From Caulobacteraceae bacterium (GTDB lineage: Bacteria; Pseudomonadota; Alphaproteobacteria; Caulobacterales; Caulobacteraceae), in contig CANGCO010000006.1 in NCBI GenBank assembly GCA_947452365.1, forward strand, positions 1-64,000: 64,000 nucleotides of DNA, given 5' to 3'. The notes below the pieces were generated by a model. That model had not been told where the DNA came from. It made no database searches and was given only the letters and a program-made list of their open reading frames with translations. The translations under genes were made by a program, and so were the position numbers. Below, one piece after another: positions 1 to 64,000 of the stretch; position 1 is the stretch's first letter, and each line of letters begins with the position of its first letter.

Positions 1-1907
1 CGCTGATAAAAAACTTGAGTGATACAAGTTATGCCACCGAATTCGTAAAGGCCATGTCTGACAATTTTAAAATTGAGGACAAGATAACGAGTGCCGATAG
101 ATCAAAAACATTCATTGTCGCCCTTCAAATAAACCGTATTTCTAAATATGTTATTGATAAATCAAACGGAAATTCAGACGTATACTTGCCCATCACTGAA
201 ACGCTATTTTTCTCAGACGTAACCACGGGAAAGATATTATATTCATACTCCGTTACTAATTATGCGTTAAAAACTGTTGCCAACTCCCAAGTTAACTCGG
301 CCGCTCTAAACAAAGAGCTTATATCAACTTCATTTACAGACGCGCTAAAGCGGTTAATAACTAAAGCATCCGCGAATTTCAATCCAACTCATCACAGCTA
401 TAAAATAATCGACAAGCAGTTGGGGTTCTATTTTATAGCCTCAGGGCTGAAGGACGGGCTTAAGCTGGGGGACGGACTCGAGGATGGTGATAATTCTCTG
501 AGCATTGTCTATGCCGGTGATGATTATGCGGTGGCGTCCAAGGTCGCAGGAGAAGTGGACCTATCCCATGCTTGGGCTTCGGTCTCGAACGACGGGTTGT
601 CGGGCCTAAATAGGCCCGTAGCTTATGTCTCAGCGAACATAAAGGGTGAAGGTGATTGCGAGACGTCTGTCGAGCCATTTGATCCCGCGAGCGCAAGGCA
701 ACAGTTTACCGATGCTATGGGCGATACTGGGCCGTTCTCAGTAGTGGCAATTTCTCCAGAATATGGCAAATTGATCAAGCATGTGATCTATGAAAATAGC
801 GGTTTCAACGACAAGTACATTGTCAAGAATACTGCGCTACCCGAATATTATGCCTTTCTCGACATAGAACGACCTGTGGTCATTCGGCTTGCGACCAACC
901 TATCTCATAAGCAAAAATTAAAGGTCGCTCAATCGGCCAGCCTGCGGGTGACCAATATTGAGGGTCGAGTCATCTATGCAGATACGGCCACGGAATCGAT
1001 TACAGATGAAGTCGTGGCCGGGATTGGTTTTGATCCTTCATCCCGTGCAGAAGTTGCCCTCAGAAATGTGTTCACAACGCTATCTGACCGGGCACGCAAA
1101 AATCTGAAATTCCAGAAGCTTCGTCTACAGGTAACCGCCGCTAAACCGGATAGTGTTTCAATCAATGACCCACTGGGTCAGTTGAACATCGATGATAGCG
1201 TTAACCTTCTCCACCTCATTTCTTCATCCAAAATGGCCGCTAAAACCCAGATTGTTGCGCCAATCTCAAAGGGCTCGGTCCAGGATCTGGTGGGGAATGC
1301 CGCGCAGGCTGTCTTACTTCCCGCCGAGGAGCCGGTGCCCGAGGTGCGGACGGCTGTGCGAAGCGGCGATGTCGCCGAACTTGATATGGCGGCAACGGTC
1401 GGTGGCGCCGTCAAGCGTCCCGTCAGCATTTGCGGGGGGCAGGCCGGCCTCGGCGCGATCGGTATTGATGGCCTCGACGAAATGGCACTCGCGGCCCTGA
1501 CCGCTGCCGGCATTAAGGGGATCCACAAGCGCGAGGAAACAAAGCAGGTCGTTGCGGCCCTAAATCTCGCCAGACCATACAAGTTCAGGGATGCCGAGCA
1601 AGCCGAGCCCGGCATCTGCATCATGCCCGTTTATAAGATTGATCCGATCGCATCCAATTGTGACAGCGCTCAGGTCTGCACCCAAACACTCAGTACCAAG
1701 GCCGGGTTTAGGCTCCTCAAAGGCGACACCATCGTCGCAAAAATGGCCTTTGACGGTAAGGTCTCCACCGAAGGTTATATGTCCTCCACACCGCCGGACG
1801 TGGTCGCAAAGCTCGTTTCATTGAATGCCCAGTCCAATATTTTCGAACTCCTGTCAGGCCTCGCCAAGGACAAGGAATTTCAATCCACGCTCAACAAAAC
1901 CCAGTAG
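1..1907 (+). CDS. large hypothetical protein, N-terminus beyond window edge; possible CsgG/curli-accessory-like N-terminal region
   Basis: Frame is open to the left edge (listed start TTG at 15 preceded by in-frame LIKN). First gene of a tightly spaced operon. The fold suggestion is weak. Confidence 0.6.
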   Translation, partial: LIKNLSDTSYATEFVKAMSDNFKIEDKITSADRSKTFIVALQINRISKYVIDKSNGNSDVYLPITETLFFSDVTTGKILYSYSVTNYALKTVANSQVNSAALNKELISTSFTDALKRLITKASANFNPTHHSYKIIDKQLGFYFIASGLKDGLKLGDGLEDGDNSLSIVYAGDDYAVASKVAGEVDLSHAWASVSNDGLSGLNRPVAYVSANIKGEGDCETSVEPFDPASARQQFTDAMGDTGPFSVVAISPEYGKLIKHVIYENSGFNDKYIVKNTALPEYYAFLDIERPVVIRLATNLSHKQKLKVAQSASLRVTNIEGRVIYADTATESITDEVVAGIGFDPSSRAEVALRNVFTTLSDRARKNLKFQKLRLQVTAAKPDSVSINDPLGQLNIDDSVNLLHLISSSKMAAKTQIVAPISKGSVQDLVGNAAQAVLLPAEEPVPEVRTAVRSGDVAELDMAATVGGAVKRPVSICGGQAGLGAIGIDGLDEMALAALTAAGIKGIHKREETKQVVAALNLARPYKFRDAEQAEPGICIMPVYKIDPIASNCDSAQVCTQTLSTKAGFRLLKGDTIVAKMAFDGKVSTEGYMSSTPPDVVAKLVSLNAQSNIFELLSGLAKDKEFQSTLNKTQ

Positions 1908-1917
1908 GAACAAAACC

Positions 1918-2616
1918 ATGAAAAAATTGATTTTGCCAATGGCGGCAATAGTTGGAATGACCGTCGCAACGGGCGCTCACGCCCAATTTGGTGGCATGCC
2001 AAAACTTGGCCTTCCAGGCATGCCGGGGGCATCTCAGTCCTCGAGCCCAGCCCCTGCGGTGGATATTGACACCTTTCTAGAGTCGGCCAACCTGGCCAAG
2101 AGCCTGGTCGAGGCCTCCGTCACACACATTGCCGCTGCCGTGGGTGCGAAAGAACAGGTCCAAGAAATCATGGACCGTCGCGAAGCCGCGAACAAGATAA
2201 CCAATCCTCAGGAAAAAGACGCGGCGCTGAAGAAGATCGCTAGCGATGAAATCGCGATCATTGGCGCTGCCGATGCCGATGCGGTCAGCAAAAAATTGGC
2301 GGCCGAAAAAAACCAAACCAAGGCGAAGGAACTCGGGGCCTCAATCTATAATCTGGTCTTGGGTCTGCTAAAAGATAAGGATGCTTTTGAACAGGGCCAA
2401 GCCCTTATTAAACAAATCCAATCCAATCCGATGAATGCCGCAAGAATGGCCCCTAAGATCGTTAGGCTTAAGGAAGTGCTTGGTTCAATTGGCAGCCAAA
2501 TTAGCGCTACCCCGACCCTACTAAAGAGCGCGAAGGCCTTGGCCACAGTCGCTAAGGTCGCAAAACTTCCAGCGAGCTCAAGTGAGGCTCCAAAAAAATC
2601 ATCCGACGCGCTTTAG
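1918..2616 (+). CDS. secreted alpha-helical hypothetical protein (paralog of 2958..3809)
   Basis: ATG at 1918 gives signal peptide MKKLILPMAAIVGMTVATGAHAQ; in frame with the longer ORF 1825..2616; 10 bp after the upstream stop. Confidence 0.8.
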   Translation: MKKLILPMAAIVGMTVATGAHAQFGGMPKLGLPGMPGASQSSSPAPAVDIDTFLESANLAKSLVEASVTHIAAAVGAKEQVQEIMDRREAANKITNPQEKDAALKKIASDEIAIIGAADADAVSKKLAAEKNQTKAKELGASIYNLVLGLLKDKDAFEQGQALIKQIQSNPMNAARMAPKIVRLKEVLGSIGSQISATPTLLKSAKALATVAKVAKLPASSSEAPKKSSDAL

Positions 2617-2627
2617 GAGCCGAAATT

Positions 2628-2891
2628 ATGAAAGCCAAACTATTTTTACTGGCGACAGTGCTATTATTGGGCCCGATCGCGTGTAGCAAAAAAGCAGATA
2701 GCGTCACGCCTCCTGCGCCCGTGCAGGCTGGTGCTGGAGATGTCTCGGTTTCAGTTCCGACCGAGGGGGCCCAGGATGCCATGAAGGCTGCCGGGGCGGC
2801 GACGGACGCGACGGTTACGCTTCAGGCGGATCCATCTGCGGACACTATGTCGGCGTCGACGACCTCACCCGCTAGCCCTGCTAAAAAGTAG
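2628..2891 (+). CDS. small putative lipoprotein
   Basis: MKAKLFLLATVLLLGPIAC-SKK: lipobox-like LGPIAC followed by an Ala/Thr-rich tail. Confidence 0.75.
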   Translation: MKAKLFLLATVLLLGPIACSKKADSVTPPAPVQAGAGDVSVSVPTEGAQDAMKAAGAATDATVTLQADPSADTMSASTTSPASPAKK

Positions 2892-2957
2892 GTCCTTAAG
2901 CCCAGGCCATGGCCGACTGGCTAAGGTCTGGGCTGTCTAGGGGAGGGCACTCTGTCG

Positions 2958-3809
2958 ATGAAACCATTCTCAGCGAGCAGTCTTTCACGAATTTGTGTCG
3001 GCGCCCTAGCGTGTTCGGTTATTGACACGGCAGCATTTGCACAAACTGTAGGGCGGGCATCCGGGGCCGGCCTTCACCGGAACTCAAGCGGCGGCTCTGA
3101 TCACGCCGCTATGGGGGACACGGGTCGCGCCGCGGATAAGGCTGATCGAAAAAATGAAGATGACGACAAGGCCCTTAGATCGCAGTTCCTCTCTGGCTTA
3201 CTAAAGAAGCCAGACAAGGCGCAAGCGGATGGCGTTGCAGACCAATTTAGTACCGATTTGGAAACTTTTTTTGCTTCAGCGCAATTGGCACAGGACTTGG
3301 TTGAATCCTCCGTTACGCATCTCTTTGCGGCGGTCGGTGAAAAGGAATTGGTACAGGTCATTCACGATCGCCGCGAAGCTGCCAATAGTATGGCTGAATC
3401 TAAAGAAAAAGACGCCGTATTAAAGAAAATCAAAGCAGATGAATTTGCAGCTTTAAATTCAATAAATGCCGACGAAACAGCTGATCGCTTAACTAAAGAG
3501 AAAAATAAAACGAAATTATCAGAAGTGAGAAATGGGCTATTTAATTTATCTCTCGGACTTCTGAAAGATAGGGATGTTTATGATCAGGGAAAAAATATAA
3601 TTAAACAAATAGAGGCCAATCCCATACAGGCTATGAAATTAATTTCTAAAATAGTAAAAATAAAGACAGCCGTATTATCAATTGGCTCCCAGATAAAAAG
3701 TACACCGACCTTGATAAGTAACATGCACAAGCTGGCAGTGGTCGCTAAGGTCAAGAACTTGCCGAAAACGGCAAGGGAGCGCCCCAAAAAATCCGCCATT
3801 GGCCTTTGA
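2958..3809 (+). CDS. secreted alpha-helical hypothetical protein (paralog of 1918..2616)
   Basis: Shares SVTHxxAAVGxKExVQxIxDRREAAN, EKDAxLKKIxxDE, LGLLKDxDxxxQGxxxIKQIxxNP and SIGSQIxxTPTL with the 1918 gene. Confidence 0.8.
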   Translation: MKPFSASSLSRICVGALACSVIDTAAFAQTVGRASGAGLHRNSSGGSDHAAMGDTGRAADKADRKNEDDDKALRSQFLSGLLKKPDKAQADGVADQFSTDLETFFASAQLAQDLVESSVTHLFAAVGEKELVQVIHDRREAANSMAESKEKDAVLKKIKADEFAALNSINADETADRLTKEKNKTKLSEVRNGLFNLSLGLLKDRDVYDQGKNIIKQIEANPIQAMKLISKIVKIKTAVLSIGSQIKSTPTLISNMHKLAVVAKVKNLPKTARERPKKSAIGL

Positions 3810-3871
3810 TGAAAATATTAACGCTAACTTCCCAATCTTTTTTGAGTTTCTGCTCATCTGGAGATAGTCTT

Positions 3872-4936
3872 ATGATCACTGACACATACGCTTCACGCGC
3901 CCTAACTAGTTTAGTCCTCCTCGGTTTAGCGTATGGATCAAATGTCACTATAGCTGAGGCGCAACCGCGTCCAATTGCCGTGGTTGTTATTATTGATGAC
4001 TATTACTCGGTCGGGGGCGCCGCAATAGTCGGGCAGTCCGACACCGTGGTTTCCGTTCGGAAAGGCTCGTCATTTTCTGATACCTCGACCGCGTCTTCCT
4101 ATGGCCGCTCAGCGTCATCGGGGTCTAGCCGAAATTCAGAGGCAGCCTATTCGGCAGGTGCCGCAAGCGCCCAAAGCAGCGGTAGTTATTCGGAATCCGT
4201 TCATGGAAGCGCACGCCAGTCTGGCTCTGCCGATTATGCTGCACAGGATGGATATGGAAACTCCGCTCGTGGTGGATATACGGGCAGTTCAAACGCGCGC
4301 CTATCGGCAAGACAAACGGGTCGGTCGACGGAGTCCGGATCGGCAGCCTATGCTCACGGCAGCGCGTCATCATCGTCCTCAGCCTATAGCGCCTCTTCGG
4401 CGTCAGGGAGCACGCGCAGAAACAATGTCCAATCCGAGACCCATGATAATTCCGATTACAAAAGTTCGGGCCAGGCCGTGGCGGTTTCGGCTCAAGGTGC
4501 CCGCGTGTTCCTCGGGAGTACCCTAGGGGCTAGCCAATTGTCAGCGCGTTTGAACTCATTGCAGATGTCCACCTATGAACCAGACCTCATTATCGGACCG
4601 ATTGGACCCAACGGAGAAATCGCCTCGAGCCTAGTGTCAAGCCCGGCATACCTTCAGGCTACCCTTGATCGCGCACGAGAGGCCTCCGTCGATAGGCTTG
4701 TCCTTGGGGCCAGTCGGGTTTCCGAGTTTTCAGGATCAAACGGGCAGATTTCCTGCTCCGGTAGCTTGTCGGTCCAGACCTATGATGTGCGCTCGCGGCG
4801 GTCCATAAAACAGGGAACCTATTTGGCGCGCGCAAATGGGCCCACGCCTGAAGCCTGCGCAGCGGCGGCTGCAACGCGCCTTGGCGACCTAGCGGGCGTC
4901 CAGGTCGGTGGCGAGATTCTAGCCGGGATGCGGTAA
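3872..4936 (+). CDS. secreted Ser/Gly/Ala/Tyr-rich low-complexity protein with folded C-terminal domain
   Basis: ATG 3872 gives signal peptide MITDTYASRALTSLVLLGLAYGSNVTIAEAQ; about 130-aa S/G/A/Y-rich segment, then an ordered domain. Confidence 0.7.
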   Translation: MITDTYASRALTSLVLLGLAYGSNVTIAEAQPRPIAVVVIIDDYYSVGGAAIVGQSDTVVSVRKGSSFSDTSTASSYGRSASSGSSRNSEAAYSAGAASAQSSGSYSESVHGSARQSGSADYAAQDGYGNSARGGYTGSSNARLSARQTGRSTESGSAAYAHGSASSSSSAYSASSASGSTRRNNVQSETHDNSDYKSSGQAVAVSAQGARVFLGSTLGASQLSARLNSLQMSTYEPDLIIGPIGPNGEIASSLVSSPAYLQATLDRAREASVDRLVLGASRVSEFSGSNGQISCSGSLSVQTYDVRSRRSIKQGTYLARANGPTPEACAAAAATRLGDLAGVQVGGEILAGMR

Positions 4937-4939
4937 GGC

Positions 4940-5281
4940 CCCGGTGATCGGACGCTTAATCGCCGCCTAGCCCGCGAGGGTGCCAAGATTATATTGTCGG
5001 ATGTGGCGCTCACCGATGAAATCTAAGCTCTGGCTACGGCGTTTCGGCATGTGGGCTATAATGTTGCGACCCGCGCTTGTGACGTAACCGATTATGCTCA
5101 GGTCCAGGCGCTGGGCCAGGCAAGCCTTTCCGAATACGCCGCCATGATCAGCCGCATCCCGATGGGCCGCGCAGGTCTGGCCGAGGACACGGCCAATGCT
5201 GTCGCCTTTTTATGCTCCGAGGGCGCGGGCTATATCACGGCGGGATCGGTGAATGTCTTAGGCGGTGAGGAGCCGCACTAG
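4940..5281 (+). pseudogene. decayed SDR-family dehydrogenase
   Basis: VIGRLIA / RLAREGAKIILSDVALTDEI*ALATAFRHVGYNVATRACDVTDY... then direct jump to the C-terminal SDR end GRAGLAEDTANAVAFLCSEGAGYITAGSVNVLGG. Frameshift near 4967, in-frame TAA, catalytic core missing. Confidence 0.75.
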
Positions 5282-6552
5282 ACCTTCCTAACCTTCGGCA
5301 AGGTTGCACCCAGCATGGCCAGCATTTCGGGGGCATAGGCTGCGCTATTGGCCTCGAACTCGGCCTGGGTAATCCGCTCAGTGCCTTGAGCGCCGAACAG
5401 TACAACCTCATCGCCTAGGCGCACGGTATCTTGAGCGCCTGTGACATCGACCATCATCGTATTCATGGTCACACGCCCGACGATCGGATAGCGCTGGCCA
5501 TCGATCAGGACCTGGCTGTGATTGTGGCCCTCGGCGGGGAATTCGGGGCGGTTGGCATGGCTAAAGCCGCGGCGTATGCCATCGGAATAGCCGATCGGAA
5601 TATTGGCCAGCCAGCTTTCGCGCGCCAGCCTAAAGGTTCGGTCATAGGCAACCGTCTGGCCCGCCGGATAGTGATTGACCGCAGCGATGCGCGACTTGAT
5701 GGCCATGGTCTGGATAAAGGCTGAGGTCTGGACCGAGCCAGGATCGCCATAAAGCGCGCCGCCGGTCCGCACCATGTCCAGCCGAGTTTGCGGGTGGATC
5801 AGGGTGGCAAAGGTATTGGCGGTGTGACGCACTAGGCCCTTTGTCTCCAGGCCCTGGCCCTGCAGCCAGGAAAGATCATCTTGATAGCGCTGGAGCTGAC
5901 CAAGAATATCGGCCGCCTTTTCGCTGGGATAATGCGTCATGGCCCCGGTGATCTTCAGGCCCGGCAGGGCCAGCATGGCGCGCGCGTCAGCCTTGCCATA
6001 ATCGGTCGAGAGCTCGACCCCATTGCGCGACATGCCACCAGAATTTAGGGCAAGATGAACCGGCAAGGCCCGGCCGGTCTTGCGCTTTTGGTAAAGGGTC
6101 TGAAGCCTTGCCGCCGCCTCTGGATTGCCGATCAGCTCGATAATCCCAAACCTAAAGCCGTCTTCCATTTCATCGGGTGTCGCGGTGCGGATACGATAGA
6201 GGCGGCCGCGATAGCCCAGTTGCCGCGCCACCCGTGCCTCGTCATTGGAGGTGATGGCGACATCGCCAACCTGCTTGGCAAGGATGGAGGGGATGAGCAG
6301 GGCAATGCCATTGCCATAGGCATCGGCCTTCATCACGGCGCAGAGCCTGGTCATGCCAATTATGGCATGAACCGCATCAATATTGGCCTCGAAAGCGGCG
6401 GTATCAATCTCGATCCAGCCATTGCGTCGCACAGCCTTGGCATGGGTAAGGCCAAAATTATTGGCCGAGAGCACAGGCGCGGCGACGGCCTTTGCCGTCG
6501 CAAGGCCCAGGGCGCCGGCCCCTGCTGCCAGAAATGCGCGCCGCTGGATCAT
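5278..6552 (-). CDS. alanine/broad-specificity amino-acid racemase with N-terminal export signal
   Basis: PLP motif VMKADAYGNG, C-terminal VGRVTMNTMMVDVT; start at 6552 gives MIQRRAFLAAGAGALGLATAKAVAAP (RR-type signal). Confidence 0.85.
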   Translation of the reverse strand: MIQRRAFLAAGAGALGLATAKAVAAPVLSANNFGLTHAKAVRRNGWIEIDTAAFEANIDAVHAIIGMTRLCAVMKADAYGNGIALLIPSILAKQVGDVAITSNDEARVARQLGYRGRLYRIRTATPDEMEDGFRFGIIELIGNPEAAARLQTLYQKRKTGRALPVHLALNSGGMSRNGVELSTDYGKADARAMLALPGLKITGAMTHYPSEKAADILGQLQRYQDDLSWLQGQGLETKGLVRHTANTFATLIHPQTRLDMVRTGGALYGDPGSVQTSAFIQTMAIKSRIAAVNHYPAGQTVAYDRTFRLARESWLANIPIGYSDGIRRGFSHANRPEFPAEGHNHSQVLIDGQRYPIVGRVTMNTMMVDVTGAQDTVRLGDEVVLFGAQGTERITQAEFEANSAAYAPEMLAMLGATLPKVRKV

Positions 6553-6677
6553 GACTTGCCCCGTTCGAGAATGGGCTGGGTTATGCCCCAGCGCGGCCAG
6601 GCCTGAGCTTACGGGACCTAGATTGAGATGAGAACCCTGTTCATGTTTGGTCACGGCCATTCTGGCCATGACCATGG

Positions 6678-7826
6678 CTAACGACTAGTCTTTACAAAAA
6701 AGAATATAGAATCGTCAAACGTTTGCGAGCTATGGGTAAAATATAGATCCCATTTGCTATGCGGATCATCCTTGAGCAGTATTCGCAATTGTGTTGGTAA
6801 TGAGACGATATCATCGCTCAAGTGATAGGATGCAACGGCTATGCAGGTCGCGCGATTGAGACTTTCTATACCGCCCAAAATCACCTTGAGCTCAGTGCTC
6901 TCGACATCCATCTTGATGTAATCATAGACGGCGTCACACAGTAGGGCATCGAGGGGTTGCGCGGCAATATTGCCGGTCTCGCTTTCAGACACGCTAAACA
7001 TGCCGTCTGTGGACCATAGTTCGCTCAGCTTAGTGGTGTGGCTCCAGCATGCGCCTATGAAATTGGTATTATGTATTCCCAAGCGCGCGGACATGGCACC
7101 AATCGCGGGCGCTAGGCCTTGATTGGGTTCAATCGTGAAGCTTTTTGCAAGGGCGGGGTATAACCGCTTGGTCGTTTCCAAGGTGTCCCCGTCATAGGCC
7201 CCAATGTCGCAAAATGATCGAATGTCTAGATCGGCGACCGGCGGCGTCCACATTTGGGCCATTGATTGGCGATTAAGCAAATGTCGAACATTAAGCGAGA
7301 TCCGGTATTGCAAGACCTCAAAAAATACAGACCTGCTCTTGGGGTTAAGAGATTTAAAAATTGTATAGAGCCGCTCAGCATTATCGAAGGTACTATCAGA
7401 GAAGTGTCGGGATTTTTCCCAGTCGGTATTCAGGTCGAGTGCATATAATGTCTCTAATAAATAATAAGCATTGCCGCCAAGGTTATCCGCAATCAGCGAA
7501 TCCATAATTTCTATCTGGTTCTGGCCGGCGGCGACTATGATGGGGATTGCAGGGTCAAGATGTTCGATCACATCAAACCCGTCGGCTAAAGCGCGGTCTC
7601 GGACAAGGGGATTATTGTCAAATATCAGGCAGTGAATGCCAATTTTTCGAAGCTGTGGCGCGAGTTGTCGGCTTTTGAGTCCATAACTATAGACCTGAAG
7701 CGACTTGGCGGTCCGCAGTCGCTCTCGCTGCGGGAATCGAGCGATTTTCTCTTGTTTTGCCGTTTCGAGCTTGTCGCGAAACTCAGGCCAGGAAAGGTCG
7801 AATTCGTCTATGGAGCGCAATACCAT
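6678..7826 (-). CDS. FkbM family methyltransferase
   Basis: DIGAYDGDTLETTKRLYP, TIEPNQG, YIKMDVESTELKVILGG. Confidence 0.8.
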   Translation of the reverse strand: MVLRSIDEFDLSWPEFRDKLETAKQEKIARFPQRERLRTAKSLQVYSYGLKSRQLAPQLRKIGIHCLIFDNNPLVRDRALADGFDVIEHLDPAIPIIVAAGQNQIEIMDSLIADNLGGNAYYLLETLYALDLNTDWEKSRHFSDSTFDNAERLYTIFKSLNPKSRSVFFEVLQYRISLNVRHLLNRQSMAQMWTPPVADLDIRSFCDIGAYDGDTLETTKRLYPALAKSFTIEPNQGLAPAIGAMSARLGIHNTNFIGACWSHTTKLSELWSTDGMFSVSESETGNIAAQPLDALLCDAVYDYIKMDVESTELKVILGGIESLNRATCIAVASYHLSDDIVSLPTQLRILLKDDPHSKWDLYFTHSSQTFDDSIFFFVKTSR

Positions 7827-8229
7827 AACCTTGCCTTATTCATCTTGGGTGGGAATGATTATATTGCATCTATAGCATGATTCGCGCGAGCGGAGTGAAT
7901 AGCGCTTGCCATGCCGTCATGGATTGCGAGCTAATCGTGCTCTGGTTTTCCCGATAGTCCTCGTCCGCGCCTAGGGTTTTGTCTTTGTTGTTAAATGATG
8001 TGGCACATTTAGGCGGAAAAAATAAAAAACAGTATATGAATTTTTGTCCATTTTCTGTATTTTTACTTGGTTTAAGACGGAATTTTGTGCCGTTTGACGT
8101 TATCTTGTCTTTTATAAAGGATTAACCAATAACCCGCAGCAATGCATTAAGGGCGGCATTATGTGGCATCGGGGTCCATCCTGATGGCCTTGCCGCCTTG
8201 CTAGGATTGGAATGCTATAGGGATTAGGC

Positions 8230-9375
8230 ATGTTAGATTGTCGTATAACCGAAGTGCGGTTGAAGCCCCTAACTCAAAAACCTTTATTATCCATAGTGGT
8301 CCCGACCTGGAACCGGGTGCCTGAAATGGTTATGGCCGTGGAGAGCCTAGCCGGCCAGATCAGGGATGGCCTAGAGGGCAGGGTCGAAATCATCATTACG
8401 GACAATGCGTCTGGGCCGGATTGCCAGTCGGCAATCCGCGCGCTTTCCGATCGGTTCGCGTCGGTCGGTTATATCTTCCATGAACACAATGAGGGTGCCG
8501 CTTTTCAATTGTTTGCGGCTTGCTGGCGCAGTCGCGGTGAATGGACCTGGACGTTTGGTTCGGACGATGTGCTTTTGCCCGGCGGGCTTGGGTTGGTGGT
8601 CTCAAAGTTGGAAGCTGAGGGCCCCGATTTTTTAAGTCTTAATAGCCGAACCTATAGCGCTGACCTAAGCCGACAAATTTATGTCCCCTTATTGGGTTGC
8701 CCAGATCGCACATTTGATGGCTTTGCCGACCTAATGTGCGGCGTCGGTTTTCATCAGGTCACATTTATTAGCGTTTGCGTCGAGCGGACAAGCGTGGCGC
8801 GGAATATTGATCCGGTTAAATATCTAAGAATTGATACCTTGTTTCCACAATTACTAGGCTATTTGGAAAAGCACAAAAATAGCAAATCTGTGTATTGGAG
8901 TAAGGATCTTGTCGTAAATAGGCAGCATAATTCTCAGGCCTATAGGGTCGATCATATGACTCAAAGAGATTTAGGCTGGGAAACGCCAATAGCCATTATG
9001 GGTTTCAGTCAATTATACGGTATACAGGACGATTTTTTTGAACAAATAAATGGTGACGATAGGGTGCAGGACTATAGCCCTCCCTTGATTACATTCGTTG
9101 ACGTAATGTTTAAAAATATGTTGCTGGCGATTAGTAATGAATTTTTCATTAGGCCTGCCCAAATTTATCGCATGAAGGAAATTCTAGAAAACTGCCGTCC
9201 GTATAGATCAGAACAGTTTGATAATATTTGTAGAATAAATAACGAGGCGGTTGAATTATATAATGATTTTGACCGGGATCAAACCGACCTATACGGACGA
9301 AAACGCTTATTAGAGACCTATATGGAGGGGGTGAGAATTAAGGGGCGGCAATGGAAGAAGAACCAAACGTGTTAA
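8230..9375 (+). CDS. glycosyltransferase family 2
   Basis: LLSIVVPTWNR...IIITDNASG...FGSDDVLLPGG. Confidence 0.88.
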   Translation: MLDCRITEVRLKPLTQKPLLSIVVPTWNRVPEMVMAVESLAGQIRDGLEGRVEIIITDNASGPDCQSAIRALSDRFASVGYIFHEHNEGAAFQLFAACWRSRGEWTWTFGSDDVLLPGGLGLVVSKLEAEGPDFLSLNSRTYSADLSRQIYVPLLGCPDRTFDGFADLMCGVGFHQVTFISVCVERTSVARNIDPVKYLRIDTLFPQLLGYLEKHKNSKSVYWSKDLVVNRQHNSQAYRVDHMTQRDLGWETPIAIMGFSQLYGIQDDFFEQINGDDRVQDYSPPLITFVDVMFKNMLLAISNEFFIRPAQIYRMKEILENCRPYRSEQFDNICRINNEAVELYNDFDRDQTDLYGRKRLLETYMEGVRIKGRQWKKNQTC

Positions 9376-9485
9376 TAATATTTAACGACCTTTGAGGTTA
9401 TTTTGGCTTATAGTTTGATTGTGTGATTCGGCGTCTTAAGTGCTGTTCGCGTTGCGGCGTTCAACTTCAGTGGGTGTGACCGACC

Positions 9486-10265
9486 ATGCTTCAAACTCGC
9501 ACCAAGGTCGTCATTCTTGCTGGCGGGCGGGGGACTCGTATTGCTGAGGAAACCCATATTCGGCCCAAGCCCATGGTAGAGATTGGCGGCAGGCCAATAA
9601 TATGGCACATTATGAAGTGCTATAGCGCCTATGGTTTCAATGATTTCGTGATCTGTTGTGGTTATCTTGGTGACAAGATTCGCGAGTATTTCTTGAATTA
9701 TGCCTATAATAATGCAGATCTGACCATTCGGCCGGGCGGGCTGTTAGAGGTTCATCAAAGTTACTGTGAACCCTGGACCATTACGCTTGTCGATACGGGC
9801 GACCAGACCATGACCGGCGGGCGGGTCAAGCGGATTGCCAAATATGTCGCGGCAGACCCGTATTTTTGCCTGACCTATGGTGATGGGCTCTGTGACGTCG
9901 ATATAGGCCGGCTGATTCGGTTCCACGAGTCCCATGGCGCTAAGGCCACTGTGACCGCTGTTAAGCCACTTGCGCGTTTTGGCGCGCTGGAAATTGACGG
10001 CAACCATGTCAAACAATTCGTAGAAAAGCCGCTAAACGAGGGCGGATTGATTAATGGTGGATTTTTTGTCCTATCGCCCACAGTGGTCGACCTTATTGAG
10101 GGTGACGAGACTGTGCTGGAATTGAGCACCCTAAGGACCCTTGCCCAAACCGGCCAGTTGCGGGCCTTTGAACACACTGGATTTTGGCAGCCTATGGACA
10201 CACTGCGGGACAAGATGCAGCTAGAACAGCTCTGGGCTCATGGCGCGCCTTGGAAGTGTTGGTAG
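9486..10265 (+). CDS. rfbF: glucose-1-phosphate cytidylyltransferase
   Basis: VVILAGGRGTRIAEETHIRPKPMVEIGGRPIIWHIMKCYSAYG, typical RfbF/DdhA sequence and length. Confidence 0.92.
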   Translation: MLQTRTKVVILAGGRGTRIAEETHIRPKPMVEIGGRPIIWHIMKCYSAYGFNDFVICCGYLGDKIREYFLNYAYNNADLTIRPGGLLEVHQSYCEPWTITLVDTGDQTMTGGRVKRIAKYVAADPYFCLTYGDGLCDVDIGRLIRFHESHGAKATVTAVKPLARFGALEIDGNHVKQFVEKPLNEGGLINGGFFVLSPTVVDLIEGDETVLELSTLRTLAQTGQLRAFEHTGFWQPMDTLRDKMQLEQLWAHGAPWKCW

Positions 10266-10295
10266 ATCTAGTGCCTATGAAAACTCGCCTTGTGC

Positions 10296-11204
10296 CTAGC
10301 CGTTCCAGTATCGAAGCTTTTCTGCCACCGACGCCTCGCCGGGCATGATCCGCTTGTCGCCGCTACCAGCCCAAGACGGCAGCTCGCGCAGCCGAGATAC
10401 GAGCAGTTTGAGCTCCTGTGGCTCTAAGGATGCGGCTTGATCAGAGCCGTACATGGTCCGGTCCAAAGTGATGTGCCGTTCAATCACCACGGCCCCCAAG
10501 GCCGCCGCTAGCAGGCTGGGTTCGACCAAGCTTTCATGGCCGCTATAGCCCACAGGCACGCCATAGCGCTGGCGAAGCGTCATGATCGCCAACAGGTTCA
10601 GATCCGCTGGCGGCGTCGGATAGGTCGAAACCGTGTGCATTAATATAAACGGGCAATTGGCCTGGCGAAAAATCTCGACGGCCTGGTCAATCTGGCCGAG
10701 CGTGCACATACCCGTGGAGGCAAAGGTTAGCTTACCTTCCTCTGCTACGGCCTTGACCAGTGGCATGTGGGTGAGCATTGCAGATGCAATCTTATTAAAT
10801 TTAAGATTGTATTTTGCGAGAAATGTTTGGCTGGGTAGATCCCAGGCTGACGCAAACCAAGCCATCTCCAATTGGCGACAATAGGCGTCAATGGCGTCGT
10901 ATTCGCTGGCCCCGAACTCAAGTCCCTCTTTCTGCGCGCGCTGTGTGGCCCCCCACGGGCTTTGGCGCGGCTGTTCCAGCACCTCGGCCGTATAGACGAT
11001 ATCAATCGTTCGCTTTTGAAACTTAACCGCGTCGCAACCCGCCGCCTTGGCCTCGTCGATCAAGCGTTTTGCAATATTAAGGTCGCCATTGTGATTTATG
11101 CCGATCTCGGCAATGACGAATGGCCGTTCAGCCAATGGCCAAGGCAAGGGTCCTGCCGCTTTTGACGAGAGCAGCCCAGAGTCCGCCAGACCATATCCAG
11201 ACAT
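10296..11204 (-). CDS. N-acetylneuraminate synthase family protein (NeuB-like)
   Basis: FVIAEIGINHNGDLNIAKRLIDEAKAAGCDAVKFQKR, KIASAMLTHMPLVKAVA, GYSGHE, ERHITLDRTMYGSDQAASLEPQEL. Confidence 0.9.
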   Translation of the reverse strand: MSGYGLADSGLLSSKAAGPLPWPLAERPFVIAEIGINHNGDLNIAKRLIDEAKAAGCDAVKFQKRTIDIVYTAEVLEQPRQSPWGATQRAQKEGLEFGASEYDAIDAYCRQLEMAWFASAWDLPSQTFLAKYNLKFNKIASAMLTHMPLVKAVAEEGKLTFASTGMCTLGQIDQAVEIFRQANCPFILMHTVSTYPTPPADLNLLAIMTLRQRYGVPVGYSGHESLVEPSLLAAALGAVVIERHITLDRTMYGSDQAASLEPQELKLLVSRLRELPSWAGSGDKRIMPGEASVAEKLRYWNG

Positions 11205-11493
11205 TCAAAAACGACCTTTCGCGTCACATTTCCAATCCATTCGAAACTTGGCCCAGTCCGGGGTTCCTTGCCGGATTGTCGAATTTCGAATCTGACCCTG
11301 ATGGGAATCATTTATTATGACCTAGACGGGTAGTCTAGGATTTTTACCATTGAAGTTGGTATTATAGAAATGGCCCGGTTTGCCTAGCCCTAATGGTTTT
11401 CAGCTTCGTGGGCATGAACGAACACAATTTGTTTTGCGCGATGACGTTGAATCTCAAATCTTTAAACTTGCTGTGAGCGCCTGAGGTTAGAAA

Positions 11494-12573
11494 ATGCCTT
11501 CTAAAGAAACCACAATTATTCAATCGGATATTCAAACCATCCTAAACGCGCCCCTGGGCTGGTCGGCGTTTTATGGGCGTACCGTATTGATCACAGGGGC
11601 CGGTGGTGCGCTGGCCAGTTATCTGGTTGCCACCCTTATGGGCCTAAATGACCAGGCCTTGGGGGATGCGTGCCGCGTTCTGGCCCTGGTCAGAAACCCA
11701 GATTCAGCGGCGACCCGCCTAGGGCCGTATTTGGGACGAGACGATTTTGAGCTTGTAATCGGCGATGTTGTTCAACCGATTGTGCCGCTCGGGAAGATCG
11801 ATTTCATCCTCCATGCGGCTAGCCCCGCCACCGGCCGGCAGTTCAATTCTGATCCGGTTGGGACCTTGAGGGCCAATATCATCGGCACCGACAATATGTT
11901 GCAACTCGCCCTGCGCAACCCGGTGCAGGGGTTTCTAATGCTGTCGAGCGGTGAGGTTTACGGGCAAACGGACGCGGCAATGATCTCAGAGCGCGATTAT
12001 GGCTATCTGGACCCCGCCACTGTGAGGGCCTGTTATGGCGAGGGCAAGCGTGCGGCCGAAACCCTGTGCGTAACCTGGGCGCACCAATATGGGATTGCGA
12101 CCTATATTGCGCGGATTATGCACACCTATGGCCCGCAGATTGATGTCACGGATGGGCGAATCTATTCCGATTTTGCCGCCGACATCTTGGCGGGCCGCAA
12201 TCTTAAAATCATGAGCGATGGCCTTGCCCGACGGCCGTTTTGCTATGTCACAGATGCCATTATCGGCCTGTTCACCATCTTGCTGAAGGGCGAGGTGGCA
12301 TGCCCTTATAATCTGGGTAATGATGAGGCCGTATTGAGCATTCGGGAGCTTGCGCTTTGTCTTACAGCCGAGGCCTTTCCACAATTGCAGCTGGGCGTCG
12401 AACTTCCTGAAAACATTGATGAGGCCAAATACCCAAAAACAATCTTGACCGGCGGTCAGCCCGATCTTGGCCGACTGCGCGCACTGGGCTGGACACCCAA
12501 GGTGAACATTATTGAAGGTTTTCGACGCACAGTGGCCAGCCTGAGCGAGGCTAGCTTGCTCGATCGCGCGTGA
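11494..12573 (+). CDS. NAD-dependent epimerase/dehydratase (extended SDR, nucleotide-sugar type)
   Basis: VLITGAGGALASYL, HAASPATGRQF, SSGEVYG, YGEGKRAAE. Confidence 0.85.
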   Translation: MPSKETTIIQSDIQTILNAPLGWSAFYGRTVLITGAGGALASYLVATLMGLNDQALGDACRVLALVRNPDSAATRLGPYLGRDDFELVIGDVVQPIVPLGKIDFILHAASPATGRQFNSDPVGTLRANIIGTDNMLQLALRNPVQGFLMLSSGEVYGQTDAAMISERDYGYLDPATVRACYGEGKRAAETLCVTWAHQYGIATYIARIMHTYGPQIDVTDGRIYSDFAADILAGRNLKIMSDGLARRPFCYVTDAIIGLFTILLKGEVACPYNLGNDEAVLSIRELALCLTAEAFPQLQLGVELPENIDEAKYPKTILTGGQPDLGRLRALGWTPKVNIIEGFRRTVASLSEASLLDRA

Positions 12574-12590
12574 ACCTGGCCGCTTGCTTC

Positions 12591-13622
12591 TTAATTTGGG
12601 TGGCTTGCTGGCCTAAGCTTGCGATCGAGCAGGCCTTGCGCCATGGCCTGTTGAAGGTGGGCCAGTCGGATGAAGCGCGGCGAGTTAAAGCGGTCTGGCC
12701 CCAGGCCGCCAGCCCCTAGCCAGCGGGCTACCTGATCAATGCCGCGGTCCAGAGTCCAGTGCGGCACGTATCCTGGCAAATGGTTTAGCGCCTTATCGAA
12801 ACTCACCCGATAGGATCTTGAATCCTGGTTCGCTATCCCTGAAAACTCAAGCTGCGATCCGGCAAAAGCGGTCTGCACGGCTAGGGCTATGTCGCGCACC
12901 TGATAATTCCCGTCTGGATGGCCGATATTAAAGGCTTGGGCATGGACAATATTGGTCGGCGCCTCTGCAGCAGATAGGGCGGCCAGGGCAATGTCTTCAA
13001 TATGCACCAGTGGCCGCCATGGCGTGCCATCCGACAGTATGCGCAGAACACCGTCCGTATGGGCCCAGCCCGCTAGATTATTGACCACCAGATCAAACCG
13101 CGGCCGCGGTCCGACGCCATAGGCTGTAGCATTGCGCATAAGGACGGGTGAAAAATGCCTATCCGCAAGCGCCAGCAAGGCTTCCTCCGTCTTGGCCTTG
13201 GATAGGGCATAGGCCGATACCGGCTGCAGGGGTGCGGTCTCGTCCAGAGCCGCCTCGCCGCCGGATGCGCCATATAAGGAGCATGAGGACGCGAAAATGA
13301 AACGAGGCACGCCAACCGACTTGGCAAGGCTAGCCAATCGGGCGCTGGCGCGGAAATTTATGTCGAGCGTAAGTTCGGGGTCCAATGCGCCCATTGGGTC
13401 ATTGGACAAGGCGGCCAGATGGATGATCGCATCAATCCCCTCAAGGTCCTTGGCCGCAATATCGCGCACATCGCCGCAAACTTGCCGATGCACCGCCGGG
13501 TCGGGTGTTCCATCCGCAAAATAGCCAATGTCAAAGCCTGTGACGCTATGGCCGCGGGCCTTGGCCAGCGCGGTCAAGACAGGACCAATATAGCCCTGGT
13601 TTCCAGTTACCAAAATCTGCAA
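12591..13622 (-). CDS. NAD-dependent epimerase/dehydratase (extended SDR)
   Basis: ILVTGNQGYIGPVL, HLAALSNDP, SSCSLYG, YALSKAKTEE. Confidence 0.87.
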   Translation of the reverse strand: MQILVTGNQGYIGPVLTALAKARGHSVTGFDIGYFADGTPDPAVHRQVCGDVRDIAAKDLEGIDAIIHLAALSNDPMGALDPELTLDINFRASARLASLAKSVGVPRFIFASSCSLYGASGGEAALDETAPLQPVSAYALSKAKTEEALLALADRHFSPVLMRNATAYGVGPRPRFDLVVNNLAGWAHTDGVLRILSDGTPWRPLVHIEDIALAALSAAEAPTNIVHAQAFNIGHPDGNYQVRDIALAVQTAFAGSQLEFSGIANQDSRSYRVSFDKALNHLPGYVPHWTLDRGIDQVARWLGAGGLGPDRFNSPRFIRLAHLQQAMAQGLLDRKLRPASHPN

Positions 13623-13735
13623 TGCAATCTCCAGAACCTATCGTTACATTCACAATCCAGCCGAATCATGAGCTAGGTCATAAGATAGACATCAATTGTC
13701 CATGACCACAGGGTCATTTCTAAGGTATTATTCAA

Positions 13736-15085
13736 TTGTTCGTTGAGCCTTCACAAGAAACCGCGGCCTTGAGGCGTCAAATTCTCGATCTTGTCGAGAT
13801 CTATCACGCTAAAGCTCACCAGTCGGCTGCATTTATTCCGGGTAAGTCTTCGGTACCCGTTTCGGGTCGGGTTTATGACGCCAGTGATATGCGCTCCTTG
13901 GTGGATTCTTCACTTGATTTTTGGCTAACCACGGGGCGTTTCAATGATGCCTTTGAGGCAAGCTTGGCGGCGCGCCTCGGGGCCAAATTTGCCATGACCG
14001 TGAATTCGGGTTCGTCAGCAAACCTGGTCGCGGTTTGCGCCCTGACTTCGCCCAAACTCAAGGCGCGTCAGCTCAAGCCCGGCGACGAGGTAATCACCGC
14101 TGCGACGGGATTTCCCACCACGGTCAATCCAATCCTCGGGGCGGGCCTGGTGCCGGTCTTTGTTGATATGGTGCCAACGACCTATAATCTGGATCCAGAG
14201 GCCGTCGCGGCTGCGATTGGGCCAAAGACCCGTGCCATTATGGCCGCCCATACGCTTGGTAACCCGTTTGATCTGTCTGCTATCCGCAAGCTTTGTGACG
14301 CGCATGGGCTTTGGCTGATTGAAGACTGTTGCGATGCCTTGGGCTCAACCTATGCCGGGCAACAGGTTGGCCTGATCGGCGATCTGGCCACATTAAGCTT
14401 TTACCCAGCCCACCACATCACTACGGGCGAGGGCGGGGCGGTGTTCACAAATAATGAGTTTCTACGCCGCCTAGCCGAATCCTTTCGCGACTGGGGCCGT
14501 GACTGTTTTTGCGCGCCTGGCATGGACAATACCTGCGGCAAGCGCTTTGGCTGGAAGATGGGGGACCTACCCAAGGGGTATGACCACAAATACACTTACG
14601 GACATCTCGGTTATAATTTGAAGATGACCGATATGCAGGCGGCGGTCGGTCTGGCCCAGATGGAGCATTTGGATGGCTTCATCCAGGCGCGAAAAGACAA
14701 TTTTGCGCGGCTTAAGGCGGGTCTATCCGACCTTCAGTCGCTTCTGCTCTTGCCCGAAGCCACGCCCAATAGCGACCCGGCCTGGTTTGGGTTTCCGATC
14801 ACGGTCAAGGCTGAGGCACCCTTCACGCGCAATGAACTGACGCGCTGGCTTGAAGACGCCCGCATCGGAACCCGTTTGCTATTTGGCGGCAATCTTATTC
14901 GCCAGCCCTATATGTCCGGCCGGGCGTTTCGCACCATCGGTGACCTGGCCCAAGCCGATATAATCATGGAGCGCACCTTTTGGGTCGGTGTCTATCCGGG
15001 CCTAGGCAGTGAACAAATCGATTTCATGATCGACACAATCCACGCGTTTTGTCAGTCCCGGGCGAGCAGTGACCGCTGGGGCTAA
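13736..15085 (+). CDS. rfbH: CDP-4-dehydro-6-deoxyglucose 3-dehydratase (lipopolysaccharide biosynthesis protein RfbH/DdhC)
   Basis: TTG start. [55 protein letters not shown] (His in place of the PLP Lys), [14 protein letters not shown]. Confidence 0.92.
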
Positions 15086-15109
15086 GGCAGCTTTTAATTG
15101 AGAGCGACC

Positions 15110-16231
15110 ATGTCTGTACCCGAATGCGCCCTGTCCGATAGTCTTATCCGACCACTGGACCACGAGCCGCTATTAAGCATTGTTATTCCAACCTTTAATC
15201 GTCCCAACGAACTTATTTTGACGGTTCAGTGCATTGCCGATCAGCTCAAAAATGGCCTTGAACAAAAGGTTGAGTTGTTAATCACCGACAATGCTTCAGA
15301 TGCGGAGACCCAATCGGTAATCCGGGCGCTTGCCGATCGATATCCGGTCTTGAATTATATGCTCCACGCCGAAAATCAGGGCGGTAGCTTTAATGTCTTA
15401 GCGCCAGCATGGCGGGCGCGAGGAGGTTATACGTGGGTGTTTGGCTCTGACGATGTTTTGCTCGATGGAGGCGTGGAAAATATTGTCAGCATATTAGAGC
15501 GTGAGGCCCCAAATTACTTAGTCATGAATAAAAAAGTCGCCAACAAAGACCTGTCAGAATTATTAATCGACAATATGCACACGGTTCCCGATCGGCGGTT
15601 CTCAACCTTTTTTGAGCTCTTTTGCACATTCGGCTTGGCGCAAATGCCGTTTATCAGCGCAAATATTGAAAAGACAGAAATTGCCCGAACGCTCGATTTT
15701 AAAAAATACGAAAGAATGCCGTGCGCCCATCCCCATATTGTTGGGTATTTAGAAAAATATGCGTTTTCGAGCGCGTATTATAGTTCCGCGTCTCATCTAG
15801 TTCATAGGATCAATAATTCTCTGCACATTCAAGACTACCATACGCATAATTTTTTTGATTATGCGGTAAGCCTGACCTTACACCTAACCGCGGTTGCTCG
15901 AAAAATCGGTCTACCCTTAGATTTCTTAGAGATGGCAACCGGTCAGAAAAACCTATTCAGCTATGAAAAATCGACCATCACCATGGTCGATGGGATTTTC
16001 GAGAACCTATTGCGGGCCGCGAGCGGGGGCGTGGTTTTGGACCCTACCCAGCGCGACGCCTTAGCGGAGGCGCTAACCCATTGCCAATCCCATAGGCTGG
16101 CGCAATTGTCACAGGTTTATGAGCAGGCAAGGACCATCTTGGCCCTTCAACAGCAAGTCACCAGTGCGCAGACTAATCTGGACAATTACAAAACTATCCT
16201 CATGCAGCTTTCTCGAAATTATGCGGCGTGA
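15110..16231 (+). CDS. glycosyltransferase family 2 (paralog of 8230..9375)
   Basis: LLSIVIPTFNRPNELILTVQCIADQL...LLITDNASD...FGSDDVLLDGG; ATG at 15110 preferred over TTG at 15098. Confidence 0.87.
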   Translation: MSVPECALSDSLIRPLDHEPLLSIVIPTFNRPNELILTVQCIADQLKNGLEQKVELLITDNASDAETQSVIRALADRYPVLNYMLHAENQGGSFNVLAPAWRARGGYTWVFGSDDVLLDGGVENIVSILEREAPNYLVMNKKVANKDLSELLIDNMHTVPDRRFSTFFELFCTFGLAQMPFISANIEKTEIARTLDFKKYERMPCAHPHIVGYLEKYAFSSAYYSSASHLVHRINNSLHIQDYHTHNFFDYAVSLTLHLTAVARKIGLPLDFLEMATGQKNLFSYEKSTITMVDGIFENLLRAASGGVVLDPTQRDALAEALTHCQSHRLAQLSQVYEQARTILALQQQVTSAQTNLDNYKTILMQLSRNYAA

Positions 16232-16257
16232 GGGCGCATAAGCGGCTGGCGAACCGC

Positions 16258-17106
16258 TCATAGAATCGTCCGTCCCCCATCGATTACGATATTCTGACCG
16301 GTCATATAGCTGGACGCAGACGAGCACAGAAATTGCACTGCGGCGCGATATTCCGGCCGCTGTGCCATCCGCCGCATTGGGATTAAGGCGCTCAAGCGAT
16401 CAACAAAGGCCTGGTCATGGCCGTTGAAAACGCCGCCGGGCGACAAGGCATTGACCCTGACGCCTTGGTCGGCCCAATAGGCGGCAAGATAGCGGGTCAG
16501 GCCGACCAATCCGGCCTTGATCACCGAATAGGTCACCGGCTTAACCGGTTGCGCATGATCGGCTAAGCCTTCTTGGTGATAGAGGCGCTGGTCCGGGGCA
16601 ATCACCGACAGATCAGAAGCAATATTCAAAATGACCCCGGCCCCGCGCCCTGCCATGTCACGGCCGAAAATCTGGGCGCATAAAAACGCACCGGTCAAAC
16701 CCACGGCGATCTGATGATCCCAGCTGGCAAGGGGAAAATGCTCAAGGCGGCTGAACTCCAACGAACCGGATGACCTATCGAACTTCGGATCAATTGCCGC
16801 ATTATTAACTAGGATGTCGATTGGGCCGCATTGGTCGGATACATTGGCAATAGAAGCGCTGCTGGTCACATCCATCTTTGCCGCAGCGACACGGCCCGGA
16901 TGCGAAACGTCTAGGTCGGAGGCAACGGCGCCGAGCCTATCTAAATCCAGATCGGTTAAAATAACCCGTGCCCCTAATTCCGCGAGTGCGGCGGCATGTT
17001 CGAGGCCCAAAAGCCCGGCCGCGCCGGTAATCAGGGCGGTCTTTCCCGTAAGATCAAAGGCTGCGAGGCCAAAGGGCTGCGGGCTTGGTGAGGCTGAATC
17101 TACCAT
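16258..17106 (-). CDS. SDR family oxidoreductase
   Basis: TALITGAAGLLGLEHAAAL, ILVNNAA, YSVIKAGLVGLTRYLAAYWADQGVRVNALSPGGV. Confidence 0.87.
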   Translation of the reverse strand: MVDSASPSPQPFGLAAFDLTGKTALITGAAGLLGLEHAAALAELGARVILTDLDLDRLGAVASDLDVSHPGRVAAAKMDVTSSASIANVSDQCGPIDILVNNAAIDPKFDRSSGSLEFSRLEHFPLASWDHQIAVGLTGAFLCAQIFGRDMAGRGAGVILNIASDLSVIAPDQRLYHQEGLADHAQPVKPVTYSVIKAGLVGLTRYLAAYWADQGVRVNALSPGGVFNGHDQAFVDRLSALIPMRRMAQRPEYRAAVQFLCSSASSYMTGQNIVIDGGRTIL

Positions 17107-17522
17107 GAGCGCGTTTGTCCGCCATCAACAACCAGTATGGTTCCGGTAATAAACGCCGCCCGGGCCGAGGCTAGAAACACCACCGCATCGGCGACATCTT
17201 GCGGTGCCCCGAGCCTGTTTTGGGGCACCTCTCGGGCCAGCATGGCGGCAAACGCCTCAGGACTGTCCTTGGATTTGCGATCCCATACGCCGCCGGGGAA
17301 GCCAATATTGCCAGGCGCGACGCCATTGATGCGAATTTGGTCGGCGGCATATGCCCAGGCCGACGATCCGAGCGCCTGACAAGCGGATGCTAAATCTTCG
17401 GGGTTGCGGCCGGTCAAAATTACCTGACAATCATGGTCGATAAAGGCCTGGGCAATGGCCAGACCAATACCGCGACTGGCCCCGCCAACCAGCACGACCT
17501 TATTGTCGAGTTCAAGTTTCAT
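17100..17522 (-). CDS. internally deleted SDR-like protein lacking the catalytic core (140 aa)
   Basis: N-terminal VVLVGGASRGIGLAIAQAF joined directly to RINGVAPGNIGFPGG...VVDGGQTRSW; no NNAG, catalytic Ser or YxxxK. Intact frame, 4- and 7-bp overlaps with neighbours. Confidence 0.75.
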   Translation of the reverse strand: MKLELDNKVVLVGGASRGIGLAIAQAFIDHDCQVILTGRNPEDLASACQALGSSAWAYAADQIRINGVAPGNIGFPGGVWDRKSKDSPEAFAAMLAREVPQNRLGAPQDVADAVVFLASARAAFITGTILVVDGGQTRSW

Positions 17523-18361
17523 GCGGTCGCCATCAGGTCTATGACCAGATCACGATAGCGCATAGCGGCGGCGCAATGGTCTCCATCGGCTGCGCGCGCC
17601 GTTTGCAAGATCATCTGTCCGTCATAACCAACCGCCTCCAGCAGGGCAAAAACGGTTGCGAGATCGGCGTCACCTTCGCCCAAGGGGACGGTTGTGCCAC
17701 CAAGGCGGCGGTCCTTGACATGGACATTGAGCAGGCGTGGCGCAATGCGGGGGATTTCCAGTCTTGGTGCCCAGCCAAGGCTGGCGCTATTGCCGATATC
17801 AAAATTGATGCCGAACTGGTCGGCTGGAAAATCCGCAAGGAAGGCCATCTGGGCGTCGGGATCAAGATCGGTTTCGAAGGCTATGCGCACGCCGGTTTGC
17901 GACAAGAGCGGCTGTAGCGCCAGCAGGCTGTCCCGGAGCACGCCTTCCTGCTCTGCGTTTTCCAAGGCCCCATTATCGACCAGGGGCATGACGATCAGGT
18001 TTGCACCAATCGAAAAAGTCGCTTGCACAATGGCCGCTAGGTCCCAAAGCAATTGATCGCGTAACGGCCCCTGCGCCTTCCAGAACGGGGCCTGCATAAA
18101 GCAGTCTCCGGTAACAGAGGTGACCGCAAGGTTCCAGGTCTTGGCCAGATGCCGGATTTCGGCCTGTCCGGAGGCCAGCATGAGCGGATTGGCATTCAGT
18201 TTGTCTTGGTCGAGCGTCCATTCCATGCGCTCAAGGCCCAGTTGGTGGGCTAGGCGAAACTCGTCTCGCCAGTGGTGCCAAGGAAAGGCCTGTATCCTGC
18301 CCTCGACCAAGGGTGACAGCCGACCCTGCATAAAGCCAATGCGGCTGGACGGGCGGGTCAT
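17519..18361 (-). CDS. TIM-barrel sugar phosphate isomerase/epimerase
   Basis: IGFMQGRLSPLVEGRIQAFPWHHWRDEFRLAHQLGLERMEWTLD...NFDIGNSASLGW...HVKDRRLGGTTVPLGEGDADL. Confidence 0.82.
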   Translation of the reverse strand: MTRPSSRIGFMQGRLSPLVEGRIQAFPWHHWRDEFRLAHQLGLERMEWTLDQDKLNANPLMLASGQAEIRHLAKTWNLAVTSVTGDCFMQAPFWKAQGPLRDQLLWDLAAIVQATFSIGANLIVMPLVDNGALENAEQEGVLRDSLLALQPLLSQTGVRIAFETDLDPDAQMAFLADFPADQFGINFDIGNSASLGWAPRLEIPRIAPRLLNVHVKDRRLGGTTVPLGEGDADLATVFALLEAVGYDGQMILQTARAADGDHCAAAMRYRDLVIDLMATA

Positions 18362-19119
18362 GCCAAGCCTTTCGCGGTCCAGCCGCCGTCTATGACCAGG
18401 TCTTGCCCGGTCATATAGCGCGACGCGTCACTGGCCAGAAAAATCGCCGCGCCAACCAGGTCATCAACCTCGCCCCAGCGGCCAAGACAGGTGTGATTTA
18501 ATCTCTGCGCATGCCGCACGGGGTCGGCATAGCTGGCGGCCGTCATATCGGTATGAATATAGCCCGGTGCCAGCGCATTGACCCGAATGCCCTTGGGCCC
18601 AAGATCAACCGCCAGGGCCTTGGTCAATAACCGCAGGCCTCCTTTTGCCGCGACATAGGCGGGGTTGCCTGGAAACCCGACCAGGCTGTTAATGCTGGTT
18701 ACATTGATGATGGACCCGCCGACATGCTTGGCCTCCATCAAGTCTGCAGTCGCCAGACACAAGGCATAGGCGGCGCGGAGGTTAAGATTGAGCGTTGTAT
18801 CAAAGGCCGCCTGCCATTGATCTGGACCATCCGATGTCACACTGACGCCAGCCGCATTTATCAGTATATCGATGGTCCCGAATTGGCTCTTGACCCGGTC
18901 GACCAATCCTTGTGCGTCCTTGGTGACATCGGCTGCAAGGTATTGGACCGGATGAGCAAAGGCCTGCCTTGGTTCGGGCGACCTAGCCACCCCGACCACA
19001 ATCGCCCCGGCGCTTGCCAAGCCGTCCGCTAAGGCAGCGCCAATGCCACGTGATGCCCCGGTGACCAGCGCCACCTTGCCCAGCAAAGAAAACCGCATGT
19101 CTGGGCGTGAGTCTACCAT
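18358..19119 (-). CDS. SDR family oxidoreductase
   Basis: ATG at 19119 overlaps the upstream stop (ATGGTAG). VALVTGASRGIGAALADGLA, ILINAAGVS, YVAAKGGLRLLTKALAVDLGPKGIRVNALAPGYIHTDM. Confidence 0.87.
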   Translation of the reverse strand: MVDSRPDMRFSLLGKVALVTGASRGIGAALADGLASAGAIVVGVARSPEPRQAFAHPVQYLAADVTKDAQGLVDRVKSQFGTIDILINAAGVSVTSDGPDQWQAAFDTTLNLNLRAAYALCLATADLMEAKHVGGSIINVTSINSLVGFPGNPAYVAAKGGLRLLTKALAVDLGPKGIRVNALAPGYIHTDMTAASYADPVRHAQRLNHTCLGRWGEVDDLVGAAIFLASDASRYMTGQDLVIDGGWTAKGLA

Positions 19120-20885
19120 TGCAGCTCGGCCAGGGGGGTGGATGACAGCTTGCCATCGGGGCCAATCACGGTCTTGACCGCGGGCCCACGTGCTTCGGTG
19201 GGAGCGACACATAGATCGACAAATAGCGGCGGCCTATCCGGCGATAGGGTGTCCAGCATGGCTTCAAGGGCCGGATAGCTATCGACCCGCGCATAGTCCA
19301 GATTGAAGGCTGCCGCTATGCGCTGATAATCGGGAATAAACACGCCAGATGCGCGCCCCGCCCCGCCGGCTGATCCAAAATGGCGCATTTGCGAGGCCAG
19401 GATCGACGCGTATCCGTCATTATTAAGGACCAACAGGACAAGGCCCTTGGGGGCATAGTGCGCCAAGGTGGCGAGTTCCTGCAGGTTCAGCATCAAGCCG
19501 CCATCGGCTTCGATGCAGACGACTTGGCGGTCGGTGCCAAAGGCGGCCCCAAGGGCCTGGGGCAATCCCAATCCCATGGCCCCAAGCGAGGCCCCGAAAA
19601 AGCAGCGGCTGTTCTGGGCGGGGGCAAAGAAGCGCAAAAAGGTCTCTACCGCTTGTCCAGATCCGGTAGTGACAAACATTTTGTCTTCGGACCAGGGCGA
19701 TAGACATTGTGCTAGGCCATAGACATTGAAAATGCCGGTGTTCAAACGCTGGCGCTCATCGCCCAAATACGCGGCCCGCAGTTCAGAGCAGGTCTTGACC
19801 CAATCTTGATGGCCTCGCGTCTCGCCCATCGCCTGCATGGCCAAGGGCAGGGCGCTCAAATTGGCCAATACGGATCGACTATTGAGAATATCGGCAAATT
19901 TCTGCAATTCATGAGGATCGACATCGACAAAAACCCGCTCGGCCTGGCCGCCAAATTCAAGCCTTTGAAAGGCGGTGGTGCCAAGATCGAGCCTAGCGCC
20001 GAGGAATAGGATACGGTCGGCGCGGCCGAGGATCTGGTTTGCCGAAATTGGTGCTAGACCACCCGGCGCGCCAAAGTTCAGAGCATGGTCCCCCGGCAGA
20101 ATGTCTTGAGATAGCCAAGAAAACACAGCTGGCAGGCCTTGAGCGATGACAAGGGATCGCACCGCCTCGGCGACCCCTGCGATCCGGCAGCCATTACCGA
20201 CATAGACTAGGGGCCGTTCACCGGTCAGCAACCAGGTCAGAGCGTCCGTTAGGGCCTGAGCATCGGATGGAGATGTCCGATCTGTTTTGAGGCGGTCCCT
20301 GATCGCCTGCACGCCCCGCTGCAGATCATCCGCCGTATAGTGGAACGGCACGTTTTGGATATTGAGCGGGATTTCCACAAAGACGGGCCCGGGCCGACCG
20401 GTCAGGGCCTGGGCATAGGACTCGACCAATTGATCTTGAAAGTCTAAGGCCGACAAGCGCAAAAACCGTTTAACACAGGGCGAAATCAGGTCCTCAGACC
20501 GGACCTCTTGGGGCCCGTGGGTGCGGCAACCCAAGCGGTCAATATCAGCCGTCTTGACCTGTCCGGCCAGCACGATCAGGGGCGCAGAATCCCCATAGGC
20601 GGAACACAGGCTGGTAATGGTATTGGTCGCGCCCGGGCCAGAGGTTACGACCGCAAGGCCGGGCACCTGAAAGTTCTTGGCCTTTGCATACCCTTCCGCC
20701 CCCGCAACACAGGCCTGCTCGTGCTGATTATAGACGGCGCGAAGGTCTAAATGTGTGGCAACTGCCCGGTTCAGATACATGGCCATACCGCCCGTAAGCG
20801 TAAAGGCCACCCGAGCGCCTAGCGCAGCGGCTAGGTCAACGGCATAGCTGGCTATATTGCACTCGGTCAGATCGCGACTAAACAT
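19113..20885 (-). CDS. thiamine diphosphate-dependent enzyme (acetolactate synthase-like; YerE-like candidate)
   Basis: ATG at 20885. YNQHEQACVAGAEGYAKAKN (catalytic Glu), VTSGPGATNTITSLCSAYGDSAPLIVLAGQ, ThDP-binding EADGGLMLNLQELATLAHYAPKGLVLLVLNNDGYASI. Confidence 0.85.
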   Translation of the reverse strand: MFSRDLTECNIASYAVDLAAALGARVAFTLTGGMAMYLNRAVATHLDLRAVYNQHEQACVAGAEGYAKAKNFQVPGLAVVTSGPGATNTITSLCSAYGDSAPLIVLAGQVKTADIDRLGCRTHGPQEVRSEDLISPCVKRFLRLSALDFQDQLVESYAQALTGRPGPVFVEIPLNIQNVPFHYTADDLQRGVQAIRDRLKTDRTSPSDAQALTDALTWLLTGERPLVYVGNGCRIAGVAEAVRSLVIAQGLPAVFSWLSQDILPGDHALNFGAPGGLAPISANQILGRADRILFLGARLDLGTTAFQRLEFGGQAERVFVDVDPHELQKFADILNSRSVLANLSALPLAMQAMGETRGHQDWVKTCSELRAAYLGDERQRLNTGIFNVYGLAQCLSPWSEDKMFVTTGSGQAVETFLRFFAPAQNSRCFFGASLGAMGLGLPQALGAAFGTDRQVVCIEADGGLMLNLQELATLAHYAPKGLVLLVLNNDGYASILASQMRHFGSAGGAGRASGVFIPDYQRIAAAFNLDYARVDSYPALEAMLDTLSPDRPPLFVDLCVAPTEARGPAVKTVIGPDGKLSSTPLAELQW

Positions 20886-21039
20886 GACAAGAACCAATCT
20901 TGGCTCGAATAAATTAAGCTTGGGCGACAAGGCCCGGACAATTGACCGTTTGCTGACGACTGGCGCGCACGACTCAGGTGTAAGCCCTAAAACACTTACC
21001 CAAAAATGCAAAAAATATATAGCAGGCCATAATTGTGAA

Positions 21040-21999
21040 TTAGGGCGCCTGGAAGGCTTTTAAAATGGACCTTTCAGCGATGTGTGCCTCGGTTAGAAAA
21101 ATATAGTTGGTTTCGAGTGTGTCCTCATCCACCGCTGTGATTGGACGGGCCCCTTCCTTGCCGATGCCAAAGCAGGCATATCCGTGTTGCGACAACAGGG
21201 CGATAATGTCGTTGGGGTGGTAGCCGAAGGCCCTTGACCATTTTCTCAATACTTCCAACAAGAGCACGGGCCGATCGTGTGAAAGCAGATGTGAGGCGCC
21301 CTGCATAACCATCAGCTCCGCCCCCTCGACATCGCACTTTACGATATCAATCTTGTCGGCGGCCTGTTCGGCGAGAAATGTGTCTATGGTTGTCACACTG
21401 CAGACCTGCTGCTCGGAAGCCCAATCGGGGTGCAGATCAATCATCGATGCCGCCGCCGCCGCCGACTTGGGCACACTGAAACAAAGTTCACCCAGCCGAT
21501 CACTGGCCCCGAGATTGAAGGCCCGGATCACGTCCGATAGATCGTTTAAGGCAATATTCTGCGCCAATACTTCAAATGTGCGTTTGACGGGCTCTAGGGC
21601 ATAAATGCGCCGATCGTGAGGGTTTAGTACGGCGGCGATGTGAAGCGAAAACCAGCCAATATTGGCACCTATGTCTAAAAATCGGCTTTTGCCGCGCGCC
21701 AGGGCAAGCATAAGGGCAGTCTCATTGGGCTCGTAAGCGCCCATAGCAAAAACAGCGCTTGGCGCGGCACCCCAATCATCCGTTTGCCAGACCATGCGAA
21801 CTCCGGAAGCAAGGGTTTGATAAATGCGGTCGGCCTCGATTACGATGTTGCGAATGTCAGAACCATCCAGAGCGTATTGAACGGCTTTCAGGATCGCTGA
21901 CTTGTGGCTGGCCGCCTCAATCAGTTTTTCCCGGTCGAGGGTGCCTTGATGGAATTTTTTGCGAAGAAGCGCCAAGGTTTGCTGCTCTGACATTATCAT
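21040..21999 (-). CDS. FkbM family methyltransferase
   Basis: FLDIGANIGWFSLHIAAVLNP, YALEPVKRTFEVLAQNIALND, IDIVKCDVEGAELMVMQGA. Confidence 0.88.
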   Translation of the reverse strand: MIMSEQQTLALLRKKFHQGTLDREKLIEAASHKSAILKAVQYALDGSDIRNIVIEADRIYQTLASGVRMVWQTDDWGAAPSAVFAMGAYEPNETALMLALARGKSRFLDIGANIGWFSLHIAAVLNPHDRRIYALEPVKRTFEVLAQNIALNDLSDVIRAFNLGASDRLGELCFSVPKSAAAAASMIDLHPDWASEQQVCSVTTIDTFLAEQAADKIDIVKCDVEGAELMVMQGASHLLSHDRPVLLLEVLRKWSRAFGYHPNDIIALLSQHGYACFGIGKEGARPITAVDEDTLETNYIFLTEAHIAERSILKAFQAP

Positions 22000-22082
22000 G
22001 TGCTTTTTTGTAAAAACTGCTGATCTAGACGTTTTGGCGGCTCGGTCCGGTGTGGGTTTGGTCGGGCTTATCTGCCTCGGCC

Positions 22083-23027
22083 CTAGACCTTGTTGACACA
22101 ATTGGCCTTGAGCCGTGCCGCGCCGCTCGCATCAAGATCTTGCCGGGTAGCGCTCAAGCTCAAAGGGCCCTGAAGCGTGGCATTAACCTGGTCAATGCCG
22201 GCTGAAACGCCGGGTTTTCGCGCAAAAAGATAGCGCAGGGACAGGCGCTCATTGTCGGCGGCATCGGGCTGGGTGCCGTGCAGGGTGCAGGCATGCCAGA
22301 CTGCGGCAAACCCGGCCTTGCCCATAAGCTGTCTTTGCGGCGTGTGAACCCGCCCGCCACGTCCATCGCTATATTCCCACCCGTCCCCATCACGGGTCAG
22401 GTCGTGCGGAAACAGGGTGCCGCCCAATTTGTGGCTCTCTTCGAGCAGGAACAAGGGCGCGTCATGTGGGCCGACATCATGCAAATAGACATAGAGCGTG
22501 ACGAAATCGGCCTCGCGATCCTTGTAATCGATCAGGTCTTGATGAAAATCGATGCCATAGAAATAGGTGATGTCGCGAAACTGAGGCTTGATATAGGCCC
22601 CCAGATTATTGACCGGATTACCTGCGATCCGGGCCTTTAGCCAGGCCGGGACAATGCCGGCTGGCACCCCGCAAATCAGCTTTTTCAGCAAGATTTCGTA
22701 GCCCTCGCCAAGCAGGCTCGTCATAGCCGACACAATGGCTGGGTCTTGTTCGACAAAGGCTAGATCGGCCTCGAACTGTTCGAGCAGGTTGCGCCCGGGT
22801 TGGGGATTAACGCCGATATATTGCGGGTTGGCATCAAATTCTGCCTCGGACAGGAACAGGTCTTCACCAAAGGTCCGCAAGTGCCGGATCTTGTCTAACA
22901 GACGCCCAGCCGATGCGGCGTCAAGATCGCCGTCAAAATGATGATGGCCAAAGGCAATAAAGTCATGGATGATGGGATGTTGTTCATCCACGCGCAGTTT
23001 ATGAGCCTGCATAGCAAATACCTCCAT
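22083..23027 (-). CDS. phytanoyl-CoA dioxygenase (PhyH) family protein
   Basis: DITYFYGIDFHQDLIDYKDREADFVTLYVYLHDVGPHDAPLFLLEESHKLG...HACTLHGTQP (HxD...H iron triad). Confidence 0.82.
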   Translation of the reverse strand: MEVFAMQAHKLRVDEQHPIIHDFIAFGHHHFDGDLDAASAGRLLDKIRHLRTFGEDLFLSEAEFDANPQYIGVNPQPGRNLLEQFEADLAFVEQDPAIVSAMTSLLGEGYEILLKKLICGVPAGIVPAWLKARIAGNPVNNLGAYIKPQFRDITYFYGIDFHQDLIDYKDREADFVTLYVYLHDVGPHDAPLFLLEESHKLGGTLFPHDLTRDGDGWEYSDGRGGRVHTPQRQLMGKAGFAAVWHACTLHGTQPDAADNERLSLRYLFARKPGVSAGIDQVNATLQGPLSLSATRQDLDASGAARLKANCVNKV

Positions 23028-23181
23028 AATCCGATCTACAAAATGCGCGATTCGGTTAATGAAGGTTCGATAATACCTATTTTGGCGGCCGCTATGCCTA
23101 TTTTATGAAGATATATTATTCTATTTGTATAAAAGTCAGTCCGCCAATTTTAGGACAGGCAGCCCGAACGAGGTTGGCGCG

Positions 23182-24240
23182 CTAGACAATGGCGTTCGAT
23201 AAGGTGCCCAAGTGATCGACCACGATCGTGACCTGATCGCCCTTTTGCAAATAGGTGCGCTTGGCCAGATTGCGGGCAATATAGGCCTCGATGACTTGGG
23301 CCAGCAGGGGTTTTTTGCGGCCTCCCAACAACCAGTTCAAGACACCGCGCAAGCGGTCACCGCCGGGTACACCTTGAAAGATCGTCCCGGCGGGGGTTCC
23401 GGCCATGATCAGGGTACGGGGCGGTATCTCGCCGGCGTTGGAAAAGGCAAGCCTAGCCGTGCCCTCACGCCAGGCCCAGGTCGCATCGCGCTTGGCCCTA
23501 GCCTGGTTGAGGATTTCATCCAGATCCCAAATCCAGTCCGTAACCGGCCCTGATTGCCGCACACGGCCATTGACCGATAATTGCAGGTCAAGGTCCCTAA
23601 CAAAGGTTTTCAGATCGCGCGCTACAACAAACATATCCCCGACCGGCAGGAAGCCTGGCCCGCTCTTGCCGGTGGTAAAGCCCTTGCCCGATTGTGGATC
23701 CTTCAGATCGACATGGCGCATTAGTGCGGCGCGGTCGGTGACGTCATTGCCAAGGATCAAGCCGCCCTGAACCGGTGCTTCTAGGCCAAGCGGTTTTAGG
23801 ACAATGAGACATAACTCCACCTCATAATCGAGCAAGCCGTCGGTCATCGGAATATCGGCGCGTGGACCGGTTGGCGTGACATATTTGGGAAACAAGAAGG
23901 GCCGGATCTGGACCGCTGATTCCTTGGCGTGTTCGGGATAATTGGTGCCAACGGCGATGTGCTCTGAGGTCAGGTCGACGGGCTGATCAAGGTCGCAGGC
24001 AGCAACCGTGATTGGGGTCTTGGCCGCCGTGATGACCGCTTGCAGGGCCTCATAGCCCAGCCGATTGACCAGATCGATCGGGTCTTCGCTCGGGTCAGAT
24101 TTCAGCGCGGTTAGATCAATGCCCGAGACGACGTCCTGATCATAGGCGGTCACGGCCAGAATCTGTCCGCCCTTGGCCGGTAACAGCCTGGCAAAGCTCA
24201 GGGCCTGATCGAGGGGAGCAATCTTGACGGTGTTTGTCAT
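23182..24240 (-). CDS. fumarylacetoacetate hydrolase family protein
   Basis: VGTNYPEHAKES...LDYEVELCLIVLKPL...GNDVTDRAALMRHVDL...GTPAGTIFQGVPGGDRLRG. Confidence 0.82.
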   Translation of the reverse strand: MTNTVKIAPLDQALSFARLLPAKGGQILAVTAYDQDVVSGIDLTALKSDPSEDPIDLVNRLGYEALQAVITAAKTPITVAACDLDQPVDLTSEHIAVGTNYPEHAKESAVQIRPFLFPKYVTPTGPRADIPMTDGLLDYEVELCLIVLKPLGLEAPVQGGLILGNDVTDRAALMRHVDLKDPQSGKGFTTGKSGPGFLPVGDMFVVARDLKTFVRDLDLQLSVNGRVRQSGPVTDWIWDLDEILNQARAKRDATWAWREGTARLAFSNAGEIPPRTLIMAGTPAGTIFQGVPGGDRLRGVLNWLLGGRKKPLLAQVIEAYIARNLAKRTYLQKGDQVTIVVDHLGTLSNAIV

Positions 24241-24249
24241 GACGTGATC

Positions 24250-25029
24250 CTAGACCAGACCGCGATAGGAGCCGCCGTCCATTTGTAATTGCTGACCCGA
24301 AATAAACCCGGCCTGGGCGCTGCACAAATAGGCGCAGGCATCGCCAAATTCGCTGGGCTGGCCAAAACGCTTGGCGGCGATGGAATTGGCGATTTCCTCG
24401 CGCGCCTGTTCATAAGTGATGTTTTTCATCGCCACCATGAGCCGGGCCATCTGCTGTTGGCGCTCTGTATCGAACCGCTCGGGCAAAAGGCTATTAATGG
24501 TAACATTATCCGCCGCTACCTCTGGCGCGAGGGCCTTGCAGGCTGCGGTCAGGCCGGTGCGGGCGGCGGTGGACAGGCCCATGGGTGCGGCCGGTGACTT
24601 GACCATGGCACTGGTAATATTGACGATCCGGCCAAATTTGCGCGCCTGCATGCCCGGTAGGACACCGCGGATCAGCATCAGGGCGGGCAACATATTGGCA
24701 TTAATCGCACCGAGCCATGCGGCCTCGTCCCAATTGGCAAAATAGCCCGGCGGTGGGCCGGAATTATTATTAACCAGAATATCGACCTCGCCTGCCTCAG
24801 CCAGCAGGCTGGCGCGGCCTTGGGTCTCGCCAAGATCAGCGACCAGGGCATGGACCGTTGCGCCAGTGTCCTTGGCGATCTGGGCGCGAGCAGCCTCAAG
24901 CTTTTCGCCGTCGCGGCCATTAATCATGACCTCGGCCCCCTCGCGCGCCAAAGAAAAGGCGCAGGCATAGCCAAGGCCTTGGGATGAGGCGCAAACCAGG
25001 GCGCGGCGGCCCTTAAGACCCAAATCCAT
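24250..25029 (-). CDS. SDR family oxidoreductase
   Basis: RRALVCASSQGLGYACAFSLAREGAEVMINGRD, ILVNNNSGPP, C-terminal ISGQQLQMDGGSYRG. Confidence 0.85.
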   Translation of the reverse strand: MDLGLKGRRALVCASSQGLGYACAFSLAREGAEVMINGRDGEKLEAARAQIAKDTGATVHALVADLGETQGRASLLAEAGEVDILVNNNSGPPPGYFANWDEAAWLGAINANMLPALMLIRGVLPGMQARKFGRIVNITSAMVKSPAAPMGLSTAARTGLTAACKALAPEVAADNVTINSLLPERFDTERQQQMARLMVAMKNITYEQAREEIANSIAAKRFGQPSEFGDACAYLCSAQAGFISGQQLQMDGGSYRGLV

Positions 25030-26693
25030 TAGGCAACTCCTTGCAGGTCGAGGCCAAGAAAGGCGCTCACGGCCTGGCTGGCAGATTGAAGATCAGAGGG
25101 GGCATCGCCCTTGGCTAGGGCCAGTATATGGCCGTCCGGGCGGACGATCACGGCACCTTGCACGCCGAGACCCATGCGGTCGGCCCAGGATTGGCCGTCT
25201 AAGGAGAAATCTTGGTTTTCGATCTTAAGGCTAAGCGGCGCAGCACAGTCTAGAGCCGACCAGCCCGTGCCGTTCGCCCCCGCAATCACGGTCAGGCCAT
25301 GTGGATTGATCAGGTCTAGGATGGAACGCCCATCGCTCAGGGCCAGATGCGGCAGGCGCGCGCCGACCACGCATTTGGGGGTAAATTCACTGATTGGCAG
25401 GCTGTCATCGGCGCTCAATGTTCCGCCATAGGCATAGCCCAGTTGCAGACGCAGGCTGTCAAAATGGTCCTTTTGGAAAGCCACCGCCGCCTGAATGGCG
25501 GGCTGTGCTTCTGGGTCGTTTAGGCGCTGATAAAAGGTTCCGGCTGTGACGGTGCGGTCAGGGCCATAGCCAAGCGCGTCGAACATCATCTGCAGACGGA
25601 AGGCATTGGCAAGGCTCTGGCCCATATTGGTCTGGGCAATAATGCGCCGCTCGTCCTCATAGGATTTTAAAAGGACGGGCCCCGCCCATCCGGCCTCAAC
25701 CGCGGCAATCTTCCAGACCAGATTATCGATATCAGCAAGGCCAGTATTGAGGCCAAGCCCCCCTGTGGGCGGGAAGTGGTGGCCAGAATCCCCCGCTAGA
25801 AAGACACGGCCGTCTTGATAGCGTTCCGCCAAGAGAGCCGACATTTTCCAGCCGCGCACGCCCTTGATCTTTAGGTCGGGCACCGCTGCGCCGACGGCCG
25901 AGGTGATCGCGGCCTGGCAATGGGCCTCGTCAAACTCCGCCTCGCTGGCATCGGGGCTGCAAGGATGCATCAGGACCCAGGTCTTGCCGATATCATAGGC
26001 GATAAGTGTGCCATTAATCCCCGGGCCAAACAGGAAATAGAGGATCCCAGGCTTGTCTGCGACCACATGGCGAAGATCGGCTTCAAAATGGATCATCATG
26101 TGGTTGGCAATGCCCTCTGGCCCTTCCAGACCAATGCCGAGGGCCTTGCGCACGGCGCTATTGGCCCCGTCGCAAGCGATCAGATAGCGGCTGCGGACCG
26201 TGACGGTTTCGCCTGTGCCCCGGTCCACTAGGGTGGAGATAACCCCTTGGTTCGACGACTGACAGCCCTGCCATTCCAGGCCCCGGCGAAACGCGATCAG
26301 GGGCTGGGCCGCGACCGCGCGTTCCACCACCTGTTCGAATTTGGGCTGTTCAATATTGATCAAGGGCCAGGGCGTCACGGCGCGCACGGCCTCGTCCTGT
26401 CTTTCATAAGCGATCGAGCCTATCGGGTTATGGCTCAAGGTCTCGACCATGCGCACATAAGCCCCCTCATGGGCGGGGGTGGCGACCGCGTGAATCTGGT
26501 CCATGGCAAGACCTGCCGCTGCGCAGATTTCCAGTGAACGCGGATTAAGCGCATGGGCCTTTGGCGCCTCCAGTCGCTGGACGTGCTTTTCTGCCACTAG
26601 GCTTTGAATACCGCGTTGGGCCAGCAATTGTGCGCCGAGCAGACCGACAGGGCCTCCGCCAACAATCAAGACCGGGACATCAATCTCGCTCAT
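25029..26693 (-). CDS. FAD-dependent aromatic hydroxylase/monooxygenase
   Basis: VPVLIVGGGPVGLLGAQLLAQRGI, LIACDGANSAVRKALGI, RVFLAGDSGHHFPPTGGLGLNTGLADIDNLVWK. Confidence 0.88.
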   Translation of the reverse strand: MSEIDVPVLIVGGGPVGLLGAQLLAQRGIQSLVAEKHVQRLEAPKAHALNPRSLEICAAAGLAMDQIHAVATPAHEGAYVRMVETLSHNPIGSIAYERQDEAVRAVTPWPLINIEQPKFEQVVERAVAAQPLIAFRRGLEWQGCQSSNQGVISTLVDRGTGETVTVRSRYLIACDGANSAVRKALGIGLEGPEGIANHMMIHFEADLRHVVADKPGILYFLFGPGINGTLIAYDIGKTWVLMHPCSPDASEAEFDEAHCQAAITSAVGAAVPDLKIKGVRGWKMSALLAERYQDGRVFLAGDSGHHFPPTGGLGLNTGLADIDNLVWKIAAVEAGWAGPVLLKSYEDERRIIAQTNMGQSLANAFRLQMMFDALGYGPDRTVTAGTFYQRLNDPEAQPAIQAAVAFQKDHFDSLRLQLGYAYGGTLSADDSLPISEFTPKCVVGARLPHLALSDGRSILDLINPHGLTVIAGANGTGWSALDCAAPLSLKIENQDFSLDGQSWADRMGLGVQGAVIVRPDGHILALAKGDAPSDLQSASQAVSAFLGLDLQGVA

Positions 26694-26752
26694 AAAAGGT
26701 CTCACCCTGCTTTTGTGGGCCCGATACGGACGCGCCCTGTCTGCAGGGTTCA

Positions 26753-26766
26753 TCCCATAAATGGGA
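26753..26766. promoter_or_regulatory. candidate TetR-family operator
   Basis: Perfect inverted repeat TCCCAT-AA-ATGGGA in the divergent intergenic region between the monooxygenase and tetR-like genes. Confidence 0.45.
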
Positions 26767-26820
26767 GGTTTGTCAATTTTAAAAATGGTCCTAGACTAAG
26801 GCCCTGTTGGAGACCACGCC

Positions 26821-27510
26821 TTGCTAGCCACCGGACTTTTTTCGAACGAGGCCCGCAATCTGGGCAAGAGCGCGCGCACGCGGGCTAGGCTGATGGATGC
26901 CGCGGTCGAACTGTTTGCGCGCGATGGCTTTAAGGCAGCCTCGGTTAATGAGATTGCCAAGCTGGCCGAGATGGCCAATGGCACATTCTATGTGCATTTT
27001 CGCGATAAGCGCGAGATTGTTCAGGCGGTTACGCTGGGCATTGCCCAGGAATTGGCGCGCCAGCTGGATGAGGCCATGGTGGATATCGATGATGCCGTCG
27101 AGCGCGTATCCATGGCGACCCGAAGGTTTCTGGATCTGGCCTTAACATCGCCCGATTGGGGCCGGGCCTTTTTCCGCGCGGCCTGGGCGTTTCGCGATCT
27201 GCGCGAAAACATGCTGTCCTTTTTGCGCGCCGATCTTGAGCGTGGCCGCGATCAGGGGGCTTTTACGGTCGAGATCGATGATGTCCTGATCGATACCTTT
27301 GCCTCCATGATTATGGGGGCCCTGTTTGGCCGCCTCGCCGGAGACTTTGGGCCTGAAGCGGGCGCGCGCGTGGCCGAGCTGCAATTGCGCATGCTGGGTG
27401 TGCCGCCCCAGCGGGCTCATGCCGTGGCCAACCGTCAATTGCCAGAACTGCGCCTAACCATCGCAGCCTTGCCCAAGCAGCTTAAACCAGACCCAGTGCC
27501 TAGCCGTTGA
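26821..27510 (+). CDS. TetR/AcrR family transcriptional regulator
   Basis: TTG start. ARLMDAAVELFARDGFKAASVNEIAKLAEMANGTFYVHFRDKREI. Confidence 0.88.
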   Translation: MLATGLFSNEARNLGKSARTRARLMDAAVELFARDGFKAASVNEIAKLAEMANGTFYVHFRDKREIVQAVTLGIAQELARQLDEAMVDIDDAVERVSMATRRFLDLALTSPDWGRAFFRAAWAFRDLRENMLSFLRADLERGRDQGAFTVEIDDVLIDTFASMIMGALFGRLAGDFGPEAGARVAELQLRMLGVPPQRAHAVANRQLPELRLTIAALPKQLKPDPVPSR

Positions 27511-27585
27511 CGCCCGCCGTCTAATCGCCCAAACCTTAGGATCAAGTTTGCAAATCCGCCCCGCACGCTTTTCTGGAGCCCGATC

Positions 27586-28455
27586 ATGACCGATATGCCT
27601 GTCTATACGCCGCCCACGGTTTGGAGCTGGAACAAGGAAAATGGCGGCCGGTTCGCCAATATCAACCGCCCGATTGCAGGCGCGACGCATGAAAAGGACC
27701 TACCCGTCGGTCGCCATCCGATGCAGCTCTATTCGCTGGCCACGCCCAATGGCGTTAAGGTCACGGTCATGCTCGAAGAGCTGTTGGCGCTTGGCCATAG
27801 CGGCGCTGAATATGATGCCTGGCTGATCAAGATTAATGAGGGCGACCAGTTCAGTAGCGGCTTTGTCGCGGCCAATCCCAATTCCAAGATCCCGGCCCTG
27901 ATGGACCATAGCGGCAAGACCCCAATCCGGGTGTTTGAGTCCGGGGCCATATTGATGCATCTGGCCGAAAAATTTGGCGAATTTTTGCCAACCGAGACGG
28001 CGGCCCGGGCTGAATGCCTGTCCTGGCTGTTTTGGCAAATGGGCAGCGCTCCCTATCTGGGCGGCGGCTTTGGCCATTTTTATGCCTATGCACCGTTCAA
28101 GATTGAATATGCCATCGACCGCTTTGCCATGGAGGTGAAGCGCCAATTGGACGTGCTCGACAAGCATCTGGCCGACCACAAGTATCTGGCGGGCGATGAC
28201 TATACGATTGCCGACATGGCGGTCTGGCCCTGGTATGGCGGCATGGCGAAGGGCCTATTGTATGAGGGTGGCGAGTTCCTGCAGGTCCAGGAATACAAGA
28301 ACCTGATCCGCTGGACCGACGCGATTGGCGAGCGTCCAGCCGTCAAGCGCGGTCGCATGGTCAATCGCCCGTTTGGCGACCCAGCTAGCCAGCTACATGA
28401 GCGCCACGAGGCCAGCGATTTCGATACCAAGACCCAGGACAAGATTGGCCAATAG
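27586..28455 (+). CDS. yghU: glutathione S-transferase family protein, YghU-type
   Basis: PPTVWSWNKENGGRFANINRPIAGATHEKDLPVGRHPMQLYSLATPNGVKVTVMLEEL, full-length YghU-like. Confidence 0.9.
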   Translation: MTDMPVYTPPTVWSWNKENGGRFANINRPIAGATHEKDLPVGRHPMQLYSLATPNGVKVTVMLEELLALGHSGAEYDAWLIKINEGDQFSSGFVAANPNSKIPALMDHSGKTPIRVFESGAILMHLAEKFGEFLPTETAARAECLSWLFWQMGSAPYLGGGFGHFYAYAPFKIEYAIDRFAMEVKRQLDVLDKHLADHKYLAGDDYTIADMAVWPWYGGMAKGLLYEGGEFLQVQEYKNLIRWTDAIGERPAVKRGRMVNRPFGDPASQLHERHEASDFDTKTQDKIGQ

Positions 28456-28552
28456 GCCCCCTAGCCTGTCCCAAGGCCTAGCGGTTTGGCACAGGCAAAA
28501 TCCTGTGCCATTCTGGCTGCCGAAACTTTGGTTAGATCAAAAAGGGACGGGC

Positions 28553-29773
28553 ATGGTCTATATTCTGGGGGGCTGGCAGAGCGATTTTTCCGCCAATTGG
28601 GCGCGCCAAGGCATGGACTTTGCCGGGGCGTTTTCGCAGGTCGTCGGCGAGGGTCTGGCCTCGGTCGATCTGGAGCCCAAAGACATAGACAGCGGCCATG
28701 TCGGCAATTTTGTTGGCGAATTGTTTGCCGGCCAAGGCCTGCTTGGCGGATTTTTTGGCCTCGTGCATCCCGATTTTGACGGCTTGCCAACGGCGCGGCA
28801 TGAGGCGGCTTGCGCCTCCGGCAGCGTGGCCATACTGGCCGCCAGTGCCGAGATCGAGGCCGGGCGCTATGACCTCAGCTGCGTGGTTGGTCTGGAAATG
28901 ATGCGCAATGTGCCCGGGCAAAAGGCGGCGGAAAATCTTGGCTCGGCGGCCTGGGCTGGACATGAGTTTCAGGACGCTAAGTTTTTGTGGCCGCGGGCCT
29001 TTTCCGACCTTGGCGAGGAATATGAGCGCCGCTGGGGCTTAAATTATGACCATCTGGCCCAGATTGCCGAGATCAATTTTGCCAATGGCAAGCGCAATCC
29101 CAATGCCCAGACCCGCGACTGGGCCTTTAATGACAAGAGCTTTACGAGGGACGATCAGGCCAATCCTGTCGTTGAGGGCATGATCCGCAAAAACGATTGC
29201 GGCCAGGTCACGGACGGTGCGGCCGTGGTGTTTCTAGCCTCGGCTAAACGGGCGGCCGAATACGCTGCCAAGCGCGGCATACCGCTGGAAAGCCTGCCCC
29301 AGATCAAGGGCTGGGGGCATCGGTCGGCCCCGATCAGCTATGATCGCAAGCTGCGCAATAGCGAGGGCCAACCTTATGTGTTTCCGCAGGTCAAGCGCGC
29401 CATAGATGATGCTCGCGCCCGTGCGAATGTGGGCGATCTGGCCCAGCTCGATGCGGTCGAGACCCATGACTGTTTCACCACCACGGAATATATGGCGATC
29501 GAACATCTTGGCCTGACCGAACCGGGCAAGGCCTGGCAAGCGATTGAGGATGGCTCGATTGCCATGGGCGGCCGTCTGCCGATCAATCCCTCTGGCGGCC
29601 TGATTGGCTGTGGTCACCCGGTCGGGGCGACGGGCGTGCGCATGACGCTGGACGCATTCAAACAGGTAACGGGTACCGCCGATGCCTATCAGGTCGAGGG
29701 TGCCAAGACGGTTCAGACCCTGAATATTGGTGGATCTACCACCACGACCGTGAGCCTAGTCGTCGGGGTCTAG
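28553..29773 (+). CDS. thiolase family acetyl-CoA acyltransferase
   Basis: ATG at 28553. HEAACASGSVAILAASAEIEAGRYD, C-terminal NPSGGLIGCGHPVGATGVRM. Confidence 0.88.
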   Translation: MVYILGGWQSDFSANWARQGMDFAGAFSQVVGEGLASVDLEPKDIDSGHVGNFVGELFAGQGLLGGFFGLVHPDFDGLPTARHEAACASGSVAILAASAEIEAGRYDLSCVVGLEMMRNVPGQKAAENLGSAAWAGHEFQDAKFLWPRAFSDLGEEYERRWGLNYDHLAQIAEINFANGKRNPNAQTRDWAFNDKSFTRDDQANPVVEGMIRKNDCGQVTDGAAVVFLASAKRAAEYAAKRGIPLESLPQIKGWGHRSAPISYDRKLRNSEGQPYVFPQVKRAIDDARARANVGDLAQLDAVETHDCFTTTEYMAIEHLGLTEPGKAWQAIEDGSIAMGGRLPINPSGGLIGCGHPVGATGVRMTLDAFKQVTGTADAYQVEGAKTVQTLNIGGSTTTTVSLVVGV

Positions 29774-29803
29774 GGGCCAATTAATAAATTTGCCGGGGGA
29801 ACC

Positions 29804-30613
29804 ATGTCTGAGCTTGTCAGCATTATGCTGCTGAATGTGGTGGTTATTGCCGCCATGTTTGCCCTGTTTTGGGCGGTTTGCGTCGCCATGCGTGACTGCA
29901 CGCCGGTTGATAGTCTTTGGGCCCTAGGCATGGCGGTCGTGGCGGTTGCGACCTTTGTTTATACAGGCGGTGGTACTGAGCGGCGCATAGCCTTGACCGC
30001 GATCTGTGTGGTCTGGGCCGTGCGGCTGGGCGGCTATCTTTTGTGGCGTTGGCGCGATCATGGGCCTGACCGGCGCTATGTGCGGATGATGGAAAAGGCC
30101 AAGCAGGACAAGGGCTGGGGCTATGGCTATGCCGCGCTTCGTCTGGTGTTTTTACTGCAAATGCCGCTGCTTTGGCTGGTCTGTTTGCCGGTGCAACTGG
30201 GCCAGATTCCGGCCGGCCCGGGCACGCTCGGTGTCCTTGGCTGGATCGGGGTCGGGGTCTCGGTGTTTGGGATTGGGTTTGAAAGCCTGGCCGATTGGCA
30301 ATTACTAAGGTTCAAAAAGAACCCCGCCACAGCCGGTCAGGTTATGGATAAGGGCCTGTGGCGCTATACCCGTCATCCCAATTATTTTGGCGATGCCTGC
30401 GTCTGGTGGGGCCTGTTCCTGATCGCGGCCGAGACGCCGCTCGGCCTCTTATCCGTGGTCGGACCCATCTATCTGGTCTTTACCCTGACCCGTTGGAGCG
30501 GGATTCCGACGGTCGAGTATCGCTTGAAAAAGACCCGGCCTGCCTATGCTGAGTATGCCCGGCGGACGTCTGGCTTCTTGCCTTGGCCGCCCAAGCCGCC
30601 GCAAGCGGACTAG
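29804..30613 (+). CDS. DUF1295 domain membrane protein
   Basis: KGLWRYTRHPNYFGDACVWWGLFL and multiple TM segments. Confidence 0.85.
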   Translation: MSELVSIMLLNVVVIAAMFALFWAVCVAMRDCTPVDSLWALGMAVVAVATFVYTGGGTERRIALTAICVVWAVRLGGYLLWRWRDHGPDRRYVRMMEKAKQDKGWGYGYAALRLVFLLQMPLLWLVCLPVQLGQIPAGPGTLGVLGWIGVGVSVFGIGFESLADWQLLRFKKNPATAGQVMDKGLWRYTRHPNYFGDACVWWGLFLIAAETPLGLLSVVGPIYLVFTLTRWSGIPTVEYRLKKTRPAYAEYARRTSGFLPWPPKPPQAD

Positions 30614-31032
30614 GCGGCGGCGATTAGGTCCAGCACCTGGGCCGATAGGGGCTCACCGGCCTTTTGCTGGGCTATGACGCCAATATCGACATAATCGCGC
30701 CAGCCGGTGATCAGGCCGTCCTTGAAGTCGAGCACCCCGGCATAGGGGGCGGCAATGCGCAGGCCCTCTGTGGTCTGATATTCGTCAACGCCCTCGATAA
30801 ATAATCGGTCGCCGTCCTCGGCATGGGCAAATATGCGCCATTGAATGCCATGCATATCGGCCTGAAAGCGCTGCAAAAGCTTGCGCGCCATGGCCTTACC
30901 CCGGATCGGTGGCATGGCCCCGGCCGCATAGTGCCAGACAATATCCTCATCCATATAGGCCAGAACGCCCTCGACATCCTTGGCCTGCCAGCAGGCGATC
31001 AGGTCTTGTAGGCGATTAAGATTTGCGCCCAT
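30610..31032 (-). CDS. nuclear transport factor 2/SnoaL-like protein
   Basis: LIACWQAKDVEGVLAYMDEDIVWHYAAGAMPPIRGKAMARKLLQRF; start at 31032 next to the upstream stop. Confidence 0.8.
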   Translation of the reverse strand: MGANLNRLQDLIACWQAKDVEGVLAYMDEDIVWHYAAGAMPPIRGKAMARKLLQRFQADMHGIQWRIFAHAEDGDRLFIEGVDEYQTTEGLRIAAPYAGVLDFKDGLITGWRDYVDIGVIAQQKAGEPLSAQVLDLIAAA

Positions 31033-31034
31033 GA

Positions 31035-32513
31035 TCAGCCCTCCCTGCAACCCTTCTGAATAAAGGCGCGGTCAGCCCAAACACTATGGGTGCCGCTCGA
31101 TAGCTTGTGGGGCAGGGCGATGCGCACAACCGGTCCGGCCTCTAGGGCCTTGGCATCGATCAGAACGCATTCGGACGTCCCGTGATTTTCATCGATTAGG
31201 AAGCTGACCAGATAGCCATCGTCTTCAGACTTTGCATCAAGCCGCGGCACAAACGGGGCCTCGCTGGCATAGACGCCGTCTGGCAGGTCCAGGGTCCAGG
31301 ACTGGCCGGTTTCCAGATCGTGTTTGACAAAACCATTGAACAGGAACCAGCCGGGCCTGGCCTTGGTGCTATAGGCATAGCGATAGGGCTTGCCGGCATA
31401 GCGCTGATTAAACATGCCAAATTCGAGGATTCGCTCGTCCAGGCGCTGCTCCTTGGTCTCGCCGGTCTTCATATTAAAGCGCCAGCGATGCAGCTTGGGG
31501 CGGAAGCTGTGCTCATCCAGATAGGCCATCATATGGCTATAGCCGGGCGGGGCATCGGCGATCGGGTCCGGGGTGGGGTTTTCTTGGAAATAGCCATCCA
31601 GCACCACCTCATCGCCGTCCTCATAGGCATTGAGCCAATGCAGCACATAGGTTGGGGCGGCCTCGAACCATTTAATGTCCTTGGGCTGACCAAATCTTGG
31701 AATAATCCCAAAGCGCGACGGTATGCCGGGGTGCGCGCGCACAGCATGGATATCGCGCTTTAACAGCTCCTGGTCCCAAAACACGGGTAAGTCATTGAGG
31801 ATCGAATAGTGCTCAGTGAACGCCATATCATGCGGCAGGCGCGGGCCGGGCAGGGGGATGGGCACATAATGCACCCGATTTCCGGTCTTATCGACCACGC
31901 CATAATGCATATAGGGCGCATGCTTGGAATAGTTGAAGAAGAGGAGCTCGCCCGTGGCCTCATCGACCTTGGTATGGGCGGAAACGCCATCGAGCGGTGC
32001 CCAATTGGCCGTGCCGCCCTGGGCTAGGGTTTCGGGATCGAGCCAATAGGCCTCGCCGCACTGATAAAAGGTCGCGACCAGCTTGCCGCCGTGCACGACC
32101 ACATCGGTGCTGGCCGTATCCTTCAAGGCCCCTTGCGCGCCAAAGCCCGGGCGCAAGGCGATCTTCGGCGGATCGGCCAGACCGCCCCAAAGCGACCCGC
32201 CCGCCTCCTGCTCGGCCTCAAAGCCGCGGGTGCGGACAAAGCGGTTTCGATAGCTGGCCTTGCCGTTTTGAAAACTGATCGCATGGATCATGCCGTCGCC
32301 GTCAAACGGGTGATAGCGCCCGAGCGGCTGTTGCACCGGGTTTTCCGTATTGCGGATATAGATGCCGTCAATATCGGTCGGGATGGTGCCAGACATCACC
32401 TCAAGGTCTGTCGCATTGACCTCTTCATGCAAGGGCGTCCAGGCCCCATTCAAATAGGGATGATTGCTGGGCAAGAGCGAGGTCTTGACCGGGGCGAGGC
32501 GCTGCACCTGCAT
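31035..32513 (-). CDS. carotenoid oxygenase family protein
   Basis: GIYIRNTENPVQQPLGRYHPFDGDGMIHAISF, AHTKVDEATGELLFFNYS, PHDMAFTEHYSILNDLPVFWD. Confidence 0.9.
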   Translation of the reverse strand: MQVQRLAPVKTSLLPSNHPYLNGAWTPLHEEVNATDLEVMSGTIPTDIDGIYIRNTENPVQQPLGRYHPFDGDGMIHAISFQNGKASYRNRFVRTRGFEAEQEAGGSLWGGLADPPKIALRPGFGAQGALKDTASTDVVVHGGKLVATFYQCGEAYWLDPETLAQGGTANWAPLDGVSAHTKVDEATGELLFFNYSKHAPYMHYGVVDKTGNRVHYVPIPLPGPRLPHDMAFTEHYSILNDLPVFWDQELLKRDIHAVRAHPGIPSRFGIIPRFGQPKDIKWFEAAPTYVLHWLNAYEDGDEVVLDGYFQENPTPDPIADAPPGYSHMMAYLDEHSFRPKLHRWRFNMKTGETKEQRLDERILEFGMFNQRYAGKPYRYAYSTKARPGWFLFNGFVKHDLETGQSWTLDLPDGVYASEAPFVPRLDAKSEDDGYLVSFLIDENHGTSECVLIDAKALEAGPVVRIALPHKLSSGTHSVWADRAFIQKGCREG

Positions 32514-32679
32514 CTGACGTCTCCAAATACTGTGGCCGGGGCAATAGGCCTAAGTCATCAGCCTAACGCGTCTCGCTTGCCGTGCAAGCCGGATTGAGGC
32601 TCTAGAGGACCAGAGCTTGTCGCTGTGAGCTTTAGCCGTCTAAGATCAATCAACCCCAGCGATAGAGCGAGCCGCGACC

Positions 32680-33618
32680 ATGCCCGATCACGAAGCCGCG
32701 GCGCCAAGCCAAAAGGCCTCGGTCTTGATCCGATACCTCGATCGGGTCAGCCAAGACTTATTGACACCAGACCAGGGCCCGCGCCTAGATTTTTCAAAAC
32801 CTGCCAGTGAAGACGCTCTAACCCCCGCTGGTTCCCTATCTTGGCGCGTGTTTCGCAATCCCATCTCGCTCTATATTGGTGGGGTTACGGCGGTCTTGAT
32901 GGAATTGGCCGAGCCTAGGGTGCGGTCCGGGGTCTGGGACCATTCCAGCTTTCGCACCGACCCTATGAGCCGCATGAAGCGGACCGGTCTTGCGGCCATG
33001 GTTACGGTCTATGGCGCGCAATCTGAAGCGCGGCGCATGATTGACGCGGTCGTCGCGCTGCATGGCCAGGTTTCAGGCGTGACCCCCGGCGGTGAGGCCT
33101 ATAGCGCTAATGATCCGGAACTGCTCGATTGGGTTCAGGCCACGGCTAGTTTTGGCTTTGTTGAGGCCTATAGCGCCTATGTCAGGCCGCTGAGCGATGC
33201 TGATCGTAACCAGTTCTTGATCGAGGCCATGCCCGCCGCCAGACTTTATGGCGCTGTGGGCGCGCCCACCAGTCTGGCGCAAAGGCAGGTCCTGTTCGAC
33301 GCCATGCTGCCGCGCCTTGAGGCGTCGGATATTGTGTTTGAATTTCTGGGTATTATGCAAAAGACCAAGGTGTTCCCGCCGCCGTTTGGCGCCTTGCAAA
33401 ACCTGTTGGTGCGCGCAGGCGTGGCGCTTGTACCCCAGCCCATGCGGCAAAAACTGGGCCTTGGCCGCGCCTGGGATGTCAGCCCTTGGCAGCACAAATT
33501 GATTGCGGGCCTGGCGCGGATGTCCGATCGGCTGATCCTGCCCTCCAGTCCGCCAGTCCAGGCCTGCCGCCGCCTTGGCCTTGATCCCAATGCGGTGTTT
33601 TCCAATTCAGATCACTAA
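32680..33618 (+). CDS. oxygenase MpaB family protein (DUF2236)
   Basis: SLYIGGVTAVLMELAEPRVRSGVWDHSSFRTDPMSRMKRTGLAAMVTVYG. Confidence 0.85.
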   Translation: MPDHEAAAPSQKASVLIRYLDRVSQDLLTPDQGPRLDFSKPASEDALTPAGSLSWRVFRNPISLYIGGVTAVLMELAEPRVRSGVWDHSSFRTDPMSRMKRTGLAAMVTVYGAQSEARRMIDAVVALHGQVSGVTPGGEAYSANDPELLDWVQATASFGFVEAYSAYVRPLSDADRNQFLIEAMPAARLYGAVGAPTSLAQRQVLFDAMLPRLEASDIVFEFLGIMQKTKVFPPPFGALQNLLVRAGVALVPQPMRQKLGLGRAWDVSPWQHKLIAGLARMSDRLILPSSPPVQACRRLGLDPNAVFSNSDH

Positions 33619-33710
33619 AGATTTTTTTATAATTAACGCTACTTTACCGGACATTAACTATAAGCAGCGAATTTGGCTGGGTGCTATTGATCGCACCGAA
33701 AGAGCCAAGC

Positions 33711-35492
33711 ATGACCCTAAACACCGCGCCCCTGCCTGCGGCGACCGATCAAGATCTGATCCCGATCAAGACCGCGCTTGAGGCGGGTCAGGCGCAATTG
33801 GCGCTGAGCCTGGTGCAGGACCTGATTGCCAATCGCCAGTTTTCCTCGGTGCTGCATTATTGGCTGGCGGCGGCCCACGGGGCCTGCGGCGACTGGCCCG
33901 CATTTCAAGATCGCCTAAACCAGGCCCAGACCTTTCAGGGGCTGGAAACCATCAAGACCAATGGCGGCGATCTGTTGCGGTTCCAGCACGATCTTGACTA
34001 TGCCTTGGCGGTCGCGCAGCGGTGCTGGCAGGCGCGGGTCTTTGGCCCGGCCTTGGCTGGCTTTGGCCGCATAATCACCCAAGACGAGCTTAGCCCGCGC
34101 GCCGTTATCGACCATGCTCATGCGGTACTGGCCTTGGGCCGTTTGGACGAGGCTAGACTGGGCATGCAGGTGGTCGAGGACTTGTTTGGCATAAAACCCG
34201 CCCTCAGCGATCAATTGGCTGTGCTGCCGTTTGGCGCGGATGCGCTCGAGGCCATGACCCAGGCCGCAAGCGAATGGGCCAAGCCCTATAGTCAAATCGA
34301 CCAGACGGGTCCTGGCCCGCAAATGCCAAACCCGCCGCGCCCAGGGCGGCGGCTAAGGCTTGGCTATCTGATTGCGGATCTTGCAGCGCCTGGCCTTGAC
34401 CAGACCCTATTGCCGGCCCTGGCCGCGCATGATCCGGACCAGTTTGAAATCTCCCTCTATTATGACCAGGGCTGTCCAAGGCTGGATATGGGCCCAGTGG
34501 TCCTGTGCCCGATTGGCGCGCTAGACGACGAGGCTGTGTTTGAGCGGCTTCGTCAGGACGAGATTGATGTCCTGATTGAGGCCTCGGGTCATTTGGGCGG
34601 CGGACGCCTTGCGATTCTTGCGGCCAAGGCGGCCCCGGTCCAGGTCAGTTGGACGATGGCGGGCCTAACCACGGGCCTCGCCAGTGTGGATTATGTGCTC
34701 TTGGCGGATGGGACGGGTCAGACCGGACCCCAGGCGGAGACCCGCTGGCCGATTGGCCCGGTGCAAACCCCGTTTGTGCCGAGCCCGGCCATGGCCCAAG
34801 CCCAATCAGAGGAAGACGGGGCTCTGGGGCAAAGGTTTGGCTGCCTTGCCCATCCCGCCGATCTGGACGGCGCGACGATTGACCTGTTTGCCCAGGTCTT
34901 GCGGGCCTGCGACGGTGCAGGCCTTTGCCTTAACCATGTCAATTTCCGCGACCCGGTGGTGCAGAACACGGCCTGTGCCCAGTTTGCCGCCCGCGGCATT
35001 GATCCAGACCGTCTGGTGTTTCCAGACCCGGTGGTGATCAGTGCCTCGGACACGGCCAGGCCCAGCCTAGATCTTCGGACCGATATGATCTTAGCGCCAG
35101 TCGGCGGGATTGGCCTTTGCGACCCAGACCTCTTGTTTGGTCTTAGCCAGGGCATGCCGGTCCTGTGGCTGGCCAGTTTTAAGCCGTCCGTGCCCAATCC
35201 GCTCGCGGCGCTCGGCCTATTAGAATTTATGGCCACGGACGAGGCCGATTTTGTCGCCAAGGCTCTGGACTGGCTGCAGCGCCGGGCGGGCGGCGGGCCC
35301 GAGCGGCAGGCCTTGGCCAACCGTTTCGCCACCAGCGCCTATGCCAATCTGACCGCCTTTACCCGGCGGCTAGAGCTGGCCTATGGCCTGATGTTTGACA
35401 TCTGGTCGAGCTGTCATGCCGAGCCTGAGCGCCTTGTGACCATGCGCCAATGGCGGGTGCCCAGTCGCCACGTCTTGCGCAGGCTGGCCTAG
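33711..35492 (+). CDS. divergent SPINDLY/OGT-like (GT41) protein with N-terminal helical repeats
   Basis: RRLRLGYLIADLAAP...VLIEASGHLGGGRLAILAAKAAPVQVSWTMAGLTTGLASVDYVL aligns with the bacterial OGT-like block around SGHTAGNRL...APVQVSWLGYPGTTG; ATG at 33711. Confidence 0.7.
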   Translation: MTLNTAPLPAATDQDLIPIKTALEAGQAQLALSLVQDLIANRQFSSVLHYWLAAAHGACGDWPAFQDRLNQAQTFQGLETIKTNGGDLLRFQHDLDYALAVAQRCWQARVFGPALAGFGRIITQDELSPRAVIDHAHAVLALGRLDEARLGMQVVEDLFGIKPALSDQLAVLPFGADALEAMTQAASEWAKPYSQIDQTGPGPQMPNPPRPGRRLRLGYLIADLAAPGLDQTLLPALAAHDPDQFEISLYYDQGCPRLDMGPVVLCPIGALDDEAVFERLRQDEIDVLIEASGHLGGGRLAILAAKAAPVQVSWTMAGLTTGLASVDYVLLADGTGQTGPQAETRWPIGPVQTPFVPSPAMAQAQSEEDGALGQRFGCLAHPADLDGATIDLFAQVLRACDGAGLCLNHVNFRDPVVQNTACAQFAARGIDPDRLVFPDPVVISASDTARPSLDLRTDMILAPVGGIGLCDPDLLFGLSQGMPVLWLASFKPSVPNPLAALGLLEFMATDEADFVAKALDWLQRRAGGGPERQALANRFATSAYANLTAFTRRLELAYGLMFDIWSSCHAEPERLVTMRQWRVPSRHVLRRLA

Positions 35493-37078
35493 CCAAAATC
35501 TAGCCGCGTCGGCTTGGCCATCATGGCTGCCGCCGCAGCGGCCAAAAAAGCAAAGGTCAAGACCAGATAACAGTCGCTAAAGGCCAGGACCAGGGCGTCG
35601 CGATAGAGCAGGGAGCCCATCATCTTGTGGGCCGCCAATTCGGGATTGGCTAGGCCCATCTCGTCCATGCGTTGGGCCAGCCCCTCCATCATGGCACTGC
35701 CCGAGGCCCTCGCCGTCGAAAAGCGCGCCGACAGATCCGACAAGTGCTGGGCGCGGCTGACCGCTAAAATCGTGGTCAAGACCGCCAGCCCAAACGCACC
35801 GCCAACATTGCGCGATAGATTGACCAGTGCGCCGGCCGACTTCATCAGGTCCGGCTTGAGCGTGCCCATGGTAATGTTCTGGGCCGTGAACAGGGCCAGG
35901 GCCATGCCGACAGAGCGGGTCAGTTGCAGGGTTAGAAACTCGGTAAAGCTCCAATCCTTGGTCACGCCGCGACTGATCCACATACCCGCCGCCGCAATCA
36001 AAAACCCAATAATCACCTGGGTGCGCGGCACGACATAGAGCGATAGGCGCGTTGCGATCGGGCCCATTACAAACATGACTGCGCCAGACACGGCCATGGT
36101 CAGGCCAATCTGGCTGGCTGAGTCGCCGCGCACACGGGCCAAGAACAGGGGCAAGAGATAGGTTGAGCCAAACAGGCCCATTCCGGCAATCAGGGACAAG
36201 AAACAGCCAATGCGAAAATTGCTATCGGCAAAGGCCTGAAGCTCGACAATCGGGTTGGGGCGGCTAAGCGATCGCCAGACAAACAAGATCCCGCCCAGCA
36301 CCGAGACAAGGCTGAGGAACAAGATTAGGTCACTGTGAAACCAGGCCTCGCGCGTGCCTTCTTCGAGAACATATTGCCCAGCCATCAGGAAGGCGGCCAT
36401 GCAGGCCAGGCCCGTCCAGTCAAAATTTCGTGCCAAGGCCGGGTTGGGCTGGTCCAGCGCGCCATAGCGGCCAACTAAAAACAGCACCAATAAGCCCGGC
36501 GGCACATTAATAAAAAACAGCCAGCGCCAGCTTAGCTGATCGGTCAAGAACCCGCCAAGGGTCGGTCCGATGGTGGGGGCCAAGGACACGACTGTGCTGA
36601 TAATCATGCTGGTGGTCATGCGATGGCGCGGCGGGAAGGCTGAAAACGCCACCGAAAACACGGTTGGAATCATCGCCCCGCCGATAAAGCCTTGCAGGGC
36701 GCGGGTCACAATCATGGCATCGATCGAGGTGCACAGGCCTGTCAAAACGCTCATGATCGTAAAACCGGCACATGAGATCATGAACAGTCTTTGTGTGCCC
36801 CACCACCGGGCCAGATAGCTGGACAAGGGGATCATCACCACCTCGGAAATCAGATAGGCGCTTTGCACCCAACTTATCTCGTCACTGCTGGCGCTCACGC
36901 CAGACTGGATCTGGGACAGGGACGAATTGACAATCTGTATATCCAAAAAGGCCATGAACTGGCCCAGTACCATCCCAGCAAAGCCGAGCATCAAACCAAA
37001 CAGATGCGCGCGCTCGACCGCACTGCCGGGTTCGCCGCTCGCGTCTTTTTGTGGGTCTGAAGGGTTAAGTATAGTCAT
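35489..37078 (-). CDS. DHA2 family MFS multidrug efflux transporter
   Basis: FLDIQIVNSSLSQIQSGVSASSDEISWVQSAYLISEVVMIPLSSYLARWWGTQRLFM, 14-TM type length. Confidence 0.9.
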   Translation of the reverse strand: MTILNPSDPQKDASGEPGSAVERAHLFGLMLGFAGMVLGQFMAFLDIQIVNSSLSQIQSGVSASSDEISWVQSAYLISEVVMIPLSSYLARWWGTQRLFMISCAGFTIMSVLTGLCTSIDAMIVTRALQGFIGGAMIPTVFSVAFSAFPPRHRMTTSMIISTVVSLAPTIGPTLGGFLTDQLSWRWLFFINVPPGLLVLFLVGRYGALDQPNPALARNFDWTGLACMAAFLMAGQYVLEEGTREAWFHSDLILFLSLVSVLGGILFVWRSLSRPNPIVELQAFADSNFRIGCFLSLIAGMGLFGSTYLLPLFLARVRGDSASQIGLTMAVSGAVMFVMGPIATRLSLYVVPRTQVIIGFLIAAAGMWISRGVTKDWSFTEFLTLQLTRSVGMALALFTAQNITMGTLKPDLMKSAGALVNLSRNVGGAFGLAVLTTILAVSRAQHLSDLSARFSTARASGSAMMEGLAQRMDEMGLANPELAAHKMMGSLLYRDALVLAFSDCYLVLTFAFLAAAAAAMMAKPTRLDFG

Positions 37079-37252
37079 GAATGCTGATGGGCCTCACTGG
37101 CGTCCAAGACGGCAAATTGGCGCGTCAGGGTATAGGCTTGCAGACAATGCGCTGAGGTCAAGCAAAACCGATCCCCATCAGCGTTAAAGCGCCATGGGGA
37201 TAGACCTTGGTAACGACTTATTTTAAGCGCATTAAGACGATAGACCTGAGTA

Positions 37253-37276
37253 CAAATTGTCATTTGAATTACAAAT
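37253..37276. promoter_or_regulatory. candidate operator: three alternating half-sites
   Basis: CAAAT-tgtc-ATTTG-aatta-CAAAT, 22 bp upstream of the XRE ORF and divergent from the efflux gene. Confidence 0.4.
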
Positions 37277-37297
37277 ATCTACGATTTCTAAGGTTGT

Positions 37298-37894
37298 ATG
37301 AGCAATGTTCTTGGCCTTCGCATCACGCTTGCCCGCAAAAATAGGGGCTGGTCACAAACCCGTCTTGCCGAGGCGGTAAACTAGGCCCAGACCACTATCT
37401 CGTCCTGGGAGCGCGGTCGTACAGAGCCGTCGCGTAATGATGTCCGGCGCATTGCCCAGGTGCTCAATATCGATGTCGCCCAGCTTGAAGTGGGGGCAAT
37501 CCTAGCCCGGCCCAATTTGGCAAGGCCGGCCGGGCAGATTGTGTTCCGGGATATTGTTCAGGGCGTATCCTCGCCGAATATGAGTGTTGGGCTTGGCAAT
37601 ACCGGGGACAATGCCTTGCCGGTCGGCTTGAGAATCGGGGATGGCGCGATCGCGCGCAAGCTTTCGGGCTGGACGGCCTTTCACGACCCGCAGCGCTATG
37701 CGCCGAACGCCAAATTTTTTGGAAGGTTGTGTGTGATTGGGCTGGAAGATGGAACTGTTTACGTTAAGTGGCTGGAAAAAAGCGCTTATGCCGGACTGTT
37801 TCATCTCACTTCAGAGATAGATTCCCCCCTATTGGACCAGAAGGTCATCTGGTTGTCGCCTGTGCTTCATCTCTTTCCCCCTCCACCTGTTTAA
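37298..37894 (+). pseudogene. XRE-HTH/S24-like transcriptional regulator interrupted by in-frame TAG
   Basis: MSNVLGLRITLARKNRGWSQTRLAEAVN*AQTTISSWERGRTEPSRNDVRRIAQVLNIDV...; TAG at 37382-37384, frame continuous to 37894. Confidence 0.75.
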
Positions 37895-38134
37895 AAAATA
37901 TATCTATAAATATTTTAATAGCATTGACTAATTTAGCACATTTTGTATTGGTTCTGTATGGAAAGAGAGGGCGGGACATGGTCGGAAAAAAACTAGACTA
38001 TCGAGTGGAGGCATTGGAGGCAGAGCCGATTTATCTGACCGAGATTGTGTCGACCCAAACGGAAACGATTGAAAAAAGCTCTGGCCCGATTGGAAGTTTT
38101 GTCATTCGCCGCCAAAAATGCGTGCGAATACGGA

Positions 38135-38926
38135 TCAGGGCGCGATCCGTGTCCCGTCCCAGGCAAATAGCCCCCCGGAATCGGCGGTGGTGAGGTCTTG
38201 CACCAGTCTCAGTATGTGGGCGGCCGAAAGCTCTGGGCTAAACAGGCGCTCGCTTGGCACGCCGCGCTGAAAGGGCTTGCTCAGATTGGTATCGACCGTG
38301 CCGGGATGGATGCCGACACAGACGCCAAGCGGAAACTTGCGGGCATGTTCCAGGGCTAGGGTCTGGATCAGCATATTCAGCGCAGCCTTGGCGGCGCGGT
38401 AGCTATACCAGCCGCCTGAGCGATTATCGCTGATACTGCCGACCCGCGCCGAAAGGGCGGCAAATACCGACCGGCCTTCGCGGCTCATCAAGGGCAGAAA
38501 GTGTTTCGCCACCAGCGCCGGACCCACGGCATTGATTTGAAAGGCGCGCATCAATGCGTCTGATGACAGATGGCGCATGGTCTTTTCAGGCGATTGTTCG
38601 CCATCTTGCAACAGTCCTGTGGCCACCAGCACCAGGCTTACGGGCCCCTGAAGCGCCACCTGTTCAGCCGCATGGAGTATGGAGTCTTCCTTGGTGAGAT
38701 CGATCGCTAGACCGGTCAGCTCGGTTTGGGTCAGCCCCGTCTGGGGTAAGGGGCTGGGCGTTTGGCCTGCGCGGTTTAGGCAATATACGCGCTTAAACCG
38801 CGCCTTGACCGCGAGCGCGCGCACCAGGGCCTGGCCTATGCCGCCGCTTGATCCAATAATGACCGCATTGCCGAGTGCTGAGAGCGGCCCTAGCCGATGG
38901 TCGTGGTCTATTTCGGTACTGGCCAT
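38135..38926 (-). CDS. SDR family oxidoreductase (C-factor-like)
   Basis: AVIIGSSGGIGQALVRAL, SARVGSISDNRSGGWYSYRAAKAALNMLIQTLALE. Confidence 0.83.
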   Translation of the reverse strand: MASTEIDHDHRLGPLSALGNAVIIGSSGGIGQALVRALAVKARFKRVYCLNRAGQTPSPLPQTGLTQTELTGLAIDLTKEDSILHAAEQVALQGPVSLVLVATGLLQDGEQSPEKTMRHLSSDALMRAFQINAVGPALVAKHFLPLMSREGRSVFAALSARVGSISDNRSGGWYSYRAAKAALNMLIQTLALEHARKFPLGVCVGIHPGTVDTNLSKPFQRGVPSERLFSPELSAAHILRLVQDLTTADSGGLFAWDGTRIAP

Positions 38927-38959
38927 GCGATGGACATAGAGTGGAGATCATGAATGTCG

Positions 38960-39517
38960 AATAAGTTGCTTTAGGTTGCGGATACAATTGCCTATTCTCA
39001 GAAAAACTCCTAATTTTTGATAATTCTAAATAATAACGGCGATATTTCACTAAATGACATTTTTCAACTTGAGAAAACAAATTTAACCGATTTAAGATAA
39101 TTTATTTAATAAGAAATAGGCAATATGTAAAATTAAAAAGTCTCTATAAATAATATTACAATAATAGACTTTTACAAATACCCATTTCATTTGGGCATAA
39201 ACGTTATATGATATCAAAAAATAATTGACTTTGATTTATGAAAGTATTTTAGCGGTGAAATCGCTATATTTTAATGGGGGGGTACACCTAACAGCAAATA
39301 TCTCGCTAGCGATAATTAATTTCATACTTTCTTTATGTAACGTCGTTATTCAATTGACAAATGTCAAAGTAAAATATTGCTATTTTAAGTCGTAAAAATA
39401 TTTTTATTTTAAATTTTATCGTATACAAAATTAAATTAAATATAGATTTTCTCAAATCCTTTGATTATGGGTTGGTCTATTAAATGAGTGTATTCTCGAA
39501 ATCGATAGGAAACCAGT
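38960..39517. other. about 550-bp extremely AT-rich noncoding segment upstream of mucR-like gene
   Basis: Long A/T tracts, stops in all frames, sharp contrast to flanking GC-rich coding DNA. Confidence 0.8.
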
Positions 39518-39994
39518 ATGACTAATCATGGAGTTGGCACGAGTTCAGACGCGGGACGCGATTCCGATCTTATGCTGTTGATTGGAGATGTTGTGGCCGC
39601 GTTTGTCGGAAACAACGCCATTGCAGCATCGGAACTGCCAGAACTTATTCGAACAGTTCACGGCGCGTTTGTGAACCTAGGTCAGCCTCAGGCACCTGCC
39701 GCCGCCACTGTGGCTCAGCGCCCTGCTGTGCCGGCGTCCAAGTCGATCACAACGGACTACATCATCTGTCTTGAAGACGGCAAGAAGCTGAAAATGCTGA
39801 AGCGCTATTTGCGCACCCAGTATGGCCTGAGCCCAGAAGACTATCGCCGCAAGTGGAAGCTGCCTGCGGATTATCCCATGGTTGCCCCAGCCTATGCCGA
39901 GCGCCGCTCAAACTTTGCCAAGGAAATCGGCCTTGGCCGGGGTGTTCGCAAGAAGCCCCTAGCCGACAAGATCAAGTTGAAAAAGGCCCAATAG
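39518..39994 (+). CDS. MucR/Ros family transcriptional regulator
   Basis: TDYIICLEDGKKLKMLKRYLRTQYGLSPEDYRRKWKLPADYPMVAPAYAERRSNFAKEIGLGRG. Confidence 0.93.
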   Translation: MTNHGVGTSSDAGRDSDLMLLIGDVVAAFVGNNAIAASELPELIRTVHGAFVNLGQPQAPAAATVAQRPAVPASKSITTDYIICLEDGKKLKMLKRYLRTQYGLSPEDYRRKWKLPADYPMVAPAYAERRSNFAKEIGLGRGVRKKPLADKIKLKKAQ

Positions 39995-40007
39995 GGCTTC
40001 AAGTCTC

Positions 40008-40043
40008 AACCCGCCGCCTGGATCATCCAGCGGCGGGTTTTTA
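40008..40043 (+). terminator. Rho-independent terminator after mucR
   Basis: AACCCGCCG-C-CTGGA tca TCCAG-CGGCGGGTT followed by a T-rich tail. Confidence 0.85.
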
Positions 40044-40154
40044 TTTGGTAATTATATATAACTACCTACACTTTCTTTACCCCCTTCTGACAGGGTCAGA
40101 CCCAGCCACCGGGCAGGGCGCCCGCGCCCGTGGTCAATCAGAAGGACCGTCTTA

Positions 40155-40649
40155 ATGGCCGATATCCAGACCCGAGCGCCTGAGGCGCTGAGAGCCCTGA
40201 TTTCGTTTCGCGTCGCGGGCCATGATTTTTGCACCGATATCCGCCAGGTTTGCGAGATTCGCGGCTGGACCCAGCTTGTGCCCATGCCACACGCTCCTGA
40301 ATTTGTGCTTGGCGTGATTAATCTGCGCGGCACAGTGATGCCCGTGGTTGATATTGCCGCACGCCTTGGCTTTGCCGCCACCGCGCCATCCGAGCGTCAT
40401 GTGATTATGGTCGTCAATATTGACCAGGACTGGTCCGGGCTCTTGGTTGAGGCCGTATCCGAAACCTTTACAGTGCCCGCTGCGCAAATCCACAAGGCCC
40501 CGCACGTCAATTCCGACCGGACCCGTAGATTTGTCGAGGGCTTTATTACCACCCAGGACAGTATGCTGACCGTGGTGCATCTCGCCCATCTGATCGCGCA
40601 ACTGGACGACGCCCTGACCCATGACCTAGCTTCAAGCCTGATGGCCTAG
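40155..40649 (+). CDS. CheW-like chemotaxis coupling protein
   Basis: LISFRVAGHDFCTDIRQVCEIRGWTQLVPMPHAPEFVLGVINLRGTVMPVVDIAARLG. Confidence 0.9.
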   Translation: MADIQTRAPEALRALISFRVAGHDFCTDIRQVCEIRGWTQLVPMPHAPEFVLGVINLRGTVMPVVDIAARLGFAATAPSERHVIMVVNIDQDWSGLLVEAVSETFTVPAAQIHKAPHVNSDRTRRFVEGFITTQDSMLTVVHLAHLIAQLDDALTHDLASSLMA

Positions 40650-41392
40650 GCTGGGGGCTTGGCGAAAATCGCGGCAAGATCTTCGGCCGTCAGCAAGCGA
40701 TAGGCGCCGCCTGCAAGGTCCTCGGGCAGGTCAAGTCCGCCAATACGGTTACGGTGCAGGGCCGTGACATGGTTGCCCACCGCGGCGAACATGCGCCGGA
40801 CCTGGTGATAGCGCCCCTCCATCAAGGTCAGATGCGCCTGATGCGTGCCCAGCACGTCCAAAACAGCAGGCATGACCGGCTTGTCATCGGCCTCCAGAAT
40901 CAAGGTGCCACTGGCAAAACGCGCCACCTCATCGCCCTCAAGCGGCCGGTCAAGCGTGACATGATAGCGCTTGGCGACATGGTGCCTGGGCGAAATCACC
41001 CTGTGCAGCAAGGCGCCGTCATCCGTGATCAAGAGCAGGCCCGATGTGTCCTTATCCAGCCTGCCAATGCTGGATAGGGCAGGTTCCCGACTGCGCCAAC
41101 GCGGCGGCAAGAGGTCATAGATTCTAGGGCCATCCTCCTTGTGCGAGCACACATGACCCAGCGGCTTGTGCAGCATCAGGGTCAGGGGTGCAGTTGGATC
41201 GAGCGGTCTGCCCTGTATGGTCATGCGGCTGGAAAGGTCAGCCGTGACCGCCACCCGTTTGGCCGCATCGCGCAAGACTACGCCATCCAGCACAATCCAG
41301 CCCATATCCATCATTTGCTGGATTTCACGCCGCGAGCCATAGGCCATATTGGCCAGCAAGCGGTCGAGCCGAGCGGTTTGGGCCTTGCTCAT
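40646..41392 (-). CDS. pseudouridine synthase (RsuA/RluB family)
   Basis: RLDRLLANMAYGSRREIQQMMDMGWI, SIGRLDKDTSGLLLITDDG, HVTLDRPLEG. Confidence 0.9.
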   Translation of the reverse strand: MSKAQTARLDRLLANMAYGSRREIQQMMDMGWIVLDGVVLRDAAKRVAVTADLSSRMTIQGRPLDPTAPLTLMLHKPLGHVCSHKEDGPRIYDLLPPRWRSREPALSSIGRLDKDTSGLLLITDDGALLHRVISPRHHVAKRYHVTLDRPLEGDEVARFASGTLILEADDKPVMPAVLDVLGTHQAHLTLMEGRYHQVRRMFAAVGNHVTALHRNRIGGLDLPEDLAGGAYRLLTAEDLAAIFAKPPA

Positions 41393-42306
41393 TTCTTGGC
41401 CTCAAACACCTTATAGCCCTGGGCCTGGGCCTTGACCTCCACCTTGGTGAACAGGGTGTTAAGGGTCTCTTCATAAGGCAGGTGGCGATTAGCCACCATC
41501 CAACAGGTGCCGCCCTTGCGCAGGGCCCGGGCAGCGGCCTGGATAAAGGCCTGACCCAGCCTGCGGTCTTCGGCGCCGCTCAAGTGAAACGGCGGGTTCA
41601 TGACGATAAAGTCCTGGTCGGCCGCAGCCGCAATCTGGCGCGCATCGGTCCAGATCCGCTGTGTGCGCGGATCAGTGACATTGCGCGCCGCGGCGGCCAT
41701 GGCGCGGCCGTCAATATCCACCAAGATCAGGTTGGTGATTTTCGGGCTGGTCAGGACCGCATTGGCCAATAGGCCTATGCCGCAGCCCAGATCCATGCCC
41801 TTGCCCGCTAAGGGGGGCAAGGTCTTGAGCAGCAGCGCGCTGCCCGGATCGAGCCGGTCCCAGCTAAATACGCCTGGCTGTGACCACAGACCGTGACCGG
41901 TCAGGTCCTGCAGGCCGCCCGCTTGAATGGCCGCCTCAATGCCGATCAGCTGGGCCGGGCGGGTAAGATAGACCATGCGGTGGTGGGCCTTGGAATCCTC
42001 ATGCCCTGCGCAGCCAAAGGCCTCCAAGGCCTTGCGCAGGCGTGCGCCGCCCTGATCCTTGGGTGCCAGAACGCTCAAGGTGCCGCCGGGTTTTACGACG
42101 CGCAGAATCTGGGCCAGCACATAGGCCCGCTCGGCCGTGCCTGGCGGGGCCAGTACCACGGCATTATCGACACACGCATCGGCGAGGGTGTCTAGCCCAA
42201 GCGATTGTGGAAACAGCGGCGAGACCTGAACCGCGCCTTCGGGAACAGGCACAAGGCCGTGCGGAACAGTGCCATAGATCAGGTCGGTCGGGGGGGATTG
42301 GGTCAT
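41389..42306 (-). CDS. class I SAM-dependent methyltransferase, RsmC-like
   Basis: GKGMDLGCGIGLLANAVL, FIVMNPPFHLSGAEDRRLGQAFIQAAARALRKGG; ATG at 42306. Confidence 0.83.
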   Translation of the reverse strand: MTQSPPTDLIYGTVPHGLVPVPEGAVQVSPLFPQSLGLDTLADACVDNAVVLAPPGTAERAYVLAQILRVVKPGGTLSVLAPKDQGGARLRKALEAFGCAGHEDSKAHHRMVYLTRPAQLIGIEAAIQAGGLQDLTGHGLWSQPGVFSWDRLDPGSALLLKTLPPLAGKGMDLGCGIGLLANAVLTSPKITNLILVDIDGRAMAAAARNVTDPRTQRIWTDARQIAAAADQDFIVMNPPFHLSGAEDRRLGQAFIQAAARALRKGGTCWMVANRHLPYEETLNTLFTKVEVKAQAQGYKVFEAKK

Positions 42307-42395
42307 GAACCGCTTCCTTACCCAGACTAGCCCCTTAGCGCACGATGAATCTGCGAAATACGCGAACGGCCCCCTTCCCTTAGCTATCGCCGGTA

Positions 42396-42500
42396 CTTCC
42401 CCCAGAGGGGGAAGATTTACCGTTTCATAATCCTTCCCCACCGGGGGAGGGGGACCGCGAAGCGGTGGAGGGGGCCTCAGCGGCCCCGGCCCCCTTCCCC
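42396..42500. repeat. structured intergenic palindromic element
   Basis: Successive hairpins CTTCCCCC-aga-GGGGGAAG (42396-42414), CTTCCCC-accg-GGGGAGG, ACCGC-gaa-GCGGT, GGGGCC-tcagc-GGCCCC. Confidence 0.65.
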
Positions 42501-42564
42501 GCAAAGGCGGAGACCTACGAATCCTACAGCCGGCCCAACAGGAATCCCGGAAAGGGGATTGAGC

Positions 42565-43821
42565 CTAGCCGGGAATCCGCACGGGCAGGGTTTCATAGCC
42601 CTTGACGAAGGATGAGAAGACCCGGCGCGGCTCGCCGACCACCTCGATCATCGGCCAGCGCTTCAAGATTTCTTGCCAGACGATCTTGAGCTGCAGCTCG
42701 GCCAGACGATTGCCCACGCAGCGGTGAATACCAAAGCCAAACGACAGGTGCTGGCGTGGGCGGGCGCGGTCAATAATAAAGCTATTGGGGTTTTCGATAG
42801 CGGTCTCGTCGCGATTGCCCGAGACATACCACATCACAACCTTGTCGCCCTTTTTGATCTGCTTGCCGCCAAGCTCATAGTCCTGCAGGGCGGTGCGGCG
42901 CATATGGGCCAGCGGCGTTTGCCAGCGAATGATTTCAGGCACCATGGACTCAATCAAGGCCGGATTATCGCGCAGCTTTTGATACTCACCGGGGTTTTCG
43001 TTCAGGGCCAAGAGGCCGCCCGTGATCGAGTTGCGGGTGGTGTCATTGCCGCCAACGATCAGCAAGATCAGATTGCCCAGATATTCCATGGGCTGCATGT
43101 CGCGCGTGGCCTCATTATGGGCCATCATCGAGATCAGGTCGCCCTTGGGCTCGGCATTAATGCGCTCATTCCAAAGACCGGTGAAATAGGTCAGGCATTC
43201 GAGCAAGACCGCTTCGCGCGCCTCCTTGGTCGGGGCAAGCGGTGTGCCCTCAGCGGCCGTGGCCGTGTCGGACCAGTGGGTCAGCTTGCGTCGGTCTTCC
43301 CAGGGAAAGTCAAACAGGGTGGCCAGCATCTGGGTGGTCAGTTCGATCGAAACCCGGTCGACCCAGTCAAAGGTCTCATTAATTGGCAGGCCATCGAAAA
43401 TCGTGTTCACCCGCTCGCGAATTGTTCCCTCAAGCTTGGCCAGATTGCTCGGCGAAACGATCGGGCTAACCACCTTGCGCTGGATGTCATGCTTGGGTGG
43501 GTCCATGGCAATAAACATCGGCAGGATGAAATCGGTATCCATGTCCTGAACTGTAATGCCGCCCAGATGCGCATCGGATGAAAACACGCCGTGATTAGTA
43601 TCCACGGCCATAATGTCTTCATACTTGGTCACAGACCAATAGGGCCCAGCCTCGCTCTCGGCACAGTAATGCACCGGGTCTTCCTTGCGCAGGCGTTCGA
43701 AATAGGCCCAGTGGGCATTGGTTGACCAAAGTTCAGGATTAGAAACATCAATCTTGTCCAGCGGCGTGGTCCAGGCCTTGGCCGCCAAATCCGCCCTTAG
43801 GTCAGTCGCACCGTCGCTCAT
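42565..43821 (-). CDS. cytochrome P450, CYP153-like
   Basis: [39 protein letters not shown], heme loop [20 protein letters not shown]. Confidence 0.92.
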
Positions 43822-43917
43822 AGTCGTCTCCCATTATCCGTGCTGATCTTGTTGTCGCCATCGCAACAGAAAAACGCGTGTTTGTCACGCGTTCTGGTCA
43901 GGACGCGTGGTCGCAGC

Positions 43918-44553
43918 CTAGGCCGGTTCGCGCCACATGCCATAGGTTTGCGGCCCGTCGGGGGCAGGCTTGTAATCGGCAATAATCTCAAAGCCATGGC
44001 GGCGATAGAGCGCGACATTGCGCTCAGTGCTGGTTTCCAAAAAGGCAGGCCGGCCCGCGGAATCGAGCTTATCAAGTCCAGCCTTCAGCAGGCGCGAGCC
44101 AATGCCATGCCCTTGCCCCGAAGGTGTGACCCCTAAAAACCATAAATAGTCATGGGCCCGATCGGTTGGATGGAATTTATCCATGGCATTGCGGAGCGCC
44201 AATAGGCGCCCAAACCGGCCAAGCCCGGTGGTAGCCAGCAAGACCGGCAGGGCGCGCAATTCGTCCAGCCAAAACTGTGATCCCCAGGCCTCGGAGGGGA
44301 TCCAGACCGCTGCTGCCCCGCCGGCGTCTGGGCGGGTAATTTCGCCATCCCGTAGGGCCAAGTTTTCAAGGGCATATTGGAAAAACTTTAGCCGCGCCGC
44401 ATCGCAGCGCGCATCAGCTCGCACGAACCAGCTGACATGCGGGTCTGCGACAAAGGCCGCGCTCAAGTCCGCGGCCGCCAGGGCAACATCGCTTGCATCA
44501 ACACGTTTTGGGGTCTCGGCCCCGCGCCGCATGGCCTCAATATCCATCACCAT
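43918..44553 (-). CDS. GNAT family N-acetyltransferase
   Basis: DYLWFLGVTPSGQGHGIGSRLLKAGLDKLDSAGRPAFLETSTERNVALYRRHGFEII. Confidence 0.88.
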   Translation of the reverse strand: MVMDIEAMRRGAETPKRVDASDVALAAADLSAAFVADPHVSWFVRADARCDAARLKFFQYALENLALRDGEITRPDAGGAAAVWIPSEAWGSQFWLDELRALPVLLATTGLGRFGRLLALRNAMDKFHPTDRAHDYLWFLGVTPSGQGHGIGSRLLKAGLDKLDSAGRPAFLETSTERNVALYRRHGFEIIADYKPAPDGPQTYGMWREPA

Positions 44554-44598
44554 TTCCTCAAGTATTTTTGGACTTGGGATCAGGCTAGACCAAAATCG

Positions 44599-45162
44599 CT
44601 AGATACGCTCGCTGATCTTTATAGCCGCCCGGCACCCGGCCCGGATCAAGCCGGCCAGCAGCGGATAGCCGGGGGTTTCCAACGCCCCTTCGGCTATGGC
44701 CTCGTCGCGGTGGGCGAGTTCGTCATTGCGAAACCGGGTCAGGTCGGCGGCAAGGCCAGGGCGCTGATCGGCAACCTCAGCAATCTGGGCGGCATAGTGT
44801 TCTTCGATCACGGTCTCGACCGCGGCGGTGCAGGCATGGGCGGCTTTTTCGCCCATCAATGCTGTACCTGCACCCAAGGCAAAGCCCGCTATGCGCCAAA
44901 GCGGGGTCATCAGGGTTGGCCGCACCCTATGCTCGGTCAAGAGCTTGTCAAAAGCGGCGAGATGCTCGGCCTCATGTGCCTCCATCTCGGCCAACTTGCC
45001 GGCTATGCGCTGCTTGTCACGGGCCCTCGAAAACACAGCCCTTTGGCCGCGATAAATATGTACAGCGCCAAGCTCGCCGGCATGATCGACGCGCAAGATT
45101 TCGCCAAGCCTGGCTTGCGGCGCGCCTTGGCCGGGGCGCGCGGGGGCGGGTTTGTCGCTCAT
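44599..45162 (-). CDS. coq7: demethoxyubiquinone hydroxylase family protein (Coq7)
   Basis: ILRVDHAGELGAVHIYRGQ, EMEAHEAEHLAAFDKLL, AAVETVIEEHYAAQIAE. Confidence 0.92.
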   Translation of the reverse strand: MSDKPAPARPGQGAPQARLGEILRVDHAGELGAVHIYRGQRAVFSRARDKQRIAGKLAEMEAHEAEHLAAFDKLLTEHRVRPTLMTPLWRIAGFALGAGTALMGEKAAHACTAAVETVIEEHYAAQIAEVADQRPGLAADLTRFRNDELAHRDEAIAEGALETPGYPLLAGLIRAGCRAAIKISERI

Positions 45163-45674
45163 GCTTTAGCCTTTTTGGTCAGGGCAGACGCCGCGCTAAA
45201 TCCGGCTAGGGTCAGGGACACAATACAGTTCCAACCGGCCATGGACAGGCCAAGCCAGACCCAGGCTGCCTCGTCACAGCGCGGCGGCTTGACCTTGGCG
45301 CCGTTTAGAAGGTCGGTCATGGACTGCAGACTAACCGTCCCGCCAGCCCCGCTGCAGGTCGTTGGCCCTGGCCACCACTTCCATTCTGCGCCCGCATGAA
45401 ACGCCGCGAGATACGCACCATAAAGAAAGATCACAGTCAGGAGCGCTGCCGCCCCGCGCCGCGCCCGCTCAGACCCGGTTAACCGGTAAAGCACAGTGCC
45501 CGCCAAGCCGACGGCCAGGGCCGCCCAATAGACCTCACGCTGTTTGAGGCAAAGCAAGCAGGGCGCCAAGCCGCCAAAGGTCTCGAAAGCATGGGCAATG
45601 GCCAGCATCAGGCCAGAGGCCAGGGCAGCGAACAAGGCTTGCCAATCGACAAGGCGGCGGATCAGAGCGGTCAT
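45159..45674 (-). CDS. dsbB: disulfide bond formation protein B
   Basis: GGLAPCLLCLKQREVYWAALAVG, PTTCSG, DEAAWVWLGLSMAGWN. Confidence 0.88.
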   Translation of the reverse strand: MTALIRRLVDWQALFAALASGLMLAIAHAFETFGGLAPCLLCLKQREVYWAALAVGLAGTVLYRLTGSERARRGAAALLTVIFLYGAYLAAFHAGAEWKWWPGPTTCSGAGGTVSLQSMTDLLNGAKVKPPRCDEAAWVWLGLSMAGWNCIVSLTLAGFSAASALTKKAKA

Positions 45675-45778
45675 GCGCGTTAATCTAGCGCAGCTTTATG
45701 CCGGACCCAAGAGGCAGTCTGGTTTGGCCATGCGCTGTACAGCGGGGTCTAACCAAGCCCTCGCTAATTCTAACGACC

Positions 45779-46357
45779 CTAGCCCAGCATCTTGACTGCC
45801 AAGACGCCGCCTAAAATCACCAAGAACGCCACAGTGGTTACCAGAATCATACGCTTTTCGATCATGGCCTGGACCTGGACGCCAAAGCGTTTGATCAGAT
45901 AGGCTTCCAGAAAGAACCGGCCACCGCGGGTGGCGATGGAGGCCGCGATAAACACCGGAAAGCTGAACTGGGCTAGGCCCGAGGCTATGGTCACCAGCTT
46001 GTAAGGAATGGGGGTAAAGCCCTTGATCAGTATGACCCAGACGCCCCATTTGGCGTACCAGTCCTGAAACTGGGCGACGCCACCCGAATGACCGGTCAGG
46101 GCCAAGAGCGCATGGCCGACGGGTTCAAGATAATAGCCAATTGCATAGCCGAGCATGCCGCCCGCCACCGACGCAGCCGTGCAGATCGCCGCATAGGTAT
46201 AGGCCTTGTCGGGCTTGGCCAGGATCATTGGGGCCAACATCACATCGGGCGGAACCGGGAAAAACGAGCTTTCCGCAAATGACACAATGGCAAGCCACAG
46301 ACCCGCTAGGCGATGGCCAGACAGACCCAAGATGCGGTTATACAGGCGATGCAGCAT
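45779..46357 (-). CDS. YqaA/VTT family membrane protein
   Basis: AESSFFPVPPDVMLAPMILAKPDKAYTYAAICTAASVAGGMLGYAIGYYLEPVG. Confidence 0.85.
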   Translation of the reverse strand: MLHRLYNRILGLSGHRLAGLWLAIVSFAESSFFPVPPDVMLAPMILAKPDKAYTYAAICTAASVAGGMLGYAIGYYLEPVGHALLALTGHSGGVAQFQDWYAKWGVWVILIKGFTPIPYKLVTIASGLAQFSFPVFIAASIATRGGRFFLEAYLIKRFGVQVQAMIEKRMILVTTVAFLVILGGVLAVKMLG

Positions 46358-46643
46358 GCCAAATTCCTTAAGCAGGCGGCCTGATTAGCAGGGATTTTCG
46401 CCCCTGTCCCGCTACGGATGGGTTGGCCCGAAACACAAGCTGGGTCGGTAGGGGCTGATAAAATCAGGCTCAACCTGGGTCACAGTTCTTAAAGGTAAAC
46501 GACAATGAATCAGCCAACAGGCTGAAACGTCATTAACGGGCTAGAAATTTTTATAAGTAATTATTGCTACTTAAAGGGAAGGCTTTGGGAATTCTTCACC
46601 CATCAAAACCTCACCCTTACCTAAAATATTTGCGTCTGGAGCC

Positions 46644-48584
46644 TTGGATATGAAATTTAAATCGATCAACCAGGCCTTCACGCTTGTTGGTATCACCTTG
46701 ATGATCCTGTTTGGCCTTGGCACGGGAACCGGTATCTGGGCGGTCATCAAGCTGTCGGCAGAAATGCAGGACATGTCTCGGTCGGTCCAGATCATTCGCA
46801 CCCAGATGCTGGCGGATATGAATCACGACGCGATACGCGGGGACGTGCTTTTGGCGCTTGAATCTCAGGTGCCAGGTTCAATCATCAGGCTTGACCAGGT
46901 TCGCGGGGATTCAGCGCGCCACGCCAAAGAATTTCGAGACTCGGTTCAGGAAAATCTGGCCCGCGCTTCGGACCCCAAGGTTCATGACGCCCTGGTCAAG
47001 GTGCAAGCGCCCTTGCTCGACTATCTCAACGAGGCCGAAGCCTTGCTGCAAATCGTAGCAAACGATCCGCAAAAGGTCCGCTCCGAACTGAAGGGCTTTA
47101 TGGAGAAGTTCCGCACGCTGGAAACGGCAATGTCTGATACGACCGATACGATTCAGGCGGCTATGGATCAAGAAACCAAGCGGCTAGACGAGATGGTCAA
47201 GGTGATCAAGGTCCTCACTACCCTGGCGCTGGTCCTTGGTTTGGGCATGTGTTTCCTCCTGATCATGGTTGCGAGGGCGCAGTTGGTTAAGCCACTGGTC
47301 GACGTCACCAGCAAGGTCGACCAGTTGGCCAAGGGCAATTATGAAATTGATGTCCCGACCAGTAATCGCCGCGATGAACTGGGCCTGCTGACCCGGTCCT
47401 TGGCCATTTTCAAGCAGGTTATTGCCGACCGCGCCAGCGAGGTCGAGGCGGCAGAACAACGCGCCCTACTCGAAAAGGAGCGCGAAGATAACGAGCAAAG
47501 ACGCCTAATGGCCGAACAGCAACAGGCGCAAATGGTTGCCGCCATTGGCAAGGGACTGGAGCGCCTGGCCAATGGCGATCTTTCAGCAGAATTGACGGAC
47601 CCGTTTGCGCCTGAATTTGAACGCCTTAGGGTCGATTTCAATGCGACAATCGTACACCTCAGAAAAACCATCCATGCGGTCATGACGACGGCGAATGGCA
47701 TGTATACGGGAATCGAGGAAATCAGCCGTGCATCCGATGATTTGTCGCGTCGCACCGAAACTCAAGCCGCGAGTCTTGAGCAAACTGCCGCCGCCCTTGA
47801 TGAGGTCACAGCGACGGTCGCGAGCAGTTCGGACGGCGCCCGCAAGGTGGCGAGCGCCATGTCAGATACCCGCTCAGACGCGAGCTCATCGGTTAATGTC
47901 GTTCAAAACGCCGTCACCGCCATGGGGGCAATCGAGCAATCTTCGCGCCAGATCAGCAATATTGTTGGCGTCATTGATGAGATCGCCTTCCAGACCAATC
48001 TCTTGGCCCTGAATGCCGGGGTCGAGGCGGCGAGGGCGGGCGAGGCCGGGCGCGGGTTTGCCGTGGTCGCCTCTGAAGTGCGCTCGCTCGCCCAGCGTTG
48101 CGGCGAGGCCGCCAAGGAGATTAAGGGCCTTATCAGCGCCAGTTCCGGCCAGGTGGAATCGGGTGTGCAGCTGGTTGCCGCGACCGGCGATGCCCTCGCG
48201 CGGATTGTGGCCAATATTACGGAGATCGACTCCCTGATTGCCGAGATCGCCACATCATCGAGCGAGCAGGCGACCGGCTTGAGCGAGGTCAATTCAGCGG
48301 TCAATCAGATGGACCAGGTCACCCAGCAAAATGCCGCCATGGTCGAGGAAATGTCGACCGCTGCGGCGACGCTGAAATGGGAAACGACCGAGCTCAATCG
48401 GCAGATGAGCCATTTTCGTTGGGACGCGACCGCGACGGATCTGGCGGCGCCAAAGCTCGCCGACCCAGACATTCACCGGTCGGGACCGAACAATTTGGCC
48501 GTTGCCCCGGCGCGCCTTGCCAAGCTTCCGCCCAATCTTGGCGCTGCCAACCCCGAAGATGCGCGCAGATGGGAAGGCTTTTAG
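46644..48584 (+). CDS. methyl-accepting chemotaxis protein with periplasmic domain and HAMP
   Basis: Two TM segments and the MCP hairpin [40 protein letters not shown]. Confidence 0.93.
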
Positions 48585-48744
48585 AAGCCGGGGACCATTC
48601 AGGAGCGAGAGCAATTGAGCCGGTGTTTGCTGCGCTTGAAAATGACGCCCACGCGTTTGATTGACCCAGGCGAAGACAGACGCATCTAAGGCTTGTTTGC
48701 GGCCATCGGCATTGCTAGAAGGGATCCTCCCAAGCCGATGGCTT

Positions 48745-48828
48745 GCCCCCGTGGTGGAATGGTAGACGCGCTCGACTCAAAATCGAGTACCGAGAGGTGT
48801 GTCAGTTCGAGTCTGACCGGGGGCACCA
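48745..48828 (+). tRNA. tRNA-Leu (CAA)
   Basis: GCCCCCG...CGGGGGC acceptor, anticodon stem CTCGA-CTCAAAA-TCGAG (anticodon CAA), class II variable arm, GTTCGAGTC T-loop, encoded ACCA. Confidence 0.95.
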
Positions 48829-48941
48829 CATCTTTTCAAACTTCTATTCTAAACTTCCGGCCTGTTTTGGCTGCGATATCTATTGTAATTATCGCTACAT
48901 TTAAACCAAATTTTAGGAACACCATAGGCATAGATTAGGTC

Positions 48942-51242
48942 ATGGCGCGATTTGGCGTGGCCAGTATAAGGCAATGGGGAAGCGGTGTGTTTGGTTCCAA
49001 CAAAAAGATCGCCAATCTTCAAAAGCAAATTGCCGATTCCAGCCAGATTTGTAAAGCACTTGACCTGTCTCAAGCGACAATTGTTTTCAATCTTGATGGA
49101 ACAATCATCGACGCCAATGAAAATTTCCTGAAAACAGTTGGCTATAGCCTGCCGGAAATTGTTGGCCAACACCACCGGATGTTTGTCCCGCGCGACTATG
49201 CTGAAAGTGATGACTATCGCCGGTTCTGGAGCGATCTGAACGCTGGTAAATGTGTTGCGGATAAGTTCAAGCGCGTCACAAAGCGTGGCGAGACCATCTG
49301 GCTACAGGCCAGTTATAATCCCGTTCTCGATTCTCAAGGTCGGCCCAGCAGCGTGATCAAGCTGGCCATAGACATTACGGCGGCCGAACTGGCCAGCGCC
49401 CAGTCCATCTCCAACCAGATCCTCAATGCGCTTGACCAGTCGCAGGCCAGCATAGTGTTCAATCTTGACGGCTCCATTGTCGAGGCCAATGAAAACTTCC
49501 TCAAGACGGTCGGCTATCGGGCCGAGGAGGTCGTCGGCCAGCACCACAGCCTATTTGTCGATTCCGCCTATGTTGCCAGTGAGGCCTATCGCCAGTTCTG
49601 GCGCACGCTCAATAATGGGGAATTCGTTGCCGGCAAGTTTTCGCGCTTGGGCAAGGCCGGCAATCAGATCTGGCTGCAGGCCAGCTATAATCCAGTGCTG
49701 GATGGCCAGGGCCGTCCGCACAAGGTGGTCAATTATGCCGTCGATATTACTGCCGCCGAACAGGCCAATGACTATTCTGGTGCTAACCAGATCATCAAGG
49801 CGCTCGATCAGCAGCAAGCTCGTATTGAGTTCAATCTGGATGGCACAATTATCACCGCCAATGAAAACTTCCTTCAGACCGTCGGCTATTTGCTACACGA
49901 AATTGTCGGCCAGCATCACCGCATGTTTGTGCGGCCCGCCTACGCCGCAACCGAAGCGTATCGCCGATTCTGGGGCGATCTTGCCAATGGCAAGGTTTTG
50001 TCGGGCAAGTATGAACGGGTTGGCAAGTCCGGTGACCTCATCTGGCTGCAGGCCAACTATATTCCCGTGACCGACAAGGACGGTCGTCCAGTCAAGTTGA
50101 TAAAGTTTGCGGTGAACATTACCGACGAGGAGCTGGCGGCAGCCCGCGATCATGACCTAAAGGCGCGGGCCGATTCGGCCCAGGCTCAGATGACAGAAAT
50201 CCTGGCCGATTGTCTGGCGCGGATGTCAAAGGGCGATCTGACCGCCCATATCGATATTGAGCTTGACCCCAGCTTTGCCAAGATCAAGAGCGACTATAAT
50301 AGCGCGATCGACGGCCTAGCGCGGGCCTTACGCTCTGTGACCGAAAGCACGGGCGGTATTCAAATCGGTGCCAATGAGATCACCAGCGCCTCGGATGATC
50401 TGTCGCGCCGCACCGAGCAGCAGGCGGCAAGTCTGGAAGAAACCGCTGCAGCTCTGGATCAAATCACCGCGACTGTGGCGCGCAGTTCCGAAGGTGCCCG
50501 CAAGGTGGCTAGCGCCATGACCGATGCCCGTTCGGACGCAACCCAGTCTGGCGAGGTGGTACAAAATGCCGTCAAGGCCATGGGCGAGATCGAGCAATCC
50601 TCGCGTCAGATCGGTCAGATTGTCGGTGTGATCGATGAAATCGCCTTCCAGACCAATCTTTTGGCGCTGAATGCCGGGGTCGAGGCGGCGCGGGCTGGCG
50701 ATGCGGGTCGCGGCTTTGCAGTGGTGGCGTCCGAGGTGCGTTCCTTGGCCCAGCGCTGCGGCGAGGCGGCCAAGGAGATCAAGGGCTTGATCAGTGCCAG
50801 TTCTGGCCAGGTTGATGCTGGGGTCAAGCTGGTGGCAGCAGCCGGGGAATCGCTTGTGCGGATTGTTGCCAATATTACCGAGATCGATGCCCTGATTTCT
50901 GAGATCGCCACCTCATCCACCGAGCAGGCGACGGGGCTGTCCCAGGTCAATTCTGCGGTCAATCAGATGGATCAGGTCACCCAGCAAAACGCCGCCATGG
51001 TCGAAGAGGTTACGGCGGCAGCGTCGAGCCTGCAGTCCGAAACCGCCGAACTGGCCCGGCAGATGGCGCAGTTCAATACGGGCCTTGAGGCCCCGACATT
51101 GCGTCAGATTCAGCTGGCTGATCCCGTGCGGTATAAGCCGACGAGAAATCTGGTTGCTCAGGTCCAGTCCAGACTTGCCAAGCTCCCGACCAATCTTGGC
51201 GCAGCAAAGGCCGAAGACCCTGGTCAATGGGACGAATTCTAG
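48942..51242 (+). CDS. soluble methyl-accepting chemotaxis protein with three tandem PAS domains
   Basis: Three repeats of QAxIxFNLDGxIxxANENFLxTVGY...IWLQAxYxPVxDxxGRP and an MCP signalling domain; no TM segment evident. Confidence 0.92.
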
Positions 51243-51273
51243 ATCGGTCTTATTGGGAAAACTGGAGCCCTGA

Positions 51274-51297
51274 GGGATGGCCCTGCGACCATCCCCT
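51274..51297. terminator. candidate terminator between convergent mcp and gcrA-like genes
   Basis: GGGATGG-ccctgcga-CCATCCC followed by cttattt. Confidence 0.55.
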
Positions 51298-51300
51298 TAT

Positions 51301-51807
51301 TTAGATGTAGCGGCGCAGCGAGCGGGCGAGTTCTGACGTGCCGCTGCGAACGCGCTTTTGCTGGGGCTGATAGGCAACCCGGGCATGATCACTGCAATAG
51401 GGGCCGTCAGAGGACCGGCGGCCGCAAAAGCTGAAACTATCGGTGGCGGGATCGCCAATTGGCCATTTGCACATATGCGCCCCAAGTGTCAGAACCGTGG
51501 CAGAGCCTGGCTCTTCCTTATAAACAGCGGGCGGTGTAGGCGAGGCTGCAACCGGTGCCGGGGCGACCGGCTCAACCCGGCGCGGCGCGGCCGGCGCTGC
51601 AACCGCAGCGCGGGGTGCGCGCGGGGCCTTGAAAGCGGGGCGGGCAGGTTGCGAAGGCGCAGCTCGGCCAGACAGGCCAAGACGATGGACCTTACCAATC
51701 ACGGCATTGCGCGTTACGCCGCCGAGTTGTTTGGCGATCTGGCTTGCGCTCAGGCCATCGGCCCAGAGTTTTTTCAGCAATTCGACCCGTTCATCTGTCC
51801 AGCCCAT
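51301..51807 (-). CDS. gcrA: GcrA family cell cycle regulator
   Basis: MGWTDERVELLKKLWADGLSASQIAKQLGGVTRNAVIGKVHRLGLSGR, C-terminal CKWPIGDPATDSFSFCGRRSSDGPYCSDHARVAY. Confidence 0.94.
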   Translation of the reverse strand: MGWTDERVELLKKLWADGLSASQIAKQLGGVTRNAVIGKVHRLGLSGRAAPSQPARPAFKAPRAPRAAVAAPAAPRRVEPVAPAPVAASPTPPAVYKEEPGSATVLTLGAHMCKWPIGDPATDSFSFCGRRSSDGPYCSDHARVAYQPQQKRVRSGTSELARSLRRYI

Positions 51808-51983
51808 CTCGCACTCCAAAGGACGTTAACCTCAGGACCTATCCTAAACCAAAGCTTAACGGACACAATAGGTGGTTATAAAAAACTGAAGACCAACTAG
51901 ATATAGGGGGTCAAATATCTGGGGACAAGTTCTGGACAAGGTGTGGCTTGCGAAAAGGCGTCAATCGGGGCAAGTCTGATCCC

Positions 51984-52817
51984 ATGACCAATTCCAGTGA
52001 AATCGGGCACATCACCCCCCTGCCAACACCGCCGCTGCCGCGCGACTATAATGGCGTCAATTGGCGCGGCATGATGACCCTCTATGCCCGCGAAGTGCGC
52101 CGATTCTGGAAGGTCGGCATGCAGACCGTGGCTGCGCCCGTGGTCACAACCTTGCTCTATATGCTGATCTTTGTCGTTGCCATGCGCGGGGCCAGCCCGC
52201 CTATCCATGGCACGCCCTATGCCCAGTTCGTGGCGCCAGGCCTGATCATGATGGCGATCTTGAACAATTCTTTTGCCAATGCCTCATCGAGCCTGATCCA
52301 GGCCAAGATTATGGGCCTGACGCCAGACTTTCTCACCCCGCCCTTATCGCCGTTTGAGCTTCTGGTCGGGTTTGGCCTTGGCGCTGCAACGCGCGGTGTG
52401 TTTGTTGGCACAATCACGGCCTTGGCGGTGACGCCCTTTACCCATTGGGGCGTGGCGCACTTATGGGCGGTGGTCTATTTCGCCGTTGCGGCCTCGCTGA
52501 TCCTTGGCCTGATTGGCATTATGGCGGGGCTATGGAGCGAGAAATTCGATCATTTGGCGGCTGTGACCAATTTTCTGATCATGCCCATGACCTTTTTGTC
52601 CGGCACATTTTATCTGGTCGATCGCCTGCCCGAACCGTTCCGGACCGCCTCGCATTTTAACCCGTTCTTTTATCTGATCGACGGGTTTCGCTATGGGTTT
52701 ATCGGCCTGTCGGATGGCAATATCGGGGTCGGTATGGGCATGACCGCAAGCCTAGTTGTGGTCTTGGCCTTGAGCTGCTGGAACCTGTTTCGGACCGGTT
52801 ATCGGCTCAAATCCTGA
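51984..52817 (+). CDS. ABC-2 type transporter permease
   Basis: MQTVAAPVVTTLLYMLIFVVAM, GLIMMAILNNSFANASSSLIQAKIMG, FLSGTFYLVDRLPEPFR; ATG at 51984. Confidence 0.9.
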   Translation: MTNSSEIGHITPLPTPPLPRDYNGVNWRGMMTLYAREVRRFWKVGMQTVAAPVVTTLLYMLIFVVAMRGASPPIHGTPYAQFVAPGLIMMAILNNSFANASSSLIQAKIMGLTPDFLTPPLSPFELLVGFGLGAATRGVFVGTITALAVTPFTHWGVAHLWAVVYFAVAASLILGLIGIMAGLWSEKFDHLAAVTNFLIMPMTFLSGTFYLVDRLPEPFRTASHFNPFFYLIDGFRYGFIGLSDGNIGVGMGMTASLVVVLALSCWNLFRTGYRLKS

Positions 52818-52965
52818 CGAAAGAGTCACGGCCGCACAGTTTTTAGTGGTTTTGACGCAATCTCAGCGCGCCATGATTGACAGATTGTCGTTCCGCAGCG
52901 ACAACCCATAGCCTTCCCGCCTCGAGGTTTTCACCCCCGAGGCCTTCGCTATTGGAGGGTTTACC

Positions 52966-54186
52966 TTGTCCAGCCAAGCGCCTGTTTCTTCCTCGGCACA
53001 AGCTCATTTGATGGGCGTCTATAATCGTGCGCCGCTCGCGTTCGAGCGCGGCCAAGGCGCGCGACTGACCAGCACGGACGGCGAGGTTTATCTGGACTGC
53101 ATGGCCGGGATTGCCACCAATGCGCTTGGCCATGCGCATCCGCGTCTGGTCAATGCGATCAAGACCCAGGCCGAAAAGCTGTGGCATGTCTCGAACATTT
53201 TCCGCATTCCTGAGCAGGAAAAGCTGGCTGATCGGCTGACCGCCGAGACCTTTGCCGATGTGGTGTTTTTCACCAATTCCGGAACAGAGGCGATTGAATG
53301 CGCGCTCAAATTGGCGCGCAAATATCACTCGGCCAAGGGCCAGCCTGAGCGCATCGATATCATCACTTTTGAAGGCGCCTTTCACGGCCGCACCTATGCG
53401 GCGGTCAATGCTGGCGGCAATCCGAGCTATACGGACGGTTTTGGTCCGCGTCTGCCGGGCTATATCCATCTGCCGTTTGGTGACCATGAGGCCTTGAAGG
53501 CCGCGATTGGCCCGACCACGGCCGCGATCATGATCGAGCCGGTCCAGGGCGAGGGCGGCGCGCGCGCGGTGCCCGATGCCTGCCTGCGGGGGCTGCGCGA
53601 GCTATGCGATCAAGAAGGCATCTTGCTGATCTATGACGAGGTCCAGTGCGGCCTCGGCCGTACAGGCAAACTGTTTGCCTATGAGTGGTCTGGCGCAGCG
53701 CCCGATGTCATGGCTGTGGCTAAGGCGCTGGGATCAGGCTTTCCAGTTGGGGCGTGTCTGGCCACGCGCGATGCGGCGGCGGGCATGGGGGTTGGCGCGC
53801 ATGGCTCGACCTTTGGCGGCAATCCCTTGGCCATGGTGGTGGCCTATGAAGCCGTTGACGAGATTGCCAAGCCTTCGACCCTCGATAATGTCCGCGAAGT
53901 GGCGGGCTATTTCACCCAGCAGCTCAATGGCCTGAAAGATCAGTATCCAGACATTATTGTCGATGTCCGCGGCCGCGGGCTCTTGATCGGTATCAAGCTG
54001 ATCCCGAATAATCGCGATTTTATGGTGCTGGCGCGCGATCAAAAGCTGCTGGTTGCCGGCGGCGGCGATAATTGTGTGCGCCTCTTGCCGCCCCTGACCC
54101 TGACCATCGAGGAGGCTCAGGAGGCCGTGGCCAAGATCGGCCGCGCTTGCGAGGTCGCCCGCGAACACGCCAAGGCTAAGGCTTAA
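52966..54186 (+). CDS. argD: acetylornithine aminotransferase family
   Basis: TTG start. YLDCMAGIATNALGHAHP, FTNSGTEAIECALKLAR, LIYDEVQCGLGRTGKLFAYE, HGSTFGGNPLA; followed by argF. Confidence 0.92.
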   Translation: MSSQAPVSSSAQAHLMGVYNRAPLAFERGQGARLTSTDGEVYLDCMAGIATNALGHAHPRLVNAIKTQAEKLWHVSNIFRIPEQEKLADRLTAETFADVVFFTNSGTEAIECALKLARKYHSAKGQPERIDIITFEGAFHGRTYAAVNAGGNPSYTDGFGPRLPGYIHLPFGDHEALKAAIGPTTAAIMIEPVQGEGGARAVPDACLRGLRELCDQEGILLIYDEVQCGLGRTGKLFAYEWSGAAPDVMAVAKALGSGFPVGACLATRDAAAGMGVGAHGSTFGGNPLAMVVAYEAVDEIAKPSTLDNVREVAGYFTQQLNGLKDQYPDIIVDVRGRGLLIGIKLIPNNRDFMVLARDQKLLVAGGGDNCVRLLPPLTLTIEEAQEAVAKIGRACEVAREHAKAKA

Positions 54187-54287
54187 GATCGCCTTCAAGC
54201 GTCACACGCCTGTCACGTCCCCCTGTCACGCACAGGCCTTTCTGTTCCCGCCTCTCCCGTCTGGGCTGAGGTGGTCTGAGGGATTTT

Positions 54288-55226
54288 TTGATGAAACCGT
54301 CGGTTAGGCACTTTTTAGATATTTGGCGGCTCGATGCGGCCAGTCTGCGCGGCATTTTGGATGATGCCCATGCCCGCAAGGCCGCACGCCGCGGCTGGGG
54401 TCAGGCCGTGGTGGATAAGGATGCGCCAGCCACTGGCCGTACGCTTGCCATGATTTTTGAGAAAAACTCAACCCGTACCCGGTTTTCCTTTGATGCGGCG
54501 ATCCGCCAGCTTGGCGGGGCCAGCATAATTGCCAATGCGGCCGATATGCAGCTTGGCCGTGGTGAGCCGATCGAGGACACGGCCCGGGTCCTGTCGCGCA
54601 TGGTCGATGCGGTGATGATCCGCGCTAATCGGCATGAAGATGTTGAGCGCTTTGCCCAGGCCGCCAGTATACCTGTGATCAATGCCCTGACCGACCGCAG
54701 CCATCCTTGTCAGATTCTGGCCGATCTTCAGACCCTTGAAGAGCATCGCGGCCCGGTCGCGGGCAAGACGATTGCCTGGGTCGGGGACGGTAATAATGTC
54801 TGTGCTAGCCTGATCCATGCTGCCAGCCGATTTGGCTTTCGCCTGACCATTGGCTGTCCGCCGCAATATCATCCCGATCTGGTTGATCTGGCCCGGGCGG
54901 CGGATCAGGGCGCCGATATTGAGATGACGGCGGATCCCCGCGCGGCGGTCGAAGGCGCAGACTGCGTCATTACCGATACCTGGGTATCCATGGGCGATAC
55001 GGATCACGATGCGCGCCTAAAGGCGTTTGAGCCGTTCCAGGTCGATGAGGCCTTGATGGCCCTAGCCGCCAAGCATGCCTTGTTCCTGCATTGTCTGCCC
55101 GCCCACCGGGGCGAGGAGGTGACGGACGGGGTGATTGATGGTCCCCAATCTAAGGTATTTGACGAGGCGGAAAATCGTATCCATGCGCAAAAAGCCGTCC
55201 TGGCCTGGTGCCTAGCCGGGAACTAA
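54288..55226 (+). CDS. argF: ornithine carbamoyltransferase
   Basis: [59 protein letters not shown]. Confidence 0.95.
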
Positions 55227-55292
55227 CCTTAAACCGGAGTGGTGCGGCATGGGTGGCTAGATTGCCGCGCCTCGCCGCCCTATATAGCGGCC

Positions 55293-56216
55293 ATGACTGA
55301 TCTTGACCTAAACACCCTGCCCAGATCCCCTGATGATATGGTTGCCGCCTTCCAGATCGAGCGCGAGGCCGTGCGCGGCCGCATTGCGCGCCTCAGCGAG
55401 GTGGTCGACGACATATTGAACCGCCATGACTATCCCGAGCCAGTTGCCAATCTCTTGGGCGAGGCCTGCACCCTCGCGGCCCTGGTCGGGGCCAGCCTGA
55501 AATTTGAAGGCCGCCTGATCATGCAGGCGCAAGGCGATGGGCCTGTGCGCTATGTGGTGGCCGATTATGACACGGTCGGCGGCCTGCGCGGCTATTGCCG
55601 TTATGATGCCGAGCGGGTGGCTGAGATCAGTACCGGCTTTGTGCGACCAGGGGCAAAAAGCCTGCTGGGCGAGGGCCTGTTCATTATGACGGTTGATCAG
55701 GGCCCGGACATGGACCGCTATCAGGGCGTCACTGCAATTGAGGGCGAGACCCTAGCCCTCTGCGCCGAGCAATATTTCGCCCAGTCCGAACAGACCCCGA
55801 CCCGCATTCGCCTTGCGGTCGGCCAGATCCAGACCGATGGCGCCTTATCTTGGCGCGCTGGCGGCATGGTATTGCAAAATGTTGCCGAAGACGATGCCCG
55901 CGCCCCGACCCAGGAGGCTTGGGAGCGGTCGCAAGCCTTGTTTGAAACCGTTGGCGAGGACGAGTTGATCGACCCGACCGTGTCGCCGGAACTATTGCTG
56001 TTTCGGCTCTTTCACGAAGACGGCGTGCGCATGTTTGAACCCAAGCCCCTCAGCGCCATGTGCCGCTGTTCTCAGGACCGCATTGTCTCGGTCTTGCGGT
56101 CATTTTCCGATGATGAGCGCGAAGGTATGGTCGAGGACGACGGCGTGATCCGGGTCACATGCGAATACTGCTCGCGCATCTATGATGTCGCGCCAGAAAC
56201 GGTTGCTAGCGCCTAG
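55293..56216 (+). CDS. hslO: Hsp33 redox chaperone
   Basis: CRCS...CEYC zinc site; ATG at 55293. Confidence 0.9.
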   Translation: MTDLDLNTLPRSPDDMVAAFQIEREAVRGRIARLSEVVDDILNRHDYPEPVANLLGEACTLAALVGASLKFEGRLIMQAQGDGPVRYVVADYDTVGGLRGYCRYDAERVAEISTGFVRPGAKSLLGEGLFIMTVDQGPDMDRYQGVTAIEGETLALCAEQYFAQSEQTPTRIRLAVGQIQTDGALSWRAGGMVLQNVAEDDARAPTQEAWERSQALFETVGEDELIDPTVSPELLLFRLFHEDGVRMFEPKPLSAMCRCSQDRIVSVLRSFSDDEREGMVEDDGVIRVTCEYCSRIYDVAPETVASA

Positions 56217-56647
56217 TTTAGCACCTTGCGGGCGCCGGGCAGGTCGAGGGAAAACAGCGGGATTTCCACGTCAAACTGGCCACCGTCTTGGATCAGCATC
56301 TGGTATGTGCCGTGCATGGTGCCGCTGGTCGTGCGCAGGGCACTGCCTGAGGTATAGCGATAGGCCTCGCGCGGCTTAAGCACCGGCTGTTCGCCGACCA
56401 CGCCATCGCCCTTGACCTCATTGATCTGGTTCAGGGCGTCGGTAATCACCCAGTGGCGCGACATCAAGGTGACGGTATCGGTGCCATGGTTCTCGATCTC
56501 GACCGTATAGCCCCAATAATACAGGCTGTTTTCCGGCTCAGACTCCTCGGGCAAGTACTCACTGAGCACCCGCACCAGAATGTCGCCGGTCTTTTTCTCA
56601 TAGATGGGTGAGCCGCGAGACTTGGTGCGGCGCGGTATTCGGTTCAT
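56213..56647 (-). CDS. apaG: ApaG domain protein
   Basis: GYTVEIENHGTDTVTLMSRHWVITDALNQINEVKGDGVVGEQPVLKPREAYRYTSG. Confidence 0.94.
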   Translation of the reverse strand: MNRIPRRTKSRGSPIYEKKTGDILVRVLSEYLPEESEPENSLYYWGYTVEIENHGTDTVTLMSRHWVITDALNQINEVKGDGVVGEQPVLKPREAYRYTSGSALRTTSGTMHGTYQMLIQDGGQFDVEIPLFSLDLPGARKVLN

Positions 56648-57828
56648 GCCGCGTCCAGCGCCCTGGCAATATCGCGGCTCAGATCGCGAACATCCTCAAG
56701 ACCAACCGATACCCGCACCGTGCCCTCGGTGACACCAATAGCGAGGCGTTCGGCTTCGGGCACGGCCCGGTGAGTGGTGGTTGGCGGATGGGTGGCCATG
56801 GACTTGGCATCGCCTAGATTGTTGGAAATATCGACAATTTCTAGCGCATTGAGGAAGTTAAACGCCGCCTGACGCGAGCCCAGATCAAAGGCCAGCAGAC
56901 TGCCGCCGCCGCTCATCTGGGCCTTGGCTACGGCATATTGCGGGTGGTCCTTGCGGAAGGGGTAAAAGATGCGCTGGGTCTTGGCATGGTCCGCGACCAG
57001 ATCGGCCAGCACAGCCGCCGTCTCGGTCTGACGCCGCACCCGCAGGTCCAGTGTCTCTAGGCCCTTGAGCAGGACCCAGGCATTGAACGGCGACAGGGCG
57101 GGGCCTGTATGGCGCAGCATGTCGCGATAGGCCTCGTCCAACAATTCGGTCTGGCCCAAGATTGCCCCGCCCAGTACCCGGCCCTGGCCGTCAATATGCT
57201 TGGTCGCGGAATAAACCACCACATCGGCCCCCAGTTCCAAGGGCTTTTGGAAGATCGGGGTAGCAAAGACGTTATCGACCACGACCTTGGCACCCGCGGC
57301 CTTGGCCAGCTTGGATACGGCGGCAATATCAGTGATTTCCAACAAGGGATTGGCCGGGGTCTCGATCAAGAACACCTTAGTATTAGGCCGGATCGCGTCT
57401 TCCCAGGCCTTGAGGTCGGTGGCATCGACCATGGTGGTCTCAACGCCAAACCGCGGCAGCCATTCAGCGACAATCCAGCGGCAAGAGCCAAACAGGGCCC
57501 GGCCCGCGACCAGATGGTCACCCGCCCGCAACAGGCCCATCAAGGCCGCGTGCACAGCTGCCATGCCCGAGGTCTGGGCGCGGCACGATTGTGCGCCTTC
57601 CAACAGGGCTAGCCGGTCTTCAAACATCTGGACGGTTGGATTGGCAAAGCGCGAATAGACATAACCGGGCTCTTCGCCATTGAAGCGCGCAACGGCGCTT
57701 TCGGCCGTATCATAGACAAAGCTCTGGGTCAGGAACAAGGCTTCCGACGTCTCGTTAAACGCCGTGCGCATGGTTCCGCCCCGGATCAGACGGGTGGCGG
57801 TCTCCCAGGCATGCGGGTCTTCGGACAT
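56644..57828 (-). CDS. metZ: O-succinylhomoserine sulfhydrylase
   Basis: TEALFLTQSFVYDTAESAVARFNGEEPGYVYSRFANPTVQMFE, YSATKHIDGQGRVLGGAILG. Confidence 0.9.
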   Translation of the reverse strand: MSEDPHAWETATRLIRGGTMRTAFNETSEALFLTQSFVYDTAESAVARFNGEEPGYVYSRFANPTVQMFEDRLALLEGAQSCRAQTSGMAAVHAALMGLLRAGDHLVAGRALFGSCRWIVAEWLPRFGVETTMVDATDLKAWEDAIRPNTKVFLIETPANPLLEITDIAAVSKLAKAAGAKVVVDNVFATPIFQKPLELGADVVVYSATKHIDGQGRVLGGAILGQTELLDEAYRDMLRHTGPALSPFNAWVLLKGLETLDLRVRRQTETAAVLADLVADHAKTQRIFYPFRKDHPQYAVAKAQMSGGGSLLAFDLGSRQAAFNFLNALEIVDISNNLGDAKSMATHPPTTTHRAVPEAERLAIGVTEGTVRVSVGLEDVRDLSRDIARALDAA

Positions 57829-58038
57829 AATTTGCTCCTATAAATAGCGGCGGCATGAGAGGCATGAGCGGGGGGTAGGTCAAGGGGCAGGCGGCACAAA
57901 TTGGGGCTTTGTGGCCATGGTGTGGGCGGTTTTATGGCCGAGATGGCGCAAAATCCATACGAAACGGCACTCATGTCGTGCCATTACAAACCCAGCCACC
58001 CCTTGCCAGAATCTCCTTGGTCAGTGACTGTCGGGCCC

Positions 58039-59055
58039 ATGAGCCAGACCTCCCTTGCGGGCATATTACCCAGCCAGTCCCTAGACGCCTTGATCGCGAG
58101 CGGCGCCATCGGTTCGTCCAGCGCATTTGATAGCGATCAGGTGCAGCCGGCCAGTCTGGACCTGCGGCTCGGCGCGCGGTGCTGGCGCATTCGCGCCTCC
58201 TTCCTGCCGGGGCTTGGCCGCACCGTGCGTCAGCGCATGGCCGATGTCGCCATGCACGAGATTGACCTGACCAAGGGCGCGGTGTTGGAGCGCGGCTGCG
58301 TCTATATTGCCGAAATCCAAGAACATCTGGCCCTAGCCCCAGGGGTCTCGGCCCGCGGCAACCCTAAGAGCTCGACCGGGCGCATTGATGTGTTTGTGCG
58401 GCTGATGACCGATTATAGTCGCGCCTTTGACGATGTCGCCAGCGGCTATACAGGCCCGCTCTTTATCGAGATCGCGCCCCAGACCTTTTCCATCCTGGCC
58501 CGCACGGGCACGCGGCTCAACCAGCTAAGGCTGAAACAGGGCCGGCCGGCCTTGCTTGAAACGCGCAGTGTCGGGGTGGACTTGACCGGCGATCTGGCCG
58601 GGTTTCGCGCGCGGCGGCATGCGGGCGTGATCGATCTGGACAAGGTCGGTGGCCATGATCCGCACGATTTTTGGGAGGCACTTGAGCCGCGCAAGGGCGA
58701 GTTGATGCTGGATCCAGGCGAGTTCTACATCCTGGCCTCAAAAGAGGCTGTGGAGATTCCGGTGATGCAGGCAGCGGAAATGACCCCGATTGATCCATCG
58801 GTCGGTGAATTTCGCGTCCATTATGCCGGCTTTTTTGATCCCGGCTTTGGCACACAAGAGGGCGGCGGCCTTGGGTCGCGCGGCGTGCTTGAGGTGCGCA
58901 GTCACGAAACCCCCTTCCTGCTCGAAGACGGCCAGACCGTGGCGAGGCTAGTCTATGAACCCCTGATCGCCCTGCCCGACCGCCTCTATGGTACGGGCGG
59001 TTCTCACTATCAAAAACAGGGCCTGAAACTGTCCAAGCATTTTGGCAACTGGTAG
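58039..59055 (+). CDS. dcd: 2'-deoxycytidine 5'-triphosphate deaminase (duplicated-domain type)
   Basis: FDSDQVQPASLDLRLGARCWRIRASFLPG, ARGNPKSSTGRIDVFVRLMTD, VDLTGDLAGFRARRHAGVIDLD; ATG at 58039. Confidence 0.88.
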   Translation: MSQTSLAGILPSQSLDALIASGAIGSSSAFDSDQVQPASLDLRLGARCWRIRASFLPGLGRTVRQRMADVAMHEIDLTKGAVLERGCVYIAEIQEHLALAPGVSARGNPKSSTGRIDVFVRLMTDYSRAFDDVASGYTGPLFIEIAPQTFSILARTGTRLNQLRLKQGRPALLETRSVGVDLTGDLAGFRARRHAGVIDLDKVGGHDPHDFWEALEPRKGELMLDPGEFYILASKEAVEIPVMQAAEMTPIDPSVGEFRVHYAGFFDPGFGTQEGGGLGSRGVLEVRSHETPFLLEDGQTVARLVYEPLIALPDRLYGTGGSHYQKQGLKLSKHFGNW

Positions 59056-59123
59056 GGTACGGCTGGTCGATATATTGGTCCATGCCTAGATTTTGATTGA
59101 GGTTTAGGGCAAAGACCTGACCC

Positions 59124-60533
59124 ATGATGTCCGCTAATTCCCTAAGTGGCAAAAGATTGCCTCCTTGGCGCACAGAGCTAGCAGCGCTTGTGGTCTTGGC
59201 CCTGCCTATGGTCTTTACGCAACTGGCCCAGATGGCGGTTATGACGACCGACGTCATTATGCTGGGGCGCTTAAGCCAAACTGCGCTAGCAGCCGGGGCG
59301 ATTGGCAGCACGGTCTATTATTTTGCCTGGCTGATTGGAGCGGGCCCGCCATCGGCCGTCTCGCCCATGGTCGCGCAGAGCCTTGGGGCCGAGCCAGACA
59401 ATAAGGAAGCGGTGCGCGCGATTGTCCGCATGGGGCTGTGGGCTGTGATCTTGATGGCCCTGCCGATGGCGGGCGTGCTGGTTTCAGGACGCTGGGTCCT
59501 GCTGCATCTGGGTCAGGATCCGGTCTTGGCTGATAAGGCCGGTCAGTTCTTGGGCATGCTGGCCGTGGGCCTACCGTTTTCGCTTGGCTTTATGGTCCTG
59601 CGCAATTTTTCTGCGGCGGTGGGCAAGCCTAATGCGGCGCTTTGGGTGATGATGGCCACGATCGGCTTTAATGCCATTGCCGATTACACCCTGATTTTTG
59701 GCCATTTTGGCTTTCCGAGGTTGGAAATGATTGGGGCGGGCCTGGCCACGTCCTGCTCCAGCGTGTTCAGTTTTCTGGCCATGTTGGTGGTGGTCTCGGC
59801 CGATCCGGTAATGCGGCGCTACCGCTTATTTCGCCACTTCTTAAAGCCGGTCTGGGCGCGGCTCGCGGAGGTCTATCGCCTAGGTCTTCCGATTGGCCTG
59901 ACCATGATTTTTGAGGCCATGCTGTTTAATGTCATGACCCTCGTCATGGGCACCTTTGGCGAAGTATCCTTGGCCGCGCACCAGGTTGCACTCAATTTTG
60001 CCTCAGTGACCTTTATGGTGCCCCTAGGCATTGGCATGGCCGCGACGGTTCGGGTCGGCATTGCCACAGGCCGCGGGGATGCGCAGGCGGCACGGCTTGC
60101 AGGTTTTACGGCCATGGGCGTCGGGGTTGGGTTTACGCTTTTAAGCGGGCTGGCCATGGCGTTTTTCGGGGCCCAGATTGCCAGCCTTTATTTTGGGGTC
60201 CCCACGGTCAAGGATAGCCAGGCCATTGTTCTGGCCACCCTGTTTTTAAAGGTCGCTGCGGCCTTCCAACTGGTCGATGCGCTGCAGGTGATTGGCACAC
60301 TGTCTTTGCGCGGTCTGAAAGATACGCGCATGCCCATGATTTTGGCCGGCGGCTCTTATTGGCTGGCGGGCGCGCCCATGTGTCTCTTGCTTGGCCTAGG
60401 CCTGGGTATGCAAGGACTTGGCATCTGGATTGGCCTGGCCTTTGGGTTGGCGGTTGCCGCCGCCGTCATGTGCTGGCGCTTTGAATGGTTGACCCGGACC
60501 GGGCGTTTGGCTGTGGAGGCCGAGGCGGTTTAG
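59124..60533 (+). CDS. MATE family efflux transporter
   Basis: LALPMVFTQLAQMAVMTTDVIMLGRLSQTALAAGAIG and 12-TM pattern. Confidence 0.9.
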   Translation: MMSANSLSGKRLPPWRTELAALVVLALPMVFTQLAQMAVMTTDVIMLGRLSQTALAAGAIGSTVYYFAWLIGAGPPSAVSPMVAQSLGAEPDNKEAVRAIVRMGLWAVILMALPMAGVLVSGRWVLLHLGQDPVLADKAGQFLGMLAVGLPFSLGFMVLRNFSAAVGKPNAALWVMMATIGFNAIADYTLIFGHFGFPRLEMIGAGLATSCSSVFSFLAMLVVVSADPVMRRYRLFRHFLKPVWARLAEVYRLGLPIGLTMIFEAMLFNVMTLVMGTFGEVSLAAHQVALNFASVTFMVPLGIGMAATVRVGIATGRGDAQAARLAGFTAMGVGVGFTLLSGLAMAFFGAQIASLYFGVPTVKDSQAIVLATLFLKVAAAFQLVDALQVIGTLSLRGLKDTRMPMILAGGSYWLAGAPMCLLLGLGLGMQGLGIWIGLAFGLAVAAAVMCWRFEWLTRTGRLAVEAEAV

Positions 60534-60580
60534 GCGTCCCACCCCTTGCATCTGGGCCCTGGCCTTGACATATAGGGAGC

Positions 60581-60673
60581 GGAGATTGGTGGCGGACGTG
60601 GTCCTCGCCAATCCGGTCAGGTCCGGAAGGAAGCAGCCGCAACGAGTTTCGCTACGGGTCGTCGTCAGTCTCC
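60581..60673 (+). ncRNA. ffs: bacterial small SRP RNA (4.5S)
   Basis: GGTCAGGTCCGGAAGGAAGCAGCCGCAACGAG conserved SRP core; ends GGAGA.../...TCTCC pair. Confidence 0.92.
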
Positions 60674-60766
60674 ACCTTATGCTGGTCTTGCAGCTTTTGG
60701 CCTGCAGCCTTGTCGTAATGGATCGCCAGCCCGAGGGTGTCGGGCGATGCTGGGGCCCAAGTCTCA

Positions 60767-62587
60767 ATGACCGATCCGGACGATCCGCAAACCCCGCCTT
60801 GGGCCAGTGATCTGGGGGCCAGTGAACTGGGCGACAATGAACCAGCCGAGCGCGATACGGCGACGCAGGATATGTTTGGCGCGCCGGTGGCGGCGGCTGC
60901 GCCAGCCCCGCTTGACCCCAATGCCGCCTATCAGGTTCTGGCCCGCAAATATCGGCCGCGCACTTTTGAGGACCTGATTGGCCAAGAAGCCATGGTCCGC
61001 ACCCTGGCCAATGCGTTTTCCTCTGGGCGCATTGCCCATGCCTTTATGCTGACGGGCGTGCGCGGGGTCGGCAAGACCACGACGGCACGGCTCTTGGCGC
61101 GGGCGCTGAATTTCGACAGTGACTCCCAACACGGGCCCAGTGTGGGTCTGACCGCCGAGGGCCGTCATTGCCGCGCCATTATTGATGGTCGGCACATGGA
61201 TGTGCTGGAGCTGGATGCCGCCAGCCGTACCGGCGTCGATGATATGCGCGACCTGTTGGACAGTGTGCGCTATGGCCCGGTTGAGGCGCGCTACAAGGTC
61301 TATGTGATCGACGAAGTACACATGCTGTCCAAGGGCGCATTTAATGCCCTGCTCAAGACGCTGGAAGAGCCGCCGCCGCACGCCAAATTCATTTTTGCCA
61401 CCACCGAAATCCGCAAGGTTCCGGTCACCATCCTGTCGCGCTGCCAACGCTTTGACCTGCGCCGGGTCGAGCCGGATGTGCTGGTTAAGCACCTAGACAA
61501 GATCTGCAAGGCCGAGGGCGCCCTGGTCGATGCCGATGGTCTGGCCCTGATTGCCCGCGCCGCTGAAGGCTCAGTGCGCGATGGTCTGTCCTTACTGGAC
61601 CAGGCCATTGTCCAGGCCGATCGTGGTCAGGTGGTTGGGTTTGACATTGTCCGCGACATGTTGGGCCTGGCCGACCGGGCCCAGACCATTGCCCTGTTTG
61701 AACAGGTCCTGGGCGGCGATGTCGCCACGGCCATGACGACTTATCGGACCCTTTACGGGTTTGGCGCGGATCCGGCCGTGATCATGATGGACCTGCTGGA
61801 ACATTGCCACGCTTCCTCGATCGCCAAGGTCTTGGGGCCAGATGCCCTTGCCCTGCCCAAGGACCAGTCGGCGCGGCTCGCGGCCGTGGGGGCCCAGGTC
61901 TCGGCCGGCAGCTTAGCGCGGGTCTGGCAGATGCTGCTCAAGGCGCATGAGGAAACCCAGCGTGCGCCCGATCCCAAGGCCGCCGCCGAAATGGCCCTGA
62001 TCCGCCTGTGCTATGCCTCCAGCCTGCCTGGCCCCGAAGAGGCGCTCAAGGCGCTGCGCTCAGGCGATAACTCTGGCGGTGCGCCCAGTGGTGGGACGAG
62101 TGGCGGGCCTGGCGGGGGTTCAGGGTCTGGTAGCGCGGCGCGGATGATGGCGGCACCGGCGACCATGGCCAATGCCTCGGCCGTGCCCAATCTGCAATCT
62201 TTTGAAGATGTGGTGAGCCTGATTACGGCCAGGCGCGATGTGGGACTAAAACTGGATGTCGAGCGCTATATGCGCCCGATCGCCTTTCGCCAGGGCGCGA
62301 TTACGTTCGAGCCCGCGCCCGGCGCGCCCAATAGCCTGGCCCAGCGCTTGTCGCAGCGGCTAAAGGAATGGACCGGCCAGCCTTGGCTGGTTGCCGCCGA
62401 GGGCGCTGGCGGCGCGGAAAGCCTTTTGGAGCGGGAAAAGCGCGAAGATGGCGATCTGCGGCTAGCGGTTGCGGCCGATCCCTTTGTGCAATCGGTCATG
62501 AGCGCTTTTCCGGGCACAGAAATCACAGAAATCCGCACCCTGATCCTATCGGCTGAATCGGCCCCGCAAGAGGCCGAGGAGGACTGA
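60767..62587 (+). CDS. dnaX: DNA polymerase III subunit gamma/tau
   Basis: YQVLARKYRPRTFEDLIGQEAMVRTLANAF...GVRGVGKTTTARLLARALN...DVLELDAASRTGVDDMRDLLD; ATG at 60767. Confidence 0.95.
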   Translation: MTDPDDPQTPPWASDLGASELGDNEPAERDTATQDMFGAPVAAAAPAPLDPNAAYQVLARKYRPRTFEDLIGQEAMVRTLANAFSSGRIAHAFMLTGVRGVGKTTTARLLARALNFDSDSQHGPSVGLTAEGRHCRAIIDGRHMDVLELDAASRTGVDDMRDLLDSVRYGPVEARYKVYVIDEVHMLSKGAFNALLKTLEEPPPHAKFIFATTEIRKVPVTILSRCQRFDLRRVEPDVLVKHLDKICKAEGALVDADGLALIARAAEGSVRDGLSLLDQAIVQADRGQVVGFDIVRDMLGLADRAQTIALFEQVLGGDVATAMTTYRTLYGFGADPAVIMMDLLEHCHASSIAKVLGPDALALPKDQSARLAAVGAQVSAGSLARVWQMLLKAHEETQRAPDPKAAAEMALIRLCYASSLPGPEEALKALRSGDNSGGAPSGGTSGGPGGGSGSGSAARMMAAPATMANASAVPNLQSFEDVVSLITARRDVGLKLDVERYMRPIAFRQGAITFEPAPGAPNSLAQRLSQRLKEWTGQPWLVAAEGAGGAESLLEREKREDGDLRLAVAADPFVQSVMSAFPGTEITEIRTLILSAESAPQEAEED

Positions 62588-63193
62588 TTGGCTGCGGCAG
62601 GTCCCGAAATTGAGCGACTGATCGCGCTTCTGTCCAAACTGCCCGGCCTTGGCCCGCGCTCGGCGCGGCGGGCGGCCTTGGCCTTGCTCAAGCGGCGCGA
62701 GCAGCTCTTACTGCCCCTTACCCAGGCCATGAGCGATGCAGCCGATCGTGTCCGGGCCTGTGGCACCTGCGGCGCGCTCGATACCTGCGATCCGTGTGCG
62801 ATCTGCGCCGATGGTTCGCGCGATGGCCGCATGATCTGTGTGGTTGAGGAGGTTGGCGGCCTTTGGGCATTAGAGCGCGGCGGCACGTTTCGCGGCCGCT
62901 ATCATGTGCTTGGCGGCCTATTATCGGCCCTAGACGGGGTAGGGCCCGAGGCCTTGCGGGTTGAGGAACTGATCGGCCGGGTGGACGAGTCCGAGGTGCG
63001 CGAAGTTATTTTGGCCCTACCCGCAACCGTCGATGGTCAGACCACGGCGCATTATCTGGCCGACCGGCTGGCAGGCGCGGGCAATTCGGTTTCAGTGACC
63101 ATGCTGGCCCGCGGCGTACCCGTCGGCGGCGAGCTTGACTGGCTCGATGACGGCACGATTGCCCAGGCCCTGCGGGCCAGACGCCCCGCCTAA
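62588..63193 (+). CDS. recR: recombination mediator RecR
   Basis: TTG start directly after the dnaX stop. [24 protein letters not shown]4 zinc finger [16 protein letters not shown], Toprim [12 protein letters not shown]. Confidence 0.95.
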
Positions 63194-63200
63194 GGCAAGC

Positions 63201-64000
63201 TCAGGCCGCCTTGGCCAATTGCTCGATAATATCGGCGGGGAAGGGGCTGTTAAAGGCCGACATGCCTAGGTTCTGACGGATGGTCGCAATCGGCTGGTCC
63301 CAGACCGCCTGCCAATCGAGCGGGATCAAGGAGGCACTGCGCCGACCATGGGTCCAGGCCCCCAAGACGGTTTCCAGCACAAAGGGCAGGGCACCCGGAT
63401 TGTCTGAGGCCGCCGCGCCCGTCGCAACCACGGCCAAGAACATGGCCGAATAGCCATGGCCGCACTGGGCCAATTGAAACGCCGAAATGCCAACCTCGTG
63501 CAGGGCAGTCAGTTCATAGCCTGCCAGCAAATGGATCAGGTCATGCGATTGCAGCATGCGCGTATTGATAAAATCGTGTGGCGCGGCCAGGCTGGACAGG
63601 GCTAGAACGTCGCGATCAAGCACTTCAAGATCAAAGCCATTATCGACGATCTGGCGATAAAACGCATGGCCGAGCGAGCCTTCGGGGCAGATGGCTAGGC
63701 TTTCCAGATCAAATTGGGGCGGCAGGCCCTTGGCAGCGGTTTCGCGTACATTAGGATAGGCATAATAGGCGACGCCCAGTCGCGCCGAAAAGGCCTCGGA
63801 CAGGTGCCTGCCTAGATCGGCTGTGCGGGCCGTGACATCCAGCGCACCGCCGCCGCCGGAACCGGACGCATTGACCAGGGCCCAGAACGGGTCCCACACG
63901 GCATCGGGCACCCGCGCCTCGCCGTGATCGGCAATATCAATCTCGGGGCCACCAACCGCCTCGCCCTGCCAGCCGAGCGCTGCAGCATCATAGGTTCGCG
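63201..64000 (-). CDS. Coq4 family ubiquinone biosynthesis protein, 5' end beyond window
   Basis: FINTRMLQSHDLIHLLAGYELTALHEVGISAFQLAQCGHGYS; frame stays open from 63911 to the window edge. Confidence 0.82.
   Translation of the reverse strand, partial: RTYDAAALGWQGEAVGGPEIDIADHGEARVPDAVWDPFWALVNASGSGGGGALDVTARTADLGRHLSEAFSARLGVAYYAYPNVRETAAKGLPPQFDLESLAICPEGSLGHAFYRQIVDNGFDLEVLDRDVLALSSLAAPHDFINTRMLQSHDLIHLLAGYELTALHEVGISAFQLAQCGHGYSAMFLAVVATGAAASDNPGALPFVLETVLGAWTHGRRSASLIPLDWQAVWDQPIATIRQNLGMSAFNSPFPADIIEQLAKAA

Follow-up and report, generated by a model that had tools for sequence, protein, structure and literature searches.

Which envelope system is encoded by the run of closely spaced genes that opens the stretch of Caulobacteraceae DNA analysed here (64,000 nucleotides, in the following called the window)? 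A preliminary description had placed five genes of an uncharacterised envelope operon at positions 1–4936, the first of them truncated at the edge. Reading of the open reading frames confirmed five genes on the + strand, at 3–1907 (open at the edge), 1918–2616, 2628–2891, 2958–3809 and 3872–4936, and the reading as a conserved, uncharacterised envelope operon is supported, while the limitation to five genes could not be upheld. Window position 1 is the first base of contig C6 in a genome of 133 contigs and 2.59 Mb, and a comparison of the edge protein, B, with its own genome revealed a second partial copy, 99% identical, located right where contig C54 ends. The terminal 553 bases of this contig (C54:16411–16963, L005) correspond to window 1–553 with 11 mismatches and no gaps. 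Since such an end-to-end overlap at 98% identity is a typical assembler outcome where strain variants meet, C54 is most likely the upstream continuation of the operon. The same overlap suggests that the population sequenced contained strain variants and that the assembly was interrupted within gene B. C54 supplies the true start of gene B at C54:16227, so that its first 61 codons (C54:16227–16410) precede the part in window 1–1907 (+), and additionally carries an upstream gene A (C54:14501–16153, 550 aa), separated from B by 73 bases. The full gene order is therefore most likely A-B-C-D-E-F, to the extent that the join deduced from the overlap holds.

Downstream of B, which is a secreted protein, gene C (1918–2616, +) encodes a helical protein of 232 aa that is secreted and whose conserved C-terminal tail resembles LPxSxSExPK, and gene E (2958–3809, +; 283 aa) is a lineage-specific second copy of it. 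The two are 47–49% identical, in line with the paralogy assigned to them from the outset. Between them lies gene D (2628–2891, +), the lipoprotein announced by the preliminary description, of 87 aa and with a lipoprotein signal terminating in Cys, MKAKLFLLATVLLLGPIAC. The last gene, F (3872–4936, +), is a shortened second copy of A, which retains a PIxVxxD-like strand, a Ser/Ala/Gly-rich linker and a CsgG/PelC-like domain while being devoid of the FlgT_N-like and C-terminal domains of A. Its earlier characterisation as a secreted low-complexity protein is correct as regards the Ser/Ala/Gly-rich stretch; the signal peptide preceding that stretch is present if translation starts at the ATG at 3872. 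Since trees join E to C and F to A, each within its own genome, duplication of A and C in this lineage probably gave rise to F and E, with the exact place of F less certain owing to its long branch. The right border is formed by a broken remnant (4960–5281, +) of an SDR gene, incomplete and interrupted by an internal stop; the gene is intact in the same-genus genome G004 (L073:2796–3602). Adjacent to it, at 5278–6675 (−), lies a gene for an alanine-racemase-like enzyme with an apparent secretion signal, probably a periplasmic racemase. Of six same-genus genomes only one, G004, yielded a close homologue, which is 90% identical and has two internal stops.

Absence of conserved synteny had been named as an observation that would refute the preliminary description. 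We found synteny to be strongly conserved, with A-B-C in fixed order at 32 other loci in alpha-, beta- and gammaproteobacteria and with homologues of B, C and A/F recurring in the order seen in the window. Plasmid records hold A-B-C in this order in Cupriavidus, Caballeronia, Psychrobacter and Novosphingobium, and the B alignment, run against about 85,000 species genomes, yielded 19 further loci, all with A-B-C, in Cupriavidus and other Burkholderiaceae, Caballeronia, Acinetobacter and Psychrobacter. Closer to home the genes are rare: B occurs in 9 of 299 genomes of the family (3%, own genome included), the other eight of which all carry A-B-C; single-sequence searches with A, B and C gave no match in 59 relatives from the same genus, family and order; and a phylum-wide draw of 399 genomes returned, besides the own genome, a single very weak match. 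Between A, B and C, pairwise distances correlate at 0.98–0.99, and dN/dS for close pairs lies mostly at 0.03–0.2, with extremes of 0.025 and 0.35. Because homologues recur in order and dN/dS of A, B and C is mostly this low, the genes are real, and A-B-C is a co-inherited unit under purifying selection. Two plasmid or genome copies (L010, L018) carry frameshifts.

This unit has moved horizontally, as is evident from copies on plasmids and at many differing chromosomal sites and from its presence in only 3% of family genomes. The B protein of an Acinetobacter copy is 88% identical to that of a Psychrobacter plasmid, and in the own genome the segment has a GC content of about 52% compared to about 60% on both sides. 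Upstream of A, at about 13,880–14,290 of C54, we located an apparent transposase remnant, consisting of the helix-turn-helix part and IS481-like by eye. A search of viral contigs and phage records for the cassette gave no match. Among the individual surroundings, a Caballeronia plasmid copy is followed by TerD, TerY and DUF475 genes of tellurite-resistance type (L008:15172–19497) and preceded by a site-specific integrase, and at another locus (L044:1452–2731) a CsgG-like gene and a small lipoprotein gene, both named by eye, lie about 4 kb from A-B-C on the opposite strand.

Searches by sequence left the proteins without a family: profiles from Pfam, NCBIfam, PADLOC and PDB sequences contained none covering A, B or C, with PADLOC giving only weak coiled-coil-type matches to C, and with a weak match to an MreC barrel in B. 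Matches to TagH, PrgJ, DUF4191, antibody heavy chains and eIF3a, despite their small E-values, look like products of coiled-coil or Ser-rich composition and were discarded. For structural comparison, AlphaFold2 models were built on 19-sequence alignments, with the Caballeronia concitans protein representing A (mean pLDDT 57, folded parts mostly 70–85) and the window protein representing B (mean pLDDT 70). In Foldseek searches the flagellar protein FlgT took the top rank for A (3w1e, 2.4e-7) and the top two ranks for B (8z5n, 1.1e-11; 3w1e, 1.1e-10), followed by HpaA, CsgG (4uv2 for B), PelC, GNA1162, Lpp20 and LptE. The models thus relate A and B to the fold of FlgT, CsgG and PelC, with FlgT closest and CsgG and PelC next, a likeness that holds at domain level, with moderate model confidence and low whole-chain TM-scores. 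This bears on the first and last proteins, in which CsgG-type segments had been suspected: the fold is indeed predicted for B and for the A/F family, but FlgT is nearer than CsgG, and no sequence match to CsgG accompanies it. Since profile comparison of A with B detected no homology between them, their common fold is a matter of structure.

From the model, A (about 490–563 aa) reads as an FlgT_N-like domain, a short beta segment, a Ser/Ala/Gly/Tyr-rich linker, a CsgG/PelC-like domain and a C-terminal alpha/beta domain; the linker, a secreted low-complexity segment, is found in every copy of A. B (about 660–690 aa, with repeated domains) reads, from the secondary structure of its model, as three domains resembling CsgG and the middle domain of FlgT, between which SH3-like barrels are placed. 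A profile built from four FlgT proteins aligns to the N-terminus of A and, over 107 columns spanning the junction of the FlgT middle and C domains, to the first domain pair of B, in both cases weakly (E about 6e-4) but collinearly. The FlgT_N family model gave no match above the Pfam gathering score, with 3 of 19 A members matching at a best E of 0.015, and no match in the own genome.

A further component may be a small lipoprotein, L. Most betaproteobacterial and many alphaproteobacterial copies have a lipobox open reading frame of 71–183 aa before A, at a spacing ranging from an overlap of 3 bases to a distance of 26 bases upstream, while Acinetobacter, Psychrobacter and a few alphaproteobacterial copies yielded none next to A. 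A TPR-like middle is present in some of these proteins and missing in others, with weak TPR-type matches in both of the two that were tested, and most of them finish with two AGDxS-like motifs, e.g. KAGDASVETSDSGTVVRAGDVSVS. In the own genome D may be the counterpart of this lipoprotein, as it shares the 7-mer AGDVSVS with the proteins encoded before A, which occurred in 0.12% of shuffles; local alignment of D with these proteins was no better than with shuffles.

We propose a model in which the mobile accessory cassette (L)-A-B-C encodes a periplasmic ring tethered to the outer membrane, part of neither curli nor a flagellum, and we give this reading, derived from the fold, a chance slightly short of even. 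The body of the ring would be formed by B with its three CsgG/FlgT-like domains and intervening barrels, to which A would contribute one more such domain and its FlgT_N-like domain, while the disordered linker of A, roughly 100–150 residues long, could line or plug the lumen. Because A and B carry ordinary signal peptides, we propose that L, possibly D in the own genome, tethers the ring to the outer membrane, and that C would serve as its client or cap. The most likely use of such an assembly would be that of a platform gating or assembling something at the outer membrane. In favour of the model, A-B-C is inherited in order, with strongly correlated distances and under purifying selection, a lipoprotein gene directly precedes A in many copies, plasmids and varied sites carry the cassette, and the FlgT profile aligns to both A and B. 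In addition, the leading structural matches, FlgT followed by CsgG and PelC, are ring-formers of the envelope: FlgT is part of the H-ring of Vibrio flagella (PMC6504787, PMC7693769), and PelC assembles into a twelve-membered periplasmic ring at the outer membrane (PMC12141448). Against the model, the structures are of moderate confidence with low whole-chain scores, the ring is proposed here from models of single chains, and the same Foldseek list includes non-pore proteins of this fold, such as LptE and HpaA. Moreover, the cassette encodes no outer-membrane barrel, and the gammaproteobacterial copies showed no lipoprotein gene beside A.

These non-pore relatives lead to an unlikely alternative, in which A and B act as a periplasmic factor without forming a ring, aiding the trafficking of lipoproteins or lipopolysaccharide or activating a cell-wall synthase in the manner of LpoB. 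The membership of LptE, HpaA and GNA1162 in the fold group and the weak MreC-barrel match in B are consistent with such a role, but FlgT heads the structural matches of both proteins, and repeated domains within one chain favour a large assembly. The fibre, matrix or secretion apparatus put forward in the preliminary description, restated as a CsgG-like exporter (B/A) with C/E or the low-complexity part of A/F as the secreted material from which a surface fibre or matrix is built, we consider rather improbable. CsgG-fold domains in A and B and the low-complexity segment secreted with every A would fit it; however, this segment is an internal linker joining folded domains rather than a repeat protein of its own, the sequence searches gave no match to CsgG, and inspection of the cassette showed neither curlin repeats nor CsgE or CsgF. 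PF03783, the CsgG family, occurs at only two loci of the own genome, both outside the operon. One is a genuine curli locus with CsgG at C5:44006–44647 (L050, 2.1e-52) and curlin-like and CsgF-like genes named by eye, so that true curli genes reside elsewhere, and the apparatus is not supported as originally stated. The second CsgG-family gene (C40:11730–12365, L051) lies in an apparent holdfast-anchor locus of HfaA/HfaB type, again named by eye and suggestive of a host from the Caulobacterales.

More doubtful still is an envelope-level protection, in which the complex, conceived as a tethered FlgT/CsgG-fold ring with its linkers as barrier or gate, would block the entry of phage DNA or of other incoming agents and travel across Proteobacteria in defence islands. 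The patchy, mobile distribution agrees with this, as do the neighbours at six loci with strong PADLOC matches: type I restriction genes adjoin L024, L026, L027 and L047, PDC-S26 adjoins L024 and L044, and ThsA together with a type IIG enzyme adjoins L045. Three HsdR-bearing contexts exceed expectation at about 1–2 HsdR per genome (P about 0.0005–0.006; 0.017 at 3 per genome), but this enrichment is modest, the neighbours were picked by eye, and accessory islands gather restriction genes anyway. Furthermore, A, B and C match no PADLOC family, and several Acinetobacter copies adjoin housekeeping genes (der). A protective role is therefore possible but weakly supported, and we regard it as a lead rather than a finding. 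Finally, the rank of FlgT as top match for both A and B would also suit an accessory flagellar-motor ring built from a divergent FlgT/FlgO/FlgP set. However, FlgT_N is weak at the Pfam level, its model finds nothing in the own genome, and inspection by eye of the flanks of the examined loci revealed no flagellar genes. Acinetobacter and Psychrobacter are non-flagellate genera, and since the cassette occurs in both, this explanation is nearly excluded.

The outer-membrane-tethered ring thus remains our preferred reading. A, B and C are named in no Pfam, NCBIfam or PADLOC model, yet form a conserved unit across three proteobacterial classes, and their function is directly testable through plasmid-borne copies and through those of culturable Acinetobacter, Psychrobacter and Cupriavidus. 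If the ring forms, parts of FlgT type exist outside flagella; our literature search returned nothing on an FlgT-like system outside flagella, nor on a CsgG-like protein in defence islands. Among known systems, CsgG, the curli exporter and an outer-membrane pore of nine-fold symmetry, shares the core fold with A and B but is itself a lipoprotein, while in most copies the signal peptides of A and B are of the ordinary type. PelC, the ring of Pel polysaccharide export, has the same fold as the single domain in A and F, whereas A and B are multi-domain proteins, and no PelB-type porin or polysaccharide genes were recognised with the cassette. The nearest likeness is to FlgT (3w1e, 8z5n; Pfam FlgT_N/M/C), seen in the FlgT_N-like start of A and in the middle-plus-SH3-like unit of B. 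In contrast to A, which stays below the Pfam cut-off for FlgT_N, FlgT has no long disordered linker, and while FlgT is one N-M-C chain of about 380 aa, the corresponding domains are here split over two larger proteins and multiplied.
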